Part shown: piece by piece, positions 1-64,000 of the stretch
Numbering within the stretch: the first letter of the stretch is position 1
How the letters are laid out: every line of letters starts with the position of its first letter
Source of the DNA: Cyanobium sp. E1_MAG_00006
GTDB taxonomy: Bacteria; Cyanobacteriota; Cyanobacteriia; PCC-6307; Cyanobiaceae
Reading direction: 5' to 3'
Length of the DNA: 64,000 bases
NCBI GenBank assembly: GCA_027488975.1
Contig: JAIYAQ010000029.1
Span: forward strand, 1 to 64,000
Notes under the pieces: model-generated
What the model saw: the letters and a program-made list of their open reading frames with translations, nothing else
Told to the model about the DNA's origin: nothing
Databases searched by the model: none
Program-made: the position numbers and the translations under genes

Positions 1-458
1 CGGTCGCGCTCGACCTGGATGCCGTTCGGGGGACCCATGCAGGTCTTGATGAAGGCAAGCGGGAAGCGGATGTCTTCCAGGCGCAGGTGGCGCAGGGCCT
101 TGAAGCCGAACACGTTGCCAACCAGGGAGGTCAGCACGTTGGTGATGGAACCCTCTTCGAACAAGTCGAGGGGGTAGGCGATGAACGCATAAAAGGCTTC
201 CTTGTCGCCAGGAACGTCTTCGATGCGGTAGCAGCGGCCCTTGTAGAAGTCGAGGTCGGTGAGGAGCTCGGACCACACAGTGGACCAGGTGCCGGTGGAG
301 GATTCAGCAGCCACAGCGGCTGCAACTTCCTCACGGGGCACACCTTCCTGGCCGGTGCACTTGAAGCAGGCCAGCAGGTCGGAATCGAGGGGGACGTAAT
401 CAGGAGTCCAATACGTGTCGCGGTACTCCTTAACCCCAGCGTCGTACTTCTTTGCCAT
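1..458 (-). CDS. rbcL: RuBisCO large subunit, form IA (5' part, cut by window edge)
   Basis: Catalytic large subunit of ribulose-1,5-bisphosphate carboxylase/oxygenase, packed inside the alpha-carboxysome. The first 152 codons are visible: the N-terminus begins [19 protein letters not shown] and continues with [16 protein letters not shown] and [19 protein letters not shown], which are typical form IA (cso-type) RbcL blocks. The gene runs off the left edge, so the active-site lysine and barrel are not in the window. ATG at 458 is preceded by GGAG (466-469) at 7 nt. It lies 74 nt downstream of csoS1 on the same strand, the usual csoS1-cbbL order in alpha-cyanobacteria; cbbS and csoS2 are expected further left. 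The 459-532 gap contains a short hairpin (GCCTT/AAGGC near 512-523) that may process or attenuate the csoS1-rbcL transcript (inference). Confidence 0.97.
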
Positions 459-532
459 GGAGAATCTCCGGGTCGGTCGAGGGAAAGATGAGTTCAGAGG
501 GATGAGCGGCCTTCAAAGGCTTGGCTCAGACC

Positions 533-847
533 TCAGTCCTTCGAACCAACGAAGCCGGCGCTGCTGTTCAGAGCAGGCTCAACTTCACGGTGGGGGCGGG
601 CAATGATGTGAGCGGCAACCAGGCCATCGCCCACGCGCTCGCAGGCATCAGCGCCGGCGCGCACAGCAGCGTTCACAGCGCCGGTTTCGCCGCGCACCAG
701 AACGGTGACGTAGCCGCCGCCTACGAACTCGCGACCGATCAGGCGCACTTCGGCAGCCTTGGTCATGGCGTCGGCCGCTTCGATCGCGGGGACCAGACCC
801 CGGGTCTCGATCATGCCGAGGGCGATACCCATGGTTTCGTTAGCCAT
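533..847 (-). CDS. csoS1: Alpha-carboxysome major shell protein CsoS1 (BMC-H)
   Basis: 104-residue single-domain bacterial microcompartment protein that forms hexamers tiling the facets of the carboxysome shell. The sequence MANETMGIALGMIETRGLVP, the GREFVGGGYVTVLVRGE pore-loop region and HIIARPHREVEP are hallmarks of CsoS1A/C. I chose ATG at 847 rather than an upstream in-frame start at 886 because it gives the family N-terminus and has AGGAG (854-858) at 6 nt. First shell gene before rbcL; the 848-1074 gap upstream carries a strong palindrome that may be a regulator site. Also called ccmK1 in some picocyanobacterial annotations. Confidence 0.97.
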   Translation of the reverse strand: MANETMGIALGMIETRGLVPAIEAADAMTKAAEVRLIGREFVGGGYVTVLVRGETGAVNAAVRAGADACERVGDGLVAAHIIARPHREVEPALNSSAGFVGSKD

Positions 848-864
848 TACCTGCTCCTGGAGGA

Positions 865-878
865 GGGGTGGAATGTTC
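865..878. repeat. 14-nt motif shared by the csoS1 and sbtA upstream regions (copy 1)
   Basis: GGGGTGGAATGTTC (plus-strand reading) lies in the csoS1 leader just upstream of its ribosome binding site; an identical copy lies at 2507-2520 upstream of sbtA, in the same orientation relative to the minus-strand genes. An exact 14-mer pair can arise by chance in 64 kb, so only the shared position near CCM genes makes it notable. Confidence 0.35.
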
Positions 879-953
879 GCCTGCAACCATGCTCGGCAGC
901 CGAGCCCCCCGTCAAGCCATTTGGGGAGAATGCACCATCACCGTCTTCGCATC

Positions 954-978
954 CACTGATAAGCGGGGCTCATCAGTG
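954..978. promoter_or_regulatory. Perfect T-N11-A palindrome upstream of csoS1 (LysR-type operator candidate)
   Basis: CACTGAT and ATCAGTG (954-960 and 972-978) form a perfect 7-bp inverted repeat separated by 11 nt, with the central T and A spaced as T-N11-A. That is the generic LysR-type regulator motif, and LysR proteins of the CbbR/CcmR/CmpR group control RuBisCO and carbon-uptake genes. It sits about 107 nt upstream of the csoS1 ATG, in the sbtB-csoS1 gap. It could instead be a transcript hairpin, since AGC/GCT inside the spacer can extend the stem. No LysR gene is in the window. Confidence 0.45.
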
Positions 979-1074
979 CATCACAAAACTTTGGAGATGC
1001 TTCTGTCCTGGCCCTGACACACGCCTTGCCCGGTCGCCGTCGCCACGGATCTCCCTGCGACTGCGGCACTGCCC

Positions 1075-1356
1075 TCACAGGGGTTCGGCCTCGGATACGT
1101 ACGCCACGCCACCGTAGTAATCGAGCAGCGGCTGGATCCCCTCACGCAGCTTCGGCAGGATGCCGGTCTCGCAGAACACGATCACGTGGGCGTTCGCCCC
1201 GAGGCCGCTGAAGTCCATCGCTTCGGAAACCGAGCCGTGCGGCCCCTTGCCAGTGACGTGGCGCATCACCGAGTAACCGGGGGCTTCAGCCGCCTCGATG
1301 GCCTTGATGACGGCATCCAGTTCGCGTTCGCTCAGGATCAGATCAACACGTTTCAT
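1075..1356 (-). CDS. sbtB: PII-like bicarbonate-transport regulator SbtB
   Basis: 93-residue ferredoxin-fold PII-superfamily protein that binds adenine nucleotides and controls the bicarbonate transporter SbtA. Visible: MKRVDLILSERELDAVIKAI at the N-terminus, a T-loop region around VTGKGPHGSVSEAMDFSG, ANAHVIVFCE, and the end DYYGGVAYVSEAEPL. It stops soon after the last strand, so the C-terminal redox loop with a CGPxGC motif found in the Synechocystis protein is absent. It begins 4 nt after the sbtA stop codon, so the two are co-transcribed and probably translationally coupled. Confidence 0.9.
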   Translation of the reverse strand: MKRVDLILSERELDAVIKAIEAAEAPGYSVMRHVTGKGPHGSVSEAMDFSGLGANAHVIVFCETGILPKLREGIQPLLDYYGGVAYVSEAEPL

Positions 1357-1360
1357 CGCG

Positions 1361-2362
1361 TCAGCCGGCAGCGGGGAGGAGTTTGTTGATCAGGGCCATG
1401 TACAGCGGAATGCCCACGATGATGTTGAAGGGGAAGGTGACACCCAGCGCCGTGGAGATGTAGAAGCTGGGATTGGCTTCCGGCACCGTCATGCGCATCG
1501 CGGCCGGCACGGCGATGTAGGAGGCGCTGGCGCACAGCACCGTGAACAGCAGGGCATTGCCCGGCTCGAGCCCCAGAGCCTTCGCGATCAGAGCTCCCAC
1601 CAGGGCGTTGCACAGCGGCATCAGCACGGCGAAGCCGATCAGGAAGCTGCCGGCTCGGCGCAGGTCATTGAGCCGCTGGGCGGCCACGATGCCCATGTCC
1701 AGCAGGAAGAAGCTGAGGACTCCGTAGAACAGCTTGTCGGTGAAGGGCAGCATCTTCTCGACGCTATGGGGGCTGTAGCCAGCCACCAGCACGCCGATCA
1801 CCAGGCTGCCCACCAGCAGGAACACCGAGCTGTTGAGGAAGGCCTCGTTGAGTACGGCGCCCCACTGCATGCCGTCGGCGCCGGGCCGTTGCTTGCGCGC
1901 TGGTGCCGCCAGTTTCACCAGCAGCAGCCCCACGATGATCGCGGGCGATTCCATCAGCGCCAGGGCCGCCACCATGAAGCCATCGAAGTGCAGCTTCTGG
2001 GATTCGAGAAAGGTCTCGGCGGTGATGAATGTCACCGCACTGATCGAGCCATAGGTGGCGGCCACGGCGGCCGCGTTGAAACCATCGAGCTTCAGCTTCA
2101 GCACCGCGAAGCTGTAGATCGGCACCAGCAGCGACATCGCCACCGCGGCGGCGATCGTGGGCAGAACCGGCCCACCAAGGCCGCTGTGCTGGAGCTCCAG
2201 GCCACCCTTGAAACCGATCGCCAGAAGGAGATAAAGAGAGAACAGCTTGGGAAGCGGTGCCGGGATCTCCAGATCGGAGCCCACCAGCACGGCGATCACC
2301 CCGAGAAAGAAGAACAGAACCGGCGGGGTGAGCAGGTTCTGCAGAACCAGGCTGGTGTCCAT
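1361..2362 (-). CDS. sbtA: Sodium-dependent bicarbonate transporter SbtA
   Basis: 333-residue inner-membrane Na+/HCO3- symporter that feeds the carboxysome. The start MDTSLVLQNLLTPPVLFFFL, the internally repeated 5+5 helix layout, GGLELQ, TYGSISAVTFITA, ESPAIIVGL and ASASYIAVPAAMRM are SbtA signatures. It is shorter than the roughly 370-residue beta-cyanobacterial enzyme because the central cytosolic loop is short. ATG at 2362 is preferred to an in-frame upstream start at 2428, which would add a non-family leader. It forms an operon with sbtB and diverges from rdgB. Confidence 0.93.
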   Translation of the reverse strand: MDTSLVLQNLLTPPVLFFFLGVIAVLVGSDLEIPAPLPKLFSLYLLLAIGFKGGLELQHSGLGGPVLPTIAAAVAMSLLVPIYSFAVLKLKLDGFNAAAVAATYGSISAVTFITAETFLESQKLHFDGFMVAALALMESPAIIVGLLLVKLAAPARKQRPGADGMQWGAVLNEAFLNSSVFLLVGSLVIGVLVAGYSPHSVEKMLPFTDKLFYGVLSFFLLDMGIVAAQRLNDLRRAGSFLIGFAVLMPLCNALVGALIAKALGLEPGNALLFTVLCASASYIAVPAAMRMTVPEANPSFYISTALGVTFPFNIIVGIPLYMALINKLLPAAG

Positions 2363-2461
2363 GCGGCCCCGGCGTGCCAGATCAGGAAACGCTACGCCGC
2401 CTGCTGCAACGTGTCCGTCGCTGCACACATGGCGGCTGGAACGCTTGCCCCAGCTGGATCC

Positions 2462-2487
2462 CCTGCCTACGGTTCAGCTGAGGCAGG
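2462..2487. promoter_or_regulatory. Inverted repeat upstream of sbtA
   Basis: CCTGCCT and AGGCAGG (2462-2468 and 2481-2487) are perfect 7-bp arms with a 12-nt spacer, about 100 nt upstream of the sbtA ATG. The geometry suits a dimeric regulator such as a LysR-type protein. Its function is inferred only from position. Confidence 0.3.
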
Positions 2488-2506
2488 CACCCCTGGAGTT
2501 TTCCGG

Positions 2507-2520
2507 GGGGTGGAATGTTC
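2507..2520. repeat. 14-nt motif shared by the csoS1 and sbtA upstream regions (copy 2)
   Basis: Identical to 865-878 (GGGGTGGAATGTTC), here about 145 nt upstream of the sbtA start. See copy 1. Confidence 0.35.
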
Positions 2521-2551
2521 AACCCAGCCTGCCTCTCACCCAACCAACGGC

Positions 2552-2584
2552 GGACCTTTACCAGCTCGCGTCAACCAAAGGTCC
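2552..2584. promoter_or_regulatory. Inverted repeat GGACCTTT/AAAGGTCC in the sbtA-rdgB gap
   Basis: Perfect 8-bp arms at 2552-2559 and 2577-2584 separated by 17 nt. It lies roughly midway between the divergent genes, where a shared operator would be expected. Regulator unknown. Confidence 0.35.
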
Positions 2585-2602
2585 AAACCAGTCCAGGGTC
2601 CA

Positions 2603-2630
2603 CAATGGGCGGCTTCGCCGGCCCCCATTG
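2603..2630. other. GC-rich hairpin 50 nt before rdgB
   Basis: CAATGGGCGGC and its near-complement GCCGGCCCCCATTG pair around a TTC loop with a 3-nt bulge. There is no following T-tract, so it is not a convincing terminator; it may be an mRNA leader structure. Confidence 0.3.
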
Positions 2631-2678
2631 CGATCCGCGCGTCTTGCCACTCCGTCCACCATTCCCCAGGCGCCGCCA

Positions 2679-3254
2679 GTGCTGGTGATTGCCAGTGGCA
2701 ATGCCTACAAGGTGGCTGAAATCAGCGTGATGCTCGACGCGGTTGGCCTGGAGGTGCGCCGGCAGCCCGAGGGGCTGGAGATCGAGGAGACCGGCCGCAC
2801 GTACCTCGAGAACGCCCGGCTCAAGGCCGAAACCGTGGCCCAGCTCACTGGTGAGTGGGCCCTTGCCGACGATTCCGGGCTGGAGGTGGATGCTCTCGGC
2901 GGAGCGCCGGGCCTCTACTCCGCCCGTTATGCCCCCACCGATCACGAGCGCATCCATCGCTTGCTCCACGAGCTGGGCAGCACCCCCTACCGCAGCGCCA
3001 GCTTCAACAGCGCCATGGCGCTCGCCGATCCCAGCGGCACCACCGTGCTCGAGTCCCAGGGCATCTGCCGCGGCCAGATCCTCAGCGCACCGCAGGGCCA
3101 TGGCGGCGGTTACGACCCGATCTTCTGGGTGCGCGAGGCCGGCCTCACCTATGCCCAGATGGGCCAGCACCTCAAGGACAAGCTGGGCAGCCGCGGCAAG
3201 GCGGCCCGAGCCCTCGCCCCCGAGCTCAGGCGGCTGCTGGGGTTGAGCCGCTGA
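2679..3254 (+). CDS. rdgB: Non-canonical purine NTP pyrophosphatase, RdgB/HAM1 family
   Basis: Hydrolyses dITP, ITP and XTP to monophosphates, cleaning the nucleotide pool. Seen: LVIASGNAYKVAEI (substrate loop, normally SGNxxK), ALADDSGLEVDALGGAPGLYSARYA, GGYDPIFW and the AQMG...KDKLGSRGKA end. No ATG fits; GTG at 2679 gives 191 residues starting right at the family core, matching the usual length of about 190-200. The open frame extends upstream without homology. Its place between csoS1 and csoS1D is a known alpha-carboxysome synteny (often labelled HAM1), without a known carboxysome role. It converges with csoS1D, leaving 3 nt between stops. Confidence 0.93.
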   Translation: MLVIASGNAYKVAEISVMLDAVGLEVRRQPEGLEIEETGRTYLENARLKAETVAQLTGEWALADDSGLEVDALGGAPGLYSARYAPTDHERIHRLLHELGSTPYRSASFNSAMALADPSGTTVLESQGICRGQILSAPQGHGGGYDPIFWVREAGLTYAQMGQHLKDKLGSRGKAARALAPELRRLLGLSR

Positions 3255-3257
3255 AGT

Positions 3258-4052
3258 TCAGCGCTGGGCGCGGCGGTTGATCTGCTCCACCGAGCGCATG
3301 GCCGCCGCGGCTGCTTCATTCACATCGCCTTCCCAGCCGGCCAGGGTGAGGCGGCCGAATGCTCCCACGGCCTTCACATCCACCACGGTGATGTTGCTGG
3401 CCTTCTCGGCTTCGTTGGCTGCCAGCAGCACGTAACCGGCCGGTTCGGTTTCGAGGATGTACATGCTCATGCCGGCCTGGATCATCGAGCCGCGGCGGTT
3501 CTGGCGGTTGATCAGCACCGCATGGTCCGGCGTGATGGCGCGAATCACCTCGGTCCAGGTGACACTGCAGCGCGTGCGCTGTTCCACGCTGCTGCCGATC
3601 GCCTCCAGCACCACGTCGCCGGAGTGGAGCACGTTGCTCTGGTCGCGGTGGTAGAGCGCCAGCGAGCCGAAGGCCCGCTCCACGATCATCTGGCCGAGAC
3701 GCACCGTGCTGGCCTTGAGGGCGATGTCGGTGACGCGGTGCACCGCCATCCCCGGCGAGACCTCCAGCCAGAGGCAGGCATCGCCCGGAATCGGCAGGAA
3801 GCCCTGGCTCACGGTGCCCATGTAGGCCGCCAGTTGCGGCTGAAGGGAATCGAGAAAGACGTAAGTGCGCAGCTCGATCGACTCGACGGCGCTGGCCTGG
3901 CTCACCAGCCGCGCTTCGCTGTCGGTGGTGATCACGCAGCTGGCCGCCGACGGATGCAGCTCGTCGAGCGGGGTGCCGCTGCCGCTGAAACCCAGGGATG
4001 TTCCGGTGATCTGCACCGCGCCTGCGCGTCGCCTGGAGGTGCGGTCAGCCAA
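3258..4052 (-). CDS. csoS1D: Tandem-BMC carboxysome shell protein CsoS1D
   Basis: Double bacterial-microcompartment-domain protein that forms trimers, which stack face to face and have a large gated central pore thought to pass metabolites through the alpha-carboxysome shell. Seen: [54 protein letters not shown] (the adjacent Glu-Arg pair is the pore gate), then the second domain with [31 protein letters not shown] and [16 protein letters not shown]. The longest reading starts at a TTG (4052, 264 residues); a GTG at 4016 would give 252 residues. The N-terminal 40 residues are poorly conserved in the family, so either is possible. Confidence 0.94.
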
Positions 4053-4278
4053 GGAAGGGGCGTGCTCCCGGGGTGGTTGGCGCGCCTGGAGAGCGCGGCC
4101 TGAATGGTTTCCGGCGGGCCCGGCAGCTGCTGGTTCTCAGCTGGCGGGTGGCAGGAGCCCGGCGATCTTACCGCTCGGGGCCTGGATCATCGGACGCTGA
4201 CGCCGCCGGCAAACGGTGGAGCAGACCACAGCGATCGGCCGGGGCGTCGCTAACAAGGGCCTCACCGCCGTTGATCCG

Positions 4279-4587
4279 ATGCTCACGCCTGCCACGCGCC
4301 TGCGTCTCCAGGAGATCCTTCGCCGCATCGGCGAGGACCAGCCGGTGAGCCTGGAGGAGCGCATCGACGTGCAGAAGTTCGCTGATCGCAACCAGGCTGT
4401 GGCCGGCTGGCTGCATCAGGCCCGGCGGCAGCAGCAGGCTCGCAGTTGTGATGGGGTGGATCGCCTGCTGGCGCAGCTGGATCTCGGCAGCGTGGATCCC
4501 GGCCCACTGTTCCGGCCCGATCCGGAGGATCCCGGCGATCTGGGCGACTGGTTTGGGCAGGAGTCGAACCGGCTGCGCCGCAGCTGA
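4279..4587 (+). CDS. Conserved picocyanobacterial hypothetical protein
   Basis: 102 residues if started at ATG 4279 (MLTPATRLRLQEILRRIGED); an in-frame start at 4216 would add 21 unlike residues. Soluble, helical and charged, with LEERIDVQKFADRNQAVAGW in the middle and an acidic, proline-rich tail (FRPDPEDPGDLGDWF). I recognise no catalytic motif. It is the first of two same-strand small genes between csoS1D and ndhF4. The neighbourhood suggests, but does not prove, a link to inorganic-carbon metabolism. Confidence 0.75.
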   Translation: MLTPATRLRLQEILRRIGEDQPVSLEERIDVQKFADRNQAVAGWLHQARRQQQARSCDGVDRLLAQLDLGSVDPGPLFRPDPEDPGDLGDWFGQESNRLRRS

Positions 4588-4596
4588 TCCTGGCCC

Positions 4597-5115
4597 TTGC
4601 GCCGGCGCCTGCAGCCGGTAATTTCCGGCTATTCCTCCGCCGTTGTGCCCGTGGCTGCCAAGCGCTCCTCCTCCACCGGTTCCACCAACGACAGCCGGCC
4701 TCTGCAGGATGCGTCCTACGCCGCCGCCGCCGATGAGCTCAGCGGTGTGAAGCCGGAGCAGGCCCTCGCCCTGGTGGGCATGGGTCTGATGCGCAAGATG
4801 GCTGCCAACGGCGAGCTGCCCTGGATGTGGAGCGAAGCTGAGGACGGCGGCAGCTGTGATGTGGCGAGCCTGCGCCAGCGCCTTGAGCTCACCGATCTCG
4901 CCCTGCGCACCGGCGCCCCCCTATCCACGGCGGAGGTCACCTATCTCATGGGTGCCCGTCCCGGTGGCGAGGCGGTGGAGCGCGGTGGGCTGCGGGCGCG
5001 GCGCCTGAGCCGCAATGTCTGGAAGCTCAGCCAGTCTGAGGGCGCTGCCGGTAGCCGCGAGCGCGACAACGTCAGTTTCGCCAGCTTCAACGACGGCCGC
5101 CGCCGTTTCGCCTAA
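4597..5115 (+). CDS. Conserved hypothetical protein, carboxysome neighbourhood
   Basis: Starts 9 nt after the previous stop if TTG 4597 is used (172 residues); GTG 4645 or 4651 are alternatives and fit better because the intervening residues look unstructured. The body has ELSGVKPEQALALVGMGLMR, a run typical of a short helical DNA- or protein-binding segment, and LSTAEVTYLMGARPGG followed by LRARRLSRNVWKLS. The C-terminus is basic (FNDGRRRFA). No domain is recognised with confidence. Likely co-transcribed with the upstream small gene. Confidence 0.7.
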   Translation: MRRRLQPVISGYSSAVVPVAAKRSSSTGSTNDSRPLQDASYAAAADELSGVKPEQALALVGMGLMRKMAANGELPWMWSEAEDGGSCDVASLRQRLELTDLALRTGAPLSTAEVTYLMGARPGGEAVERGGLRARRLSRNVWKLSQSEGAAGSRERDNVSFASFNDGRRRFA

Positions 5116-5125
5116 GGGCGCACGC

Positions 5126-5497
5126 TCAAGGCAGCTCACCGCCCGCACTGATCTCCCGGTCCCAGGCGGCCACCAGTTCATCGCGCAGCCAGCTCGCCTG
5201 CCCCAGGGCCGCATCCAGCCCTCCCCACCAGTTGATCAGCGCCACCGGCACCGGCATGGCGTTGCACTCCAGTTCAAACGACTGGATCACGTTGTCGTCG
5301 TCCGCCAGCACGGTGATCGTGAACTCCAGCAGCCCCTCCCGCCAGGGATGCAGGCTCACGGTGGTGACGGCCGTGCCCAGTTCAATAGTCCACCACGGGC
5401 CCGCTGGGGCAGGCCGTGGCACACCAGGCTGCACGTCCAGCTTCGCCCAGCCGCGCTGCACCAGCTGATTGAGCAGATCTCGGAGGCTGGAGCGCAT
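5126..5497 (-). CDS. Conserved hypothetical protein, divergent from ndhF4
   Basis: 123 residues from ATG 5497; an open frame to 5611 lacks a good start. Begins MRSSLRDLLNQLVQRGWAKL, continues with a beta-rich centre (PWWTIELGTAVTTVSLHPWR, LLEFTITVLADDDNVIQSFE) and ends with an aromatic segment (INWWGGLDAALGQASWLRDE). No transmembrane helix, signal or catalytic motif is seen. It converges with the preceding unknown gene (10 nt apart) and shares a 190-nt divergent upstream region with ndhF4, so a common regulator is possible. Confidence 0.72.
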   Translation of the reverse strand: MRSSLRDLLNQLVQRGWAKLDVQPGVPRPAPAGPWWTIELGTAVTTVSLHPWREGLLEFTITVLADDDNVIQSFELECNAMPVPVALINWWGGLDAALGQASWLRDELVAAWDREISAGGELP

Positions 5498-5590
5498 TGG
5501 GGCAACCTGCGCTGCTGTGCCTCCGTCATGGCACCGATCGCTGCTGCGCAGCAAGCCGCCGCGGGGGATGCGGCAGAACGGCGGCCCATA

Positions 5591-5607
5591 AGCGGCGCTT
5601 TGCCGCT
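5591..5607. other. Small hairpin in the divergent region before ndhF4
   Basis: AGCGGC and GCCGCT pair around a 5-nt loop GCTTT. It lies about 80 nt upstream of the proposed ndhF4 start and could be a leader structure or operator half. Weak evidence. Confidence 0.25.
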
Positions 5608-5688
5608 GCATAGGTAACGCCTTTGCGGCAGCCGGCCCAATGGCCTGGTGCGGTTTCTACCGTTCCCGTCACTCTGCGAACACCCTGC

Positions 5689-7560
5689 GTGTCCTGGATA
5701 GGAACAGCCTGGCTGGTTCCCCTCTATCCCCTGGTGGGATCGGCCTTCAGCCTGCTGTGGTCGCCGGGGTTGATCAAGCGCAGCGGCCCCAGGCCTGCTG
5801 GCTACATCAACCTGCTCATGGTGGCGATCGCCTTCGCCCACAGCCTGCTGGCCCTGATCAGCCTCAACAACAACTCGGCGGCCGGGGCCTCAGCGATTTA
5901 TGCCCCGCCCACCTTCGTCTGGACCTGGATCAACACTGCCGGCCTGCGCATTGGCTTCGATGGCCTGGTGAGTGAGCCCGCCCTGATCGCCATGACGGTG
6001 ATCACCGGCCTGCATGTGCTGGTGCAGATCTATTCGATCGGCTACATGGAGATGGACTGGGGTTGGCCCCGCTTCTTCGGCGGCCTCAGTTTCTTTGAGG
6101 CGGGCCTGTGCGCCCTCGTCCTCACCGATTCGGTGTTCTTCAGCTACGTGCTGCTGGAGCTGCTCACCATCGGCACCTATGTGATCGTGGGCACCTGGTA
6201 CAACCAGTCGTTGGTGGTGAAGGGGGCCCGAGATGCCTTCCTCACCAAGCGCATCGGCGACATTGTGCTGCTGGCCGGGGTGATCGCCCTGCTGCCCCTC
6301 ACCGGTACCTGGAATTTTCATGGCCTGCAGGGCTGGGCTGCCGACCTCACCAACAACGGCCAGCCTCTGCCCCCAAGCTTCCAGCTGATCCTGCTGGCTC
6401 TGATCGCCGGCCCCATGGGCAAGTGTGCCCAGATCCCCCTGCACCTCTGGCTGGATGAGGCGATGGAGAGCCCTTTGCCCTCCACGGTGCTGCGCAATTC
6501 CGTGGTGGTTCTGGGCGGGGCCTGGGTGTTGCTGCGCCTGGAGCCTCTGATTGAACTGAGCCCCCTGGTGCAGGGCGTGATGGTGGTGGTGGGCGGCACC
6601 ACGGCCCTGGTGGCCGCCCTGATCGCCCTGGGTCAGATCGATGTGAAGCGGGCGATGAGCTTCCTGGTGAGCAGCTGGCTGGGACTGCTGTTCGTGGCCG
6701 TCGGCCTCGGCGGCATTGATGTGGCCGATCACCTGCTGCTCGTCTATCCCCTGCCGATGGCCCTGATGCTGATGGCGGTGGGGGCGATCGTGATCAGCAA
6801 CGTGTCTCAGGACCTCACCCAACTGGGGGGCCTGTGGAGTCGCCGGCCTCTGATCGGCATGGCCTTTCTGGCTGGAGCCTTCGGCCTGATGGCGCTGCCC
6901 CCCTTTGGTGGGTTTGCCGCCCTGCGCGAACTGCTGGAGCTGGCCATGGCCAGCAAGGCACCCGTGCTGCTGGGCGGACTGGTGCTGATCACCAACACCC
7001 TGCTCTGCGCCTCGATGATGCGGGTCTTCGGCCTGATCTGGGGTGGCGTGCCCAAGGCCTTCACGATCCGCTCGCCCGAGGTGTTGTGGCTGATGGTGCT
7101 GCCCACCCTCTTCCTGATGGGCCTGGTGCTGCACATCCCGCAACTGTTGCTGCAGCTGGGGGTGTACCAGCTGAGCCCCCTGCCGGGCTGGGGGCCGCTC
7201 GGCTGGCCCCTGGTGGTGTCCACCCTGATCGGTGCCGGCAGCTCGCTCTGGTTCTATCTGCGTCCCCACCCGCTGGCCGAACTTCCCTCTGGCCTCGGGG
7301 GCATCCAGCACTGGCTGGCTGAAGACATGCACACCGAATCCTTCTATCACCGCACTGTGGTGGCCTTGGTTGTGGGTCTGGCCCGCTTCAGCGCCTGGAG
7401 CGACAAGGCTCTGGTGGATGGCTTCAGCAGTGGAACCGGTGATGCCGCCATGGCTGGCGCCCGTCAGCTCAGCTTCACCACCAGCGGTAATTCCCAGGCC
7501 TACGCCCTCTCACTGGTGCTTGGTGTGCTGGTGATGTCGGCCTGGCTGCTCGCGCGTTGA
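5689..7560 (+). CDS. ndhF4: NDH-1 subunit NdhF4 (CO2-uptake complex)
   Basis: Large proton-pumping subunit of the thylakoid NDH-1 variant that drives hydration of CO2 to bicarbonate. About 16 transmembrane helices; core motifs include SYVLLELLTIGTYVIVGTWY, ARDAFLTKRIGDIVLL, PMGKCAQIPLHLWLDEAMES PLPSTV and VKRAMSFLVSSWLG. The frame is open from 5623 (TTG), but GTG 5689 gives a 623-residue protein beginning VSWIGTAWLVPLYPLVG, which places the first helix normally. The partner genes ndhD4 and chpX follow directly and identify it as the F4 rather than the F1 or F3 paralogue. Confidence 0.92.
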   Translation: MSWIGTAWLVPLYPLVGSAFSLLWSPGLIKRSGPRPAGYINLLMVAIAFAHSLLALISLNNNSAAGASAIYAPPTFVWTWINTAGLRIGFDGLVSEPALIAMTVITGLHVLVQIYSIGYMEMDWGWPRFFGGLSFFEAGLCALVLTDSVFFSYVLLELLTIGTYVIVGTWYNQSLVVKGARDAFLTKRIGDIVLLAGVIALLPLTGTWNFHGLQGWAADLTNNGQPLPPSFQLILLALIAGPMGKCAQIPLHLWLDEAMESPLPSTVLRNSVVVLGGAWVLLRLEPLIELSPLVQGVMVVVGGTTALVAALIALGQIDVKRAMSFLVSSWLGLLFVAVGLGGIDVADHLLLVYPLPMALMLMAVGAIVISNVSQDLTQLGGLWSRRPLIGMAFLAGAFGLMALPPFGGFAALRELLELAMASKAPVLLGGLVLITNTLLCASMMRVFGLIWGGVPKAFTIRSPEVLWLMVLPTLFLMGLVLHIPQLLLQLGVYQLSPLPGWGPLGWPLVVSTLIGAGSSLWFYLRPHPLAELPSGLGGIQHWLAEDMHTESFYHRTVVALVVGLARFSAWSDKALVDGFSSGTGDAAMAGARQLSFTTSGNSQAYALSLVLGVLVMSAWLLAR

Positions 7561-7573
7561 TCTGGAGGACACA

Positions 7574-9067
7574 ATGACCCTGCTGTTGCTGTTTCTGATT
7601 CCTCTGTGCGCCGCCTGCGGGCTGCAGCTTCTGCCGGCTGGAAGCCCCTGGATCCGCCGCACGGCCCTGGCCGCGAGCCTGGCCCAACTGGTGACCGGTG
7701 TTGTGGCCTGGCGTGTGCCCCCCAGCGATCTCTCGCTCAGCTGGCTGCCGAAGCTGGGGCTGCGCCTGGATCTCGGCCTCGATGGCCTCAGCCTGCCGTT
7801 GGTGCTGCTGGCTTCCCTGATCACGGCCATGGCCGTGCTGACCACACCGCTCGAGCAGACACGCGCCCGCCTCTTCTACGGATTGATGCTGGCCACCAAT
7901 GTGGGCCTGATGGGATCGTTCCTGGCCCGCAATGCCCTGCTGTTCGTGCTGGCCTATGAGCTGATCCTGATTCCCACCACCTTGCTCGTGGCGATCTGGG
8001 GCGGTGAGCGTCGGGCTGGTGCCGCTATCCGATTCCTGATCTACGGGGCCGTGTCCGGCATCGCCCTCCTCGCCGCGGTGCTGGCCTTCGGCTGGCTCAA
8101 CCCCGGCGGCCTCGATTTCAGCTTCTCGGCCCTGGCCAGCCACAACCTCACACCGAATCAGCAGCACATCCTGCTGGCCCTGCTGCTGCTGGCCTTTGGC
8201 CTCAAGCTGCCGGTGGTGCCGCTGCATGGCTGGCAACCTCTCTCCTACAGCCAGGCCCCGACGCCGGTGGCGATGCTGCTCAGTGGTGCCGTGTCCAAGC
8301 TCGGGGCCTATGGCCTGCTGCGTTTCGGCATCGGCTTTCTGCCCGAGGCCTGGAGCGATTGGTCGGCCTGGATTGCTGCCATCGGCGCGGTGAGTGCCAT
8401 CTATGGCGCCCTCAACGCGATCGCGCAGCTTGATATGCGGCGTTTGGTGGCCTACAGCTCCCTGGGGCACATGGGCTTCCTGCTGCTGGCCCTGGCCGCC
8501 GCCACACCCCTGAGCCTGCAGGGCGTGATGGCCCAGATCCTGGCCCACGGACTGATCATCGCCCTGCTGTTCTGCCTGGTGGGCCTGGTGGAAACCAAAA
8601 CCGGCACGGCTCAGATTCCTGAGCTGTCGGGTCTGTTGAATGCCCAGCGTGGCCTGCCGTTCACCATGGGCCTGATGTTGCTGGCCCTGATGGCGGCTGC
8701 CGGCGTGCCCGGCCAGGCCGGATTTGTGGCTGAGTTGCTGGTGTTTGAAGGCAGCTGGGTGGCTTATCCCATTCCAACGCTCGTCTGCCTGCTGTCCTCT
8801 GGCTTCACGGCCGTGTACGCGGTGCGCCTGTTCAATCGTGTGGGCTTTGGTCGACTCGACAACGCCAAGGCCAATTGGGTGAGCACCACCTGGACGGAGC
8901 GTGCTCCTGCACTGGTGCTCACCACGCTGGTGTTGGCGGGTGGCATCTGGCCCACTCTGCTCACCGGCTTCAGTGAATCCGCCACCGCCCCGCTGGCCCT
9001 GCGCTCCAGTGAGTCAGTCACCGTGATCGCCCTCGCGCCTTCCTCCACGTCGCAGCTCCCCGCATGA
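7574..9067 (+). CDS. ndhD4: NDH-1 subunit NdhD4 (CO2-uptake complex)
   Basis: 497-residue antiporter-like membrane subunit pairing with NdhF4 in the constitutive low-affinity CO2-uptake NDH-1. Seen: LARNALLFVLAYELILIPTT, LAFGLKLPVVPLHGWQPLSY (the conserved Lys and PLHGW of NuoM-type proteins), APTPVAMLLSGAVSKLGAYG and RRLVAYSSLGHMGF. ATG 7574 has GGAGG at 7564-7568. It begins 13 nt after ndhF4 and its stop overlaps the chpX start by 4 nt (ATGA), so translation is coupled. Confidence 0.94.
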   Translation: MTLLLLFLIPLCAACGLQLLPAGSPWIRRTALAASLAQLVTGVVAWRVPPSDLSLSWLPKLGLRLDLGLDGLSLPLVLLASLITAMAVLTTPLEQTRARLFYGLMLATNVGLMGSFLARNALLFVLAYELILIPTTLLVAIWGGERRAGAAIRFLIYGAVSGIALLAAVLAFGWLNPGGLDFSFSALASHNLTPNQQHILLALLLLAFGLKLPVVPLHGWQPLSYSQAPTPVAMLLSGAVSKLGAYGLLRFGIGFLPEAWSDWSAWIAAIGAVSAIYGALNAIAQLDMRRLVAYSSLGHMGFLLLALAAATPLSLQGVMAQILAHGLIIALLFCLVGLVETKTGTAQIPELSGLLNAQRGLPFTMGLMLLALMAAAGVPGQAGFVAELLVFEGSWVAYPIPTLVCLLSSGFTAVYAVRLFNRVGFGRLDNAKANWVSTTWTERAPALVLTTLVLAGGIWPTLLTGFSESATAPLALRSSESVTVIALAPSSTSQLPA

Positions 9068-10368
9068 CCGCCACCATCGCCCCGGAGCGCACCCAGGCTC
9101 CGTTGATTCCCCCCTCCAGCCATCACTACGCCGAGGTGATCCATCGCCTCGAGGCCGGTGGTTCGATGCTGCCGGACACACCGGAGAACCTCAAGCAGAT
9201 CATCGGCATCTACAAGGCCTATGCCGTGCCGATGGATTTTTACTGGCGCGATCTGCTCTACATCGCCGAGCGTGTATTCCTGAATCCGCTGCCTGCTTTC
9301 AAGTACTTCATCTCGCAGGAGTACCTGGATCGACCCAACAGCTACTCCGGTGATCAATCGAAGCTGCGCATCTGGCGTGGCACCGAGAAGGCCCATCCGG
9401 AGCTGCTCGAGTTCATGGCCCGTGGCGAAACCCGCGGCATGCCCAAGCTGCTGCATCACCTCTGGCATGACCGGGTGAACATGGAGTTCGCCGAGGCCTG
9501 CATGCAGGCGATGCTCTGGCACCAGGGCATGGGAGGCCGCTTCAACGACTATCTGGAGAGCGACGCCTACAAGGCCAATGCCGACCGGGCGATCAAGGCC
9601 TACTTCCGGGGCAACCCGCTGATGCTTGGCCTCTACAAGCTGTTCCCGGAGATGTTCCTCGAGCAGGTGCGTCAGCTGTCCTATTACTCCAACCTCGGTC
9701 TGTTCTGGGAGGTGATGGCGCCCGTCTTCTTCGAGATGAGCGACATTTACGACGAAGGCGGCTTCAAGGGTGTGCCTGATGCGATGGACTTCCTGGTGAA
9801 TGGCATCTTTGCCGTTGCCGGCCGGCCGATCTACCATCACCTCTACATCGGTGATGAGTGTTACGAGATCATCCCCAAGAGCGAAGGATTCACCTGGCTC
9901 TATGAGGCAGCCCTGCCCTATGTGGAGGCTGTCTTCTACCGAACCGCACCGTTCCGCGGCACCAAGAGCTACAACGCCCAGGCCGGTCAGGTGCCAGCCG
10001 ATCAGGCCGACTTCCACTACGGCATCCTCTACGCCGACGTTTATCCCGTTGGTTCGGCCGGCATCCCGCCGACCCTGCTGATGCAGGACATGCTGCATTT
10101 CCTGCCCCCCTACCTGCGCGAGATCTATCGCGACCATCGCCGCGGTGAGGAGGATGAGCTGGTGCAGCTGGGCATCACCTTCCAGCGCTCGATGTACAAC
10201 GTGACCTCGGCTGTGATCCAGGCACTGCGCTGCGCCCTGCTTTATCCGCTCGACGACACCAACCCCGAACACCTGATGGCCAACCGCCGCTTCTTCGAAG
10301 CGCAGATGGACCGCTTCCTGCGGCCCGAGGCCCGTCTCCCCGACGTCCAGACCCAGGATTACCGCTGA
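9064..10368 (+). CDS. chpX: CO2 hydration protein ChpX/CupB
   Basis: 434-residue peripheral subunit that, with NdhF4/NdhD4, converts CO2 to bicarbonate on the cytoplasmic side of NDH-1, acting like a vectorial carbonic anhydrase. Typical family blocks: [79 protein letters not shown] and [20 protein letters not shown]. Several conserved His/Asp/Glu in these blocks are candidate zinc ligands. The ATG overlaps the ndhD4 stop. Placement with ndhF4/D4 argues for the CupB rather than the CupA (ndhF3-linked) type. Confidence 0.95.
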
Positions 10369-10388
10369 GCCCCGCTGCGTCGAACCCG

Positions 10389-10790
10389 ATGGCCACGATT
10401 CTCGACACCGCCGCATCCGCTGGCGCCTTCAACACCCTGCTGGCGGCCGTCGATGCCGCCGGTCTGCGCGGCGCCCTGGAGGGTCCTGGGCCGTTCACCG
10501 TGTTTGCACCGGTGGACGACGCCTTTGCGGCTCTGCCTCCCGGCACCGTGCAGACCCTGGTGGATAACCCACCGCAGCTGGCCCGCATCCTCAAATTTCA
10601 CGTGCTGGCGGGTGCCCATTCCCAGGCTGAACTGGTGGCTCAGCCCCAGTGGGACAGCCTGGAGGGAGCCCCGATCCCGATCCGTTGCAGCGAACCGTTC
10701 GAGGTCAAGAACGCCACGGTCGTCAGTGCCGACATCGTTTGCGACAACGGTGTGGTGCATGTGATCGATCGTGTGATCCTGCCAGGCTGA
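10389..10790 (+). CDS. Fasciclin (FAS1) domain protein
   Basis: 133 residues, almost exactly one FAS1 domain: [20 protein letters not shown], the H1-like [34 protein letters not shown] and the end [18 protein letters not shown]. No signal peptide or membrane anchor is seen, so it is predicted cytosolic, like several small cyanobacterial FAS1 proteins of unknown role. It starts 20 nt after chpX and ends 19 nt before the antiporter gene, placing it inside the CO2-uptake operon. Confidence 0.92.
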
Positions 10791-10809
10791 TTCGCATCGC
10801 CAACACCGC

Positions 10810-11988
10810 GTGATCGGTTCCTCCCTGCTCAGCACCCTGCTGCTGCTGCTGATCGCGGTGTTGCTGGCTCGCCTCACCAGCTCACGCCTCGCTGGCTGGG
10901 CGGTGCCGGCCATCGTGCTGGAGCTGTTGGTGGGGTTCGTGCTCGGCAACACCGTTCTGCCCTACAGCCGCGTTCAGTCCCTGGCGGGTGTGATGGAGCT
11001 GGGGGTTCTCAGCCTGTTCTTTCAGGTGGGTCTGGAGGTGCGCGGTGGCTTGCTGGGTTCGCGGCCCGCTGCCGTGCTGCGCACGGTGCTGCTCTCGGCC
11101 ATGGCGCCCCTGCTGCTCTGGTGGCCTCTGCAGCAAGGCTTCGGCCTCAGCCCCTCTGCCACCGTGTTGTGGCTGGCGGTGATCTGCGCCACCGGCACAG
11201 GCGTGACCCTGCGGGCCCTCTCTCAAGCCGGGGCCCTGCACACGCCATCGGGCCGCCTGCTGCTGGGGGTGTCGGTGCTCGACGATCTTCCGGCGATCGC
11301 CTTGCTCACCCTCTCGATGGTGATGGGTGGCCCGGCTGCCCAGCAGGGAACGATTGCCGCCGCCACATCCCCCTTGCTGGGCCTGACCCTGATGTTGGCC
11401 AGCTTGCCGCTCAGCCGCTGGTGGCTGCGGCGCCAAGGTCCCTGGCGTCCAGGGCTGCTGGGCGTGCTGATCCTGCTGATCGGCTGCAGCTGGGTCGGCG
11501 AGCTGTGCGGTCTCACCAGTCTGCTGGGGGCCCTCTGGGGTGGTGTGCTGCTGCAGCGGCTTGCGCCGATGGCGGAGGACAGCGGCGAAGCCCACGAGCT
11601 GCGCGGGCAACTGGCCTTGCTGTCCGAGGTGTTTCTCCCCCTCTATTTCATCAGTGTCGGCATGCGCGTCACGGCTGGCAGCCTGCTGGAGCCCGAGGCC
11701 TGGTGGATGGCGCTGGTGCTGCTTCTCTTGGCGATTGCCACCAAGCTGCTCTGCGCTGCTGGGATCAGCCCAGCGGATCAGGCCGCCGGGGTGGATCGCT
11801 GGATCGTGGCGTTCGGCCTGATCCCCCGCGGTCTGCCAGGTCTGGTGTTCGCCTCCTCGGCTCTCGCGGCCGGCGTGGTCACACCTGTCCAGTACTCAGC
11901 GCTGGTCCTGATGGTGAGCGCCACCACCGTTCTCGGGTTGCTGATGCTGGGCCGTCGTCTTCAGCCCGCCACCCTGACATCCCGTTAG
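10810..11988 (+). CDS. Na+/H+ antiporter, CPA2 family
   Basis: 392-residue membrane protein with about 11-12 helices of the monovalent cation:proton antiporter-2 type. Seen: LELLVGFVLGNTVLPYSR near the N-terminus, LSLFFQVGLEVRGGLL, ICATGTGVTLRALSQAG, SVLDDLPAIALLTLSM (the paired Asp are the likely ion site), VFLPLYFISVGMRV and FGLIPRGLPGLVFASSAL. Start is GTG 10810. No C-terminal TrkA domain. As last gene of the ndhF4-ndhD4-chpX-FAS1 cluster it could export Na+ taken up by SbtA or balance protons during CO2 hydration; that is inference. Confidence 0.88.
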   Translation: MIGSSLLSTLLLLLIAVLLARLTSSRLAGWAVPAIVLELLVGFVLGNTVLPYSRVQSLAGVMELGVLSLFFQVGLEVRGGLLGSRPAAVLRTVLLSAMAPLLLWWPLQQGFGLSPSATVLWLAVICATGTGVTLRALSQAGALHTPSGRLLLGVSVLDDLPAIALLTLSMVMGGPAAQQGTIAAATSPLLGLTLMLASLPLSRWWLRRQGPWRPGLLGVLILLIGCSWVGELCGLTSLLGALWGGVLLQRLAPMAEDSGEAHELRGQLALLSEVFLPLYFISVGMRVTAGSLLEPEAWWMALVLLLLAIATKLLCAAGISPADQAAGVDRWIVAFGLIPRGLPGLVFASSALAAGVVTPVQYSALVLMVSATTVLGLLMLGRRLQPATLTSR

Positions 11989-12510
11989 CTGGTGCGTCCT
12001 ACTCCATTGCTCAGCGTTCCCTCGCCATTTCCGTGGACCCTCGCCGGCTTCAGGCCGTGCGCCGCCGCCGCCGCCGTTTGTCCTGGCTGTTGAGCTTCCT
12101 TGACCGACGTCAGAGCCAGGACTGAGTCCCTGGCAACATCAGTTCTCTGGCCTGGTGTACCAGACCCTTCAGAAGCAATCATTTCGGTAGGTCTGCCAAA
12201 TCTCACCTCCTGTTACTCCGGCAGCAAGGATGCGGATGATGCCGCTGTCAGCCGGTTCATTCGGTGTCGAGCACTGGCGCCGGGTGCAGATCCGCAGCCA
12301 AGGTCCGAATTCGGTCGCTGCTGCATCCGTTGACCGACTTCCGGGTTTTCCGTCAGCAGTGTTCGGTTGATCGGTGTCGCTGGTCGGCGCCATCGAGTCG
12401 AGTCTCAGGGCTGGATCTACCCTCTGGATCTGCCCAGGGCGCTGACTGTCGTCGTTACGACTGGACCACGCTTCTTATTGTCGCGCCAGAGAGGAAACTC
12501 CGTGCCCGCT
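11989..12510. other. Intergenic region after the antiporter, no firm gene
   Basis: 522 nt between the antiporter and the 3' end of bioA (convergent). The only structure of note is a 30-codon arginine-rich micro-ORF (12033-12125). Beyond it I see neither an RNA gene nor a T-tract terminator, and longer open frames here lack family-like composition. Confidence 0.5.
12033..12125 (+). CDS. Possible arginine-rich micro-protein (30 aa)
   Basis: GTG-initiated frame encoding VDPRRLQAVRRRRRR followed by LSWLLSFLDRRQSQD: a basic block with six consecutive arginines, then a short amphipathic hydrophobic helix. It starts 44 nt after the antiporter stop. There is no convincing ribosome binding site, and runs of CGC can arise by chance in GC-rich DNA, so the call is weak. 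Confidence 0.25.
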   Translation: MDPRRLQAVRRRRRRLSWLLSFLDRRQSQD

Positions 12511-13794
12511 TCAGGCAAGTTTCGGCAGCACATCCGCCAGAACCCCGTAGCAGCGCTCCAGCTGGGCGTCGCTGATGCTCAGCGGTGGCAGCAGATAGAC
12601 CACGTTGCCCAGGGGGCGCAGATACACCCCCTGTTCCAGACACAGCTGCTGCAGCCGCTTGCCCACGGGGTTCAGATAACTCTCGGGGCCGATGTCCAGA
12701 TCGAAGGCCGCCATCGTGCCGAGGCTGCGGGGCCGACGCACCAGGGCATTGCTGCTGAGCTGTTCCAGCAGGGGCCGGTGGCGGCTCTCGAAGTCCTGGT
12801 AGCGGGGAGGATCGGCCTGCAGCAGATCCAGGCTGGCCAGGGCTGCCGCACAGCCGAGTGGGTTGGCTGTGAAGCTGTGGCCGTGGAAGAAGGTGTGGCC
12901 CGGCGTTTCGCTGATGAAGCCCCGGTAGATCCGTTCGCTGGCCATCGTCACCCCCATCGGCAGGAAGCCGCCGGTGAGCCCTTTGGAGAGGGCCATCAGA
13001 TCCGGCTGGATGGCAGCCCTCTGGCTGGCGAACAGGGCGCCGGTGCGGCCGAAGCCGGTCATCACCTCATCGGCGATCAGCAGGGCGCCGCTGGCCCGCA
13101 CCCGCTCCTGCACGGCCCGCAGGAAGGCCGGCCGCACCAGGCGCATGCCACTGGCGCCCTGGATCAGCGGCTCGAGGATCACCGCCGCGGTGGGGGTTTC
13201 GAGTGCCTGCTCCAGCTGATCGAGCGCCAGGCGTTCGCGCGCTTCCACGCCCTCGTCGTGCCAGTGGGTGTGCGGCCAGCCCACATGCGTCACCTCGAAC
13301 AGCAGCGGTTCGTAGGCCGTGGTGAACAGGGAGCGCTCCCCGAGGGCCATCGCGCCAACGGTGTCGCCGTGATAAGCGCCGTCGAAGGCGATCAACTGGC
13401 GCCGCTCCGTCGCTCCCGTGCCTGCTTCCCGATTTCGCCACCACTGCCAGGCCATCTTCAGGGCCACCTCCACCGCCGTGGAGCCGTTGTCGGAGAAGAA
13501 CAGACGCTCCAGGCCCGTGAGCGCGCTCAGGCGTGTGGCCAGCAGTTCGGCGGGCTGGTGGCTGAAGTTGGCGAAGATCACCTGTTCCAGCTGCAGCGCC
13601 TGGCGGGCGATCGCTGCGGCGATCGCCGGTTCGGCGTGGCCGTGCAGCGTCACCCACCAGCTGCTGATCGCATCGATCAGCCGGCGTCCATCAGCCAGTT
13701 CCAGCTCGCAGCCCCGTGCCGATCGCACCAGCAGGGGTTCCGGGGCGGTGGCCACTTGGGTGGTGGGATGCCAGAGGTTGGGGTGCCAGCTCAC
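12511..13794 (-). CDS. bioA: Adenosylmethionine-8-amino-7-oxononanoate aminotransferase
   Basis: 427-residue class III PLP aminotransferase making 7,8-diaminopelargonate (DAPA) in biotin synthesis. Seen: LIDAISSWWVTLHGHAEPAI, VIFANFSHQPA, FFSDNGSTAVEVALKMAWQW, FDGAYHGDTVGAM, LIADEVMTGFGRTG (PLP-binding Asp), ALSKGLTGGFLPMG (Schiff-base Lys) and TFFHGHSFTANPLGC. Start is GTG 13794 (MSWHPNLWHPTTQ), family-typical. No other bio genes are adjacent. Confidence 0.95.
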   Translation of the reverse strand: MSWHPNLWHPTTQVATAPEPLLVRSARGCELELADGRRLIDAISSWWVTLHGHAEPAIAAAIARQALQLEQVIFANFSHQPAELLATRLSALTGLERLFFSDNGSTAVEVALKMAWQWWRNREAGTGATERRQLIAFDGAYHGDTVGAMALGERSLFTTAYEPLLFEVTHVGWPHTHWHDEGVEARERLALDQLEQALETPTAAVILEPLIQGASGMRLVRPAFLRAVQERVRASGALLIADEVMTGFGRTGALFASQRAAIQPDLMALSKGLTGGFLPMGVTMASERIYRGFISETPGHTFFHGHSFTANPLGCAAALASLDLLQADPPRYQDFESRHRPLLEQLSSNALVRRPRSLGTMAAFDLDIGPESYLNPVGKRLQQLCLEQGVYLRPLGNVVYLLPPLSISDAQLERCYGVLADVLPKLA

Positions 13795-13833
13795 AGTGTT
13801 GTCCTGCCTGTTCTCGTGGTGGGGTCCTGAGCG

Positions 13834-14196
13834 TTAACGGCAGGATTCCGTCCAGTAGCGCACCCGCTGCATCGAGGGGAAGAAGCTCACCCGCTGCAGG
13901 CTGCATCGCCGTGTTGCCTGCCCTGGAGCACTGATGGTCACCGACCCGCTCAGACAGGTGTACACGGGCATGCGGTAGGGCGACAGGCGCACGCTCTGAT
14001 CCGCGCATTCGCTGATGTCCGCAAAGCGCAGACGCTGGTTGTTCGGCCAGTCGCGCTTGGCATTGAGCCAGCGCTCGAACGCTGATGGCACGGGATCGAA
14101 GGGCAGCGCCAGGGCTTGCTGGGGGGCTAACCACAGCACGCTCAGCAACAGGGCTGATCTGACGACCGATCGGCGGACCGCTCGGGCAAACGTCAT
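13834..14196 (-). CDS. Exported hypothetical protein
   Basis: 120 residues from ATG 14196; ATG 14208 would add four. N-terminus MTFARAVRRSVVRSALLLSV LWLAPQQALA is a clear Sec signal peptide with likely cleavage after ALA. The mature part of about 90 residues contains VPSAFERWLNAKRDWPNNQR, four cysteines (ECADQ, YTCLSG, RRCSL, ESCR) suggesting two disulfides, and an arginine-rich end. No family recognised. It lies upstream of bioA on the same strand, 39 nt away, so they may be co-transcribed. Confidence 0.75.
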   Translation of the reverse strand: MTFARAVRRSVVRSALLLSVLWLAPQQALALPFDPVPSAFERWLNAKRDWPNNQRLRFADISECADQSVRLSPYRMPVYTCLSGSVTISAPGQATRRCSLQRVSFFPSMQRVRYWTESCR

Positions 14197-14290
14197 GGAG
14201 AGCGCCATGCAGGACAGCTGCCGTCGTTCCGGTGTGCAGGCATTCAAGGGGACCAGGCTGGCGTCTTGGCGGGGCGCCAGCCCGGAAGCT

Positions 14291-15142
14291 TCAGTCTGCT
14301 TTCTCGTCTTCGTCGTGAGCGAAGCGGTTGTAGAGAAAGTCGAGGGCGCTATTGCGCAGTTCGTAGTAGCGCGGGTCCTCCATGATGTCCTCACGGCTGC
14401 GGGGCCTCGGGAAATCGATCGTGAGGATCTCGCCGATGCCGGCGGCGGGGCCATTGGTCATCATCACTAGACGATCGGCGAGGAACAGGGCCTCGTCGAT
14501 GTCGTGGGTGATCATCAGCACCGTGCACTTCTGGGTGTTCCAGATCTTGAGCAGCTCCTCCTGGAGCTCCTCCTTGGTGATCGCATCGAGCGCTCCGAAG
14601 GGTTCATCGAGGATCAGCACGTCTGGCCGGATCGCCAGGGCGCGGGCAATCGCCACGCGCTGCTTCATGCCGCCGGAGATCTGGGTGATCTTCTTCTCGG
14701 CTGCCGCCGTCAGGCCCACCATCTCCAGGTGTTCCATGGCGATCTCGCGCTTCTCGTGCTCGGGCAGATTCGGTTTGACGGAATCGATGCCCAGATACAC
14801 GTTTTCATAGGCGCTCATCCACGGCAGCAGGGCATAGCCCTGGAACACCACCATGCGATCGGGACCGGGCTTCTCGATCGGTTTGCCGTTGAGCAGCACC
14901 TGACCCGAGGTGGGTGTGGCGAAGCCGGAAACCATGTTCAGCAGGGTGCTCTTGCCGCAACCGGAGTGACCGATCACGCAGACGAATTCACCCTGGTTGA
15001 CTTCGAAATTGATGTTCTCCAGAACGGGATAGGGCCCGGCTGGTGTTGGGTACACCTTGCCGAGCTGCTCGAAGCGCAGCAGGGGGGCGGTCCCCGCCGG
15101 GGTGGGGAGGCCGCTGGGTTGTTGCAGGACGGAGGCCGTCAT
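14291..15142 (-). CDS. nrtD: Nitrate ABC transporter ATPase NrtD
   Basis: 283-residue ATP-binding subunit of the nitrate/nitrite importer. Walker A GHSGCGKSTLLN, Q-loop region MVVFQGYALLPWMSAYENVY, signature QISGGMKQRVAIARAL, Walker B VLILDEPFGALD and switch His in VLMITHDIDEAL are all present, and the end DPRYYELRNSALDFLYNRF is typical for NrtD. Last gene of nrtABCD, 32 nt after nrtC. Confidence 0.96.
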   Translation of the reverse strand: MTASVLQQPSGLPTPAGTAPLLRFEQLGKVYPTPAGPYPVLENINFEVNQGEFVCVIGHSGCGKSTLLNMVSGFATPTSGQVLLNGKPIEKPGPDRMVVFQGYALLPWMSAYENVYLGIDSVKPNLPEHEKREIAMEHLEMVGLTAAAEKKITQISGGMKQRVAIARALAIRPDVLILDEPFGALDAITKEELQEELLKIWNTQKCTVLMITHDIDEALFLADRLVMMTNGPAAGIGEILTIDFPRPRSREDIMEDPRYYELRNSALDFLYNRFAHDEDEKAD

Positions 15143-15174
15143 GATCAGGAGCTCAGAGAGGGGAACAGGACAGA

Positions 15175-17196
15175 TCAGCCCGCCAGCGGCCGGGGAACTC
15201 CGAGCGGGATCTCGGCGACGCTGAAGTCGCGGTGCACGCTCACACTGTTGAGGTAGCCGATCGGATCGTTGCCATCGAAGGGATGGCCGTCGAACAGTTC
15301 GATGGCACTGCGCTGGTAGGTCACGTCCTCGAAGCCGAGCTCCCGTGCCGCCGTGCTGTACACGCTGACATTGCAGATGCGCTCGAGGATCTCCACGTAG
15401 TTGCGGGGGAAGGGAATCTCCGCCCAGCGGGCCAGCTGGGTGAGGATCCAGAGGTGCTCGCTGCGGCTGGGACGGTTGACGCCTGCACCGAAGAAGAGGT
15501 GATGGGGCTCTCCCTGTTCGCTGCTGGTTGTCGGCCCATGGGAGCCCTCGGCCACCTTCGAGCCGGTGCTGAAGTGGATCAGGTCCGGCTTGATGCCCAG
15601 ATAGCGCCGATCACTCAGAAGATCGGCCATCTCTGGCCAGTTGTTCGGATCCGAGCAGAACTGGCAGGCCTCCAGCAACGCCTTGGTCAGGGCGATGTGG
15701 GTGTTGGGGTAGGCCAGGGCCCAGTCTTCACGCACCCCGAGAACCTTGCCGGGGTGGCCGTTCCAGATCTCCAGGTCGCCCGCGATCGGCACGCCGTGCC
15801 GGTCGCGGGAGGCGCGCAGATTCCAGGGCTCCCCGCAGCAGAAGCCATCGATCGAGCCATCCTTGAGGTCGGCCAGCATCTGAGCTGGTGGCAGGGCCTG
15901 CAGATGCACGTCCTTGTCGGGATCGATGCCGCTGGCCGCCAGCCAGTAGCGCAGCAGCAGGTTGTGCATCGAGGCCGGATGCACGATCCCCAGCGTGTGC
16001 GGCTCGCGGTTGTGACTCTGCAGCCAGTTGCGGTAATCCTCAACGGAGTGGACGCCTGCATCGGAGAGGCGTTTGGCCAGGGTCACCTCGTTACCGTTGC
16101 GGCTGATGGTGAGGGCCGTCACGATCGGCAGGGGATCACCGCCATGGCCACCGGCGGCCATCCAGGTGGGCATGCCCGAGGGCATCAGGGCGGCGTCGAG
16201 GGTTTGATCCACAAAGCCATCGGTGACTCCGCGCCAGCTGGTCTCCCGCACCAGCTGCACCCCATCCAGACCGTGCTTGGCGAAGAAGCCTTTGGCTTCG
16301 GCGATCGCCAGCGGCGCGCACGCGGTCAGCGGGATGAACCCGAGGTCGAGGTTCACTTTCTCCAGGCCGTGGGCGGCCAGCACCTTGTGGGGCTTGGCCT
16401 GCCACTGCTTCACCCGCTTCTGGCGGTTCAGGAAGTAGATGATCTCCGAGCGCAGGCTGTAGTAGCTCGGGTGGTGCACCACCGTCATCCTCTGGCGTGG
16501 CCGCGGGATGTCCACCTCCAGGATGTTGCCGATCCTGGAGCCGGGGCCGTTGGTGAGGCAGATGATCCGATCCGAGAGCAGCACCGCCTCGTCGACGTCG
16601 TGCGTCACCATCACGGCGGTGAGCTGGTGTTCGTTGCAGATCTGCATCAGCTTCTCCTGCAGGTTGCCCCGCGAGAGAGCGTCCAGCGCTCCGAACGGTT
16701 CATCGAGCAGCAGTAGCTTCGGCTTGATCGCCAGGGCACGGGCGATCGCCACCCGCTGGCGCATGCCGCCTGACAGTTCATGGGGAAGCTTGTGGGCAGC
16801 GTGCCCAAGCCCCACCATCACGATGTGCTCCTGAATCAGCGTGTTGCGCTCATCGCTGGCGAGCCCGGGAAACACTTCATCGATGGCCAGGGCGATGTTC
16901 TGCTCGACGGTGAGCCAGGGCAGCAGCGAGTAGTTCTGGAACACCACCATCTTGTCGGGGCCAGGCCGCTTCACCGTTTCGCCGTCGACGAGGACGGTGC
17001 CGCCGGTGGGCAGATCGAGGCCGGCGATCATGTTGAGCAGGGTGCTCTTGCCGCAGCCGGAGTGGCCGATCAGGGAGATGAACTCGCCCCTGCGGATCTC
17101 GAGATCGATGCCCTTGAGGGCCAGGTAGTTGCCGCCGCCGCTGAGGGGAAAGTTCTTTTCCAGCTGCTGGACGTCGACGAGGGTTGTGGCTGTCAT
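15175..17196 (-). CDS. nrtC: Nitrate ABC transporter ATPase-sensor fusion NrtC
   Basis: 673-residue fusion specific to cyanobacterial nitrate importers: an ATPase domain (residues about 5-260, Walker A GHSGCGKSTLLN, signature ELSGGMRQRVAIA, Walker B LLLLDEPFGALD) joined to a NrtA-like substrate-binding domain (about 280-670; NLDLGFIPLTACAPLAIAEA, FFAKHGLDGVQLV, DGFCCGEPWNLRA). In Synechococcus elongatus the C-terminal domain mediates ammonium-promoted inhibition of nitrate uptake. ATG 17196 is chosen because the longer frame to 17241 adds an unrelated leader. Confidence 0.96.
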   Translation of the reverse strand: MTATTLVDVQQLEKNFPLSGGGNYLALKGIDLEIRRGEFISLIGHSGCGKSTLLNMIAGLDLPTGGTVLVDGETVKRPGPDKMVVFQNYSLLPWLTVEQNIALAIDEVFPGLASDERNTLIQEHIVMVGLGHAAHKLPHELSGGMRQRVAIARALAIKPKLLLLDEPFGALDALSRGNLQEKLMQICNEHQLTAVMVTHDVDEAVLLSDRIICLTNGPGSRIGNILEVDIPRPRQRMTVVHHPSYYSLRSEIIYFLNRQKRVKQWQAKPHKVLAAHGLEKVNLDLGFIPLTACAPLAIAEAKGFFAKHGLDGVQLVRETSWRGVTDGFVDQTLDAALMPSGMPTWMAAGGHGGDPLPIVTALTISRNGNEVTLAKRLSDAGVHSVEDYRNWLQSHNREPHTLGIVHPASMHNLLLRYWLAASGIDPDKDVHLQALPPAQMLADLKDGSIDGFCCGEPWNLRASRDRHGVPIAGDLEIWNGHPGKVLGVREDWALAYPNTHIALTKALLEACQFCSDPNNWPEMADLLSDRRYLGIKPDLIHFSTGSKVAEGSHGPTTSSEQGEPHHLFFGAGVNRPSRSEHLWILTQLARWAEIPFPRNYVEILERICNVSVYSTAARELGFEDVTYQRSAIELFDGHPFDGNDPIGYLNSVSVHRDFSVAEIPLGVPRPLAG

Positions 17197-17355
17197 GGTT
17201 GCGTTGGCAGTGGGGTTCAGCGAGTCAGATGCAGGGCCCACGAGCTGAAGCGGATCACCATGCCGCGCTTGAAGGCGGCCAGGCGGGCGTTGCGGACGAC
17301 CTGAATTCAGGGGCCTGGATGGTTGTGCCAGCAGGGTGGGATTGGCCGATGTGGC

Positions 17356-18177
17356 TCACTGACCCGGGGAGATGCGCTTCTGCAGCCAGGCCATGAAGCG
17401 GTCGAGGATCAGGCCGATGGCACCGATCCAGATGACGCCCAGCACAATTTCAGAGACGTAGCCGTTCTGGTTGGCATCCCAGATAAAGAAGCCGATTCCG
17501 GGGGTGCCGGGCATCACGATCTCAGCGGCGATGATCGCCAGCCAGGCCAGACCGATGGAGATGCGCAGGCCGGTGAAGATGTAGGGAAGAGCGGAAGGGA
17601 TCAGCACTTTGCTGAAGAAGCGGCCGCTGGACATCTGCAGAACCAGAGCCACATTGCGGTAATCCTGGGGAATCTGGCGGACACCCTCGGCCGTGTTGAT
17701 CAGGATCGGCCAGATCGACGTGATGAAGATCACGAAGATCGCCGCTGGCTGGTTCCGCTGAAACAGCACCAGGGCGATCGGCACCCAGGCCAGCGGCGCC
17801 ACCATGCGCAGGAACTGGAACAGGGGGTCGAAGGCCCGATCCAGCGATTTGTTCAGGCCCACGGCGATGCCGACTCCGATGCCGACGATCGCCGCCAGGG
17901 TGTAGCCGATGGCCACACGACCCAGGCTGCTCATGCTGTGATGAAACAGTCCTTTGTCCAGGCCGCCACGGTCGTAAAAGGGATAGAGGAGCAGCTCACG
18001 GGTCCGCTCATCGGTCCACAGACTGAGTGGGCCGGTCAGCTTGGTGAGCCCCAGGCTGGAGCTGAGCTGCCAGAACAGCAGAAAGCCCAGCGTGCCAAGC
18101 AGTGGTGGCAGGATCGATTGACGATTGCGCTTCCACCACAGACTGAGGGTGGAGCTGGAGTTGGGTGTTGTGGCCAT
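17356..18177 (-). CDS. nrtB: Nitrate ABC transporter permease NrtB
   Basis: 273-residue inner-membrane permease with about six helices. Seen: ILPPLLGTLGFLLFWQLSSS near the N-terminus, HHSMSSLGRVAIGYTLAAIV, LRMVAPLAWVPIALVLFQ and the EAA-like coupling loop SALPYIFTGLRISIGLAWLA. It receives nitrate from NrtA and couples to NrtC/NrtD. Lies 82 nt after nrtA; the 159-nt gap before nrtC is long for the operon but shows no gene. Confidence 0.95.
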   Translation of the reverse strand: MATTPNSSSTLSLWWKRNRQSILPPLLGTLGFLLFWQLSSSLGLTKLTGPLSLWTDERTRELLLYPFYDRGGLDKGLFHHSMSSLGRVAIGYTLAAIVGIGVGIAVGLNKSLDRAFDPLFQFLRMVAPLAWVPIALVLFQRNQPAAIFVIFITSIWPILINTAEGVRQIPQDYRNVALVLQMSSGRFFSKVLIPSALPYIFTGLRISIGLAWLAIIAAEIVMPGTPGIGFFIWDANQNGYVSEIVLGVIWIGAIGLILDRFMAWLQKRISPGQ

Positions 18178-18259
18178 GGTGATGCTGCTCTGAAGTGATG
18201 AGTTGTGGTGGAAATGGAATCTGAAGCTCTAGCCTGTCTGCGGAGTGTTCAGGGGTGGC

Positions 18260-19600
18260 TCATTTCTTGATCTTCAGGCTATTGAGATAAGCTTGAGGGT
18301 TTTCTGGGTCATAGATCGTTCCATCGAAGAAGATCTCCTTGCCGCGGCTGGAGGTTGTGGGAATGTCTTTGGAGGGAACTCCAACTTCTTTCGCCGCCTG
18401 TCTCCAGAGGTCTTCGCGGGTGACGCGATCGTTGAGTGCCTTGGCTTCGGCAATCGTGTCGATCGTTCCTGGATAGAATTTCCAGCGCAGTGATTCGATC
18501 AGGAACCACAGCGTCAGGCTTTTGTAGGGATAGGAGATCACGCCACGTTCGCTGTTCCAGTACAGCGGGCCCATGCTTGAATCGGTTTGGGTTGTCCCCT
18601 TGGCGCCCAGCTTGTATTGCCCTTTCAATGTCTGCTCAAGCAGCTCCCTGGGTACGTTGTACCACTTGCGCGAGGACAGAATCTCAGCGGCTTCTGCCTT
18701 GTTTTCGGGCTTGTCAAGCCACATCTGTGACTCGATTAGTCCCTTCAACAATGCCACTGTGGCTTTCGGGTGTTTGTCAACCCAGTCGCTGCGGATGGCC
18801 AGATACTCTTCTGGGTGAGCTTTCCAGATCTGGGCTGTGAGTGCTGCCAGATAGCCGATGTCCTGCTTGGCAATCCGGGATGGCCAGGGGTCGCCGGTTG
18901 AGAAGGCTTCCATCGTCCCGTTGCGCATCCCCTGCAGGGTCTCTGGCGCCGGCACGGTGAGCAGTTCCACATCCTTGTCCGGGTTCACCCCATTGGCTGC
19001 CAGCCAATAGCGGATCCACATGTCCTGATTGGCCTTGGGGAAGCTGTAGGCCGCTCTGAACTTGCGACCCTCCCGATCTTCAAACTTGGCAAAGAAGCCT
19101 GGGGAAGAGCTTCTCAGGTCGGCGCTCAGATTGGCATCCTTCACGCTGTTGGCTGCAGCGATGCCATTCCCCTGGCTCATCAGCATGGCAAGGATGACCA
19201 TCGGCACCTTCTTGCCGTTGGTGAGGGTCCCTTCGCTGATCATCTGGGGCATCGGCAGTTGCCACTGGCCGCCATCGATGCCGCCACCCTCCGAGCCGAG
19301 CACCACGTTGTCGCGCGCCGTCGACCAACTTGCCTGCTTGCTCGCCGTCACCTGAAGGCCATGCTTGGCGAAGAAGCCCTTCTCAACGCCGATCACCAGT
19401 GGAGCTGATTCCAGAATCGGGACAAAGCCCAGGCTGATTGTTTTGGTTTCAAGTTTGCTGGCAGCCTGCGCGTTGATTGGCGTGGAGGTTGCAGCGTATC
19501 TGGATGTTCGGCTCGGTGGATTGCCGAGACAACCTGCCAAGAGGAATGACGTGGATAGGGCTCCTGCAAGCAGGGCGAGGAAGGGGCGGCGCTTGGGCAT
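18260..19600 (-). CDS. nrtA: Nitrate-binding lipoprotein NrtA
   Basis: 446-residue periplasmic nitrate/nitrite-binding protein anchored by lipid. Signal peptide with lipobox LLAGC around residue 23, then the CmpA/NrtA fold: ISLGFVPILESAPLVIGVEK, FFAKHGLQVTASKQASW, VLGSEGGGIDGGQWQLPMPQ, AYSFPKANQDMWIRYWLAAN, GTMEAFSTGDPWPSRIAK. The LPMPQMIS segment and ligand-loop tryptophans favour NrtA over the bicarbonate protein CmpA, as does linkage to nrtBCD. First gene of the operon. A perfect NtcA consensus box is not visible upstream. Confidence 0.94.
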   Translation of the reverse strand: MPKRRPFLALLAGALSTSFLLAGCLGNPPSRTSRYAATSTPINAQAASKLETKTISLGFVPILESAPLVIGVEKGFFAKHGLQVTASKQASWSTARDNVVLGSEGGGIDGGQWQLPMPQMISEGTLTNGKKVPMVILAMLMSQGNGIAAANSVKDANLSADLRSSSPGFFAKFEDREGRKFRAAYSFPKANQDMWIRYWLAANGVNPDKDVELLTVPAPETLQGMRNGTMEAFSTGDPWPSRIAKQDIGYLAALTAQIWKAHPEEYLAIRSDWVDKHPKATVALLKGLIESQMWLDKPENKAEAAEILSSRKWYNVPRELLEQTLKGQYKLGAKGTTQTDSSMGPLYWNSERGVISYPYKSLTLWFLIESLRWKFYPGTIDTIAEAKALNDRVTREDLWRQAAKEVGVPSKDIPTTSSRGKEIFFDGTIYDPENPQAYLNSLKIKK

Positions 19601-19885
19601 GGAGATTCAGAGACAGGAGAACGATTGCTGGACGCATTGCGAGGGGCGGAACTTGCTGCCTTGGGGACTCAGATTGCCGTCCCCTCTGGCTGCTGCGAAT
19701 CGGTTGTTCGGCACAAGTTCAGATAGGGCTGTCTCAGCAGTTTGTGAGAGGGTTTTGAGGCAGCACGGTCTCCGTTATTTGTCGTCGGGGAACGTTAGAG
19801 GTGTGGTTCCGGCGGCTGGGGAGGGTATTGCTAAGCAATGGCGACAGTGGTCATAAGATCTGGTTATGCAGCCGCTGTCTCTCAT
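19601..19885. other. Upstream region of nrtA with two short palindromes
   Basis: 285 nt between nrtA and the small membrane-protein gene. ATTGCT-A-AGCAAT (19827-19839) and CATAA-N7-TTATG (19852-19868) are perfect inverted repeats. I searched by eye for GTA-N8-TAC on this stretch and did not find it. The nitrate operon promoter must lie here. Confidence 0.45.
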
Positions 19886-20044
19886 TCAGGCGATCTGGCG
19901 CATGGCGGCCCAGAAGCCAACCACCATCGCCAGCATCAGCAGCAGACGCACCACCAGGAAACGGATCACGTTCTCGCGCTTCATCAGCGTCGTTTCCACG
20001 GCGGTGATGCAAGCTTGAAGCTGTTGCAGGGGCGCCAATGTCAT
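19886..20044 (-). CDS. Small membrane protein (52 aa)
   Basis: ATG 20044 with GGAGA at 20051-20055, 6 nt upstream, a strong ribosome binding site. The peptide starts MTLAPLQQLQACITAVETTL with a short amphipathic helix, then a basic stop (MKRENVIR) and one transmembrane helix FLVVRLLLMLAMVVGFWAAM ending RQIA. Function unknown. It precedes nrtA on the same strand with a 285-nt gap, so it probably has its own transcript. An upstream in-frame start at 20119 is less likely. Confidence 0.6.
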   Translation of the reverse strand: MTLAPLQQLQACITAVETTLMKRENVIRFLVVRLLLMLAMVVGFWAAMRQIA

Positions 20045-20235
20045 GCCGGCTCTCCGTACGCCTATGGAACAGGGCGCTGAAGAATAGGGATGCAGGCTTT
20101 CGTTTTGGGGCGGTTGCATCTGCAGCCACCCTCAACCCTCCCATCGGCACGGGTGGATCGTGATTACGCGCCCCATTTGTGCACCGGATGCGCTGAACTG
20201 CTTGGCATCCGAGCCACTCCCATCACGCCGTTGTT

Positions 20236-21108
20236 GTGATCGTCGTCGCTTCACATCGTTATGCCGGCCGCCAGATCGCTCTGCCGACGCGCCACGGCAA
20301 ACAGCGCGTTCTGGCCAGGCCCCTCTGGCATGGGCTAGGCCTGGAGCTGCGCCATGCCGCCACGGTCGACACCGATACCTTCGGCAGTTTTTCCGGGGAG
20401 ATCTCCAGGCCTGCCGATGCCCTCAACACCTGCCGACTGAAGGCGGAAGCCGGCATGCGTGCCCTGGCTCTGGATCTCGGCATTGCCAGCGAGGGGGCCT
20501 TCGGTCCGCATCCCGCCGTGCCGTTGCTGCCTGTAGGCCGGGAGTGGATGGTGTTCGTGGATCAGCGCGACCACCTGGTGATCAGCGAGCAGCTGCTCTG
20601 TCGCACCACGAATTTCAGCTCCTGCCGCGCCAGCGATCCAGCCGCGATCACCGGCTGGCTGAAGCAGGTGGGCTTTCCCTCCCACGCCCTGATGGTGCGT
20701 GCCCACGAACCCTCAGCGCCGACGGCGCCCTGGCTGGCCAAGGGGGTGCAGGACCTAATCGAGCTGGCGGATCTGATGGCTGCCGCTGCACATCGCTCCC
20801 CCCTGGGCCAGGCCTGGCTGGAAACCGATATGCGTGCCCACTGCAATCCAACCCGGAGGGCTTCGATTCGCCAGCTGGCCTTTCAGCTGGTGCGCCGAGT
20901 GGCGAGTGCCTGCCCCGCCTGCGGCGCACCGGGTTGGGGGGTGGTGAGCCGTGTGCCTGGGCTGCCCTGCAGCAGCTGTGGTCTGGGCACCGAGCTGATC
21001 CGTTTTGAGCAGCTGGGCTGCGTGGCATGCGACCACACCCAGCTGCGTCCACGCCGGGACGGCCTGATCAGCGCCGATCCCAGTCAGTGCCCGTATTGCA
21101 ACCCGTGA
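20236..21108 (+). CDS. DUF6671 family protein
   Basis: 290 residues from GTG 20236. The N-terminal domain begins MIVVASHRYAGRQIALPTRH and contains VDTDTFGSFSGEISRPADAL, ASEGAFGPHPAVPLLPVG and ISEQLLCRTTNFSS, the conserved DUF6671 blocks. The C-terminus carries four CxxC pairs (CPAC, CSSC, CVAC, CPYC), which look like two zinc ribbons. Biochemical role not known to me. It converges with the sigma factor gene, 5 nt apart. Confidence 0.8.
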   Translation: MIVVASHRYAGRQIALPTRHGKQRVLARPLWHGLGLELRHAATVDTDTFGSFSGEISRPADALNTCRLKAEAGMRALALDLGIASEGAFGPHPAVPLLPVGREWMVFVDQRDHLVISEQLLCRTTNFSSCRASDPAAITGWLKQVGFPSHALMVRAHEPSAPTAPWLAKGVQDLIELADLMAAAAHRSPLGQAWLETDMRAHCNPTRRASIRQLAFQLVRRVASACPACGAPGWGVVSRVPGLPCSSCGLGTELIRFEQLGCVACDHTQLRPRRDGLISADPSQCPYCNP

Positions 21109-21113
21109 AACGC

Positions 21114-22085
21114 TCAGGCTTCCAGGTAGTCGACCACCTTGAAGGAGCGCTCACGCACCGCTGCCACGGCCCGGCGTTCGATGCCCCTGGCGGTGTCGCG
21201 GGTCACCCCCATGCTGCGGGCTGTCGCACTCAGGGTCATCGGAGACTGCTGGTCGATGCCGTAGCGGAGCCGCAGCAGCTCGGCCTCCTGGCTGGGCAGA
21301 TCCTGAAGCACCTGCTCCAGATCATGGCCGAGCAGGTGCTGGGTGAGCCGCTCGTCGGGAGCCGTGGTGGCGCAGCGAACGCGGTCCAGCAGGCTGCCGT
21401 CGCCCTCCTCGCTGAGGCTGGAATCGAGGCTCACCGGCTGCTGGGCACGGAAGAGAGTTTCCTGGATGTCGAGCGGTTTCAGCCCGGATTCCTCTGCCAG
21501 CTCCTCGATGCTGGGCGTGCGGCCGAGACGCTGCCAAAGGCTTTGCTGAGCCCGCCGCAGGCGGCTGAGGCTTTCGCCCACATGCACCGGCAGGCGGATC
21601 GTGCGGCTCTTGTCGGCAATGGCACGGCTGATGCCCTCGCGGATCCACCAATAGGCGTATGTAGAGAATTTGTAACCCCGGCTGGGATCGAAGCGCTCCA
21701 CCGCCTTGATCAGGCCCAGGTTGCCCTCCTGAATCATGTCCTCCAGCTCCAGCTGTCGGCTGGAGTATTTGCGCGCGATGCTCACCACGAGGCGAAGGTT
21801 GGCGGCCACCATGCGCTCACGCGCCCGTTGGCCCTGGCGCTGTTGCCGGCGCAGCTGCTGCGGGCTCAGACCCGCTGCAGCAGCCCAGGCCTCAGGAGTC
21901 GGAGCCTGGCCTCCAGAGCGGATGAGCAGCTCCTCGGCCACCTCCTCCAGTTGGCGCAGGCTTTGAACCCTGCGCGCCAGGGTGATTTCCTCATCGTGGC
22001 TGAGCAGCGGAACGCGACCGATGTTGCGCAGGTGCTGGCTGAGAGCGTCGCAGGTGCTGCGTGAGAGCGTCTGTGGCGCGGGCAT
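21114..22085 (-). CDS. RNA polymerase sigma factor, group 2 (RpoD-like)
   Basis: 323-residue sigma-70 factor of the non-essential group 2 type. Region 1.2/2.1: LSQHLRNIGRVPLLSHDEEI; region 2.2-2.4: RLVVSIARKYSSRQLELEDM, QEGNLGLIKAVERFDPSRGY and KFSTYAYWWIREGISRAIAD; region 3: RLPVHVGESLSRLRRAQ; region 4: LRLRYGIDQQSPMTLSATAR followed by a helix-turn-helix ending VRERSFKVVDYLEA. It lacks the long acidic region 1.1 of the principal factor. Which Sig letter applies cannot be decided from sequence alone. Confidence 0.93.
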   Translation of the reverse strand: MPAPQTLSRSTCDALSQHLRNIGRVPLLSHDEEITLARRVQSLRQLEEVAEELLIRSGGQAPTPEAWAAAAGLSPQQLRRQQRQGQRARERMVAANLRLVVSIARKYSSRQLELEDMIQEGNLGLIKAVERFDPSRGYKFSTYAYWWIREGISRAIADKSRTIRLPVHVGESLSRLRRAQQSLWQRLGRTPSIEELAEESGLKPLDIQETLFRAQQPVSLDSSLSEEGDGSLLDRVRCATTAPDERLTQHLLGHDLEQVLQDLPSQEAELLRLRYGIDQQSPMTLSATARSMGVTRDTARGIERRAVAAVRERSFKVVDYLEA

Positions 22086-22120
22086 GGGGTGGGGGTGTCC
22101 CGATTTTGGTTCGGGGGACC

Positions 22121-22363
22121 CTAATGACTGCTTTTGGCGATTGGGCCTGACTGGGCTGCACCGAGGCGCTGCTGATTAGGGCGATTGGTTGTTCTGATCA
22201 ATGCTCCAGTCCTGCTCCACATCTTGTAGGGCTCTGGCTGGAATCCTCGGCAAATCCAGTTGCCACCTGTATTCATGGCGTGATGCCTGCCGGGGCAGAA
22301 GTCTGGGGTCTTGGCATCGGGAATCTGGCCGGTAGCGCAATGGCCCTGCGGCTTGGGGCGCAT
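22121..22363 (-). CDS. Orphan ORF, doubtful (80 aa)
   Basis: ATG 22363 frame starting MRPKPQGHCATGQIPDAKTP, with three cysteines, FCPGRHHAMNTGGNWICRGF, and a basic tail. No signal, membrane helix or family is recognised and there is no clear ribosome binding site. Its amino-acid use is not the Ala/Arg/Gly/Pro-heavy pattern of antisense shadows here, which is the only reason to list it. Confidence 0.2.
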   Translation of the reverse strand: MRPKPQGHCATGQIPDAKTPDFCPGRHHAMNTGGNWICRGFQPEPYKMWSRTGALIRTTNRPNQQRLGAAQSGPIAKSSH

Positions 22364-22461
22364 TGAAGCAAAGCTGCTGACCGATCCGATTAACAACGCT
22401 GATGCAATCCCGGCGGGCTCCTCTGCCCCAGTGCTGGTGCTCGCAATCCGCAGCCGCGCCC

Positions 22462-22699
22462 GAGCCCCATGGCCATCAGCATCACAGCCATTCCGTCGGG
22501 CCGGCCGGTGCTCCCTACGACCTGCGCTGGCTCGATGCGACGCAGCAGCACCACACCGGTGCCCTGCGGATGATCGCGCGTGTGTTCAACGGTGCCAGCC
22601 CCGGCGTGGGGGCCCTGGCTCGAACTGCGGGGCATGCTTCACCACTTCGGGCTCAACAAGCCCGAATACCACCGCTTCGATTCCCTGTTCCGGTTCTGA
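22462..22699 (+). pseudogene. DUF305-like gene remnant with frame break
   Basis: From 22462 one frame reads EPHGHQHHSHSVGPAGAPYD LRWLDATQQHHTGALRM then VFNGASPGVGALA, which matches the central block of DUF305 four-helix proteins (usually DLxWLDxMxxHHxGALxM). Similarity then stops, and from 22613 a different frame gives WLELRGMLHHFGLNKPEYHR FDSLFRF and a stop at 22699. No start codon with a ribosome binding site precedes it and the normal helical C-terminus is missing. I read it as a truncated or recombined relic; the second fragment's origin is unknown. Confidence 0.5.
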
Positions 22700-22775
22700 A
22701 GCCTCGCCCGGACTGGTCTGACCCAGGCCCAGTTAAGCCCTTCAGTCAGCAGAATCAGCCGACTTACTGCCGCGA

Positions 22776-23867
22776 ATGAACTACACCCTGAGTTTTCTGG
22801 AGATCGTGGTGGGGATCCTGCTGCTGTTCGGCGGCGGTGAGCTGTTCGTGGCCGGCTCGGTGGCCCTTTCGCTGCTGCTGGGTATTCCCCAGATCGTGAT
22901 CGGTCTCACGGTGGTGTCGATGGGCACCAGCGCCCCGGAGCTGTTCGTGAGCCTGCTCTCCACCATCAAGGGAGGCGCCGCTGGCGATGCCATCGCCGTG
23001 AGCAACGTGGTGGGCTCCAACATCTTCAACGTGCTCGTTGTTCTTGGTGCCAGTGCGGTGGTGATGCCCCTGCGCGTGAAGAGTCGGCTGGTGCGCCGTG
23101 ATGTGCCGCTGTTGCTGGCCGTGTCGATGGCCACCTGGGGCATGGCCTCCGGGGGGCGCCTCACCTGGATCGCAGGGCTGGCGCTGCTCACCGGCACCGT
23201 GATCAACATTCTCTGGGAGATCCGCTCGGCGAAGGAGGAGCCGGCCGAGGCGGCCGAGGCGCTCGAGGCCGAAGGTGCTTCGCCGGCACCGCAGGCGGCG
23301 ATCAAGCTGGTGGCTGGCCTCGGCCTGTTGGTGTGGGGCTCGCAGCTCCTGGTCAAAGGCGCGATCGCCGCCGCCCAGGGCCTGGGCGTGAGTGAAACGG
23401 TCATCGGTCTGACCATCGTTTCCGCCGGCACCTCAATGCCGGAGCTGGTGACCTCTCTGGTGGCGGCTTACCGCGGCAAGGCCGATCTGGCCATCGGCAA
23501 TGTGGTGGGCAGCAACCTGCTGAATCAGTTTGTGATTCTTGGCCTCTGCGGCGTGGTGTCCGGCGGACGGGGGCTCGGCGTCGATCCCGTGATGGTGGTG
23601 CGCGACTTCCCGATCATGGTGGCCACCACCCTGGCCTGTCTGCCCATTTTCTGGACCGGCGGCGTGATCACCCGCCTGGAAGGCTGGATTCTGATGGCCC
23701 TCTATGGCCTGTATGTGGTGGAGCAGCTCCTCTCCAACTCCGCCTCCAGCGCCACCGATGAATTCCGGTTGCTGGTGCTGGTGGGCGTTCTTCCCTTGCT
23801 GCTGGTGTTCTTCACCTGGGGATCGCTGCGGTGGCTGCGGCTGCGTCAGCAGCAGCCCGCTGGGTGA
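22776..23867 (+). CDS. Calcium/sodium antiporter (CaCA family, YrbG-like)
   Basis: 363-residue inner-membrane exchanger with two inverted halves of five helices. Each half has the alpha-repeat: IGLTVVSMGTSAPELFVSL with AVSNVVGSNIFNVL, and IGLTIVSAGTSMPELVTSL with AIGNVVGSNLLNQF; the paired Glu are the Ca2+ ligands. An acidic Glu/Ala loop (KEEPAEAAEALEAEG) joins the halves. Probably exports Ca2+ using Na+ or H+. The ATG at 22776 overlaps the end of a non-coding frame only. Confidence 0.93.
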   Translation: MNYTLSFLEIVVGILLLFGGGELFVAGSVALSLLLGIPQIVIGLTVVSMGTSAPELFVSLLSTIKGGAAGDAIAVSNVVGSNIFNVLVVLGASAVVMPLRVKSRLVRRDVPLLLAVSMATWGMASGGRLTWIAGLALLTGTVINILWEIRSAKEEPAEAAEALEAEGASPAPQAAIKLVAGLGLLVWGSQLLVKGAIAAAQGLGVSETVIGLTIVSAGTSMPELVTSLVAAYRGKADLAIGNVVGSNLLNQFVILGLCGVVSGGRGLGVDPVMVVRDFPIMVATTLACLPIFWTGGVITRLEGWILMALYGLYVVEQLLSNSASSATDEFRLLVLVGVLPLLLVFFTWGSLRWLRLRQQQPAG

Positions 23868-23932
23868 TGATCAAGGCCTGACACCGAAGGCCCGTCCCCT
23901 TGCTGCCACCTCAGGCCCTCGATCGCAGTGCC

Positions 23933-24754
23933 ATGGCTCTGGGGCTCACACTGCTGGCGGGGCTCTCCACAGGGATCGGCAGCCTGATCGGCCTGGGGTC
24001 CCGTCCTTCCAGCCATCGTTTTCTCACCCTGGCGCTGGGCTTCTCCGCAGGGGCCATGGTGTACGTGTCGCTGGTGGAGATCCTGCCCAAGGCTCGGCTT
24101 GTGCTTGTGCCGCTCCTGGGTGCACGGCTTGGTTATGCCGCCGCCGTGCTCGGCTTCTTTGTTGGCATCTTCACCATGGCCCTGATCGATCGCTGGCTGC
24201 CGGTCCACGATGCATCCGGTGCCCTGCAGCAGCTCGCCCCCGGCAGCGTTGTTTCCCCGAATGGGCCATCACTTCTGAATAACAGCGATCCGGCGCAGCG
24301 CCGCCGGCTCCTGCGGATGGGCTTGTTCTCTGCCCTGGCCATCGGCATCCACAATTTCCCGGAGGGTCTGGCCACCTTCCTCGGGGCCCTGGCTAACCCT
24401 CAACTGGGTGTGAGCATCGCCGTGGCGATCGGTATCCACAACATCCCGGAAGGGTTGGCAGTCTCGGCCCCGGTCTACTTCGCCACTGGCAGCCGCCGGC
24501 TTGCCTTCTGGGTGTCGTTCCTTTCCGGGCTGGCCGAGCCGATTGGCGGCCTGGTGGGTTACGTGCTGTTCCGCTCCCTGCCCAACCCGATCGTCTTCGG
24601 CCTTGTGTTCGCCGGACTGGCCGGCGTGATGGTCTACGTGTCGCTGGATGAGCTGCTGCCGGCCGCACGCGACTACGGCGATCAGCACCTCACGATCCTG
24701 AGCTTGATGTTCGGGATGGGTGTGATGGCCATCAGCCTGGTGTTGCTGGCCTGA
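23933..24754 (+). CDS. ZIP family metal transporter (ZupT-like)
   Basis: Divalent metal importer or exporter with eight predicted helices. Seen: LTLAGL-type helix 1, LALGFSAGAMVYVSLVEIL, FSALAIGIHNFPEGLATFLG (helix 4 HNxPEG), AVAIGIHNIPEGLAVSAPVY (helix 5 HNIPEG) and YVSLDELLPAARDYG. The two HN-PEG motifs bind the metal. ATG 23933 gives 273 residues; an upstream TTG at 23900 would add 11. Zinc is the likeliest substrate, iron possible. It follows the Ca2+/Na+ antiporter by 65 nt and may be in its transcript. Confidence 0.9.
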   Translation: MALGLTLLAGLSTGIGSLIGLGSRPSSHRFLTLALGFSAGAMVYVSLVEILPKARLVLVPLLGARLGYAAAVLGFFVGIFTMALIDRWLPVHDASGALQQLAPGSVVSPNGPSLLNNSDPAQRRRLLRMGLFSALAIGIHNFPEGLATFLGALANPQLGVSIAVAIGIHNIPEGLAVSAPVYFATGSRRLAFWVSFLSGLAEPIGGLVGYVLFRSLPNPIVFGLVFAGLAGVMVYVSLDELLPAARDYGDQHLTILSLMFGMGVMAISLVLLA

Positions 24755-24763
24755 ACCCGTGCT

Positions 24764-25024
24764 TCAGGTGCGAGGTTCCGGGGCGGCTGGCGCTGTCAGC
24801 CGGTGGACGCTCAGGCCTGCTGCCAGGGCATCGTCCTGCAGATCCACGCTGGAGCCTGCGCTGATCCTCACCTGGCCCGAGCAGACCAGCTCCCAGGTGC
24901 TGGCTTCGAAGTGGGTCTGCAGCCACAGCATGCCGAACACGCTGCCGGCGCAGAGCTGGAAGCTGTCACCCCGGCGGATCAGGGTCAGATCAGCGGCCAT
25001 CGGCGCGTCATAAAAAAGCTCCAC
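24764..25024 (-). CDS. Conserved hypothetical small protein
   Basis: 86 residues from GTG 25024, or 78 from ATG 25000 (MAADLTLIRRGDSFQLCAGS). The core VFGMLWLQTHFEASTWELVC SGQV looks like a compact beta-sheet domain; no membrane helix or catalytic motif is seen. It is convergent with the ZIP gene (9 nt apart). Short and without known function, but composition and length look like a real picocyanobacterial gene. Confidence 0.6.
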   Translation of the reverse strand: MELFYDAPMAADLTLIRRGDSFQLCAGSVFGMLWLQTHFEASTWELVCSGQVRISAGSSVDLQDDALAAGLSVHRLTAPAAPEPRT

Positions 25025-25085
25025 CTATTGCAGGCGGAGCTGGAGACAGTTGTGGTAGCCGATGCGACCACTCGACCAGGTGTTC

Positions 25086-25301
25086 TCAGGCCTCGTTCAC
25101 GGCGCTGACGGCCTCGGCGGCACGGTGGTGATACACGTGGCCGCGGTAGTGGAGCTCGGTGCTGGTGTCGACATCGGCAGCCTCATGGCGCAGGGGAGCG
25201 CTGTAGTGCTGGCCGCGATAGGCATGGTCCACCGCTTGGGCGGCGGGTTGCTCATGGCGGCTGCTGTCGTAGCTGACGCCGCGGTACTGGAGTTGGGACA
25301 T
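25086..25301 (-). CDS. DUF4278 family protein
   Basis: 71 residues starting MSQLQYRGVSYDSS. The protein is built from three copies of a YRG-x-x-Y element: LQYRGVSYD, HAYRGQHYS and LHYRGHVYHH. This repeated short tyrosine-rich motif defines DUF4278, common in cyanobacteria and of unknown function. No signal or membrane segment. It is transcribed away from amt1, sharing the 25302-25698 upstream region that contains an NtcA box, so nitrogen control of both genes is possible. Confidence 0.78.
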   Translation of the reverse strand: MSQLQYRGVSYDSSRHEQPAAQAVDHAYRGQHYSAPLRHEAADVDTSTELHYRGHVYHHRAAEAVSAVNEA

Positions 25302-25698
25302 GGGATTCGGGCCTCGAAGGTTGGTTTGACGCTCTGCCGGGGCAGACGGGTCCGCTTCGTGGGAAGGAGCGTTGCTTCGCCTTGCGGAGGGGCTACTTCC
25401 AATGAGCCAGGGCCCGGGGGCGGCTCACCCAACGTTTTGTCCTTCGAGATCAGTTTGCGTGTCCGCGCTGTTCGTGGTGAACAAAAAGCCGGCATCCTCA
25501 TGATTCGTTGCGATCACTCTGTGTGCTCACGTGGACGTCGATTGCCCGAGAGCCCAGTACTGGTGTGCATAGCACGGTTGCGAAACTTTTTGGTTTCGTA
25601 ACGCCTGTTACCGCGATGCCCTGGCCTCTGGCGAAAAATACGGCCCACGGTGGCCTGAGGTCGCCTCCCCTATTCGCTCTGTCTATTTCGGCTACCCC
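25302..25698. promoter_or_regulatory. Divergent DUF4278/amt1 regulatory region
   Basis: 397 nt with no supported gene. It holds the amt1 promoter with a perfect NtcA site at 25598-25611 and an A-rich stretch (GCGAAAAATAC, 25631-25641) about 22 nt downstream of the box, where the -10 element of a class II NtcA promoter should lie. The rest shows nothing I can name. Confidence 0.65.
25598..25611 (+). promoter_or_regulatory. NtcA binding site upstream of amt1
   Basis: GTAACGCCTGTTAC matches the NtcA consensus GTA-N8-TAC exactly and is also symmetrical over GTAAC/GTTAC. It sits 87 nt before the amt1 ATG with an A-rich -10 candidate at normal class II spacing. NtcA activates ammonium transport genes under nitrogen limitation. 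Confidence 0.8.
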
Positions 25699-27147
25699 AT
25701 GACCGTTGCCACCCCTGACGCCAGGCGGCCTCAGGTGCGCAGCCTCCAGCAGGCCAGCCTGCTCGACGCTCCGTCGCTCCTGCTGCGTAAGTTCCGAGGC
25801 CTTTCCTCCAACCGTTCCCTCACCTGGCTGGCCTGTGTGCCGATCGCCCTCGCGGGTCTCGGTCTGTTCAACCTGGCGGCCCATGCCGCAGAGCTGCCTG
25901 AGCTCACGCCGGCCTTTCTGGCCAACAACACGTTCCTGCTGATCTGCGCCGTTCTGGTGATCTTCATGAACGCCGGCTTCGCCATGGTGGAAGCCGGGAT
26001 GTGTCGCCAGAAGAACGCCGTCAACATCCTGGCCAAGAACCTGATCGTGTTTGCCCTGGCGGCAACCGCCTACTGGTTCATCGGCTACAAGATCATGTAC
26101 AACGCCGATTGGGTGATCCCCGGTTGGTTCAAGTTCGGCGGCCTGTTCTTTGACCCCACCGTCACCCCCGAGATGGTGACCGAAGGCAAACTGGTTCCCA
26201 GCGTTGACTTCCTCTTCCAGCTGGCCTTCGCCGGCACCGCTGCCACGATCGTGTCCGGTCTGGTGGCTGAGCGCATCAAGTTCGGCGAGTTCATCATCTT
26301 CTCGCTGGTGCTCGTGGGGATCGTCTATCCCATCTCCGGCTCCTGGCAGTGGAACGTGGGTGAAGGCTGGCTGAACAAGCTGGGCTTCATCGACTTCGCC
26401 GGCTGCACCGTGGTGCACTCCGTTGGAGCCTGGGCTGGCCTGGTGGGCGCCCTGCTGCTCGGCCCCCGCATCGGCAAGTTCGTGGATGGCAAGCCCCAGG
26501 CCATCCCTGGCCACAACATGGCCATCGCAACCCTGGGTTGCCTGATCCTCTGGATCGGCTGGTACGGCTTCAACCCGGGCTCCTGGCTCTCCATGGCCCC
26601 TGAGGTGCCCTACATCGCTGTGACCACCACCCTCGGCGCAGCCGGCGGTGGCATCGCTGCCACCCTCGTGAGCCAGTTCACCGGTGGCAAGCCCGATCTC
26701 ACCATGACCATCAACGGCATCCTCGCCGGCCTGGTGGGCATCACGGCTGGCTGCGACGCCTTCTCCATGCCTGCGGCCTGGGTGGTTGGCTTCATCGCCG
26801 GCGTGCTGGTGGTGTTCTCCGTCGCCTTCATCGACAAATTGAAGATCGATGATCCGGTGGGCGCCTTCTCCGTCCATGGCACCTGCGGCATCTGGGGCAC
26901 CCTGGCTGTTGGCCTGTTCAACACCGACAAGGGCCTGCTCACCGGCCACGGCTTCACCCAGCTGGGCTACCAGATCGTCGGTGTTGTGGCGGTCGGCCTG
27001 TTCGCCATCGTGACCTCCTGGATCGCCTGGTCGGTCATCGGTGCCATCTTCGGTGGCATCCGCGTTACCGAAGCGGAAGAAACCGAAGGTCTCGACATCG
27101 GCGAGCACGGCATGGAGGCCTACCCCGACTTCGCCTCCGCCAAGTAA
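25699..27147 (+). CDS. amt1: Ammonium transporter Amt1
   Basis: 482-residue Amt/Mep/Rh channel with an N-terminal signal-like helix ([24 protein letters not shown]) and 11 membrane helices. Seen: [37 protein letters not shown], first pore His in [21 protein letters not shown], second pore His in [16 protein letters not shown], and the cytosolic end [18 protein letters not shown] typical of cyanobacterial Amt1. It has its own NtcA box and a strong terminator 26 nt after the stop, so it is monocistronic. Confidence 0.96.
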
Positions 27148-27172
27148 GCCCTCGCTTGCTGGATTTCTCCTC

Positions 27173-27200
27173 AGCGCCTGGGACCCCCAGGCGCTTTTTT
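27173..27200 (+). terminator. Rho-independent terminator of amt1
   Basis: AGCGCCTGGG and CCCAGGCGCT form a perfect 10-bp stem around ACC, followed by five T (27196-27200). It begins 25 nt after the amt1 stop. Confidence 0.9.
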
Positions 27201-27304
27201 GTGCCCGATCTCCAGCGATCCGCTGAAGCAGATCGCGCAATGGTTCGTTCTGGACAGTGCGGGCGCCCTTGGCTCTTCATGGTGGTGACGTCGAGAAGAC
27301 GGTC

Positions 27305-27625
27305 ATGGCCTGCCCCAACTGCGGTGAGCACCTGCTTCACAAGCGCGATGGAGCCTTGCTGTGCTGTCGCTGCGGCCATGTGCGCAACGACCTGGCCTCC
27401 GTGCCGCTGCTGTCGCTGCTGCAACGCCATGGCATCGTTCTCGCCGTGCTGCTCCTCGCTGCGCCCCTGGCCCTGGGAACGGCCGCCATGGAACGGATGC
27501 GCACGCAGGTGACGGAGTCACCCGCGCAAGCGGAGACGATGGAGCGATCCCGGCAGATCGAGCAATCTCAGCTCGCTCTTCCTTCGACGGTGCAGGTTTC
27601 CCAGGCCAGGCCGGCTGAACCCTGA
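27305..27625 (+). CDS. Zinc-ribbon plus single-helix membrane protein, copy 1
   Basis: 106 residues from ATG 27305. N-terminal zinc ribbon MACPNCGEHLLHKRDGALLC CRCG (CxxC-n-CxxC), a linker NDLASVPLLSLLQRHGI, one transmembrane helix VLAVLLLAAPLALGTAAM, then a Glu/Gln-rich tail of about 50 residues. The following gene has the same architecture and a similar LLxLLxRHGI junction, so the two are probably tandem duplicates. Function unknown; a membrane-tethered zinc ribbon could bind nucleic acid or a partner protein. Confidence 0.65.
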   Translation: MACPNCGEHLLHKRDGALLCCRCGHVRNDLASVPLLSLLQRHGIVLAVLLLAAPLALGTAAMERMRTQVTESPAQAETMERSRQIEQSQLALPSTVQVSQARPAEP

Positions 27626-27655
27626 ACCATCACCTCCCCCTGCAGCACGTCAGCG

Positions 27656-28021
27656 GTGCCGCCGGCTGGCAGCCTGGGATGGTTGGCTGACGCGAGCTTC
27701 TTGGCCTGTCCTTCCTGCGGCGCTCGGCTGGTGGCCAAGACCAGTGATCGTCCGCCCCGGCTGATCTGTGTGAGCTGTGGCCGCCTGCAGCCGCAGACCA
27801 CCCATCAGCCGCTGTTGGGCCTGCTGGATCGCCACGGGATCGGGCTGCTGGCGCTGTTAATGCTGATCAGCATGCCTCTGGTGCTCACGAGCCTGTCCCC
27901 CTGGCTCGAACAATCGCAATACCGAGGCAGGGATCACGTGCGTCGAACCCAGCGGCAGGGCTCCCTGGAACCCTCCCGCTGGGATTTCCGTACGGGGATT
28001 GTGAGGCGAGGCCAGCGCTGA
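27656..28021 (+). CDS. Zinc-ribbon plus single-helix membrane protein, copy 2
   Basis: 121 residues from GTG 27656. Zinc ribbon FLACPSCGARLVAKTS and LICVSCGRLQPQ (CxxC-n-CxxC), then HQPLLGLLDRHGIGLLALLM LISMPLVLT as the membrane helix and a basic tail (VRRTQRQGS, IVRRGQR). It starts 30 nt after copy 1 and shares the ribbon-linker-helix plan with LLGLLDRHGI against LLSLLQRHGI. The tails differ: copy 1 is acidic/Gln-rich, copy 2 basic. Confidence 0.65.
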   Translation: MPPAGSLGWLADASFLACPSCGARLVAKTSDRPPRLICVSCGRLQPQTTHQPLLGLLDRHGIGLLALLMLISMPLVLTSLSPWLEQSQYRGRDHVRRTQRQGSLEPSRWDFRTGIVRRGQR

Positions 28022-28032
28022 GGGCAATGCCC

Positions 28033-30798
28033 TCAGGCATCAGCACTGGCTCCTCGGCGCCACAGCCGCCAGACCTTCTCCAGTTCGAGGTACAGGAACA
28101 GAAGCAGGCTGAAGCCCACGCAGATCAGCAGCTCGTGGCCGCTGAGGGGTTGTGTGCCGAAGAAGCCAGCCAGAGGCGGCACGTAGAGCAGCAGCAGCTG
28201 CAGGCCGGAGGTGAGCAGCACCGCCCAGATCAGCCAGGGGTTGGAGAAGGGTGCCACCTGGACCAGCGGCAGGTCGCTGCGGGCTGAGAGGGCATGGCCC
28301 ATCTGTGCCAGGCAGAGGGTGGTGAACACCATTGTTTTCCAGTGATCACCGCTGTGCTCGGAGGCGTAGAGCATCAGGGCGATCACGATCAGCGCGAACA
28401 CCACCCCGATCCGCAGGATGTAGCGGCCGATGCCACGGGCGAAGATCGATTCACCGGGTTCCGCCGGCGCCCGGTCCATCAGCCCCGCCTCGCCGGGTTC
28501 CAGGGCCAGGGCCAGGGCGGGCACGCCGTCGGTCACCAGGTTCATCCAGAGAATCTGCAGGGGCGTCAACGGCACGCCCACCAGACCCAGCAGCGGCGCG
28601 GAGGCAATGGTGATCAGCTCACCGACGTTGCTGCCGAGGATGTACTTCACGAAGCGGCGGATGTTGGCGTACACCAGCCGCCCCTCTTCCACGGCGCTGA
28701 CGATTGTGGCGAAGTTGTCGTCGAGGAGCACCATGTCGGCCGCTTCCTTGCTCACCTCCGTGCCGGTGATGCCCATGGCCACGCCGATGTGGGCCTGCTT
28801 GAGCGCCGGGGCGTCGTTGACGCCGTCGCCGGTCATCGCCACCACCTGGCCGTTGGCCTGCAGTGCCTTCACGATCCTGAGCTTCTGCTCGGGCGCCACG
28901 CGGGCGTAGACGCTGCAGCGAGCCACCGCCTCACGCAGGGCCGGCTCCTCCATCGCCTCCAGCTCGCGGCCGAGGATCACCTCCCCGTCGCTGCTGGTCA
29001 GGCCGATGGCGCTGCCGATGGCACGGGCCGTGAGCGGGTGATCGCCGGTGATCATCACCGGCCGGATGCCGGCCTTGCGGCAGGTGGCCACGGCGGTGGC
29101 CACCTCCGGCCGCGCGGGATCGAGCTGAGCCATCAGGCCCAGCAGCACCTGGCCCTGAAGCTCCTGATCCGGGCTGGCGTGGTGAGGGGCGCAGGCGAAG
29201 GCCAGCACCCGCAGGCCGGAGCCGGCCAGCTGGCGGGCCTGCTCCAGCCACCACTGGCGCTGGGGCTCGCTGAGGGCCACCACACCTGCCCCATCAATCC
29301 AGCGGGCGCACTGGCCGATGATCACCTCCGGGGCGCCTTTGCTGATCAGCAGACGGTTGGAGCCTCGGGCGCTCTCGCCCAATGGAGCCTGGAGCGTGCC
29401 GTTGGGGTCGTCCACCCAGACGGCCATCAGCTGACGCTCGGAGCTGAAGGGAATCTCTGCAGCCCGCTGGAAGTGGCTGCGCAGCTCGAAATCGTCGATC
29501 CCGGCCTTGGCCGCCACCACCGAGAGGGCACCTTCGGTCGGATCCCCCAGCACGTCCCAGGTGCCATCGTCCTTCTGCTTGTGCTCGGCATCGCTGCAGA
29601 GCACCCCGGCCTGCAGCAGCAGCTCGCGGGCGCCGGCCACGCAGCCGGCCGTGGCTCCTTCCGGAGGGGTGAGGAGGCTGGGGGTCAGGTCGCCGGTGGG
29701 CTCATAGCCCTGGCCGCCAACGGCAATCGCCGCGGTGCCCAGGCGCAGCTCCTGCACCACCTGACGGTTCTGGGTGAGGGTGCCGGTCTTGTCGGAGCAG
29801 ATCACCGTCACCGAGCCGAGGCCCTCCACCGCCGGTAGGCGGCGGATCAGGGCGGCGCGGCGCACCATGCGTTGGGTGCCGATCGCCAGGGTCACGGTGA
29901 TCACGGCCGGCAGGCCCTCGGGCACGATCGCCACCGCCATCGACAGCGACACCTCCAGCAGGTTCAGCGGGTCCTGGCCCAGCAGCAGGCCGAGGCCTAC
30001 CACCACCGCCACCAGTGCCAGGGCACTGCCCACCAGCACCTTGGCCAGGCCATCCAGCCGCTCCTGCAGCGGGGTGCTCTCGCCGCCGGCCGTGTTGATC
30101 AGTTCAGCGATCTGGCCCAGTTCGGTGGCCATGCCGGTGGCGCTCACCAGGGCCACACCGCGACCCCGCACCACCTCGGTGCCCTGGAACAGGCAGTTCT
30201 GGCGCTCCAGCACCGGGGTGTTCACCTCGAGCAGCAGGCCGGGCTGCTTGAACACCGCTTCGGCTTCACCGGTGAGGGCCGCTTCACGCACCCCCAGGTC
30301 GGCCGCCTCCAGCAGGCGGGCATCGGCCGGAATCTTGTCGCCGGCCTCAAGGCGGATCAGGTCGCCGGGAACCAGAAGTTCGCTGGACAGGCGCTGCCAG
30401 TCGCCATCCCGGCGCACCACCACGAGCGGCTGGGCCATATCGCGCAGGGCCAGCAGGGCCTGCTGCGCCTTGCTCTCCTGCAGGTAGCCGAGCAGACCGT
30501 TGAGCACCACGATCACAAGGATCGCCAGGGCGTCCTTGGGGAACTCCTGTTGATGCAGCGAAACGGCGCCAGACACGGCGGCCACCGCCAGCAGCATGAT
30601 CAGCATCACGTTGCTGAACTGATCCCAGAGGATCTCCAAGGTGCTGCGGCCCGCCGAGAGCTGCAGCTTGTTGGCCCCGGTGTCCGCCAGGCGCCGGGCC
30701 GCGTCGGCGGTGCTCAGGCCGTCAGGGCTGGCCTTCAACTCCTGCAGGCAGGCTTCGGGGCTGAGGGCATGCCAGGGGGCGGACGGTGCTCGGGACAA
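28033..30798 (-). CDS. Cation-transporting P2A-type ATPase (PacL-like)
   Basis: 921-residue P-type ATPase. N-terminal cation ATPase domain, A-domain TGE at about 176-178, PEGLP in helix M4 (293-297, the SERCA-type signature), phosphorylation motif DKTGT (336-340), KGAPE nucleotide site, TGDHPLTA and [20 protein letters not shown], then the C-terminal six-helix region with [16 protein letters not shown]. The ion is most likely Ca2+, though Na+ or Mn2+ pumps look similar. The start is a TTG (30798) and no better in-frame start is visible. It is convergent with the zinc-ribbon pair and divergent from amt2. Confidence 0.9.
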
Positions 30799-30886
30799 GA
30801 TCCAGATGTGGATTCACATCCCGAGATTCAAGCGGATCACTGAGGGGGTTTGGATGCAAGCCACGGATTCCGCTCTGGCCTGAACG

Positions 30887-30900
30887 GTATCGATTGCGAC
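30887..30900 (+). promoter_or_regulatory. Relaxed NtcA-like site upstream of amt2 (distal)
   Basis: GTATCGATTGCGAC fits GT-N10-AC and keeps GTA but has GAC instead of TAC. It lies 137 nt before the amt2 ATG. Without a clear -10 element at the right distance it is only a candidate. Confidence 0.3.
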
Positions 30901-30959
30901 CAATGCCCTGTCCGCTGGGCCAATCAGGTCAGCGCCATTGTGTTTGGGTCGGCAAAACG

Positions 30960-30973
30960 GTTACAGCAGCTAC
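30960..30973 (+). promoter_or_regulatory. Relaxed NtcA-like site upstream of amt2 (proximal)
   Basis: GTTACAGCAGCTAC fits GT-N10-AC and keeps TAC but has GTT instead of GTA. It lies 64 nt before the amt2 ATG. Confidence 0.35.
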
Positions 30974-31036
30974 AAGACGTTGTCCGCTCTCTGTCGGACT
31001 GTGGCCTGGCGAACGTTGGAGAGGTTTTCCCCCTTC

Positions 31037-32488
31037 ATGGCCCATGTCCCCTTGGCGGGCGGTGGTCCCACCCCGCTGGCTGTTTTTGATCGCTTCCGCA
31101 CCAAGGCACTCGCCAAAGTTCAGGAGCCTGAACTGAAGCGTTATGCCGTGATGCTGCTGGCCTTTGGTGCCGGTTTGCTGCCCCTGATGGCCGGCTCGGC
31201 CAAGGCTGCACTCACCAAGATGCCCACCGATGGCGCTGACACCCTGCTGATGCTCATGGGTTCAGCCCTGGTGCTGCTGATGACCCCCGGCCTCGCGTTC
31301 TTCTACGGCGGCTTCACCCGCGCCAAGAACGTGCTGAACACGATGATGATGAGCTTCTTCCTGATGGGGCTCATCGGTGTCGTCTGGGTGGTGATCGGCT
31401 ACTCCCTCTCCTTCGACACCGGCTTCGGCAGCCCCTTCATCGGTGGCCTCGGCCAGATGTGGCTCAATGGCGTCGGCGGTGAGCTCGGTGATGCCCCCCT
31501 CGCCGATGGTTTCGCCATCTCCGCTTCTTCGTTTGCCCTGTTCCAGGGCATGTTCGCGATCATCACGCCGGCTCTGATCTCCGGCGCCCTGGTGGAGCGC
31601 ATCAACTTCAAGGCCTGGTTCTGGTTCGCCCTGCTCTGGAGCCTGTTCGTCTACTGCCCCATGTGCAAGATGGTCTGGGGTGGCGGCTATCTCGGTCCGT
31701 TCGGTGAGATCGGCGCGATCGACTTCGCCGGCGGCACCGTGGTTCACATCGCCGCTGGCGTGGCCGCTCTGGTGGCCACCGCGATCGTCGGCCCACGCAG
31801 CGGCTTCCCCGAGAGCAAGCGCCCTCCCCACAACGTGCCCTTCATCCTTCTGGGTGCTGGTCTGCTGTGGTTCGGCTGGTTCGGCTTCAACGGCGCCAGC
31901 TACTTCGCCGCCAAGGGTGCCGGTTTCTCCTTCATGACCACGAGTCTGTCCGCCTCGACGGCGCTGCTCACCTGGTGCCTGATCGAGTGGTTCCGTGACG
32001 GCAAACCCACGGCTGTGGGTGCTGCCACCGGCGCCGTGGCCGGCCTGGTGGGCATCACGCCGGCTGCTGGCTTCGTCTACATGCCCCAGGCGATAGTGAT
32101 CGGTGCCGCCACCGCGGCTGCCTGCTACATCGCGGTGCAGGTGAAGTCGGCCATCAAGTTCGACGATTCCCTGGATGCCTACGCCGTTCATGGCGTTGGT
32201 GGCACCGTCGGTGCTCTGCTCACGGGTGCCCTGGCGGCACCGGCCCTGGTTCCTGCCGACTACTTCCCCAAGTCAGCCGAGATCCTGGCCAGCGGTGGCA
32301 ATGCTGCCCTGTTCGTGGCTCACATCAAGGCCGTGCTGATCTCCTATGGCTTCGTGGGCATCGGTACCGCGATCATCCTCTGGATCGTCGGCGCCGTTGT
32401 TGGCCTGCGGGTCAGCCCCGAAGATGAGGAGCGCGGCCTCGACTTCGTCGCCCACGGCGAAGAGGCCTACGACCCCATGACCTACTGA
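31037..32488 (+). CDS. Ammonium transporter, second paralogue
   Basis: 483-residue Amt protein from ATG 31037; upstream in-frame codons from 30938 do not look coding. A signal-like helix (YAVMLLAFGAGLLPLMAGSA) is followed by 11 helices: FFYGGFTRAKNVLNTMMMSF, WFALLWSLFVYCPMCKMVWG, first pore His in GGTVVHIAAGVAALV, WFGFNGASYFAAKGAG, second pore His in YAVHGVGGTVGALLTG. It resembles bacterial AmtB more than Amt1 does, and unlike Amt1 it is followed at once (13 nt) by a PII gene, the classic amtB-glnK pairing. Confidence 0.93.
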   Translation: MAHVPLAGGGPTPLAVFDRFRTKALAKVQEPELKRYAVMLLAFGAGLLPLMAGSAKAALTKMPTDGADTLLMLMGSALVLLMTPGLAFFYGGFTRAKNVLNTMMMSFFLMGLIGVVWVVIGYSLSFDTGFGSPFIGGLGQMWLNGVGGELGDAPLADGFAISASSFALFQGMFAIITPALISGALVERINFKAWFWFALLWSLFVYCPMCKMVWGGGYLGPFGEIGAIDFAGGTVVHIAAGVAALVATAIVGPRSGFPESKRPPHNVPFILLGAGLLWFGWFGFNGASYFAAKGAGFSFMTTSLSASTALLTWCLIEWFRDGKPTAVGAATGAVAGLVGITPAAGFVYMPQAIVIGAATAAACYIAVQVKSAIKFDDSLDAYAVHGVGGTVGALLTGALAAPALVPADYFPKSAEILASGGNAALFVAHIKAVLISYGFVGIGTAIILWIVGAVVGLRVSPEDEERGLDFVAHGEEAYDPMTY

Positions 32489-32501
32489 GGCCCGCATCAC
32501 C

Positions 32502-32840
32502 ATGAAACAGATCACAGCTGTGGTGCGTCCCTCCAAGGTGGACGCGGTCAAGAACGCCCTCGTTGCCATTGAGGTGGTCGGCATGACCATCAACGATGTG
32601 CGCGGCTTCGGTCGCCAGAAGGGTCAGGTGGAGCGCTATCGCGGCAACGAGTTCACGGTGGACTTCCTCCCCAAGATCCGCATCACCACCGTCGTCGCCG
32701 ACGACAAGGTGGAGGCCGCGATCTCGGCCATCAGCGAGGCCGCCCGCACGGGCGAAATCGGCGACGGCAAGATCTTCGTCACCTCCGTGGAACAGGTGGT
32801 GCGCATCCGCACCGGCGAACGCGGCGACGCTGCTCTCTGA
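32502..32840 (+). CDS. PII signalling protein (GlnK/GlnB family) with altered T-loop
   Basis: 112-residue PII protein, expected to sense 2-oxoglutarate and ADP/ATP and to plug the adjacent Amt channel. Core signatures present: VVGMTINDVRGFGRQKGQ, ARTGEIGDGKIFVTSVEQVV RIRTGE. The T-loop reads ERYRGNEFTVDF: position 49 is Asn instead of the Ser phosphorylated in cyanobacterial GlnB, and position 51 is Phe instead of the Tyr uridylylated in proteobacteria. It therefore cannot be modified at either known site. The N-terminus (MKQITAVVRPSKVDAVKNAL) also differs from canonical GlnB. Probably an Amt-dedicated GlnK, with the main glnB elsewhere (inference). Confidence 0.93.
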   Translation: MKQITAVVRPSKVDAVKNALVAIEVVGMTINDVRGFGRQKGQVERYRGNEFTVDFLPKIRITTVVADDKVEAAISAISEAARTGEIGDGKIFVTSVEQVVRIRTGERGDAAL

Positions 32841-32850
32841 GCGGGTCACT

Positions 32851-32892
32851 CTGAGCACGTCTCGCTGAGCACGTCTCGCTGAGCACGTTTCT
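32851..32892 (+). repeat. Three 14-nt tandem repeats after the PII gene
   Basis: CTGAGCACGTCTCG occurs at 32851-32864 and 32865-32878 exactly, then with three changes-or-fewer at 32879-32892. It lies between the PII stop and the terminator, probably a slippage product in the 3' UTR. Confidence 0.85.
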
Positions 32893-32939
32893 CCCGGGCG
32901 TCCCCCACCTCCTTTAGGACTCACCCGTGTCCTGATTTC

Positions 32940-32968
32940 GCCCCCGGCAACGGTGCCGGGGGCTTTTT
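32940..32968 (+). terminator. Rho-independent terminator of the amt2-PII operon
   Basis: GCCCCCGGCA and TGCCGGGGGC form a perfect 10-bp stem around ACGG, followed by five T. It lies 99 nt after the PII stop codon. Confidence 0.92.
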
Positions 32969-33005
32969 CATGGATCCATCCGGCCCCGGCCGGATGGCGT
33001 CGCCA

Positions 33006-33317
33006 TCAGGGTGCGGGCTCCTCAGAGGTCTGCTCGCCTGTCGTCTTGTCAGCGGGCTTGGGCTGTGTGCCCTGCGGCGTCATGTCAGCCCCCAGCGCCT
33101 TGCAGGCGCTGATCGGATCAACCCCCGGCGCCACGCCAAGCGCCTTGCGCAGGGCATCCATCTGCGACACCGACTGCATGTTGAGGTTGGTGGCGGCCTG
33201 TTCACAGGCCAGCTTCTGCAGGGCAGGGACATCGGGCGCCTGGCAGCCGGCCACCAGGCCTGTGACCAGGATCATCTCCAGGCCGGCAGAGGAGCGGTGG
33301 CGGAACAGGGGGCGCAT
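33006..33317 (-). CDS. Putative small lipoprotein
   Basis: 103 residues from ATG 33317. Short basic start (MRPLFRHRSS), hydrophobic segment LEMILVTGLVAGC with a lipobox (LVAGC), then a mature helical part (VPALQKLACEQAATNLNMQS, MDALRKALGVAPGVDPISAC) with two further cysteines and a low-complexity tail rich in Pro, Thr and Glu. No recognised family. It diverges from the KimA-like transporter by 81 nt. Confidence 0.7.
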   Translation of the reverse strand: MRPLFRHRSSAGLEMILVTGLVAGCQAPDVPALQKLACEQAATNLNMQSVSQMDALRKALGVAPGVDPISACKALGADMTPQGTQPKPADKTTGEQTSEEPAP

Positions 33318-33398
33318 CGCGGTTGGATCACTCCTTTGTTCAGGTTAGGTAAACCCGGCCAGCGGAACTAGGTTGCTGAATGGCACCCGATCGGACCG

Positions 33399-35288
33399 AT
33401 GCCCCGCCTGCGTTTTGATCGGCTCAAAGCCGCGCTTGTCGGGGCGCCGCTGCCCACCAGCGCCCATGCCGAGGAGCGGCTCAGCAATGCCGAGGCGCTG
33501 GCGATCCTCAGCTCCGATGCCCTCTCCTCGGTGGCCTACGCCACCCAGGAGATCGTGCTGGTGCTGGGCATGGCGGGAGCGGCCGGCCTGGGCTTTACCC
33601 TGCCGATCACCGGGTTGATCGTGGCCCTGATGGTGATCGTGGCCATCAGCTACCGGCAGACGATCAAGGCCTATCCCCAGGGGGGTGGCTCCTACCGCGT
33701 CAGCCACGAGAACCTGGGCCCGATCACCGGGCTGGTGGCCGGTGCCTCTCTTTCGATCGATTACGTGCTCACCGTGGCGGTGAGCACCGCCGCCGGCATC
33801 GCCGCGCTCACCTCTTATTTCCCGGACCTCGCGCCCTATCGGGTGCCCCTGTGCCTGCTGGCATTGGTGCTGTTGATGGTGGCCAACCTGCGGGGGCTCC
33901 GCTCCAGTGCTCAGCTGCTCAGCCTGCCCACCTATGTGTTCATGGTGGCGGTGTTCGCGCTGGTGATCGGCGGCCTGCTGCGCCTGGCCCATGGCGATCT
34001 GGAGGTGTTGCAGGCCAGTGAGCAGAACCTGCTGATGGCGCGGCAACACGGGATGGCGCCGGAGCAGCTCGGCGCCGCACTCACGCCGGTGCTGCTGATG
34101 CGCGCCTTCAGTTCCGGCTGTGCGGCCCTCACCGGCATCGAGGCCATCAGCGATTCGGTGCTCGCCTTCCGGCCGGTGGAGTGGCGCAATGCCCGCCGTG
34201 TGCTCACGGTGATGGTGGTGGTGCTGGCGCTGATGTTCAGCGGCATCAGCGTGCTGGCCCATCAGGTTGGTTTCGTGTACGAGGAGCACGGGCCGACGCT
34301 GCTCTATCAGCTGGGCCACGCCGTGTTCGGCGACGGTGTGCTGCTGCTGATCCTGCAGCTGGCCACGCTGTTGATCCTGCTGCTGGCGGCCAACACGGCC
34401 TATGCCGATTTCCCTCGGCTGGCCAATTTCCTCGCCCAGGACGGCTACCTGCCGCGCCAGCTCACCTCGCTCGGGGATCGGCTGGTGTTCAGCAACGGCA
34501 TCATCGCCCTGAGCGCCTTCTCTGGCCTGCTGCTGGTGGTGTTCAACGGCAGCGTCAGCCGTCTGATCCCGCTGTATGCCGTGGGGGTTTTCCTCAGCTT
34601 CAGCCTCTCCCAGGCCGGCATGGTGGTGCACTGGTGGCGCGATCGGGGCCGCGGCTGGATTGCCAAGGCGCTGATCAACGGCTTCGGCAGCCTCGTCACC
34701 GTGGTGGTGACCGCAGTGTTGCTCTACAGCAAGTTCGGCCAGGGCGCCTGGCTGGTGGTGCTGGCGATCCCGCTGCTGGTGAGCCTCTTTCTCACGATCA
34801 AGCGGCACTACACGCAGGTGTCGAAGCGGTTGCGCCTGGCCGCCGACAAGAAGCTCATCCTGCCCCCGGCACCGGAGCACGGCGGCGCCCCGGTGGTGGT
34901 GCTGGTGGGGCAGCTGCATCGGGGCACCTTTGAGGCGGTGCGTTACGCCCGCACGATTGCCCGCGAGCTGGTGGCCGTTCATGTGGACCTGGGCCTGGGA
35001 CGTGCCGATGCCTTCCGCGAACAGTGGGCGCGGCAGTTGCCGGAGATCGAGCTGGTGGTTCTGGAGTCGCCTTACCGCTCGTTGCTAGGTCCGGTGCTGC
35101 AGTTCGTGAGCGAGTTCGAAGTGAACCACCGCAAGGACCGCGATCGTTTCTGCACCGTGGTCCTGCCGGTGTTCGTGACCCGGCACCGCTGGGAGAACCT
35201 CCTGCACAACCAGAGCACCATTGCCCTGCGCAGCGCCCTGCGGGCCCAGGGCACCCGTGTGGTGACCACCGTGGGCTTCTACCTCTGA
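33399..35288 (+). CDS. APC-superfamily permease, KimA-like potassium importer candidate
   Basis: 629 residues: about 12 membrane helices (residues 40-470) and a soluble C-terminal domain (about 490-629). Seen: SSDALSSVAYATQEIVLVLG, the KUP/KimA-like YPQGGGSYRVSHENLG and RAFSSGCAALTGIEAISDSV, ANTAYADFPRLANFLAQDGY LP. The C-terminal part (VVVLVGQLHRGTFEAVRYAR) resembles the USP-like domain of KimA. KimA takes up K+ with protons; amino-acid transport remains possible from sequence alone. Nearby KtrB-KtrA genes support a potassium role. Confidence 0.8.
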   Translation: MPRLRFDRLKAALVGAPLPTSAHAEERLSNAEALAILSSDALSSVAYATQEIVLVLGMAGAAGLGFTLPITGLIVALMVIVAISYRQTIKAYPQGGGSYRVSHENLGPITGLVAGASLSIDYVLTVAVSTAAGIAALTSYFPDLAPYRVPLCLLALVLLMVANLRGLRSSAQLLSLPTYVFMVAVFALVIGGLLRLAHGDLEVLQASEQNLLMARQHGMAPEQLGAALTPVLLMRAFSSGCAALTGIEAISDSVLAFRPVEWRNARRVLTVMVVVLALMFSGISVLAHQVGFVYEEHGPTLLYQLGHAVFGDGVLLLILQLATLLILLLAANTAYADFPRLANFLAQDGYLPRQLTSLGDRLVFSNGIIALSAFSGLLLVVFNGSVSRLIPLYAVGVFLSFSLSQAGMVVHWWRDRGRGWIAKALINGFGSLVTVVVTAVLLYSKFGQGAWLVVLAIPLLVSLFLTIKRHYTQVSKRLRLAADKKLILPPAPEHGGAPVVVLVGQLHRGTFEAVRYARTIARELVAVHVDLGLGRADAFREQWARQLPEIELVVLESPYRSLLGPVLQFVSEFEVNHRKDRDRFCTVVLPVFVTRHRWENLLHNQSTIALRSALRAQGTRVVTTVGFYL

Positions 35289-35315
35289 TCAGCTGGCGCT
35301 CTGATCCTGATCAGA
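35284..35315. terminator. Possible bidirectional hairpin between convergent genes
   Basis: TCTGATCAG and CTGATCAGA (35284-35292 and 35307-35315) pair over 9 bp with a 14-nt loop. Each arm contains the stop codon of one of the two converging genes. No T-tract follows, so termination is only a guess. Confidence 0.3.
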
Positions 35316-35742
35316 TGAAGTACATCGCCTGGGCCTGCAGCCGCTGATCCCGCTGCTCCAGCAGGTTCGCCAGGGTGGTGCTCTCCAGCTGGGCCAGGCG
35401 GATGCGGGCCAGTTCACCCGCCAGGGCATCGATCACCTGGAACTCGGGGCTGCGGGCCGGCTCGTCGGGGCTGACGGCCGGATCTCCCTCCAGGCAGTGG
35501 ATCACCTGGGCCAGGGTCACCGCTTCCGGCGGCCTGGTGAGCTGATAGCCCCCGCGCGGACCGCGCAGGCTGCGCAGCAGCCCACCGCGACGCAGGCTGG
35601 TCATCATCTGCTCGAGGTACCGCTCGGGGATGCCCTGGCGGCTGGCGATCTCGGCCACCTGCAGCACCTCGCCGCTGGCATGCACGCCGGCCAGCTCCAT
35701 CAGAGCGGCGATGCCATAGCTGGTTTTGGCGGGGAATCCCAA
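35311..35742 (-). CDS. Rrf2-family transcriptional regulator
   Basis: 143-residue winged-helix regulator from TTG 35742 (LGFPAKTSYGIAALMELAGV); no ATG or GTG is in frame near the domain start. Seen: recognition region VAEIASRQGIPERYLEQMMT SLRRGGLLRS and wing GPRGGYQLTRPPEAVTLAQV. Only one cysteine (IHCLEG) is present and the three-Cys [2Fe-2S] cluster of IscR/NsrR is missing, so it is not an obvious Fe-S sensor. Target genes unknown; the divergent DUF2062 gene is the nearest candidate. Confidence 0.85.
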   Translation of the reverse strand: MGFPAKTSYGIAALMELAGVHASGEVLQVAEIASRQGIPERYLEQMMTSLRRGGLLRSLRGPRGGYQLTRPPEAVTLAQVIHCLEGDPAVSPDEPARSPEFQVIDALAGELARIRLAQLESTTLANLLEQRDQRLQAQAMYFI

Positions 35743-35982
35743 GGCATGGCCGGCTCGATGCAGGCAGTCTGACCGATACCCCGGTTGTCTGGTGGGAAAC
35801 AGAGCCGGCTGGTGTGTGCCGGCCTCTCTCGTCTTGTGCAGCCCTGGCGGAACCGGGAGTAGGCGCCCGCGAAATCTCCTGACTCGATCCAACGACCGGT
35901 GGATCTGGTGGTGCCCTGCCAGACCCCGCGGCCCTGCCCGGGCCGCCAGCATGGTCCCTCAGCCGGCTGCACGACCTCTCGG

Positions 35983-36498
35983 GTGATCCAAGTGTTCCGC
36001 TCACGCTTCAACAGGGCCCGTCACCGACTGGGCAGCCAACGCCCGCGCCGTCGGTGGCAGCGCCGCCTGCGGGCCTACCTGCGCTGGCTCTGGCGCCAGG
36101 AGGGGAGCCACGGCCAGCAGGCCCGTGGACTGGCCGCCGGCATCTTCACCGGCTGCTATCCCTTCTTCGGTCTGCAGATTCTGCTGGGGGTGGGTCTGGC
36201 CTCGCTGGTGCGCGGCAGCCACATCCTCGCCGCGGCGGGCACCTGGATCAGCAATCCGCTCACCTCCCTGCCTCTGTACTGGTTCAACTACCAGGTGGGG
36301 AGTTGGCTGCTGGGCCCAGGTCCCGGTTTCCCCTCGCTGCAACAGGTGCAGGAGTCGGGGCTGTGGGATCTGGGCCTCGCCTTCAGCGGCCGCCTGATGC
36401 TCGGCTCCACCGTGGTGGGCCTGCTCAGTGCCTTGGCCATTGGAGGGCTGTACTGGTGGTGGATGAGGCGGCGCCAGCGCAACCGCCTGCACCCCTGA
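35983..36498 (+). CDS. DUF2062 membrane protein
   Basis: 171 residues from GTG 35983 (GTG 35992 also possible); an upstream GTG at 35899 would add an unlikely Cys/Pro-rich leader. A strongly basic N-terminus (RPRRRWQRRLRAYLRWLWRQ) precedes the DUF2062 core: ARGLAAGIFTGCYPFFGLQI, GTWISNPLTSLPLYWFNYQV and a final helix LMLGSTVVGLLSALAIGGLY. Three or four membrane helices. Function unknown across bacteria. Confidence 0.82.
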   Translation: MIQVFRSRFNRARHRLGSQRPRRRWQRRLRAYLRWLWRQEGSHGQQARGLAAGIFTGCYPFFGLQILLGVGLASLVRGSHILAAAGTWISNPLTSLPLYWFNYQVGSWLLGPGPGFPSLQQVQESGLWDLGLAFSGRLMLGSTVVGLLSALAIGGLYWWWMRRRQRNRLHP

Positions 36499-36527
36499 AG
36501 CTCACGGCCGGAGTGCCGCCCCGATGC

Positions 36528-37544
36528 TCAGTGCTGCTCCGACGCCGGCTCGGGTGTGGCCACCCGTTTCCAACCGGCCAGCACCCCCAGGATGTCGGCG
36601 GCGCTCACCAGCCCCACGAAGGCGCCGAACTCATCCACCACCACGCGGATGGCGCTGCGGTCGCCGCGGCGGAAGGTGGTGAGCAGTCGATCGGCACGGA
36701 TCATCTCCGGCACGAAATGAGGCGGATCACACACCTGGCTCACCAGCCGTTCGCCATGGCCCCGCAGCAGATGGGTGAGGGCTTCCTCGCGGCTCAGCAC
36801 ACCGAGCACCTCATCCACCTCCTCCCCCAGCACCACCCACCAGGCGTCCTCCGGGGCCGCGATGATGTCGTCGCGCTCAGCTTCAAGGCTGCTGGCTCCC
36901 GGCAGCGAGGGGGTGGCAACCCGGGCCACCATCAGATCCCTGGCCGAGAGGTCGTTGAGGGCGAACACCTTGCCGATCATCGCGGCCTCATCTGCCTCGA
37001 TCTGACCCTGCTGCGAGCCCAGCCGCGCCATCAGGTGAATCTCACGCTCGTTGGTGGTGAGTTCCGCTTCGGCGGTGATCGCCGGCATCAGTTTCTCCAG
37101 CAGCAGCAGCAGCGGCAGGCTGAGGCGTTCAGCCACCAGCAGCACCCGTGAGGCCACCAGGCTGATCGGCATGGCGAAGCTGTTGCCGATCGTTTTGGGC
37201 AGGATCTCGGCGAACAGGATCACCAGCAAGGTGAAGGCCACGTTGAAGGCGATCAGGCCGGCGGCGCCGCCGAAGCCGGCGTGGAACACCCCATCGGCCT
37301 GGCTGCCCAGCAGCATCGACCCGGAGATGTTGAACAGGTTGTTGGCCACCACCAGCAGCGCCAGGGCGCGGCCTGGCCTGGCCTTGATGCGCTCCAGCGC
37401 CCGCGCCCCCGGCACCCGCTGCTGGGTGAGGGTGTGGACCTGGATCGGATTCACGGTGAGAACCGCCGCCTCGACCCCCGTGGCTATGGCTGAACCCACC
37501 AGGATCACCGCCGCCAGGACGATGAGCGCAACAACCGGGTTCAT
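36528..37544 (-). CDS. CNNM-domain protein with CBS pair (CorC/HlyC-type)
   Basis: 338 residues. Membrane CNNM domain (1-150): ATGVEAAVLTVNPIQVHTLT, LALLVVANNLFNISGSMLLG, LFAEILPKTIGNSFAMPI; then an acidic linker and two CBS domains (about 205-325, ending VVVDEFGAFVGLVSAADILG). No C-terminal CorC/HlyC transporter-associated domain, so it is a short version. CNNM proteins transport or regulate Mg2+ and other divalent cations. It diverges from ktrB by 69 nt. Confidence 0.88.
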   Translation of the reverse strand: MNPVVALIVLAAVILVGSAIATGVEAAVLTVNPIQVHTLTQQRVPGARALERIKARPGRALALLVVANNLFNISGSMLLGSQADGVFHAGFGGAAGLIAFNVAFTLLVILFAEILPKTIGNSFAMPISLVASRVLLVAERLSLPLLLLLEKLMPAITAEAELTTNEREIHLMARLGSQQGQIEADEAAMIGKVFALNDLSARDLMVARVATPSLPGASSLEAERDDIIAAPEDAWWVVLGEEVDEVLGVLSREEALTHLLRGHGERLVSQVCDPPHFVPEMIRADRLLTTFRRGDRSAIRVVVDEFGAFVGLVSAADILGVLAGWKRVATPEPASEQH

Positions 37545-37613
37545 GGGGGCGGCAAGCCTTCGTCCTGGACCGGACCTTACCTACGGTTTGGCGGTTCCAC
37601 CCGCTTCGGCTGG

Positions 37614-39023
37614 ATGATCAGCGCCACCAAGGCCAACCCGTTCCAGCTCCTGTGGCGCTGGCGCCACCAGCTCACGGTGCCTCAGTTCACCGTGGTCACC
37701 GGTCTGCTGGTGATTGTGGTGGGCACTTTCCTGCTGGCCTCGCCGCTCTGCTCCAGCGACGACGTTGGCCTCTGGCAGGCCCTGTTCACGGTGACCTCGG
37801 CGATCACGGTGACCGGCCTCTCGATCATCGTGGTGGATCGCGATCTCACCCTGCTGGGCCAGATCGTGCTGGCCGGATTGATCGTCACCGGCGGCCTCGG
37901 CCTGATGGCGATCACCACCTTCCTGCAGGGCTTCGTGCAGGGGCGCTCCGGCCTGCGCCAGCGGCTCGACAAGGGCCGCGCGCTCGATGAATTCGGCGTG
38001 GGTGGTATCGGGCCCACCTTCCACAGCATCCTGCTGACCGCCACCTGTGTGATGGGCCTGGGCACGGTGGTGCTCTACGCCTTCGGTTTCACGGACATCG
38101 AGAACCCGCTGCGGCGGCTCTGGGCTTCGATGTTCCACGTGATCAGCGCCTACAACAACGCCGGCTTCGGGCTCTGGGCGAAGAACCTCGAGGCCTACCG
38201 CGACAACCCGGTGGTCAACGGCGTGATCGCCAGCATGATCGTGATCGGCGGCATCGGCTGGCGGGTCATCAATGATCTGTGGGTGAACAGGCTTCGCCTG
38301 AAGCGCCTGCACCGGCTGAGCCTGCATACCCGCCTGGTCCTGCGCACCACGGTGCTGCTGATCGTCGTCGGCGCCCTTGGTCTTCTGGTCACCGAGCACT
38401 TCGGCTATGAGGCCATGGCTCTTGGGAAGCTTTCCCTCTGGCAGAAGCTGCAGATCACCCTGTTCCAGTCGGTCAGCACCCGCACCGCCGGTTTCAACAC
38501 GATTCCGCTTTCGGCGGAAACGATCACCGATGCCGGTTTATTGCTGATGATCGTGTTGATGTTCATTGGCGCCAGCCCCGGCGGCACCGGCGGCGGCATC
38601 AAGACCACCACCTTCGCGATCCTGATGGGGGCCACTCGCTCCACCCTTGAGGACCGCGACCACGTGCTGCTGCATCGCCGCGAGCTGCCCGATGCAACGG
38701 TGTTGCGCGCCGTTGGCGTCACTCTGGCCTCGCTGCTGTTCGTGGTGCTGATGGCCTTGCTGCTGGGCATCGGGCCCACGGCAGAGGGTCTACCTGGCCA
38801 TCAGACCTACAGCTTCCTGGAGAAGCTGTTCACCTGCGTGTCGGCCTTCGGCACTGTGGGTCTGGATGTGGGTGTCACCGCCAACCTCAACCGCTGGGGC
38901 CAGCTGGTGCTGATGGTGGGCATGTTCGTGGGCCGGATCGGCATCCTGCTGCTGCTGTCGGCCCTCTACGGCAGTCGTCCCCAGCAGCGGGTGGGCTATC
39001 CCCGCGAGGATCTGTACGTCTGA
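37614..39023 (+). CDS. ktrB: Potassium channel subunit KtrB
   Basis: 469-residue TrkH/KtrB membrane subunit, with four M1-P-M2 units each with a selectivity glycine: SAITVTGLSIIV, SAYNNAGFGLWA, QSVSTRTAGFNTIP and SAFGTVGLDVGV. The intramembrane loop FIGASPGGTGGGIKTTTFAI is also present. It takes up K+ with Na+ and is controlled by KtrA, encoded 42 nt downstream. Central to osmotic adaptation. Confidence 0.95.
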   Translation: MISATKANPFQLLWRWRHQLTVPQFTVVTGLLVIVVGTFLLASPLCSSDDVGLWQALFTVTSAITVTGLSIIVVDRDLTLLGQIVLAGLIVTGGLGLMAITTFLQGFVQGRSGLRQRLDKGRALDEFGVGGIGPTFHSILLTATCVMGLGTVVLYAFGFTDIENPLRRLWASMFHVISAYNNAGFGLWAKNLEAYRDNPVVNGVIASMIVIGGIGWRVINDLWVNRLRLKRLHRLSLHTRLVLRTTVLLIVVGALGLLVTEHFGYEAMALGKLSLWQKLQITLFQSVSTRTAGFNTIPLSAETITDAGLLLMIVLMFIGASPGGTGGGIKTTTFAILMGATRSTLEDRDHVLLHRRELPDATVLRAVGVTLASLLFVVLMALLLGIGPTAEGLPGHQTYSFLEKLFTCVSAFGTVGLDVGVTANLNRWGQLVLMVGMFVGRIGILLLLSALYGSRPQQRVGYPREDLYV

Positions 39024-39065
39024 ATCGGGTGCGGCGGCTTAGAACGGTTCCACCTGCATGGGGCC

Positions 39066-39773
39066 GTGGTGAATCAGTGGTGGCAGTGGGGGGCGGAGGG
39101 AGCCTCCCAGCAGGGAGGCTTCGCCGTGATCGGTGTGGGCCGCTTCGGCTCCTCGGTGTGCGCCGAGCTGTTGCGATCTGGAGCCGAGGTCCTGGCCATC
39201 GATCAGAGCCAGCGCGCCATCGATGAGCTGCGCCACATCGATGCGGCCATTGAGGCGCGTGTGGTGGACTGCACCGATGAGGAGGCCCTGCGCGCAGCCG
39301 GCGTGCTCGATCTGGCCACCGTGGTGGTGGCGATCAGTGAGCCGATCGAGGCCAGCATCACCGCCACGCTGATCTGCAAGGACACCCCCGGTACGCGTGT
39401 GCAGCAGGTGATTGCCCGCGCCACCAGCGATCTGCACGTGAAGATGCTCTACCGGGTGGGCGCCGATCGGGTGGTCTTCCCCTCGAAAATGATGGGTCAG
39501 CGCCTCGGTATGGAGCTGGTGCGGCCGAATCTGCTGGAACAGCTGCGCCTCGACGACCGCAACTCGATCGAGGAAATCAAGGTTCCCGCCTCGTTCGTGG
39601 GCCACTCCCTGCGGGATCTCAACCTGCGCAAGCACTACAACATCAGCGTGCTGGCGGCCGGGCCCAGCGGCCAGCTGCATGTGAATCCGCCTGCCTCGCA
39701 TGTGCTCGCCGAGGGGGAGCTGCTGGTGGTGATGGGGTCGTCCGAGGCCCTGCGCTCCCTGCCCGGCAGCTGA
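39066..39773 (+). CDS. ktrA: Potassium uptake regulatory subunit KtrA
   Basis: 235-residue cytosolic RCK protein. The N-terminal Rossmann half has GFAVIGVGRFGSSVCAELLR and the nucleotide-binding acid in EVLAIDQSQRAIDEL; the C-terminal RCK_C half spans about 150-232 (VPASFVGHSLRDLNLRKHYN ISVLA). An octameric ring binds ATP/ADP and gates KtrB. Start is GTG 39066; 18 extra residues (NQWWQWGAEGASQQG) precede the fold. Co-transcribed with ktrB. Confidence 0.94.
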   Translation: MVNQWWQWGAEGASQQGGFAVIGVGRFGSSVCAELLRSGAEVLAIDQSQRAIDELRHIDAAIEARVVDCTDEEALRAAGVLDLATVVVAISEPIEASITATLICKDTPGTRVQQVIARATSDLHVKMLYRVGADRVVFPSKMMGQRLGMELVRPNLLEQLRLDDRNSIEEIKVPASFVGHSLRDLNLRKHYNISVLAAGPSGQLHVNPPASHVLAEGELLVVMGSSEALRSLPGS

Positions 39774-39827
39774 TCCACAGCGGCAGACGGTCGGGCCCCT
39801 GTGGGGGTTTGCGCACAGCTTCCTTAA

Positions 39828-41231
<1,404 letters not shown>

Positions 41232-41249
41232 TCCCCCCACCCCCAAGCG

Positions 41250-42872
41250 ATGGAACTCACCCTCTGGACCTATGAAGGCCCGCCCCACGTGGGCGCCATG
41301 CGCATCGCCGCCTCGATGGAGGGGGTGCACTACGTGCTGCACGCCCCCCAGGGCGACACCTACGCCGATCTGCTGTTCACGATGATCGAGCGCCGGGATC
41401 GGCGCCCGCCCGTCACGTACACCACCTTCCAGGCCCGCGACCTGGGGGGTGACACTGCTGAGCTGGTGAAACGCTCGATCGCCGAGGCGGTGGAGCGCTT
41501 CAAGCCCGAAGCCTTGCTCGTGGGCGAGAGCTGCACCGCCGAGCTGATCCAGGATCAGCCCGGTGCCCTGGCCGCCGGCATGGACCTAGGCGGTATCCCG
41601 ATGGTGAGCCTGGAGCTGCCCGCCTACTCCAAGAAGGAGAACTGGGGCGCCGCTGAAACCTTCTATCAACTGGTGCGGGGGCTGCTCAAGCCGCTGCTGC
41701 CGCCTCCCGGCAGCCCCAAGCCCGATCCGGCCCGCTGGCGCGCCGAGGGCCGCCGGCCGCGCGTGAACCTGCTCGGCCCCTCGCTGCTGGGCTTCCGCTG
41801 CCGCGACGATGTGCGCGAACTCAGCACACTCCTGGGCGGCTACAGCATCGATGTGGCCGTGGTGGCACCCCTGGGGGCCCGCCCGGCGGACCTGATGCGC
41901 ATCCCCGACGCCGATGCCAACGTGAACCTCTACCCGGAGTTGGCGGGGCCGGCGTGCAGCTGGCTGGAGCGCCAGTTCGGCATGGCCAGTGTTGGCACCG
42001 TGCCGATCGGCATCGGCGCCACCGTGGCCTTCCTGAGGGAGCTGCACAGCTTGCTGCAGCTGGAGCTGCCGGCGGAGCTGCAGCCGGGTGCCGATGGCGT
42101 GTGTGAGGCGGAGCGCCGCTCACGCCTGCCCTGGTATTCCCGTTCGGTGGATTCCACCTACCTCACCGGCAAGCGGGTGTTCATCTTCGGCGATGCCACC
42201 CATGCGATCGCCGCAGCCCGCATCGCCAGCCGCGAACTGGGCTTCGCTGTGGTGGGCCTGGGCAGCTACAGCCGCGAGCAGGCCCGCGAGGTGCGTGCCG
42301 CGGCGGCCGAGCTGGGGCTGGAAGCTCTGATCACTGACGACTACCTCGCCGTGGAGGCCGCCATGGCGGCGGCGGCGCCGGAGCTGGTGCTTGGCACCCA
42401 GATGGAACGCCACAGCGCCAAGCGCCTGGGCCTCCCCTGTGCCGTGATCAGCGCGCCGCTGCATGTGCAGGACGTACCGGCCCGCTTCAGCCCGCAGATG
42501 GGCTTCGAGGGGGCGAACGTGATCTTCGACAGCTGGGTGCACCCGCTGATGATGGGCCTGGAGGAACACCTGATCGGCATGTTCCGCCACGACTTCGAAT
42601 TTGTGGAAGGCCACCGCAGCCACCTGGGCGAGGGGGCGCCGCCCCAGGCCATGCCGACTGTCGACGACTCCATCACAACCACGGAAACCTCGGCGGCAGC
42701 TCCGGGTGGTGAGCTCCGCTGGAGTGCCGATGGTGAGGCGGAGCTGGCCCGGATTCCCTTCTTCGTGCGTGGCAAGGTGCGTCGCAACACCGAAGCCTTC
42801 GCCAAGGAGCGGGGGCTGGCGGTGATCGATGGTGAGGCTCTCTACGAGGCCAAGGCGCACTTCAGCCGCTGA
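41250..42872 (+). CDS. chlB: Light-independent protochlorophyllide reductase subunit ChlB
   Basis: 540-residue partner of ChlN. Starts [20 protein letters not shown] and contains [60 protein letters not shown], a C-terminal [11 protein letters not shown], and a DPOR-type end domain ([25 protein letters not shown]). It lies 18 nt after chlN. A Thr/Ser-rich linker (STVD...[12 protein letters not shown], near residues 470-490) is longer than the minimum in the family. Confidence 0.96.
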
Positions 42873-43996
<1,124 letters not shown>

Positions 43997-44004
43997 GTGG
44001 CAGA

Positions 44005-44027
44005 GGTCCCGGGCTCAGCTTGGGACC
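44005..44027. terminator. Possible hairpin between convergent chlL and por
   Basis: GGTCCC and GGGACC (44005-44010 and 44022-44027) pair with an 11-nt loop. It begins 9 nt after the chlL stop. A GTTTC follows, so the T-tract is short and the call is weak. Confidence 0.35.
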
Positions 44028-44063
44028 GTTTCAGGTGGAATCCTCTTCTGGAGGGGCCCAGTC

Positions 44064-45445
<1,382 letters not shown>

Positions 45446-45663
45446 CATTTCCTGACTGGCGCTCGAGGGCCTCAGGCTGGGGCTGGCTGGCCCCTTCGAT
45501 GATTCATCCAGCGAAGCCCGACGATCAGCGGATCCACGCTGGGCAGGTCGGGCGGGCCGAGGATGGGACAAGGCTGGCGATCGGGTGGGTTGGCCCGCTT
45601 GTAGCAGGTCCCCACCCGGCTGCCAAGGGATTGCAACGGCCCGCATCGAACGGGCCTTGCGAC

Positions 45664-45768
45664 TCAGGCGCGGTAGAGGCTGGCGGCCAGGCGAACGGCG
45701 AGAACGCCCGCATGGGCGGCCACCACCAGGGCTATCAGCACTTCGGCCTGGGTGAGGGACGAAACCAT
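45664..45768 (-). CDS. psaM: Photosystem I subunit PsaM
   Basis: 34-residue single-helix thylakoid protein at the PSI trimer contact: MVSSLTQAEVLIALVVAAHA then GVLAVRLAASLYRA. The AHAGVLAVRL core and the short basic end are those of picocyanobacterial PsaM. ATG 45768, stop 45664-45666. No Shine-Dalgarno sequence is obvious. It is too short for standard gene-length cutoffs and could easily be missed. It diverges from the CRR6-like gene by 102 nt. Confidence 0.78.
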   Translation of the reverse strand: MVSSLTQAEVLIALVVAAHAGVLAVRLAASLYRA

Positions 45769-45870
45769 GACCGGATCGGGATCAGACAGCGGGCCCATTC
45801 TTTCGCACTTGCGCCGGTGTGACAGGCCTCCGCAACCGGCCTGTCACAGCTCGACACCGCCCCTTCGTGG

Positions 45871-46422
45871 GTGGCTGCTGGCTACGGTCAGGCCTCCTTG
45901 CTCGCCGTGACGGTGCCCACCGCCGCCCAGCCCCCGCACGCCGGGCCTTCGCCCACCGGGCCCATTGAGATCAGCGCCTCCCAGGTTCAGGCCCTCGATC
46001 TTGCACCCCTGCAGCCCTTGTACGCGCTGGAGCCTGCCCCCCTGCTGGAGCGCAGCGGTCAGCTGGAGCTGGCCTTCACCTGGCCCCGCTCCGAGGAGGA
46101 TCCCCGCGAGCTCTCCGAGATTGCCGAGGTCCGCCTCTGGAGCCTGCGGGCCGATGCGCTCTGCCCCTGGCTGCCACTTTTGCTGGAGCGCAGCGGCGGC
46201 CAGCTCACCCGTCATGTGGCGATGCTGCTGCCCCACAGCTTCAGCCGCAGTGAAGGCATCCGCTTCGCCCCCGACAGCCTCGAGCTCTGGGTGACCCATC
46301 GCCTCTTTCTGCTGGATCACTGGTCGCGTGGTCATGCCCTCAACTGCCGCGGCAACCTCGAACAGATGGCGGCCGTGCTGGGCTTCGAGATCGACAGCGG
46401 CTTCTGGCAGGGGCTCGACTGA
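45871..46422 (+). CDS. CRR6-family NDH-1 assembly factor
   Basis: 183 residues from GTG 45871, 171 if GTG 45907 is used. Chlororespiratory-reduction-6 domain: LELAFTWPRSEEDPRELSEI, EVRLWSLRADALCPWLPLLL, MLLPHSFSRSEGIRFAPDSL ELWVTHRLFLLDHW. In plants and Synechocystis CRR6 helps insert NdhI into the NDH-1 complex; the same role here would serve the ndhF4/D4 complex encoded at 5-9 kb, among others. No signal or membrane helix. Confidence 0.85.
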   Translation: MAAGYGQASLLAVTVPTAAQPPHAGPSPTGPIEISASQVQALDLAPLQPLYALEPAPLLERSGQLELAFTWPRSEEDPRELSEIAEVRLWSLRADALCPWLPLLLERSGGQLTRHVAMLLPHSFSRSEGIRFAPDSLELWVTHRLFLLDHWSRGHALNCRGNLEQMAAVLGFEIDSGFWQGLD

Positions 46423-46471
46423 ACCAAGCCGATTGCATGGCCTCGAGCCGGCTTGGTTGAGTTGCCTTGGT

Positions 46472-47236
46472 TCAGCCATTGAGAGCGATCTGCAGGGCAC
46501 GGCGGCCGGCATCCAGCGCCAGCAGGGCGCAGAGAAAGCGCAGCAGCTGGGCCAGCCGCTCCTCGCTCACCCGCTGCAATCGGGCCGCCGACCACTGCGC
46601 GGCCACGGCGGCGGTCCCCCCCAGCAGCAGACTCATCACCGGCAGGGCCCGACCGTCGCTGAGGAAGGTGAGGCTGGCGCTGGCGGCCGAGGCGCACACG
46701 GCCAGGGTGCTCAGGCGGATCGCCAGGTAGAGCCGCAGATTCAGCCCGCGCACCATCAACGGCACCATCACGAGGCCGCCGCCGAGGCCCAGCAGGCCAC
46801 CGGCGGCTCCCGCCACCAGCCCCACGGCGCTCAGCCCGGCGAGGGGAAGCGGGGGTGTTTCGCCGGCGGCCTCCCGCGCAGGGTGGGGGCTCACCACCAG
46901 GGTCAGCACTACATACATCACGGCCTGCAGGGCCATCAGATGCCATCCCGCCAAAGCACCGCCGCCGTGGCTGAACAGCAGCCCACCGGCCACCGCACCG
47001 CCCGCGATGGCGACGATTGCCCCTTTCGGCACCTGCCCGCTGCGTAGATGCGCCCAGCTGCCAGCCAGGGTGGTGGGAACGATCGCCAGGGTGCTGGTGG
47101 CCAGGGCCTGGTGGGGCGGGAGCCCCAGGGCCAGCAGAAGCGGCGAGAACACCAGCCCGCCGCCGATGCCCAGCAGGCCGGAGAGCAGACCGGCCAGGAT
47201 GCCGAGGGGCAGCAGGGGCAACAGGTCCCAGACCAT
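46472..47236 (-). CDS. TauE/SafE family membrane transporter
   Basis: 254 residues from ATG 47236; a longer frame to 47374 would add a soluble leader unlike the family. Eight predicted helices, with the paired TauE/SafE elements LLSGLLGIGGGLVFSPLLLA and AAGGLLGLGGGLVMVPLMV. ALATSTLAIVPTTLAGSW and AIRLSTLAVCASAASASLTF are the matching helix repeats. Members export or import sulfite, sulfoacetate or other organic anions; substrate unknown. Confidence 0.88.
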   Translation of the reverse strand: MVWDLLPLLPLGILAGLLSGLLGIGGGLVFSPLLLALGLPPHQALATSTLAIVPTTLAGSWAHLRSGQVPKGAIVAIAGGAVAGGLLFSHGGGALAGWHLMALQAVMYVVLTLVVSPHPAREAAGETPPLPLAGLSAVGLVAGAAGGLLGLGGGLVMVPLMVRGLNLRLYLAIRLSTLAVCASAASASLTFLSDGRALPVMSLLLGGTAAVAAQWSAARLQRVSEERLAQLLRFLCALLALDAGRRALQIALNG

Positions 47237-47324
47237 CGCGTGGTGCCGCAGGCAGGCCGTGCGGCACCGTAAGGCGCCATCGTCCTGGTGGACGAGTCCA
47301 AGTTTCTTTCGACCTTCCGCAGCC

Positions 47325-48104
47325 GTGGCCGTGAATTGGCGCTGGATTCCGACCCTCACCGCCGATGGGGCCACCCAGATGGCGCTCGACGCCTGGATGC
47401 TGCAGCAGCTGGCCGGCGGGTCCGGGCCGATGCTGCGCTTCTATCGCTGGAGTCGGCCCACCCTGTCGCTGGGGGTGCATCAACGGCAGCTTGAGCCCCA
47501 CTGGCCAGAGCTGGCTGCCGCCGGCGTGATCGACAGCGTGCGTCGCCCCAGCGGCGGCCGGGCGGTGCTGCATGCCGGCGAACTCACCTATGCGCTGGTC
47601 TGCCGTCCAGTCAGTCGCCGACGCCTTGAGGCCTATGGCCAGGCCTGCCGCTGGCTGCAGGAGGCCTTCGCCGGTCTGGGCCAGCCGCTGCAGTTCGGCG
47701 CGGCGGCGGCGGTTGACGCCCACCTGCGCAGCAGCTGCTTCGCGCGCGCTGCCGCCGCCGATCTGGTGCATGCCAACGGCGCCAAGCGCATCGGCAGTGC
47801 TCAGCTCTGGCGTGGCCCGCTGCTGCTCCAGCACGGCAGCGTGCTGCTGGATCCGCCGCAGCCCCTCTGGCGGCAGGTGTTCGGGGAGGATCCGCCAGCG
47901 CTCACCTCCCTGGGTTGCAGCGCCGAGGAGCTGGAGTTGCGGCTGCGATTCCAGGCGGAGCGGCACCTCTGCGAGGGCGCCCTGATCGAGCAGGCCCTTA
48001 CTGGCGCGGAGTGGCAGGCCGTGCAGGCCGGCCGCAGCGCCTACGACTCGCCGCTGGCCTGCATCGAGCGCGCCACCGATGCCAGCGCCATACCCAGCGG
48101 GTAG
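47325..48104 (+). CDS. Lipoate-protein ligase A-like protein
   Basis: 259 residues from GTG 47325 (GTG 47331 also fits). Biotin/lipoate ligase fold: LDAWMLQQLAGGSGPMLRFY RWSRPTLSLG, VRRPSGGRAVLHAGELTYAL (the RRxxGGxAVxH lipoyl loop) and ANGAKRIGSAQLWRGPLLLQ HGS with the catalytic Lys. It ligates lipoate or octanoate to carrier proteins such as dehydrogenase E2 or GcvH. Its last 64 nt overlap the 3' end of the opposite-strand site-2 protease gene. Confidence 0.9.
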   Translation: MAVNWRWIPTLTADGATQMALDAWMLQQLAGGSGPMLRFYRWSRPTLSLGVHQRQLEPHWPELAAAGVIDSVRRPSGGRAVLHAGELTYALVCRPVSRRRLEAYGQACRWLQEAFAGLGQPLQFGAAAAVDAHLRSSCFARAAAADLVHANGAKRIGSAQLWRGPLLLQHGSVLLDPPQPLWRQVFGEDPPALTSLGCSAEELELRLRFQAERHLCEGALIEQALTGAEWQAVQAGRSAYDSPLACIERATDASAIPSG

Positions 48105-49267
48105 ATGCCCTGGCGCCGGGCTGCTTCAAGGATCGGCGACGGCAGCTTCACCCCCAGCTTCTCCAGCACCGTTTCCGCCAGTTCCGGGCGGTCCAGGGTG
48201 CCGCTGGGCAGTCCGGCGCGGCTGAGCACCAGCAGGCGGTTCGTTTCGCCCTGGTCGAGCTGAAGCACCGCCTGCCACAGCGGCGCGTTCTCATCGATGC
48301 TCGGCAGTCCCTCGAGCGGCTGGATGTGGTCGCCGATGCGTTCGCGATCCCAGCACTGAACGGGAAGCTGCTGCAGGGGGGTGTCATCGATCCGTCCTTT
48401 CCAGCGGCCCTGGTCGCACACCAGCAGCCAGTCGGCCGGCCCCTCCTCCTCCCGCAGCCGCAGGCGGCTGAGCTCCCGCAGGCTGGCGCTCGCCTCCAGC
48501 ACGCGGAAGCGGCGCTGGGCCGCATCCTTCACCTTCAGCTCACGCAGGACTGCCTGCAGGGCCAGGAGCTGGGTCTGGTTGCGGGCAGCCCCGAGGCCGA
48601 ACCAGCCCAGCAGCATCAGCCAGAGGCCGCCCACGCTGCCGCCGCGCAGCAGCACCACCACTCCCATGCCGATCGCCAGCAGCGACAGGAAACGGCCGCT
48701 GGCGGTGGCCACCTTCACGCCCTTGCGCTGGCTGCCGGTGACCTGCCAGACCAGCGCCTTGAGGATCAGGCCCCCATCGAGAGGAAGACCTGGCAGCAGG
48801 TTGAACAGCGCCAGCATCAGGTTGAGTACCCCAAGCTCTTGGCACATCGCCCCCAGCAGGGGTGAGGCATGGGCGGCTCCATGGCTTCCAGCCAGCAGCA
48901 GTCCCGCCAGCAGCAGGCTCACCAGGGGCCCCGCGGCGGCCACCAGCAGCGAGCCCATGGCGGTGGAACACTCCCGCTCAACGCTGGCCACACCGCCAAG
49001 CAGGAACAGGGTGATGCTGCGGACCTGAACCCCCTGGCTTAGGGCGACGAGGGAATGGCCCAGCTCATGCAGCAGCACCGAGGCGAACAGCAGCAGAGCC
49101 GTGAGGAACCCCAGCCCCCAGAGCAACGGCGCGGTGGCCTGCCCGGTGAGCTCCTGGGAGAACTGCTGCTGAAAGGCCACCGTGGCCAGCCCCAGGATCA
49201 CGAACCAGCTGGGATGAATGCGCAGGGGGATGCCGCGGATCTTCAGCAGCTGCCAACCTTCACCCAC
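48041..49267 (-). CDS. Site-2 protease family metalloprotease with C-terminal CBS-like part
   Basis: 408 residues from GTG 49267. Six membrane helices with the zinc motif HELGH (67-71) and the third ligand in LPLDGG (163-166), the S2P layout of the FtsH-independent rhomboid-like class used for regulated intramembrane proteolysis. The C-terminal third (about 235-370) resembles a degenerate CBS pair (DWLLVCDQGRWKGRIDDTPL, NRLLVLSRAGLPSGTLDRPE). The substrate is unknown. Divergent from trpF by 57 nt. Confidence 0.88.
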   Translation of the reverse strand: MGEGWQLLKIRGIPLRIHPSWFVILGLATVAFQQQFSQELTGQATAPLLWGLGFLTALLLFASVLLHELGHSLVALSQGVQVRSITLFLLGGVASVERECSTAMGSLLVAAAGPLVSLLLAGLLLAGSHGAAHASPLLGAMCQELGVLNLMLALFNLLPGLPLDGGLILKALVWQVTGSQRKGVKVATASGRFLSLLAIGMGVVVLLRGGSVGGLWLMLLGWFGLGAARNQTQLLALQAVLRELKVKDAAQRRFRVLEASASLRELSRLRLREEEGPADWLLVCDQGRWKGRIDDTPLQQLPVQCWDRERIGDHIQPLEGLPSIDENAPLWQAVLQLDQGETNRLLVLSRAGLPSGTLDRPELAETVLEKLGVKLPSPILEAARRQGIYPLGMALASVARSMQASGES

Positions 49268-49324
49268 GCCTCTGGTCCCGTTGACTCCGATCCTAGAAAG
49301 GACTGACCTCCTAGGCCGCGTGCC

Positions 49325-50035
49325 GTGGCAGCCACGCTATTCCTGCCGCCCGCAGCTACGCCCAGGCCGTGGCTCAAGGTCTGCGGCCTGCGCAGTCCCG
49401 AGCAGGCGGCGGCGGTGGCGGAGCTGGGGGTGGACGCCATCGGTGTGATCGCCGTTCCCTCCTCGCCGCGCTGGCTGCAGCCCAATGCCAGGCCGGCGCT
49501 GTTCCGGGCGATGGCGGCCGCCCGCCCCGGCTGCCTCGGCGTGCTGGTGGTGGTCGACCCTGCCGATTCCGAGCTTGAGGTGCTGGGGGCGGGCTGGGGC
49601 CATCACGTGCTGCAGCTGCATGGGGCGGAATCCCCACAGCGCTGCCTGGAGCTGCGCCACGCCCTCGGCCCCGGGATCGGTTTGTGGAAAGCGCTGCGCA
49701 TCCGCAGCCGCAGCGATCTCGACCAGGCCGAGGCCTATGCCGCGGCGGTGGATGCCCTGTTGCTCGATGCCTGGGTGCCGGACCAGCTGGGTGGCACGGG
49801 CCATCGCATCCCGATCGAATGGCTGGAGGGGTTCCGACCAGTGCTGCCCTGGTGGCTGGCCGGCGGCATCCGCGCCGAACGGGTCGCCTCCGCCCTCACG
49901 GCCCTCGCCGCCATGCCGCCCGATGGGCTGGATGCTTCCAGCGGTGTGGAGCGTGCGCCGGGCGACAAGGACCTCAAGCGCGTGGCCGAGCTGGTGGCTG
50001 CGGTGGCGGCCGTCCGCCAGGATCGGCATATCTGA
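49325..50035 (+). CDS. trpF: Phosphoribosylanthranilate isomerase
   Basis: 236-residue TIM-barrel enzyme of tryptophan synthesis, converting N-(5-phosphoribosyl)anthranilate to CdRP. Seen: WLKVCGLRSPEQAAAVAELG (catalytic Cys), AIGVIAVPSSPRWL, HVLQLHGAESPQ, LLLDAWVPDQLGGTGHRIPI (general acid Asp), WWLAGGIRAERV and GLDASSGVERAPGDKDLKRV (phosphate site). Start GTG 49325. No other trp genes adjacent. Confidence 0.94.
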   Translation: MAATLFLPPAATPRPWLKVCGLRSPEQAAAVAELGVDAIGVIAVPSSPRWLQPNARPALFRAMAAARPGCLGVLVVVDPADSELEVLGAGWGHHVLQLHGAESPQRCLELRHALGPGIGLWKALRIRSRSDLDQAEAYAAAVDALLLDAWVPDQLGGTGHRIPIEWLEGFRPVLPWWLAGGIRAERVASALTALAAMPPDGLDASSGVERAPGDKDLKRVAELVAAVAAVRQDRHI

Positions 50036-50045
50036 TCCCGTCCCC

Positions 50046-50573
50046 ATGGCCCGTCAGCCCCGCCTGCACCTCCACCCACTGCTGTTGCTGAGCCTGCTGG
50101 CTGCCGTCTCGGGCGCTGCGCCGGCATGGAACCCCGCCTCAGCTCAGGATCTGGTCGGCTGCCAGTTGGTGGGGGCCACGCTGCAGTGTGTGCCGGGGGT
50201 GACGGAAAGCCCGCAGCAGCAGATCCTGCAGATGCAGCAGCAGATCTCCACGGATATCCAGCTGGAGGGAGCCGTGCAGCAGCAGATCAATGGCTTGCAG
50301 CAGCTTGTGCTGGCAGGCAATGCGGCCGTGGGGGCCATGCTCACGGCCACCGCGGTGGCTGATGCCCAGGCCGCCCTGCCCAGCGCGGCCTACCACTGGT
50401 ATCGAATCGCCCCGGGTCAGCGCACCTGGGTGCTGATCGAGGGGACGCAGGGCACGACCTATGTGCCGGCCCCGGTGGACATCGGCCAGAACCTGATGGT
50501 TGTGGCCGTGGTCAACCAGAACGGCAAGGTGAAGCGGGTAGCCTCGCAGAGCCTGGGGCCGGTTCAGCCCTGA
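50046..50573 (+). CDS. Exported hypothetical protein
   Basis: 175 residues from ATG 50046, 10 nt after trpF. Signal peptide MARQPRLHLHPLLLLSLLAA VSGAAPAWNPASAQ with likely cleavage near SAQ. A cysteine pair GCQLVGATLQCVPG follows, then a Gln-rich helical run (QQQILQMQQQISTDIQLEGA) and a beta-rich C-terminal half (WYRIAPGQRTWVLIEGTQGT). Family unknown; the short CQL...LQC loop could be a disulfide. Periplasmic or outer-surface location is inferred. Confidence 0.75.
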   Translation: MARQPRLHLHPLLLLSLLAAVSGAAPAWNPASAQDLVGCQLVGATLQCVPGVTESPQQQILQMQQQISTDIQLEGAVQQQINGLQQLVLAGNAAVGAMLTATAVADAQAALPSAAYHWYRIAPGQRTWVLIEGTQGTTYVPAPVDIGQNLMVVAVVNQNGKVKRVASQSLGPVQP

Positions 50574-50611
50574 AGGGATTCAGCGCTAGCGGGGTTCAGC
50601 GCTGACAGGGA

Positions 50612-51331
50612 TCAGCGCAGTAGCGATTCCTGCTGTTTCACCAGCTCAAAGAACTCAGCCTTGAGGCTGGGGTCGTGGCGGAAGTCGCCGCGCACCACTG
50701 AATTGACCATGCTGGTCTGTGGTTCCTTCACGCCACGCCATTTCATGCAGTAGTGCTGGGCCTTGACCAGAATGGCCAACCCCTGCGGATTGCAGAGGCG
50801 CTCGATTTCATCAGCCAGGATCATCACCGCCTCTTCCTGAATGTGGGGGCGCGAGAACACCCAGTCGGCCACGCGGGAGAACTTGGAGAGACCGATCACG
50901 CGCTCACCGGGTTTGATGCCGATCCAGCAGCTGCCCAGGATCGGTACGAGGTGGTGTGAACAGGCCGAACGCACGGTGATCGGGCCCACAGTGTAGATCT
51001 CGTCCAGCTTCTTGACGTTCGGGAAGCTGGCGATCTTCGGCTGCTCGTGATAACGACCCTTGAACACCTCATGGATGTACATGCGGGCCACCCGTTCGGC
51101 CGTTTCTTCGGTGTTGTGATCGTTGTCGATATCGATCACCAGGCTGCGCAGCAGATCGCGGACCTTGCCGGCCACTTCGATCTCAAGCTGATCCAGTTCC
51201 CCGGGCAGCAGATGATCGGCAATGTTGTCGTTGGCAAGATATGGAACCGCAGCAGCATCGAGACGTTCACGGATGCGCAGGCTCACGGGGGCCAGCTGGC
51301 CGGAAATGCTCGAAGGAAGGGTGGATGTCAT
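50612..51331 (-). CDS. folE: GTP cyclohydrolase I
   Basis: 239-residue first enzyme of tetrahydrofolate/pterin synthesis. Zinc ligands in TVRSACSHHLVPILGSCWIG and VKAQHYCMKWRGVKEPQTSM. Also NTEETAERVARMYIHEVFKG and VIGLSKFSRVADWVFSRPHI. Usual length is about 190-230; here an N-terminal extension of about 40 residues is present. ATG 51331. Confidence 0.96.
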   Translation of the reverse strand: MTSTLPSSISGQLAPVSLRIRERLDAAAVPYLANDNIADHLLPGELDQLEIEVAGKVRDLLRSLVIDIDNDHNTEETAERVARMYIHEVFKGRYHEQPKIASFPNVKKLDEIYTVGPITVRSACSHHLVPILGSCWIGIKPGERVIGLSKFSRVADWVFSRPHIQEEAVMILADEIERLCNPQGLAILVKAQHYCMKWRGVKEPQTSMVNSVVRGDFRHDPSLKAEFFELVKQQESLLR

Positions 51332-51348
51332 GGGTGATCCCGTAGCGC

Positions 51349-52104
51349 TCAGAATGCGCCGGCGGCGGGCATAAGGGTGAGGTCCTCCACGATCTGGGAG
51401 GCCGGCTGCTGGGCCAGAGACAACAACGCCTCGGCCGCTCGCTCAACTGAAAGCATGGCACGGCGATCAAAGCTGCTGTGGACCGTTTCGCTGTCCCAGA
51501 GGGGCGTATTAACCGCACCCAGCGTCAGAGTGGACACACGGATGCCATTGGCGCGCTCCTCCTCGGCCAGGCAGCGGCTGAAGGAGGCGAGTGCCGCCTT
51601 GCTGGCGCAGTAGGCCCCCCAGTCTGGGAAGGCATTGCGGGCGGCATGGCTGCTGACATTGATGATGTGCCCCCCCCGTTCGCGCAGGCCAGGCAGCACC
51701 GCCTGGCAGACCTGGAACACGCTGGTGAGGTTGAGCTGGAACAGCCATTGCCAGCGTTCCAGGGGCATCGCCGCCAGGCCACCGGTGTAGGCAGCGCCAG
51801 CGTTGTTGATCACCACCGTGGGGTGCAGACCACGCTGCAGCAGCTCCGTGAGGGCCGGGGCGATGGTGGCGGCATCCGCCAGATCCACCCGGGCGGTTTC
51901 AACACGTCGGCTGCGGGTGCGCAGCTCGCCGGCGAGGGTCTCGAGCTCAGGCGAGGAGCGGGCCAGCAGCAGCAGGTCGTAGCCAGCTGCTGCGAAATGG
52001 CGCGCTGCTGCGGCACCGATGCCACGGGAAGCGCCGGTGATCAGAGCAACGGGCGCACACTCGCGATCAGGAGGAGCACTGGAATCGGTGGGGCTGGCGG
52101 ACAC
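51349..52104 (-). CDS. Short-chain dehydrogenase/reductase
   Basis: 251 residues from GTG 52104. Classical SDR: NAD(P) motif VALITGASRGIGAAAARHFA, NNAG in VVINNAGAAYTGGLAAMPL, catalytic Ser in INVSSHAARN and Tyr-Lys in WGAYCASKAALASFSRCLAE. Substrate unknown; the C-terminus is SDR-typical without a retained signature. It lies 17 nt upstream of folE on the same strand, so the two are likely co-transcribed. Confidence 0.92.
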   Translation of the reverse strand: MSASPTDSSAPPDRECAPVALITGASRGIGAAAARHFAAAGYDLLLLARSSPELETLAGELRTRSRRVETARVDLADAATIAPALTELLQRGLHPTVVINNAGAAYTGGLAAMPLERWQWLFQLNLTSVFQVCQAVLPGLRERGGHIINVSSHAARNAFPDWGAYCASKAALASFSRCLAEEERANGIRVSTLTLGAVNTPLWDSETVHSSFDRRAMLSVERAAEALLSLAQQPASQIVEDLTLMPAAGAF

Positions 52105-52156
52105 GCGCAGGGGAGGCCGCCGGGGCAGCGGTGATGTGGAAGGAAACCTTAAGAGA

Positions 52157-53137
52157 TCAGGTTGGGTCCTGGGCGCCGGCTTCGAGGAAACGCCCCATGC
52201 GCCGGAACTTGGCGTAGCGCTGCTCGATCAGGCTCTGTTCGCTCAGGGACTGCAGCTCGGCGAGATGCAGCAGCACCGCATCACGCAGATTCTCGGCCGC
52301 CTGGAGCGGCGCCCAGTGGTTGCCGCCGGAGGGTTCGGTGATCACCGCATCGATGATGCCCAGGTTGAGCAGATCCGCTGCCGTGATCTTCAGGGCCTCG
52401 GCGGCTACAGGCGCCTTGCCCGCATCCCGCCAGAGGATCGAGGCGCAGGCCTCAGGACTGGCCACGGTGTAGACGCTGTGCTGGAACATCAGCAGCCGGT
52501 CGGCCACACCGATGCCCAGGGCGCCGCCGGAGCCGCCCTCGCCGATCACCGTGGCAATGATCGGCACCCGCAGCCGGAACATCTCACGCAGGTTGACGGC
52601 GATCGCTTCGCCCTGGCCCTGCTCCTCCGCCAGCAGGCCCGCGTAGGCGCCGGGGGTATCGATGAAGCTGAGGATCGGCAGGCGGAAGCGGTCGGCATGA
52701 TCCATCAGCCGCATCGCCTTGCGATAGCCGCCAGGCGAGGCCATGCCGAAGTTGCGGGCCACGTTCTCCTTGGTGTCGCGGCCCTTCTGGTGACCCAGCA
52801 GCACCACGCCCTGGTCGCCGATGCGGCCCACGCCGCCCACCAGCGCCTGGTCGTCGCTGCCGCGGCGATCGCCGTGCAGTTCGATGAATTCGTCGGTCAG
52901 CACCTGGATGTAGTCGAGGGTGCTGGGGCGCTGCGGGTGGCGTGCCACCTGGATTTTCTGGGCCGGGGTGAGGTGGCTGAAGATCTCATCGCGGCGGCGG
53001 GCGGCCAGGGTTTCCAGCTGCAGCAGCTGCTGGCTCACATCAACCTCGGAATCGCGCGCCAGCTGGCGGATCTGCTCGATCTGCTCCTCGAGCTCCACCA
53101 GGGGTTTCTCGAAATCCAGCAGGGGTCGGCGGGCCAT
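52157..53137 (-). CDS. accA: Acetyl-CoA carboxylase carboxyltransferase subunit alpha
   Basis: 326-residue alpha subunit of the carboxyltransferase that makes malonyl-CoA. Seen: [83 protein letters not shown] and [20 protein letters not shown]. It sits 72 nt after aar on the same strand, the ado-aar-accA linkage seen in many cyanobacteria, which pairs alkane production with fatty-acid synthesis. Confidence 0.97.
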
Positions 53138-53209
53138 GGGGTGCGGAACTGAGGGCTGGGCGTGGGCCGGCAGAGCGGCTGCGGATCGGGCCTGAAGCGG
53201 GATCCCGAA

Positions 53210-54253
53210 TCAGGCGGTGGCCAGGGCCGGTGTCGCCTGGTCGCTCAGGGCGAGGGCGCGGAAGCCATGGCGCAGGGAGGCCTCGCCGATGCGATCCATC
53301 GCCTCGAGGCTGATGTTGTTGCGTCCCCAACTGAAGTTGGTGTACAGCTCCTCGAAATCCAGCAGCATCGCTTCGGCAAAGCAGGCGAACATCTGGCGCT
53401 GCGGCTTGGCCATCTCGGCAACTTCCATCATCTGCCAGCCGATGTCCTGCCAGAACTCGACGATGCCTCCCTTCAGCACATGCACGCCTTCGGCGGCAGC
53501 CTTGCTGTCGAGGTTCTTGGGATAGCCGCCATCGATCATCAGGCAGGGCTTCTTCAGCGACGACGTGTCGATCTGCAGGCTCTGGGGCAGGCTGGCAACC
53601 CACACCACCACATCCGCCTCCGGCAGGGCCTCCTCAAGGCCGAGGATGCGGCCCTCGCCCAGGTTCGCCTGGAGCTCGATCAGGGGTTGGGGGCGGCGAG
53701 CCACCAGCAGCAGTTCACCGATGCCTCGGCGCTGCAGGTAGCGGCAGACGGCACTGCCGATGTCGCCGCTGGCGCCCACCACCGCCACCTTGGCGCTGGC
53801 CAGATCAATGCCGAGTGCCGGCGCGTTGGTCTCCACCTGCTGGCAGATCACCCAGGCGGTGTGGGTGTTGCCGGTGGTGAACCGCTGCCAGTCGAGCTCC
53901 ACGGCACTCACCCGCTCCTCCTTGAGCAGGTTCATGTCCTCGAAGATGATCGATGTGAAGCCCCCCAGCGCGGTGATGGTGATGCCGCTCTTCTGGGCCA
54001 GCTCCATCGCTTTGAGAACCTTGCGCTTGGCGGTCTTGAAGCGACGCAGCATCTCGGGCACGAACACCGAATCGATGTAGGCGCCCTGAATCTGCTTGCC
54101 AGTGCGGCTCGTCACTGTGACGCGCTCCACGAGCTGGGGCGGGGCGGCACACCACATGTCGAGGTCGCCGTCCGCGTACTCCTCGTAGCCGAGCTCTCGG
54201 GCCTTGCGGCGAGCATCCTCAAAGCTGGTGGAGTGTCCGATCAGGCCGAACAT
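53210..54253 (-). CDS. aar: Long-chain acyl-ACP reductase (aldehyde-forming)
   Basis: 347-residue AAR that reduces acyl-ACP to fatty aldehyde for alkane synthesis. Seen: [60 protein letters not shown] motif [20 protein letters not shown] and [15 protein letters not shown], whose Cys is the likely thioester site. It lies 35 nt after ado and together they form the two-gene alkane pathway. Confidence 0.96.
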
Positions 54254-54288
54254 GCGGACGCGGCAAGCATGTGACGGACGCTACAACC

Positions 54289-55032
54289 TCAGCCCACGAG
54301 GGCGGCGGCCGCCAGCTTGGCGATTTCACGTCCACTGAAGCCGATCTCCAGCAGCACCTCCTGGTAGGAGCTGAGGAAGTCGGCCATCAGATCTTCTTTG
54401 TCCATGTGGAGCACGGCGGCATCGCCAGCCACCTGCTCCAGCATGCGGCGCACCAGGGGCAGGTTGGCGCGGTTGGCCTGCTCAAGCTCCTCGCGCACCG
54501 TCTCAAGGTTGGCCTTGAGCCACTCCTGGCCGTAGTTGAGGTGGGTGTACTCATCCTTGACCACGCCTTCGGTGATCTTGCGGGCGAAAGGATCAGCAAC
54601 CGGAATATAGATGTGGTAGGCCGAGATGGCGAAGGCCTCGATCAGGATCGCCTGGATGAGCAGGCAGGTGGTGATTTTTCCTTCGGCGAGGGCCGTCTGG
54701 AAATTGCCGTGCAGCGGTGCGAAGAATTCCTTGGCGAACGGCATGTCGGCCACGACGCCCAGGTTGTTGGCGCAGGCGGTGAAGCCCTTCTTGTGCTTCA
54801 GCTCCATGCGGGCCAGCTTGGTCAGCTCCTCGGCCTGCTCGGGGATGAGGCTGCTGATGGCGATGTAGTTGTCGTGGGCTTCCTGCTCGCCCTCAATCAC
54901 GATAGCGTTGATGCGGCTGTAGGCGTCCTTGTAGGCGGCGCTGCTGAAGTCGGGCAGGCCGGCGGCATCGGCACTCTGGGATTCGCTGGTCTCCAGCTCG
55001 GCACTGGCAGGGGTGGCTTCAAGGATCGCCAT
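54289..55032 (-). CDS. ado: Aldehyde-deformylating oxygenase
   Basis: 247-residue ferritin-like di-iron enzyme converting C(n) aldehydes to C(n-1) alkanes plus formate. Iron ligands are visible in [32 protein letters not shown] and [11 protein letters not shown]. An extension of about 30 residues at the N-terminus precedes the usual [23 protein letters not shown] 55032; GTG 55047 upstream is less likely. Confidence 0.97.
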
Positions 55033-55149
55033 GGCAGCCCGACTCACATCACGTTGGAAACGACTGTAACCAGATCAGGCGGTTTGAGTTGTGGATCCGC
55101 GGCATTTCCGTGTGCGTCGCGGCGCCCCTCCCCTCCCGAGGAGCGCCTT

Positions 55150-55971
55150 TCATCGGCACCGGGGCGGCCAGTCGCTGTGCAGCAGCTCCTGCAGCAGCCC
55201 TTGCCAGCCGCTCACCAGCCGCTCCAGCAGTGCTGCCCCCAGATCCGCGGAGGCCTGGCGGGCATCGCCGATCACACCGCTGCCGGAGAGATCCCGCGTC
55301 AGCCAGGCTTCCGGCACGGCACCCTCCAGGCTCCAGCCCGCGGGCGCCGGCGTCGTCAGCTGACCATCCACCGGTCGCTCCAGCCCCACCAGGTCCGGTG
55401 CCAGTTGCAGCATCAGACTTGTTTCCGCCAGGCCGGCGTGCAGTCCCTCGCTGCGCTCGGGCTCCGGCAGGAGCTCGGCCACGCCGGCCGGCCCGCTCCA
55501 GAGGAAGCAGGGCAGCACCGCCAGGTTGGGATGGGCAGCTCGCAGCTGGCGGGCCGCCACCTGCAGCAGGGCGATCTGGCCGCCATGACCGTTGAACAGC
55601 ACAAGCCGCTCAAAGCCCGCGGCGGCCAGCTGGCTGCCGATGGCCACCACCTGGGCGATCAACAGCTCCGCCGGCAGCGAGAGGGTGCCGGCAAAGCCCT
55701 GGTGCTCGGGTGAGAAGCCGAGGCTCTGCAGCGGCAGCCGCCAGATCGGCAGCTCCGGTGCCAGCCGCTCCAGCACCGCCTCCAGCACCGTTTCGGCGAA
55801 CAGGCCATCGGTGCACAGCGGCAGGTGCGGCCCGTGCTGCTCCACCGCGCCGAACGGCCAGATCACCGTGCTGCCGGGCCGGCGGGCCGCTGCCTCCACC
55901 TGGGGCCAGGCCAGCTGATCGAGCCGGTGGGGACGCGGCGGCTGCGCCGCTGTGGCGGGGCTGTTGGCCAT
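55150..55971 (-). CDS. Creatininase family protein
   Basis: 273 residues with ATG 55971. Creatininase/formamide hydrolase fold: VIWPFGAVEQHGPHLPLCTD (metal-binding Glu, His, Asp), LGFSPEHQGFAGTLSLPAEL, LVLFNGHGGQIALLQVAARQ and EGLHAGLAETSLMLQLAPDL. In cyanobacteria such enzymes are metal-dependent amidohydrolases of uncertain substrate, including mycofactocin/pterin-like ones. No neighbouring gene helps to fix the substrate. Confidence 0.9.
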   Translation of the reverse strand: MANSPATAAQPPRPHRLDQLAWPQVEAAARRPGSTVIWPFGAVEQHGPHLPLCTDGLFAETVLEAVLERLAPELPIWRLPLQSLGFSPEHQGFAGTLSLPAELLIAQVVAIGSQLAAAGFERLVLFNGHGGQIALLQVAARQLRAAHPNLAVLPCFLWSGPAGVAELLPEPERSEGLHAGLAETSLMLQLAPDLVGLERPVDGQLTTPAPAGWSLEGAVPEAWLTRDLSGSGVIGDARQASADLGAALLERLVSGWQGLLQELLHSDWPPRCR

Positions 55972-56025
55972 CCCTTGATCCTTGAGCGGTCCCTACAGTG
56001 TGGGGCTGTGCGTCCTCCCCTGGTC

Positions 56026-57387
56026 ATGGCCGGTTCCGGCACTCCCCAGCCCCCCCAGCCCCCGGCCAGACCTCAGCCACCTGCTGCCCGCCCGGTCCAG
56101 CCGCCGGCATCGCGCTCCGCCGCTGCTGCACCGCCCGTGCGCAAACCGCCGCAGGTGCTGCAGCTCAACAAGAAAGAGGAGCAGCAACGTCTGGAGCGGG
56201 AGGCTGCCGAGGCGCGCGCTGCTGCCGAGGCCGCCCTGCAGCACGCCAACGACCTCGAAAACGCCGCCAGGGCTGCCCGCGGCGAGGCTCCGGTGCCGCC
56301 CCAGCGCCCGGCGGCGGCTCAACCGCCCAGCCGCGGCCCCGTCGGCGATGACGACCTGTTCGACATGAGCGGCTTCGAAGGCCTCTCCATGGCCGACCTG
56401 ATGGGTCCAGATGAGCGACAGGGCCGACGCGGTGCCGGCAGCTCTCGCATGGCGCCGCCCCAGCCCGAGCGGGCAGCGGTGCCGGCCCGCACCGTCGACG
56501 ACTTCGACTTCGACGCCGACGCCTTCTTGGCGGCCCTCGACGAGCAGGAGTTCGTGGGCACCACCGGTGAGGTGGCCACCGGCACGGTGGTGGGCATCGA
56601 AAGCGATGGCGTGTATGTGGATATCGGCGGCAAGGCCCCCGGCTTCATGCCCAAGAAGGAGGCGGGCCTGGGGGTGATCACCAACCTCAAGGAGCGCTTC
56701 CCCAAGGGGATGCAGGTGGAGGTGCTGGTCACCCGCGAGCAGAACGCCGATGGCATGGTCACCGTCAGCGCCCGCGCCCTGGCCCTGCGCCAGAGCTGGG
56801 AGAAGGTGCGCGTGCTGGAGAAGGAGGGCAAGGTCGTCCAGGTCAAGGTGAACGGCTTCAACCGCGGCGGCGTCACCTGCGATCTCGAAGGTCTGCGCGG
56901 CTTCATCCCCCGCTCGCAGCTGCAGGAGGGCGAGAACCATGAGGCCCTGGTGGGCAAGACCCTCGGCGCGGCCTTCCTGGAGGTGAACCCCGAGACCCGC
57001 AAGCTGGTGCTCTCGGAGAAGAAGGCAGCCACCGCCGCCCTGTTCCAGAACCTGGAGGTGGGGCAGCTGGTTGAAGGGCAGGTGGTGTCAATCAAGCCCT
57101 ACGGCCTGTTCGTGGATCTCGGTGGCATCAGCGGCCTGCTGCACCAGTCGGCGATCACCGGCGGCCAACTGCGCGACCTGCGCGAGGTGTTCGGCCAGGG
57201 TGATCGGGTCAAGGCCCTGATCACTGAGCTGGATCCCGGCCGCGGTCGCATCGCCCTGAACACCGCCCTGCTGGAGGGTCAGCCCGGTGAGCTGCTCATC
57301 GCCCGTGACACGGTGATGGCGGAAGCCACCGATCGGGCCAACAGGGCGCGTAGCGTGCTGCGCCAGCAGGAACAGAGCGCCGGATGA
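56026..57387 (+). CDS. S1-domain RNA-binding protein with disordered N-terminus
   Basis: 453 residues from ATG 56026. The first 170 residues are low-complexity: Pro/Gln/Ala-rich tails, an acidic coiled segment (NKKEEQQRLEREAAEARAAA EAALQHA) and DDDLFDMSGFEGLSMADLMG. Then three S1 folds: about 178-250 (VATGTVVGIESDGVYVDIGG), 265-335 (VVQVKVNGFNRGGVTCDLEG) and 350-420 (LVEGQVVSIKPYGLFVDLGG). It resembles Rps1-type translation or mRNA-protecting proteins of cyanobacteria rather than canonical six-domain RpsA. The stop overlaps the Tab2-like start by 4 nt. Confidence 0.9.
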   Translation: MAGSGTPQPPQPPARPQPPAARPVQPPASRSAAAAPPVRKPPQVLQLNKKEEQQRLEREAAEARAAAEAALQHANDLENAARAARGEAPVPPQRPAAAQPPSRGPVGDDDLFDMSGFEGLSMADLMGPDERQGRRGAGSSRMAPPQPERAAVPARTVDDFDFDADAFLAALDEQEFVGTTGEVATGTVVGIESDGVYVDIGGKAPGFMPKKEAGLGVITNLKERFPKGMQVEVLVTREQNADGMVTVSARALALRQSWEKVRVLEKEGKVVQVKVNGFNRGGVTCDLEGLRGFIPRSQLQEGENHEALVGKTLGAAFLEVNPETRKLVLSEKKAATAALFQNLEVGQLVEGQVVSIKPYGLFVDLGGISGLLHQSAITGGQLRDLREVFGQGDRVKALITELDPGRGRIALNTALLEGQPGELLIARDTVMAEATDRANRARSVLRQQEQSAG

Positions 57388-58313
57388 GTCAGGCCACCGA
57401 GGCAGTGAGCCCTAGCCCCGGTCCGGCGGCGGCGGGTCCGATCCAGGCCGACTGGGAACTCGACTACTACTCCCGTCCGATCCTGGAGTCCGATGGCAAG
57501 AAGCGCTGGGAGCTGCTGATCTGCAGCTCGCCGTTGGCTGGATCCGCCGGATCCCTGGCCACCGCGTTTCGCTGGTCCCTGAACTGTCCGGCCTCGAGCG
57601 TGAACTCCGCCTGGCTGCGCCAGTCCCTTGTGGAGGCCCTCGCCGCTGCTGCGGAGCAGGGCTTTGCAGCGCCGCGGCGTCTGCGCTGCTGGCGCGGGTC
57701 GATGCGCACGATGGTGCAGCGGGCGGCCGAGCCGCTCGGGCTTGAAGTGGTGCCCAGCCGCCGTTGCTACACCCTGGTGGAGTGGCTGCAGCAGCGTGAG
57801 GCCAGCGTGTATCCCTCTGAGGAGGGCTACATGGCCGGGCCGCTCGCACCGCCGCCGCAGCCGATTCAGCCCCTGGCGGTGCCCCTGCCGGAGGCCGCCC
57901 GCGGCGATAGCTGGATCTGGGCGTCCCTGCCCCTGGGCGCCTTGCGCGAAGCCTCCGACTGGGACAGCAGTTTCCTCGGCCTGGTGCCCCTGCCTCCCGA
58001 CCTGGACGACGCTGTGATGGTGAGCGGGCTGCGGCTGTTCAGCGCCAGTCGGTCGCTGGCGATTGCCGGCTGGCTGGCCGGTCTGGAGCCGGTGCGGCTT
58101 GAGGTGGTGGGCCGTCAGCTGGTGCTGGAGGCCGGCATCGAGGACCGCTGGCTGCTGGGCAATCTTGAGGAGGAGGAGGCCGAGGCGGCGGCGGCGGCCT
58201 TCCGTGCCGCCCGCGCCCAGGCGGCCGGCATTCAGTTCATCGCCGTGCAGAGCCATGAGGAGCAGCCCGGTTTCGATGGGTTCTGGATCCTGCGCGACCT
58301 TCCGGATGCCTGA
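57384..58313 (+). CDS. Tab2/Atab2-family RNA-binding protein
   Basis: 309 residues. The Tab2-like (DUF1092) blocks are visible: WELDYYSRPILESDGKKRWE LLICSS, WLRQSLVEALAAAAEQGFAA PRRLRCWRGSM and WIWASLPLGALREASDWDSS. Tab2/Atab2 in algae and plants binds psaB or other mRNAs and is required for photosystem translation or assembly. Its ATGA overlap with the S1-domain gene suggests both act on mRNA translation. Confidence 0.88.
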   Translation: MSQATEAVSPSPGPAAAGPIQADWELDYYSRPILESDGKKRWELLICSSPLAGSAGSLATAFRWSLNCPASSVNSAWLRQSLVEALAAAAEQGFAAPRRLRCWRGSMRTMVQRAAEPLGLEVVPSRRCYTLVEWLQQREASVYPSEEGYMAGPLAPPPQPIQPLAVPLPEAARGDSWIWASLPLGALREASDWDSSFLGLVPLPPDLDDAVMVSGLRLFSASRSLAIAGWLAGLEPVRLEVVGRQLVLEAGIEDRWLLGNLEEEEAEAAAAAFRAARAQAAGIQFIAVQSHEEQPGFDGFWILRDLPDA

Positions 58314-58321
58314 GCGCCGCC

Positions 58322-59143
58322 ATGGCTGAGGCCATCGATCCCCCTTTTGATCGCCCCGATGCGGGCTTCAACAACCTTGAGGGCTGGACCTGGGTGGGTT
58401 GCTACGGCGGCTACTACCTGCAGGCGGATCTGCTGGGGTCCTTCGAACACGGGTTCTTCACCCGCCAGTGGCAGGGCCGCGGCCCGGATGAACTGGCGGG
58501 CGCTGTGAGTGCCGGGGTGAGCGTGCACAGGCCGCAGCAGGTGCACAGCGCCCGTGTGCTCCCCGCCAGCGTCGCCACCGCTGAACCCTGGCCCGAGGCC
58601 GATGGACTGGTGAGCGATGCGGGTGGCCAGAGCCTGTGGGTCTGCGGTGCGGATTGCACACCGGTGTTGCTGGCCGACCTCAGCAGTGGCCGCGTGGCCG
58701 CCTGCCATGCCGGCTGGCGTGGCGTGGCCGGCGGGATCCTGCTGGAGGCGATCAGTCAGCTGGAGCGCGCCGGCAGTCGGCGTGCCGATCTGCTGATCGC
58801 CCTCGGGCCGGCCGTGAGCGGTGTCAACTATCAGGTGGAGACAAACGTGGCCCTGCAGCTGGCCCAGGCCCTGCCTGGTGGCGGGGATCTGGCGGAGCTG
58901 GAGGCCTGTGGTGCGCTGCTCGCCGATCCTGAGCCCGGTCGCCATCGTCTCGATATCCGTGCCGCCACCCGGCGGCAGCTAGAGCTGGCTGGTGTGCCGA
59001 CGCAGCAGATCGCCGTTTGCCCGCTCTGCACCGTGGCCGAGCCGCTGCTGTTTCACTCGTGGCGGCGCGACCAGGTCAAGGCGGTGCAGTGGAGCGGGAT
59101 TGTGGCCCAGCAGTGCGAGCCGTTCTCGCTCGAGCCGGACTGA
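58322..59143 (+). CDS. pgeF: Peptidoglycan editing factor PgeF (YfiH/laccase domain)
   Basis: 273 residues from ATG 58322, 8 nt after the Tab2-like gene. Metal-site motifs: VSVHRPQQVHSARVL, VCGADCTPVLLAD, ACHAGWRGVAGGILLEAIS and a C-terminal CPLCTVAEPLLFHSWRRDQV. The family hydrolyses misincorporated L-Ser from peptidoglycan precursors and contains purine nucleoside phosphorylase activity; older annotation is multicopper polyphenol oxidase. Role here inferred from the family. Confidence 0.92.
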   Translation: MAEAIDPPFDRPDAGFNNLEGWTWVGCYGGYYLQADLLGSFEHGFFTRQWQGRGPDELAGAVSAGVSVHRPQQVHSARVLPASVATAEPWPEADGLVSDAGGQSLWVCGADCTPVLLADLSSGRVAACHAGWRGVAGGILLEAISQLERAGSRRADLLIALGPAVSGVNYQVETNVALQLAQALPGGGDLAELEACGALLADPEPGRHRLDIRAATRRQLELAGVPTQQIAVCPLCTVAEPLLFHSWRRDQVKAVQWSGIVAQQCEPFSLEPD

Positions 59144-59513
59144 ACCACGGCAGGCTCTGCTGCGGCCAGGCTGGAATCCAGGGTCAGAGCGTTCCAGCGG
59201 AGCTGCTAGAGCGGTCGCACTGATCGTCTACAAGTCGTTCATCTCATCTACAAGTTGATCGATTTGTTGAAGGCAATCGGGCCATCGCCGCCGCAGGCCA
59301 TGGTCAGCGGCACCAGTTTCTGAACTGGATGCACCACGCACCAGCGGCAGACCACCCCAGAACAGTCCTGCTTCGGTACCGCATGATCGGCGCTGAAACG
59401 ATCGCAGCCCTGCCAGATGATGAGATCAGGGGCGCTCAGTTTCTGCCTTCGCTCAGCCTTGCCGATCGGCCGCTGAAATGTGAGAATGCAGAAGTAGCAT
59501 AATTATTGATCAG
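59144..59513. other. Intergenic region upstream of cyAbrB
   Basis: 370 nt with no gene. TCTACAAGT occurs twice, 20 nt apart (59227-59235 and 59247-59255). An A+T-rich stretch at 59495-59510 contains CATAAT (59498-59503), a -10-like element only 11 nt before the cyAbrB ATG. Confidence 0.5.
59498..59503 (+). promoter_or_regulatory. Possible -10 element of cyAbrB
   Basis: CATAAT lies 11 nt before the ATG at 59514 and there is no Shine-Dalgarno sequence in between. If used, the transcript would have a very short or no leader. Confidence 0.3.
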
Positions 59514-59879
59514 ATGCTCACTGGTGCTGACCTGTTGGCCAAAGTGAAGGAGCTGGGCGACGCCAGTAAATCCGACATTGTGCGCGCCTGCGGTTACGTG
59601 TCGTCCAAGAAGGACGGTGCGGAACGCCTCAACTTCACCGCGTTTTACGAGGCCCTCCTCAATGCCAAGGGCGTGGATTTCGGCAGTGCTTCCGCCAAGG
59701 TGGGCAAAGGCGGCCGCAAGCTGAGTTTCACCACCAAGGTCCAGTTCAACGGCAACCTGATGGTGGGCAAGGCCTACACCGCTCTGCTGGATCTCAAGCC
59801 CGGCGACGAGTTCGAAATCAAGCTCGGCCGCAAGCAGATCCGCCTGGCCCCTCTGGGTTCTGTCGACGACGAAGAGTGA
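59514..59879 (+). CDS. Cyanobacterial AbrB-family transcription regulator (cyAbrB)
   Basis: 121-residue cyAbrB: an N-terminal conserved part (MLTGADLLAKVKELGDASKS, ACGYVSSKKDGAERLNFTAF YEALLNAKG) followed by an AbrB-like swapped-hairpin domain (RKLSFTTKVQFNGNLMVGKA YTALLDLKPGDEFEIKLG). These dimeric global regulators affect nitrogen and carbon uptake, hydrogenase and cell division genes in cyanobacteria. It overlaps the 3' end of the opposite-strand oxidoreductase by 62 nt. Confidence 0.93.
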   Translation: MLTGADLLAKVKELGDASKSDIVRACGYVSSKKDGAERLNFTAFYEALLNAKGVDFGSASAKVGKGGRKLSFTTKVQFNGNLMVGKAYTALLDLKPGDEFEIKLGRKQIRLAPLGSVDDEE

Positions 59880-61521
59880 GGGCAACGGCCTCCGCCACGC
59901 GGATGCCATCGATTCCCGCCGAGAGGATGCCACCGGCGTAGCCGGCTCCCTCTCCGGCGGGATACAACCCTGGTGTGTTGCTGCTTTCCAGCGGTCGTTC
60001 CCCGTTCTCAGGTTCACGGGGTAGCCGTAGGGGAGATGAGGTTCGCGTCTCCACGCCGGTCAGCAGGGCATCATCCATCGCATAGCCCGGGATCGTGCGC
60101 TGAAAGGCTGGCAGGGCCTCCCGCAGCGCTTCGATCACGTAGGCCGGCAGCGCTGTGTTCAGATTCGTGAGGGTGATGCCAGGGGCGTAGGAGGGTTCCA
60201 CTGATCCCAGGGCGAGGCTGGGCCTGTTGGCCAGGAAATCAGCCAGGCGTTGAGCCGGTGCCGCGAAGGTGCCCCCCCCCAGCGTGTAGGCGCACGACTC
60301 CCAGTGACGCTGGAAGGCCACTCCGGCCAGAGGATCCCCCGGGCAGGCGCCGTACGGCTCAACATCCTCCGGCTCGATGTTGACGACGATGCCGCTGTTG
60401 GCATTGCGCTCATTGCGGGAGTGCTGGCTCATGCCGTTGGTCACCACCCGGCCTGGCTCCGAGGTGGCGCCCACCACGAGCCCCCCCGGGCACATGCAGA
60501 AGCTGTAGACGCAGCGGCCGTTGCTGCTGTGGTGAACCAGCTTGTATTCCGCTGGTCCCAGCTGTGGATGCCCGGCGCAGTCGCCCCAGCGTGCTGCATC
60601 GATCAGTGGCTGGGGATGCTCGATGCGCACACCCACCGAGAAGGGTTTGCGCTCCATCGCCACACCGCGTTCATGGAGCATGGCGAAGCTGTCGCGGGCG
60701 CTGTGGCCCAGCGCCAGTACCACCTGCTCGGCGGCGATCCGTTCACCGTTCGCCAGGTGCAGGCCGCGCACTTGCCGTGTAGCCGGATCAAGCTCAAGGT
60801 TCTCCACCCGCGCCTGGAAGCGGATCTCGCCCCCCAGCTGCTCGATCTGGGCACGCAGGCCCCGCACCACGGTGGCCAGCTTGTAGGTGCCGATGTGCGG
60901 GTGGTGCTGCACCAGGATCTCGGGGTTGGCGCCGGCCGCCACCAGTTCCCCGAGCACCTTGCGGCCCAGGTGGCGCGGATCGCGCACCTGGCTGTAGAGC
61001 TTCCCGTCGGAGAAGGTGCCGGCTCCGCCCTCGCCGAACTGGGCATTGGATTCGGGGTTGAACGGCCGCTGCCGTTTCCAGAAACCGAAGGTATCGGCCG
61101 TGCGCTCCTTCACCGCCTTGCCCCGCTCCAGCAGCAGGGGTCGGAAGCCCATCTGCGCCAGCACCAGCGCGCAGAAATAGCCGCAGGGTCCGGCCCCCAC
61201 CACCACAGGCCGGGGCAGTGTGCCGTCGGCGATGCCGGGCGGGGCTGCGGTCACCGGCTGGTAGTGCTGGTCTGTGGCGGGCTGCAGGTGCGGATCACGG
61301 CGGAAGCGCTGCAGCAGCTGTTGTTCCAGCTGCGCCTCCAGGCGGATCTCCACGCTGTAGGCCAGCTGAATCGCCTGCCGCCTGCGGGCGTCGATGCTGC
61401 GCTTCACCAGCCGCTGCTCAAGCAGCTGCTCCGGGCGGATCCGCAGACGTCGGCAGAGGGCGTCCGTCAGATCTGCATCGCTGTGGTCGAGCGGCAGTTT
61501 CAGTTCACTCAGCCGCAGCAT
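59818..61521 (-). CDS. NAD(P)/FAD-dependent oxidoreductase
   Basis: 567 residues. A small N-terminal domain (LRLSELKLPLDHSDADLTDA LCRRL) precedes FAD motif PVVVGAGPCGYFCALVLAQM and the second nucleotide-binding element; NAQFGEGGAGTFSDGKLYSQ VRD, VVLALGHSARDSFAMLHERG and GLYPAGEGAGYAGGILSAGI DG are family signatures (COG2509 FAD-dependent dehydrogenases). Substrate unknown; the sequence resembles geranylgeranyl-reductase-like and electron-transfer flavoproteins. Confidence 0.88.
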   Translation of the reverse strand: MLRLSELKLPLDHSDADLTDALCRRLRIRPEQLLEQRLVKRSIDARRRQAIQLAYSVEIRLEAQLEQQLLQRFRRDPHLQPATDQHYQPVTAAPPGIADGTLPRPVVVGAGPCGYFCALVLAQMGFRPLLLERGKAVKERTADTFGFWKRQRPFNPESNAQFGEGGAGTFSDGKLYSQVRDPRHLGRKVLGELVAAGANPEILVQHHPHIGTYKLATVVRGLRAQIEQLGGEIRFQARVENLELDPATRQVRGLHLANGERIAAEQVVLALGHSARDSFAMLHERGVAMERKPFSVGVRIEHPQPLIDAARWGDCAGHPQLGPAEYKLVHHSSNGRCVYSFCMCPGGLVVGATSEPGRVVTNGMSQHSRNERNANSGIVVNIEPEDVEPYGACPGDPLAGVAFQRHWESCAYTLGGGTFAAPAQRLADFLANRPSLALGSVEPSYAPGITLTNLNTALPAYVIEALREALPAFQRTIPGYAMDDALLTGVETRTSSPLRLPREPENGERPLESSNTPGLYPAGEGAGYAGGILSAGIDGIRVAEAVALTLRRRQNPEGPGGSACGRA

Positions 61522-61631
61522 TGCCGTTCCCCTGCGTCCTGGATGTATTCCAGCACTGCGTTCGGGTGTCGATTGATGGCGGCTGTGCTCGCCCTGGCGG
61601 CGATGACGCGCCGGCCTGTCAGCCTGAGGTC

Positions 61632-61730
61632 ATGTCCCTCACCCACTGCCCCCTCTGCGTCGGTCTGGCGGTGCTCTCGCTGGTGCGGGCCGGCGCCCAC
61701 CTGCTGCTGCTGGGGCGGCTCGCTGTTTAG
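61632..61730 (+). CDS. Possible small membrane peptide (32 aa)
   Basis: ATG frame with one hydrophobic helix: MSLTHCPLCVGLAVLSLVRA then GAHLLLLGRLAV, including a CPLC pair. A GAGG precedes the ATG by only three nt, too close for an ideal ribosome site. It resembles small single-helix photosynthetic subunits in layout but matches none I recognise. Confidence 0.3.
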   Translation: MSLTHCPLCVGLAVLSLVRAGAHLLLLGRLAV

Positions 61731-61757
61731 GGTCCGGCGACCGCACGCGATCCGCCC

Positions 61758-62507
61758 ATGCATGCCACCTTTCTTGGTGCCAACGGTTGGCTGCTGGAGT
61801 TCGGCTGCCTGCGGGTGCTTGTGGATCCTTGGCTCACCGGCAGCCTGGAATTCGCCCCCGGCCCGTGGTTCTTCCAGGGGGAGCTGCGCCAGCCCCAGCC
61901 CCTGCCGGAGCGGCTTGATCTGCTGCTGCTGACCCAGGGCCTGCCCGATCACACCCATCCCCCCAGCCTGGCCCTGCTGCCACGGACGCTGCCCGTTGTC
62001 GCCTCCCCTGCGGCGGCGGCTCGAGCGCGGCAGCTGGGGTTTCTGCAGGTGCAGGCCCTGGCCCCCGGTCAGTCCTGGCAGCAGGACGCCGAGGCGGGCG
62101 GCCTGCGCATCCGCGCCACCGCCGGCGCGCCGGTGCCGCAGGTGGAGAACGGCTACCTGCTGCAGCATCCCGCCGGCAGCCTCTACCTCGAACCCCATGG
62201 CTACCTGCAGGCCGACCTGCCGGCCGAGCCCCTTGATGCGGTGATCACACCGGTGGTGGATCTGGGACTGCCGCTGGCGGGGGCCTTCGTGCGCGGCCAG
62301 CAGGTGTTGCCGCAGCTGATCGAACGCTTCAGGCCCCGCACCGTGCTGGCCAGCAGTGCCGGTGACGCCGTGAACTACAGCGGCCTGCTGAACCGGCTGC
62401 TCTGGCAGCGCGGGACAGCCGCCGAGGCCGCGACCGCGCTGCAGTCCCAAGCCGGCGACTGCCGGCTGATTGATCCCGAGCCCGGTCAGCGTTACTGCCT
62501 GGCCTGA
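61758..62507 (+). CDS. MBL-fold metallo-hydrolase-like protein
   Basis: 249 residues of the UlaG-like metallo-beta-lactamase fold: MHATFLGANGWLLEFGCLRV LVDPWLTGSLEF and the former HxHxDH site replaced by LPDHTHPPSL, which still offers Asp and two His. No further complete zinc set is evident, so activity may be reduced or altered. The last 16 nt overlap the 3' end of ppsA on the opposite strand. Confidence 0.8.
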   Translation: MHATFLGANGWLLEFGCLRVLVDPWLTGSLEFAPGPWFFQGELRQPQPLPERLDLLLLTQGLPDHTHPPSLALLPRTLPVVASPAAAARARQLGFLQVQALAPGQSWQQDAEAGGLRIRATAGAPVPQVENGYLLQHPAGSLYLEPHGYLQADLPAEPLDAVITPVVDLGLPLAGAFVRGQQVLPQLIERFRPRTVLASSAGDAVNYSGLLNRLLWQRGTAAEAATALQSQAGDCRLIDPEPGQRYCLA

Positions 62508-64000
62508 GCCTCCAGCGCAGCCACCGACAGGCGGGTGCTGATCACGGCATCGGGGTTGAGGCTGATCGAATCAATGCCTTCGCCAACCAGAAACGCGGCG
62601 AACTCCGGGTGATCGCTCGGCGCCTGGCCGCAGATGCCGATCTTGCGGCCGCAGCGTTTCGCCGTCTGGATCGCCAGGCGGATCATCTCCATCACAGTGG
62701 GGTGCCGTTCGTCGAACAGCTCCGCCACGAGGGCGGAATCGCGATCGAGGCCGAGGGTGAGCTGGGTGAGGTCGTTGGAGCCGATCGAAAAGCCGTCGAA
62801 ACGCTCGGCGAAGGCCTCGGCGCCGATCACGTTGCTGGGCAGTTCGCACATCACGTACACCTGCAGGTCGTTGTCGCCACGCACCAGCCCATGGCGGGCC
62901 ATCTCCCCCAGCACCCGATCGCCCTCCTCCGGCGTGCGGCAGAACGGCACCATCGGAATCACGTTGGTCAGCCCCATCGCCTCGCGTACCCGTTTCAGGG
63001 CCCGGCACTCCAGCCCGAACGCCTCGCGGAACCCTTCGGCGTAATAGCGGGAGGCACCCCGCCAGCCGATCATCGGATTGTCCTCGTGCGGCTCAAAGTC
63101 GCGGCCGCCCAGCAGCTTGGCGTATTCGTTGCTCTTGAAATCGGAGAAGCGCAGGATCACCGGCCGGGGGTGGAAGGCGGCGGCGATCCGTCCCATGCCC
63201 TGGGCGAGCAGGTCGACGTAATACTCAGCGGGGTCGGCGTAGCCGGCGGTGAGTTCGGCGATGGCGTGGCGTTCGGCCGGATCCTTCACCCGCTCCGGCG
63301 CCAGCAGTGCCATCGGGTGCACGCGGATGTGGTTGGCGATGATGAACTCAAGCCGCGCCAGCCCGACACCGTCGCAAGGGATGGCGGCCAGGTTGAAGGC
63401 TTCCTCGGGATTGCCCACGTTCATCAGGATCTGCGTGCGTGTCGCGGGCAGCGCGCCGACGTCCTGCTCATCCAGGCGGAAGCTGAGGGCGCCGCGGTAG
63501 ACGTGGCCCTCGTCGCCTTCGCAGCAGCTGGCGGTGATCAGCTCGCCATCGGCAATGCGCTCGGTGGCATCACCGGCGCCGACAATCGCCGTGATGCCCA
63601 TCTCGCGGGCGATGATCGCCGCGTGGCAGGTGCGGCCGCCCTGGTTGGTGATCACGCCGCTGGCGCGCTTGAGGATCGGCTCCCAGTCGGGGTCGGTGCG
63701 CTCGGTGACCAGCAGATCGCCACTCTGGAAGCGCTGGATCTCGGAGGGGTCGCGGATGATCCGGGCCCGGCCACTGCTCACCGAGGCGCCGATGGCCCGA
63801 CCGCTGCAGAGCAGCTCGGCGCTGTGGGGCTCCAGATGCCAGCTGCGCAGCACTGAGGTGTTGCGGCGGGATTCCACCGTTTCCGGCCTGGCCTGCAGGA
63901 TGAACAGCTCACCGCTGGTGCCGTCCTTGGCCCACTCGATGTCCATCGGGGTGGGTTGGCCGCGGCGGCCGCTGTAGTGGGTCTCGATCCGGCAGGCCCA
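62492..64000 (-). CDS. ppsA: Phosphoenolpyruvate synthase, C-terminal part (cut by window edge)
   Basis: The last 502 codons are visible; the N-terminal ATP-grasp part lies beyond the right edge. The frame continues without a start through HYSGRRGQPTPMDIEWAKDG at the edge. Seen: phosphohistidine in NQGGRTCHAAIIAREMGITA, NPMIGWRGASRYY, FGLECRALKRVREAMGLTN and FSIGSNDLTQLTLGLDRDS, and catalytic Cys in KIGICGQAPSDHPEFAAFLV. Converts pyruvate and ATP to PEP, AMP and phosphate. An ATG at 63946 is internal, not the true start. Confidence 0.95.
   Translation of the reverse strand, partial: WACRIETHYSGRRGQPTPMDIEWAKDGTSGELFILQARPETVESRRNTSVLRSWHLEPHSAELLCSGRAIGASVSSGRARIIRDPSEIQRFQSGDLLVTERTDPDWEPILKRASGVITNQGGRTCHAAIIAREMGITAIVGAGDATERIADGELITASCCEGDEGHVYRGALSFRLDEQDVGALPATRTQILMNVGNPEEAFNLAAIPCDGVGLARLEFIIANHIRVHPMALLAPERVKDPAERHAIAELTAGYADPAEYYVDLLAQGMGRIAAAFHPRPVILRFSDFKSNEYAKLLGGRDFEPHEDNPMIGWRGASRYYAEGFREAFGLECRALKRVREAMGLTNVIPMVPFCRTPEEGDRVLGEMARHGLVRGDNDLQVYVMCELPSNVIGAEAFAERFDGFSIGSNDLTQLTLGLDRDSALVAELFDERHPTVMEMIRLAIQTAKRCGRKIGICGQAPSDHPEFAAFLVGEGIDSISLNPDAVISTRLSVAALEAQARQ

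Follow-up and report, generated by a model that had tools for sequence, protein, structure and literature searches.

A conserved putative operator for the LysR-type regulator RbcR in the promoter region of the picocyanobacterial alpha-carboxysome operon

Prochlorococcus and marine Synechococcus account for much of the carbon fixed in the ocean, and the control of the picocyanobacterial carboxysome operon is poorly known. The question raised by the locus described here is which regulator acts in the short gap in front of the first gene of this operon, and on which bases. The stretch of DNA that we analyzed (the window) comprises 64,000 nucleotides of a Cyanobium genome. Near its start the minus strand carries, in this order, sbtA, sbtB, a 227-bp gap, csoS1 and the beginning of rbcL. 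The bicarbonate transporter gene sbtA (1361..2428) was recognized by PF05982 and the PII-like sbtB (1075..1356), the upstream neighbor of csoS1, by PF00543. The first gene of the operon, csoS1 (533..847), encodes the alpha-carboxysome major shell protein; its product has a BMC domain and scores above the cut-off of the NCBIfam CsoS1 equivalog model. It is followed by the 5' part of rbcL (cbbL; 3..458, RuBisCO large N domain), and because the contig end cuts rbcL the remainder of the carboxysome operon lies outside the window. Residues 114-152 of the rbcL query, a stretch of 39, recur with 100% identity on contig C40 of the assembly, the truncated copy being on C9.

The initial annotation of this gap reported a perfect inverted repeat, CACTGAT-N11-ATCAGTG, and the sequence check bore this out: CACTGATAAGCGGGGCTCATCAGTG is matched exactly at 954-978. 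A single palindrome is weak evidence, and on its own it could be explained by chance. The window contains 16 exact inverted repeats of the form 7-N11-7. When the gap was shuffled 1000 times by mononucleotide, a 7-bp repeat with a spacer of 11 arose in 1.7% of the shuffles and one with any spacer from 0 to 30 in 31.7%. With up to three mismatches allowed, the palindrome pattern has 3 occurrences in the window, where dinucleotide shuffles predict 2.42. We judge the palindrome to be real because, unlike what these lone-repeat statistics can offer, it is conserved among relatives.

Matches resembling csoS1 were present in 97 of 99 relatives, and the upstream sequence was usable in 57 of the 61 genomes of the family, which is the basis of every count out of 57 given here for the csoS1 regions. 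The rows excluded before counting were L012 (a duplicate of L001), L062 (the second copy in G025), L063 (G004, partial csoS1) and L035, which carried the wrong flank of G047 and was replaced by L061; G034 (paralogue only), G043 and G050 had no usable csoS1 start. Absence of conservation in relatives was what the initial annotation had named as grounds for refutation, and in this comparison the site held up, with T-N11-A at the aligned position in 57 of the 57 upstream regions. The conserved part is the inner core ATnAG-N5-CTTAT (exact in 52/57), together with a GTGAT block and a -35 element nearer to the gene, whereas the outer arms CACTG/CAGTG are not kept: the exact palindrome CACTGAT/ATCAGTG occurs in 4/57 regions and was rejected as the conserved unit. 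The pattern ATnAG-N5-CTnAT was found within 400 nt 5' of csoS1 in 53 of 57 regions, compared with 0.25 in shuffles. Among 24 representatives that are less than 70% identical to one another, 22 keep this pattern, and the information content averages 1.94 bits over the eight core columns, against 0.31 bits for the N5 spacer and 0.28 bits for the upstream flank. With the core columns conserved and their surroundings variable, the target of selection is therefore the inner core rather than the sequence around it. In the window, the operator TGATGAG-CCCCG-CTTATCA occupies 957..975 on the minus strand, and its minimal core ATGAG-N5-CTTAT, in the T-N11-A register, 959..973. The proposal of a LysR-type operator at the csoS1 promoter is thus supported as a putative site.

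The core is the first of several blocks that keep a fixed order in the aligned register of the 57 regions, namely the core, GTGAT, TTGAC, an 18-bp spacer and CAnnGT. The GTGAT block (937..941, minus strand), a candidate second contact for the regulator, has its T, A and T in 57/57 regions and its two G positions in 46/57 and 49/57; its TGAT repeats, 35 bp further on, the outer part of the half-site. We read the next two blocks as the -35 and -10 elements of a predicted promoter: TTGACG (910..915, minus strand), in which TTGAC is invariant in 57/57, and, after the 18-bp spacer, CATGGT (886..891, minus strand), where CAnnGT has its A and T in 57/57 and its C and G in 54/57. A scan of the csoS1 upstream region with the sigma-70 consensus did not find a promoter. 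The start of transcription is predicted near window position 879, or near -32 from the csoS1 ATG, and with the start so placed the core would be centered about 87 bp, and the GTGAT block lie about 60 bp, upstream of it. Within the family, the 5' leader predicted for csoS1 (window 864-879; GAACATTCCA...) is strongly conserved. It may be a place of control at the RNA level, since csoS1 is a reported target of the sRNA Yfr10 in Prochlorococcus MED4 (PMC6778093).

An exact search with the composite ATNAG-N5-CTTAT-N17-GTGAT-N20-CTTGAC in a collection of species genomes from bacteria and archaea (84,980 in all) returned 92 stretches, and in 91 of them the core begins 123-129 nt 5' of a csoS1 start; the remaining match, in a Paenibacillus without csoS1, was taken as chance. 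Among the 80 matches listed, 79 carry cyanobacterial names, which include Prochlorococcus, Synechococcus, Cyanobium and Vulcanococcus, the other being the Paenibacillus. The genomes that contain the composite overlap those of the 57 csoS1 regions. A promoter carried by phages was also considered and rejected: viral contigs gave one exact match, to a slightly relaxed pattern, on a contig without csoS1, and this was likewise taken as chance. On one contig of a relative (G025 contig C17, 36.9 kb; L048 and L062), csoS1 with identical upstream sequence lies near both ends in opposite orientations, which is probably an effect of the assembly.

The choice of candidate regulators is narrow. A search for both the substrate and the helix-turn-helix domains found one LysR-type protein in the genome, encoded outside the window on another contig (L065). 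The substrate domain (PF03466) was detected in 56 of the 62 family genomes and in all 35 of the good ones, with exactly one match in 25 of these 35 and two to six matches, some of them weak, in the other 10. Of the 54 genomes of the class outside the family, 47 have a best match to this protein that is 65-73% identical and the other seven one that is 50-57% identical, while the next LysR family member reaches at most 37%. By sequence comparison, the lone LysR-type protein is the orthologue of RbcR, one-to-one across the class, and in the 25 of these class genomes whose loci were compared the DNA-binding helix is nearly identical, differing from that of the window genome by nothing but conservative changes. 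The initial annotation had pointed to CbbR/CcmR proteins as the regulators of such sites. The LysR-type part of that proposal stands, with the RbcR orthologue as the one protein, and the CcmR part falls: the single LysR-type gene found by both domains leaves neither CcmR nor CmpR in this genome, and both were rejected as its regulators since that gene is the rbcR orthologue.

RbcR of Synechocystis (Sll0998) is described (PMC13249358) as binding ATTA(G/A)-N5-(C/T)TAAT, as activating from about 90 nt upstream of the transcription start and repressing from about 10 nt, and as activating its own gene. Prochlorococcus MED4 is said to encode a LysR-type RbcR (PMC6778093), and Zinser et al. (2009; PMC2663038) give no CbbR-type paralogue in MED4 besides PMM0147, whose rise precedes or coincides with Calvin-cycle expression; sbtA and bicA cycle there together with the carboxysome genes. 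We consider it probable that the csoS1 site is an operator of RbcR, acting as a LysR-type activator, in the promoter of the alpha-carboxysome and RuBisCO operon. This reading draws on the conservation of the site and the near restriction of the composite to csoS1 starts, on the single LysR-type protein and its orthology to RbcR, on an N5 spacing, a T-N11-A register and 8 of 10 half-site bases that agree with the published consensus, on a distance to the predicted start close to the 90 nt or so that is reported, on the expression of the MED4 orthologue with or before the Calvin-cycle genes, and on sites of the same design before two further genes, cmpA (7 of 8 genes) and a DUF2811 gene (35 of 50 loci).

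The first of these further sites is in the window itself. With a matrix built from the 57 csoS1 sites, the window's own csoS1 site scores 27.5 and the lowest of the 57 scores 13.4; the next-best match in the window, at 14.5, is GCATAAC-CAGAT-CTTATGA in gene orientation (19851..19869, minus strand). Another matrix match, at window 50808, falls within a coding frame and was discarded. The 19851-19869 site lies 251-269 nt 5' of cmpA (18260..19600, minus strand), which encodes a bicarbonate-binding protein (532 bits to the PDB entry for CmpA, 2i48, versus 383 bits to that for NrtA, 2g29) and is the first of four genes in cmpABCD order; cmpB (17356-18177), cmpC (15175-17241) and cmpD (14291-15142) were named by sequence and order. 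A search for cmpA-type genes in 37 family genomes turned up eight, spread over 7 genomes. A site is clear at seven of these genes, starting at -231 to -276, and each of these seven outscores all 60 block shuffles; at one gene (L389) the top matrix position lies further out, at -415, and the orthologous site scores 16.5. At the eighth gene (L390) a site is not evident, since 5 of its 60 shuffles did equally well. Measured against ATnAG-N5-CTnAT, two of the eight genes match at 8/8 positions, five at 7 and L390 at 6, most cmpA sites having one half-site mismatch. The nrtA-type paralogues of the same genus have the site in 0 of 5 cases, and one of them (L408) was confirmed as NrtA by 536 versus 402 bits. 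One genome (G029) contains two cmpA-type genes with broken frames in both (L372 and L390), one with a perfect operator and the other with none clear. In the window, 12 kb separate the carboxysome operon from this cmpABCD-like operon (14291-19600), which few relatives possess. As CmpR is missing from the genome, RbcR may have taken over the control of cmp.

The second further site precedes a gene for a DUF2811 protein. Of the 57 genomes that gave a DUF2811 match we examined 50 (30 loci plus 20 chosen further), and ATnAG-N5-CTnAT was present in 35 of the 50 upstream regions (560 nt), whereas 200 rounds of shuffling gave a mean of 0.5 regions with a site and a maximum of 3. In our own genome the site reads CGATCAGCACTGCTGATCG (L338, G000:C27). 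The third half-site positions of the 35 sites include T/A, the Synechocystis form, in 5, A/T in 2 and C/G in 11. The longer pattern TGATNAG-N5-CTNATCA occurs at 40 places in the 62 family genomes against 4 for a reversed control; by position, 9 of the 40 were assigned to csoS1, 14 to this DUF2811 site and 1 to cmpA; the other 16 are unassigned, and one of them (G053:C4) is located 337 nt upstream of a second DUF2811-type match. A DUF1818 gene lies upstream on the same strand in 44 of the 50 loci, and was not detected in our own genome; an alternative reading of the DUF2811 site is a hairpin after DUF1818. Across these loci (L338 and 49 relatives), the site of csoS1 design lies upstream of DnaA-box-like TTTTCCACA sequences, an anchor that is absent in 9 of the 50, and in many of them an inverted GTGGAAAA follows about 45 nt beyond TTTTCCACA. 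This stretch may serve as a regulated promoter or as a place where DnaA binds. The identification of the DUF2811 gene as the hyper-conserved PSHCP was rejected, given that its neighborhood differs from the one described in PMC4215834 and that Pfam assigns it to DUF2811.

It is unlikely that another dimeric regulator, either of a non-LysR type or a LysR-type protein other than RbcR, occupies the csoS1 site, although several observations point that way. At base 3 of the half-sites, the T that the Synechocystis consensus has on the left occurs in 2/57 regions and its A on the right in 1/57, so the csoS1 sites depart from the strict form ATTA(G/A)-N5-(C/T)TAAT. Neither rbcR, with 0 of 30 family upstream regions of 400 nt containing a site, nor sbtA, a reported RbcR target with no match to the csoS1-site matrix before it in the window, has an operator of this design. 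The strict published motif is also rare before rbcL in other cyanobacteria, being found in 1 of 25 against 0.21 in shuffles (the relaxed motif in 6 of 25 against 1.4). Against such a regulator stand the T-N11-A geometry, half-sites spaced by N5 in the same register as those of RbcR, the presence of a single LysR-type protein in the genome, and the nature of the targets, which are RuBisCO and carboxysome genes and genes for bicarbonate uptake.

We regard it as improbable that RbcR sits on the site as a repressor, or that the true start is elsewhere, so that the architecture would not be that of an activator. The csoS1 start is a predicted one, and RbcR is reported to repress when bound about 10 nt upstream of a start (PMC13249358); but the register of core, GTGAT, TTGAC and CAnnGT, fixed in 57/57 regions, puts the core near the distance from which activation has been reported. 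That the palindrome is an RNA hairpin which terminates or attenuates transcription between sbtB and csoS1 is very improbable: the minus-strand RNA does fold (-21.9 kcal/mol, z -4.95), but a terminator scan was negative, no U-run (T run) follows the stem, the outer stem of the hairpin varies among relatives whereas the inner core hardly changes, and in 70 loci (two locus sets that overlap in their genomes) the element is flanked by the divergent genes ham1 and csoS1 and precedes the predicted start. A functionless chance palindrome, for which the abundance of such repeats in the window would speak, we dismiss almost entirely on the conservation of the site in 57/57 regions, the 24 divergent representatives among them.

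Returning to RbcR as the activator, we infer a mechanism in which an RbcR dimer, half of the LysR-type tetramer, would occupy ATnAG-N5-CTTAT at about -87, and the tetramer would probably also contact the GTGAT block at about -60. A metabolite effector would report the carbon status to RbcR; for the red-algal orthologue Ycf30, RuBP, 3-PGA and NADPH are the effectors reported (PMC4390856). The effector-bound RbcR would then recruit the polymerase to TTGAC-N18-CAnnGT and so activate the operon. More tentatively, and with rather less than even confidence, we suggest that RbcR, with CcmR and CmpR absent, has become the sole LysR-type switch for carbon supply in picocyanobacteria, acting on the horizontally acquired alpha-carboxysome operon, on the bicarbonate transporter BCT1 and on the DUF2811 gene, with a possible tie between carbon fixation and the cell cycle because the DUF2811 gene adjoins the DnaA-box-like cluster.

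For an operon whose control is so little understood, these results pin the site down to the base, leave a single candidate regulator and outline a conserved arrangement of promoter elements, along with two further candidate targets, cmpA and the DUF2811 gene. The RuBisCO operon is held to stem from gene transfer (PMC1904183, PMC4390856), and the site suggests a route by which a transferred operon joined a native cyanobacterial regulator. RbcR has already been proposed as a regulator, and the present analysis adds its putative binding site; in the open-licence part of the literature we did not find a report of this operator at csoS1.

Compared with known systems, the csoS1 site belongs to a known type, of which it is a variant particular to this lineage, and the targets proposed for it form a new set. 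It is closest to the RbcR operator of Synechocystis PCC 6803, with which it shares the N5 spacing, the T-N11-A register, 8 of the 10 half-site bases and RuBisCO and CCM targets; its distance to the start would also be similar (about 90 nt there, about 87 nt here from the predicted start). It differs from it in the third half-site base, here mostly C, A or G in the left half-site and mostly T in the right one, in its target, an alpha-carboxysome operon with form IA RuBisCO, and in that no site was found before rbcR (0/30) or, within the window, sbtA. Proteobacterial CbbR is likewise described as a LysR-type activator of form IA RuBisCO operons, at cbb and cso (PMC1904183); in the cbbR-cso type its gene lies beside the operon, whereas here the regulator is encoded on another contig and belongs to the RbcR lineage. 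The CcmR/NdhR operator, ATAG-N8-CTAT, also serves a LysR-type protein at inorganic-carbon genes (PMC13249358), but the spacer here is N5 and the genome has no second LysR-type gene. The same source gives TTA-N7/8-TAA as the operator of CmpR in the LysR-type control of BCT1; unlike in that system, there is no CmpR here, and the site before cmpA has the design of the csoS1 site.
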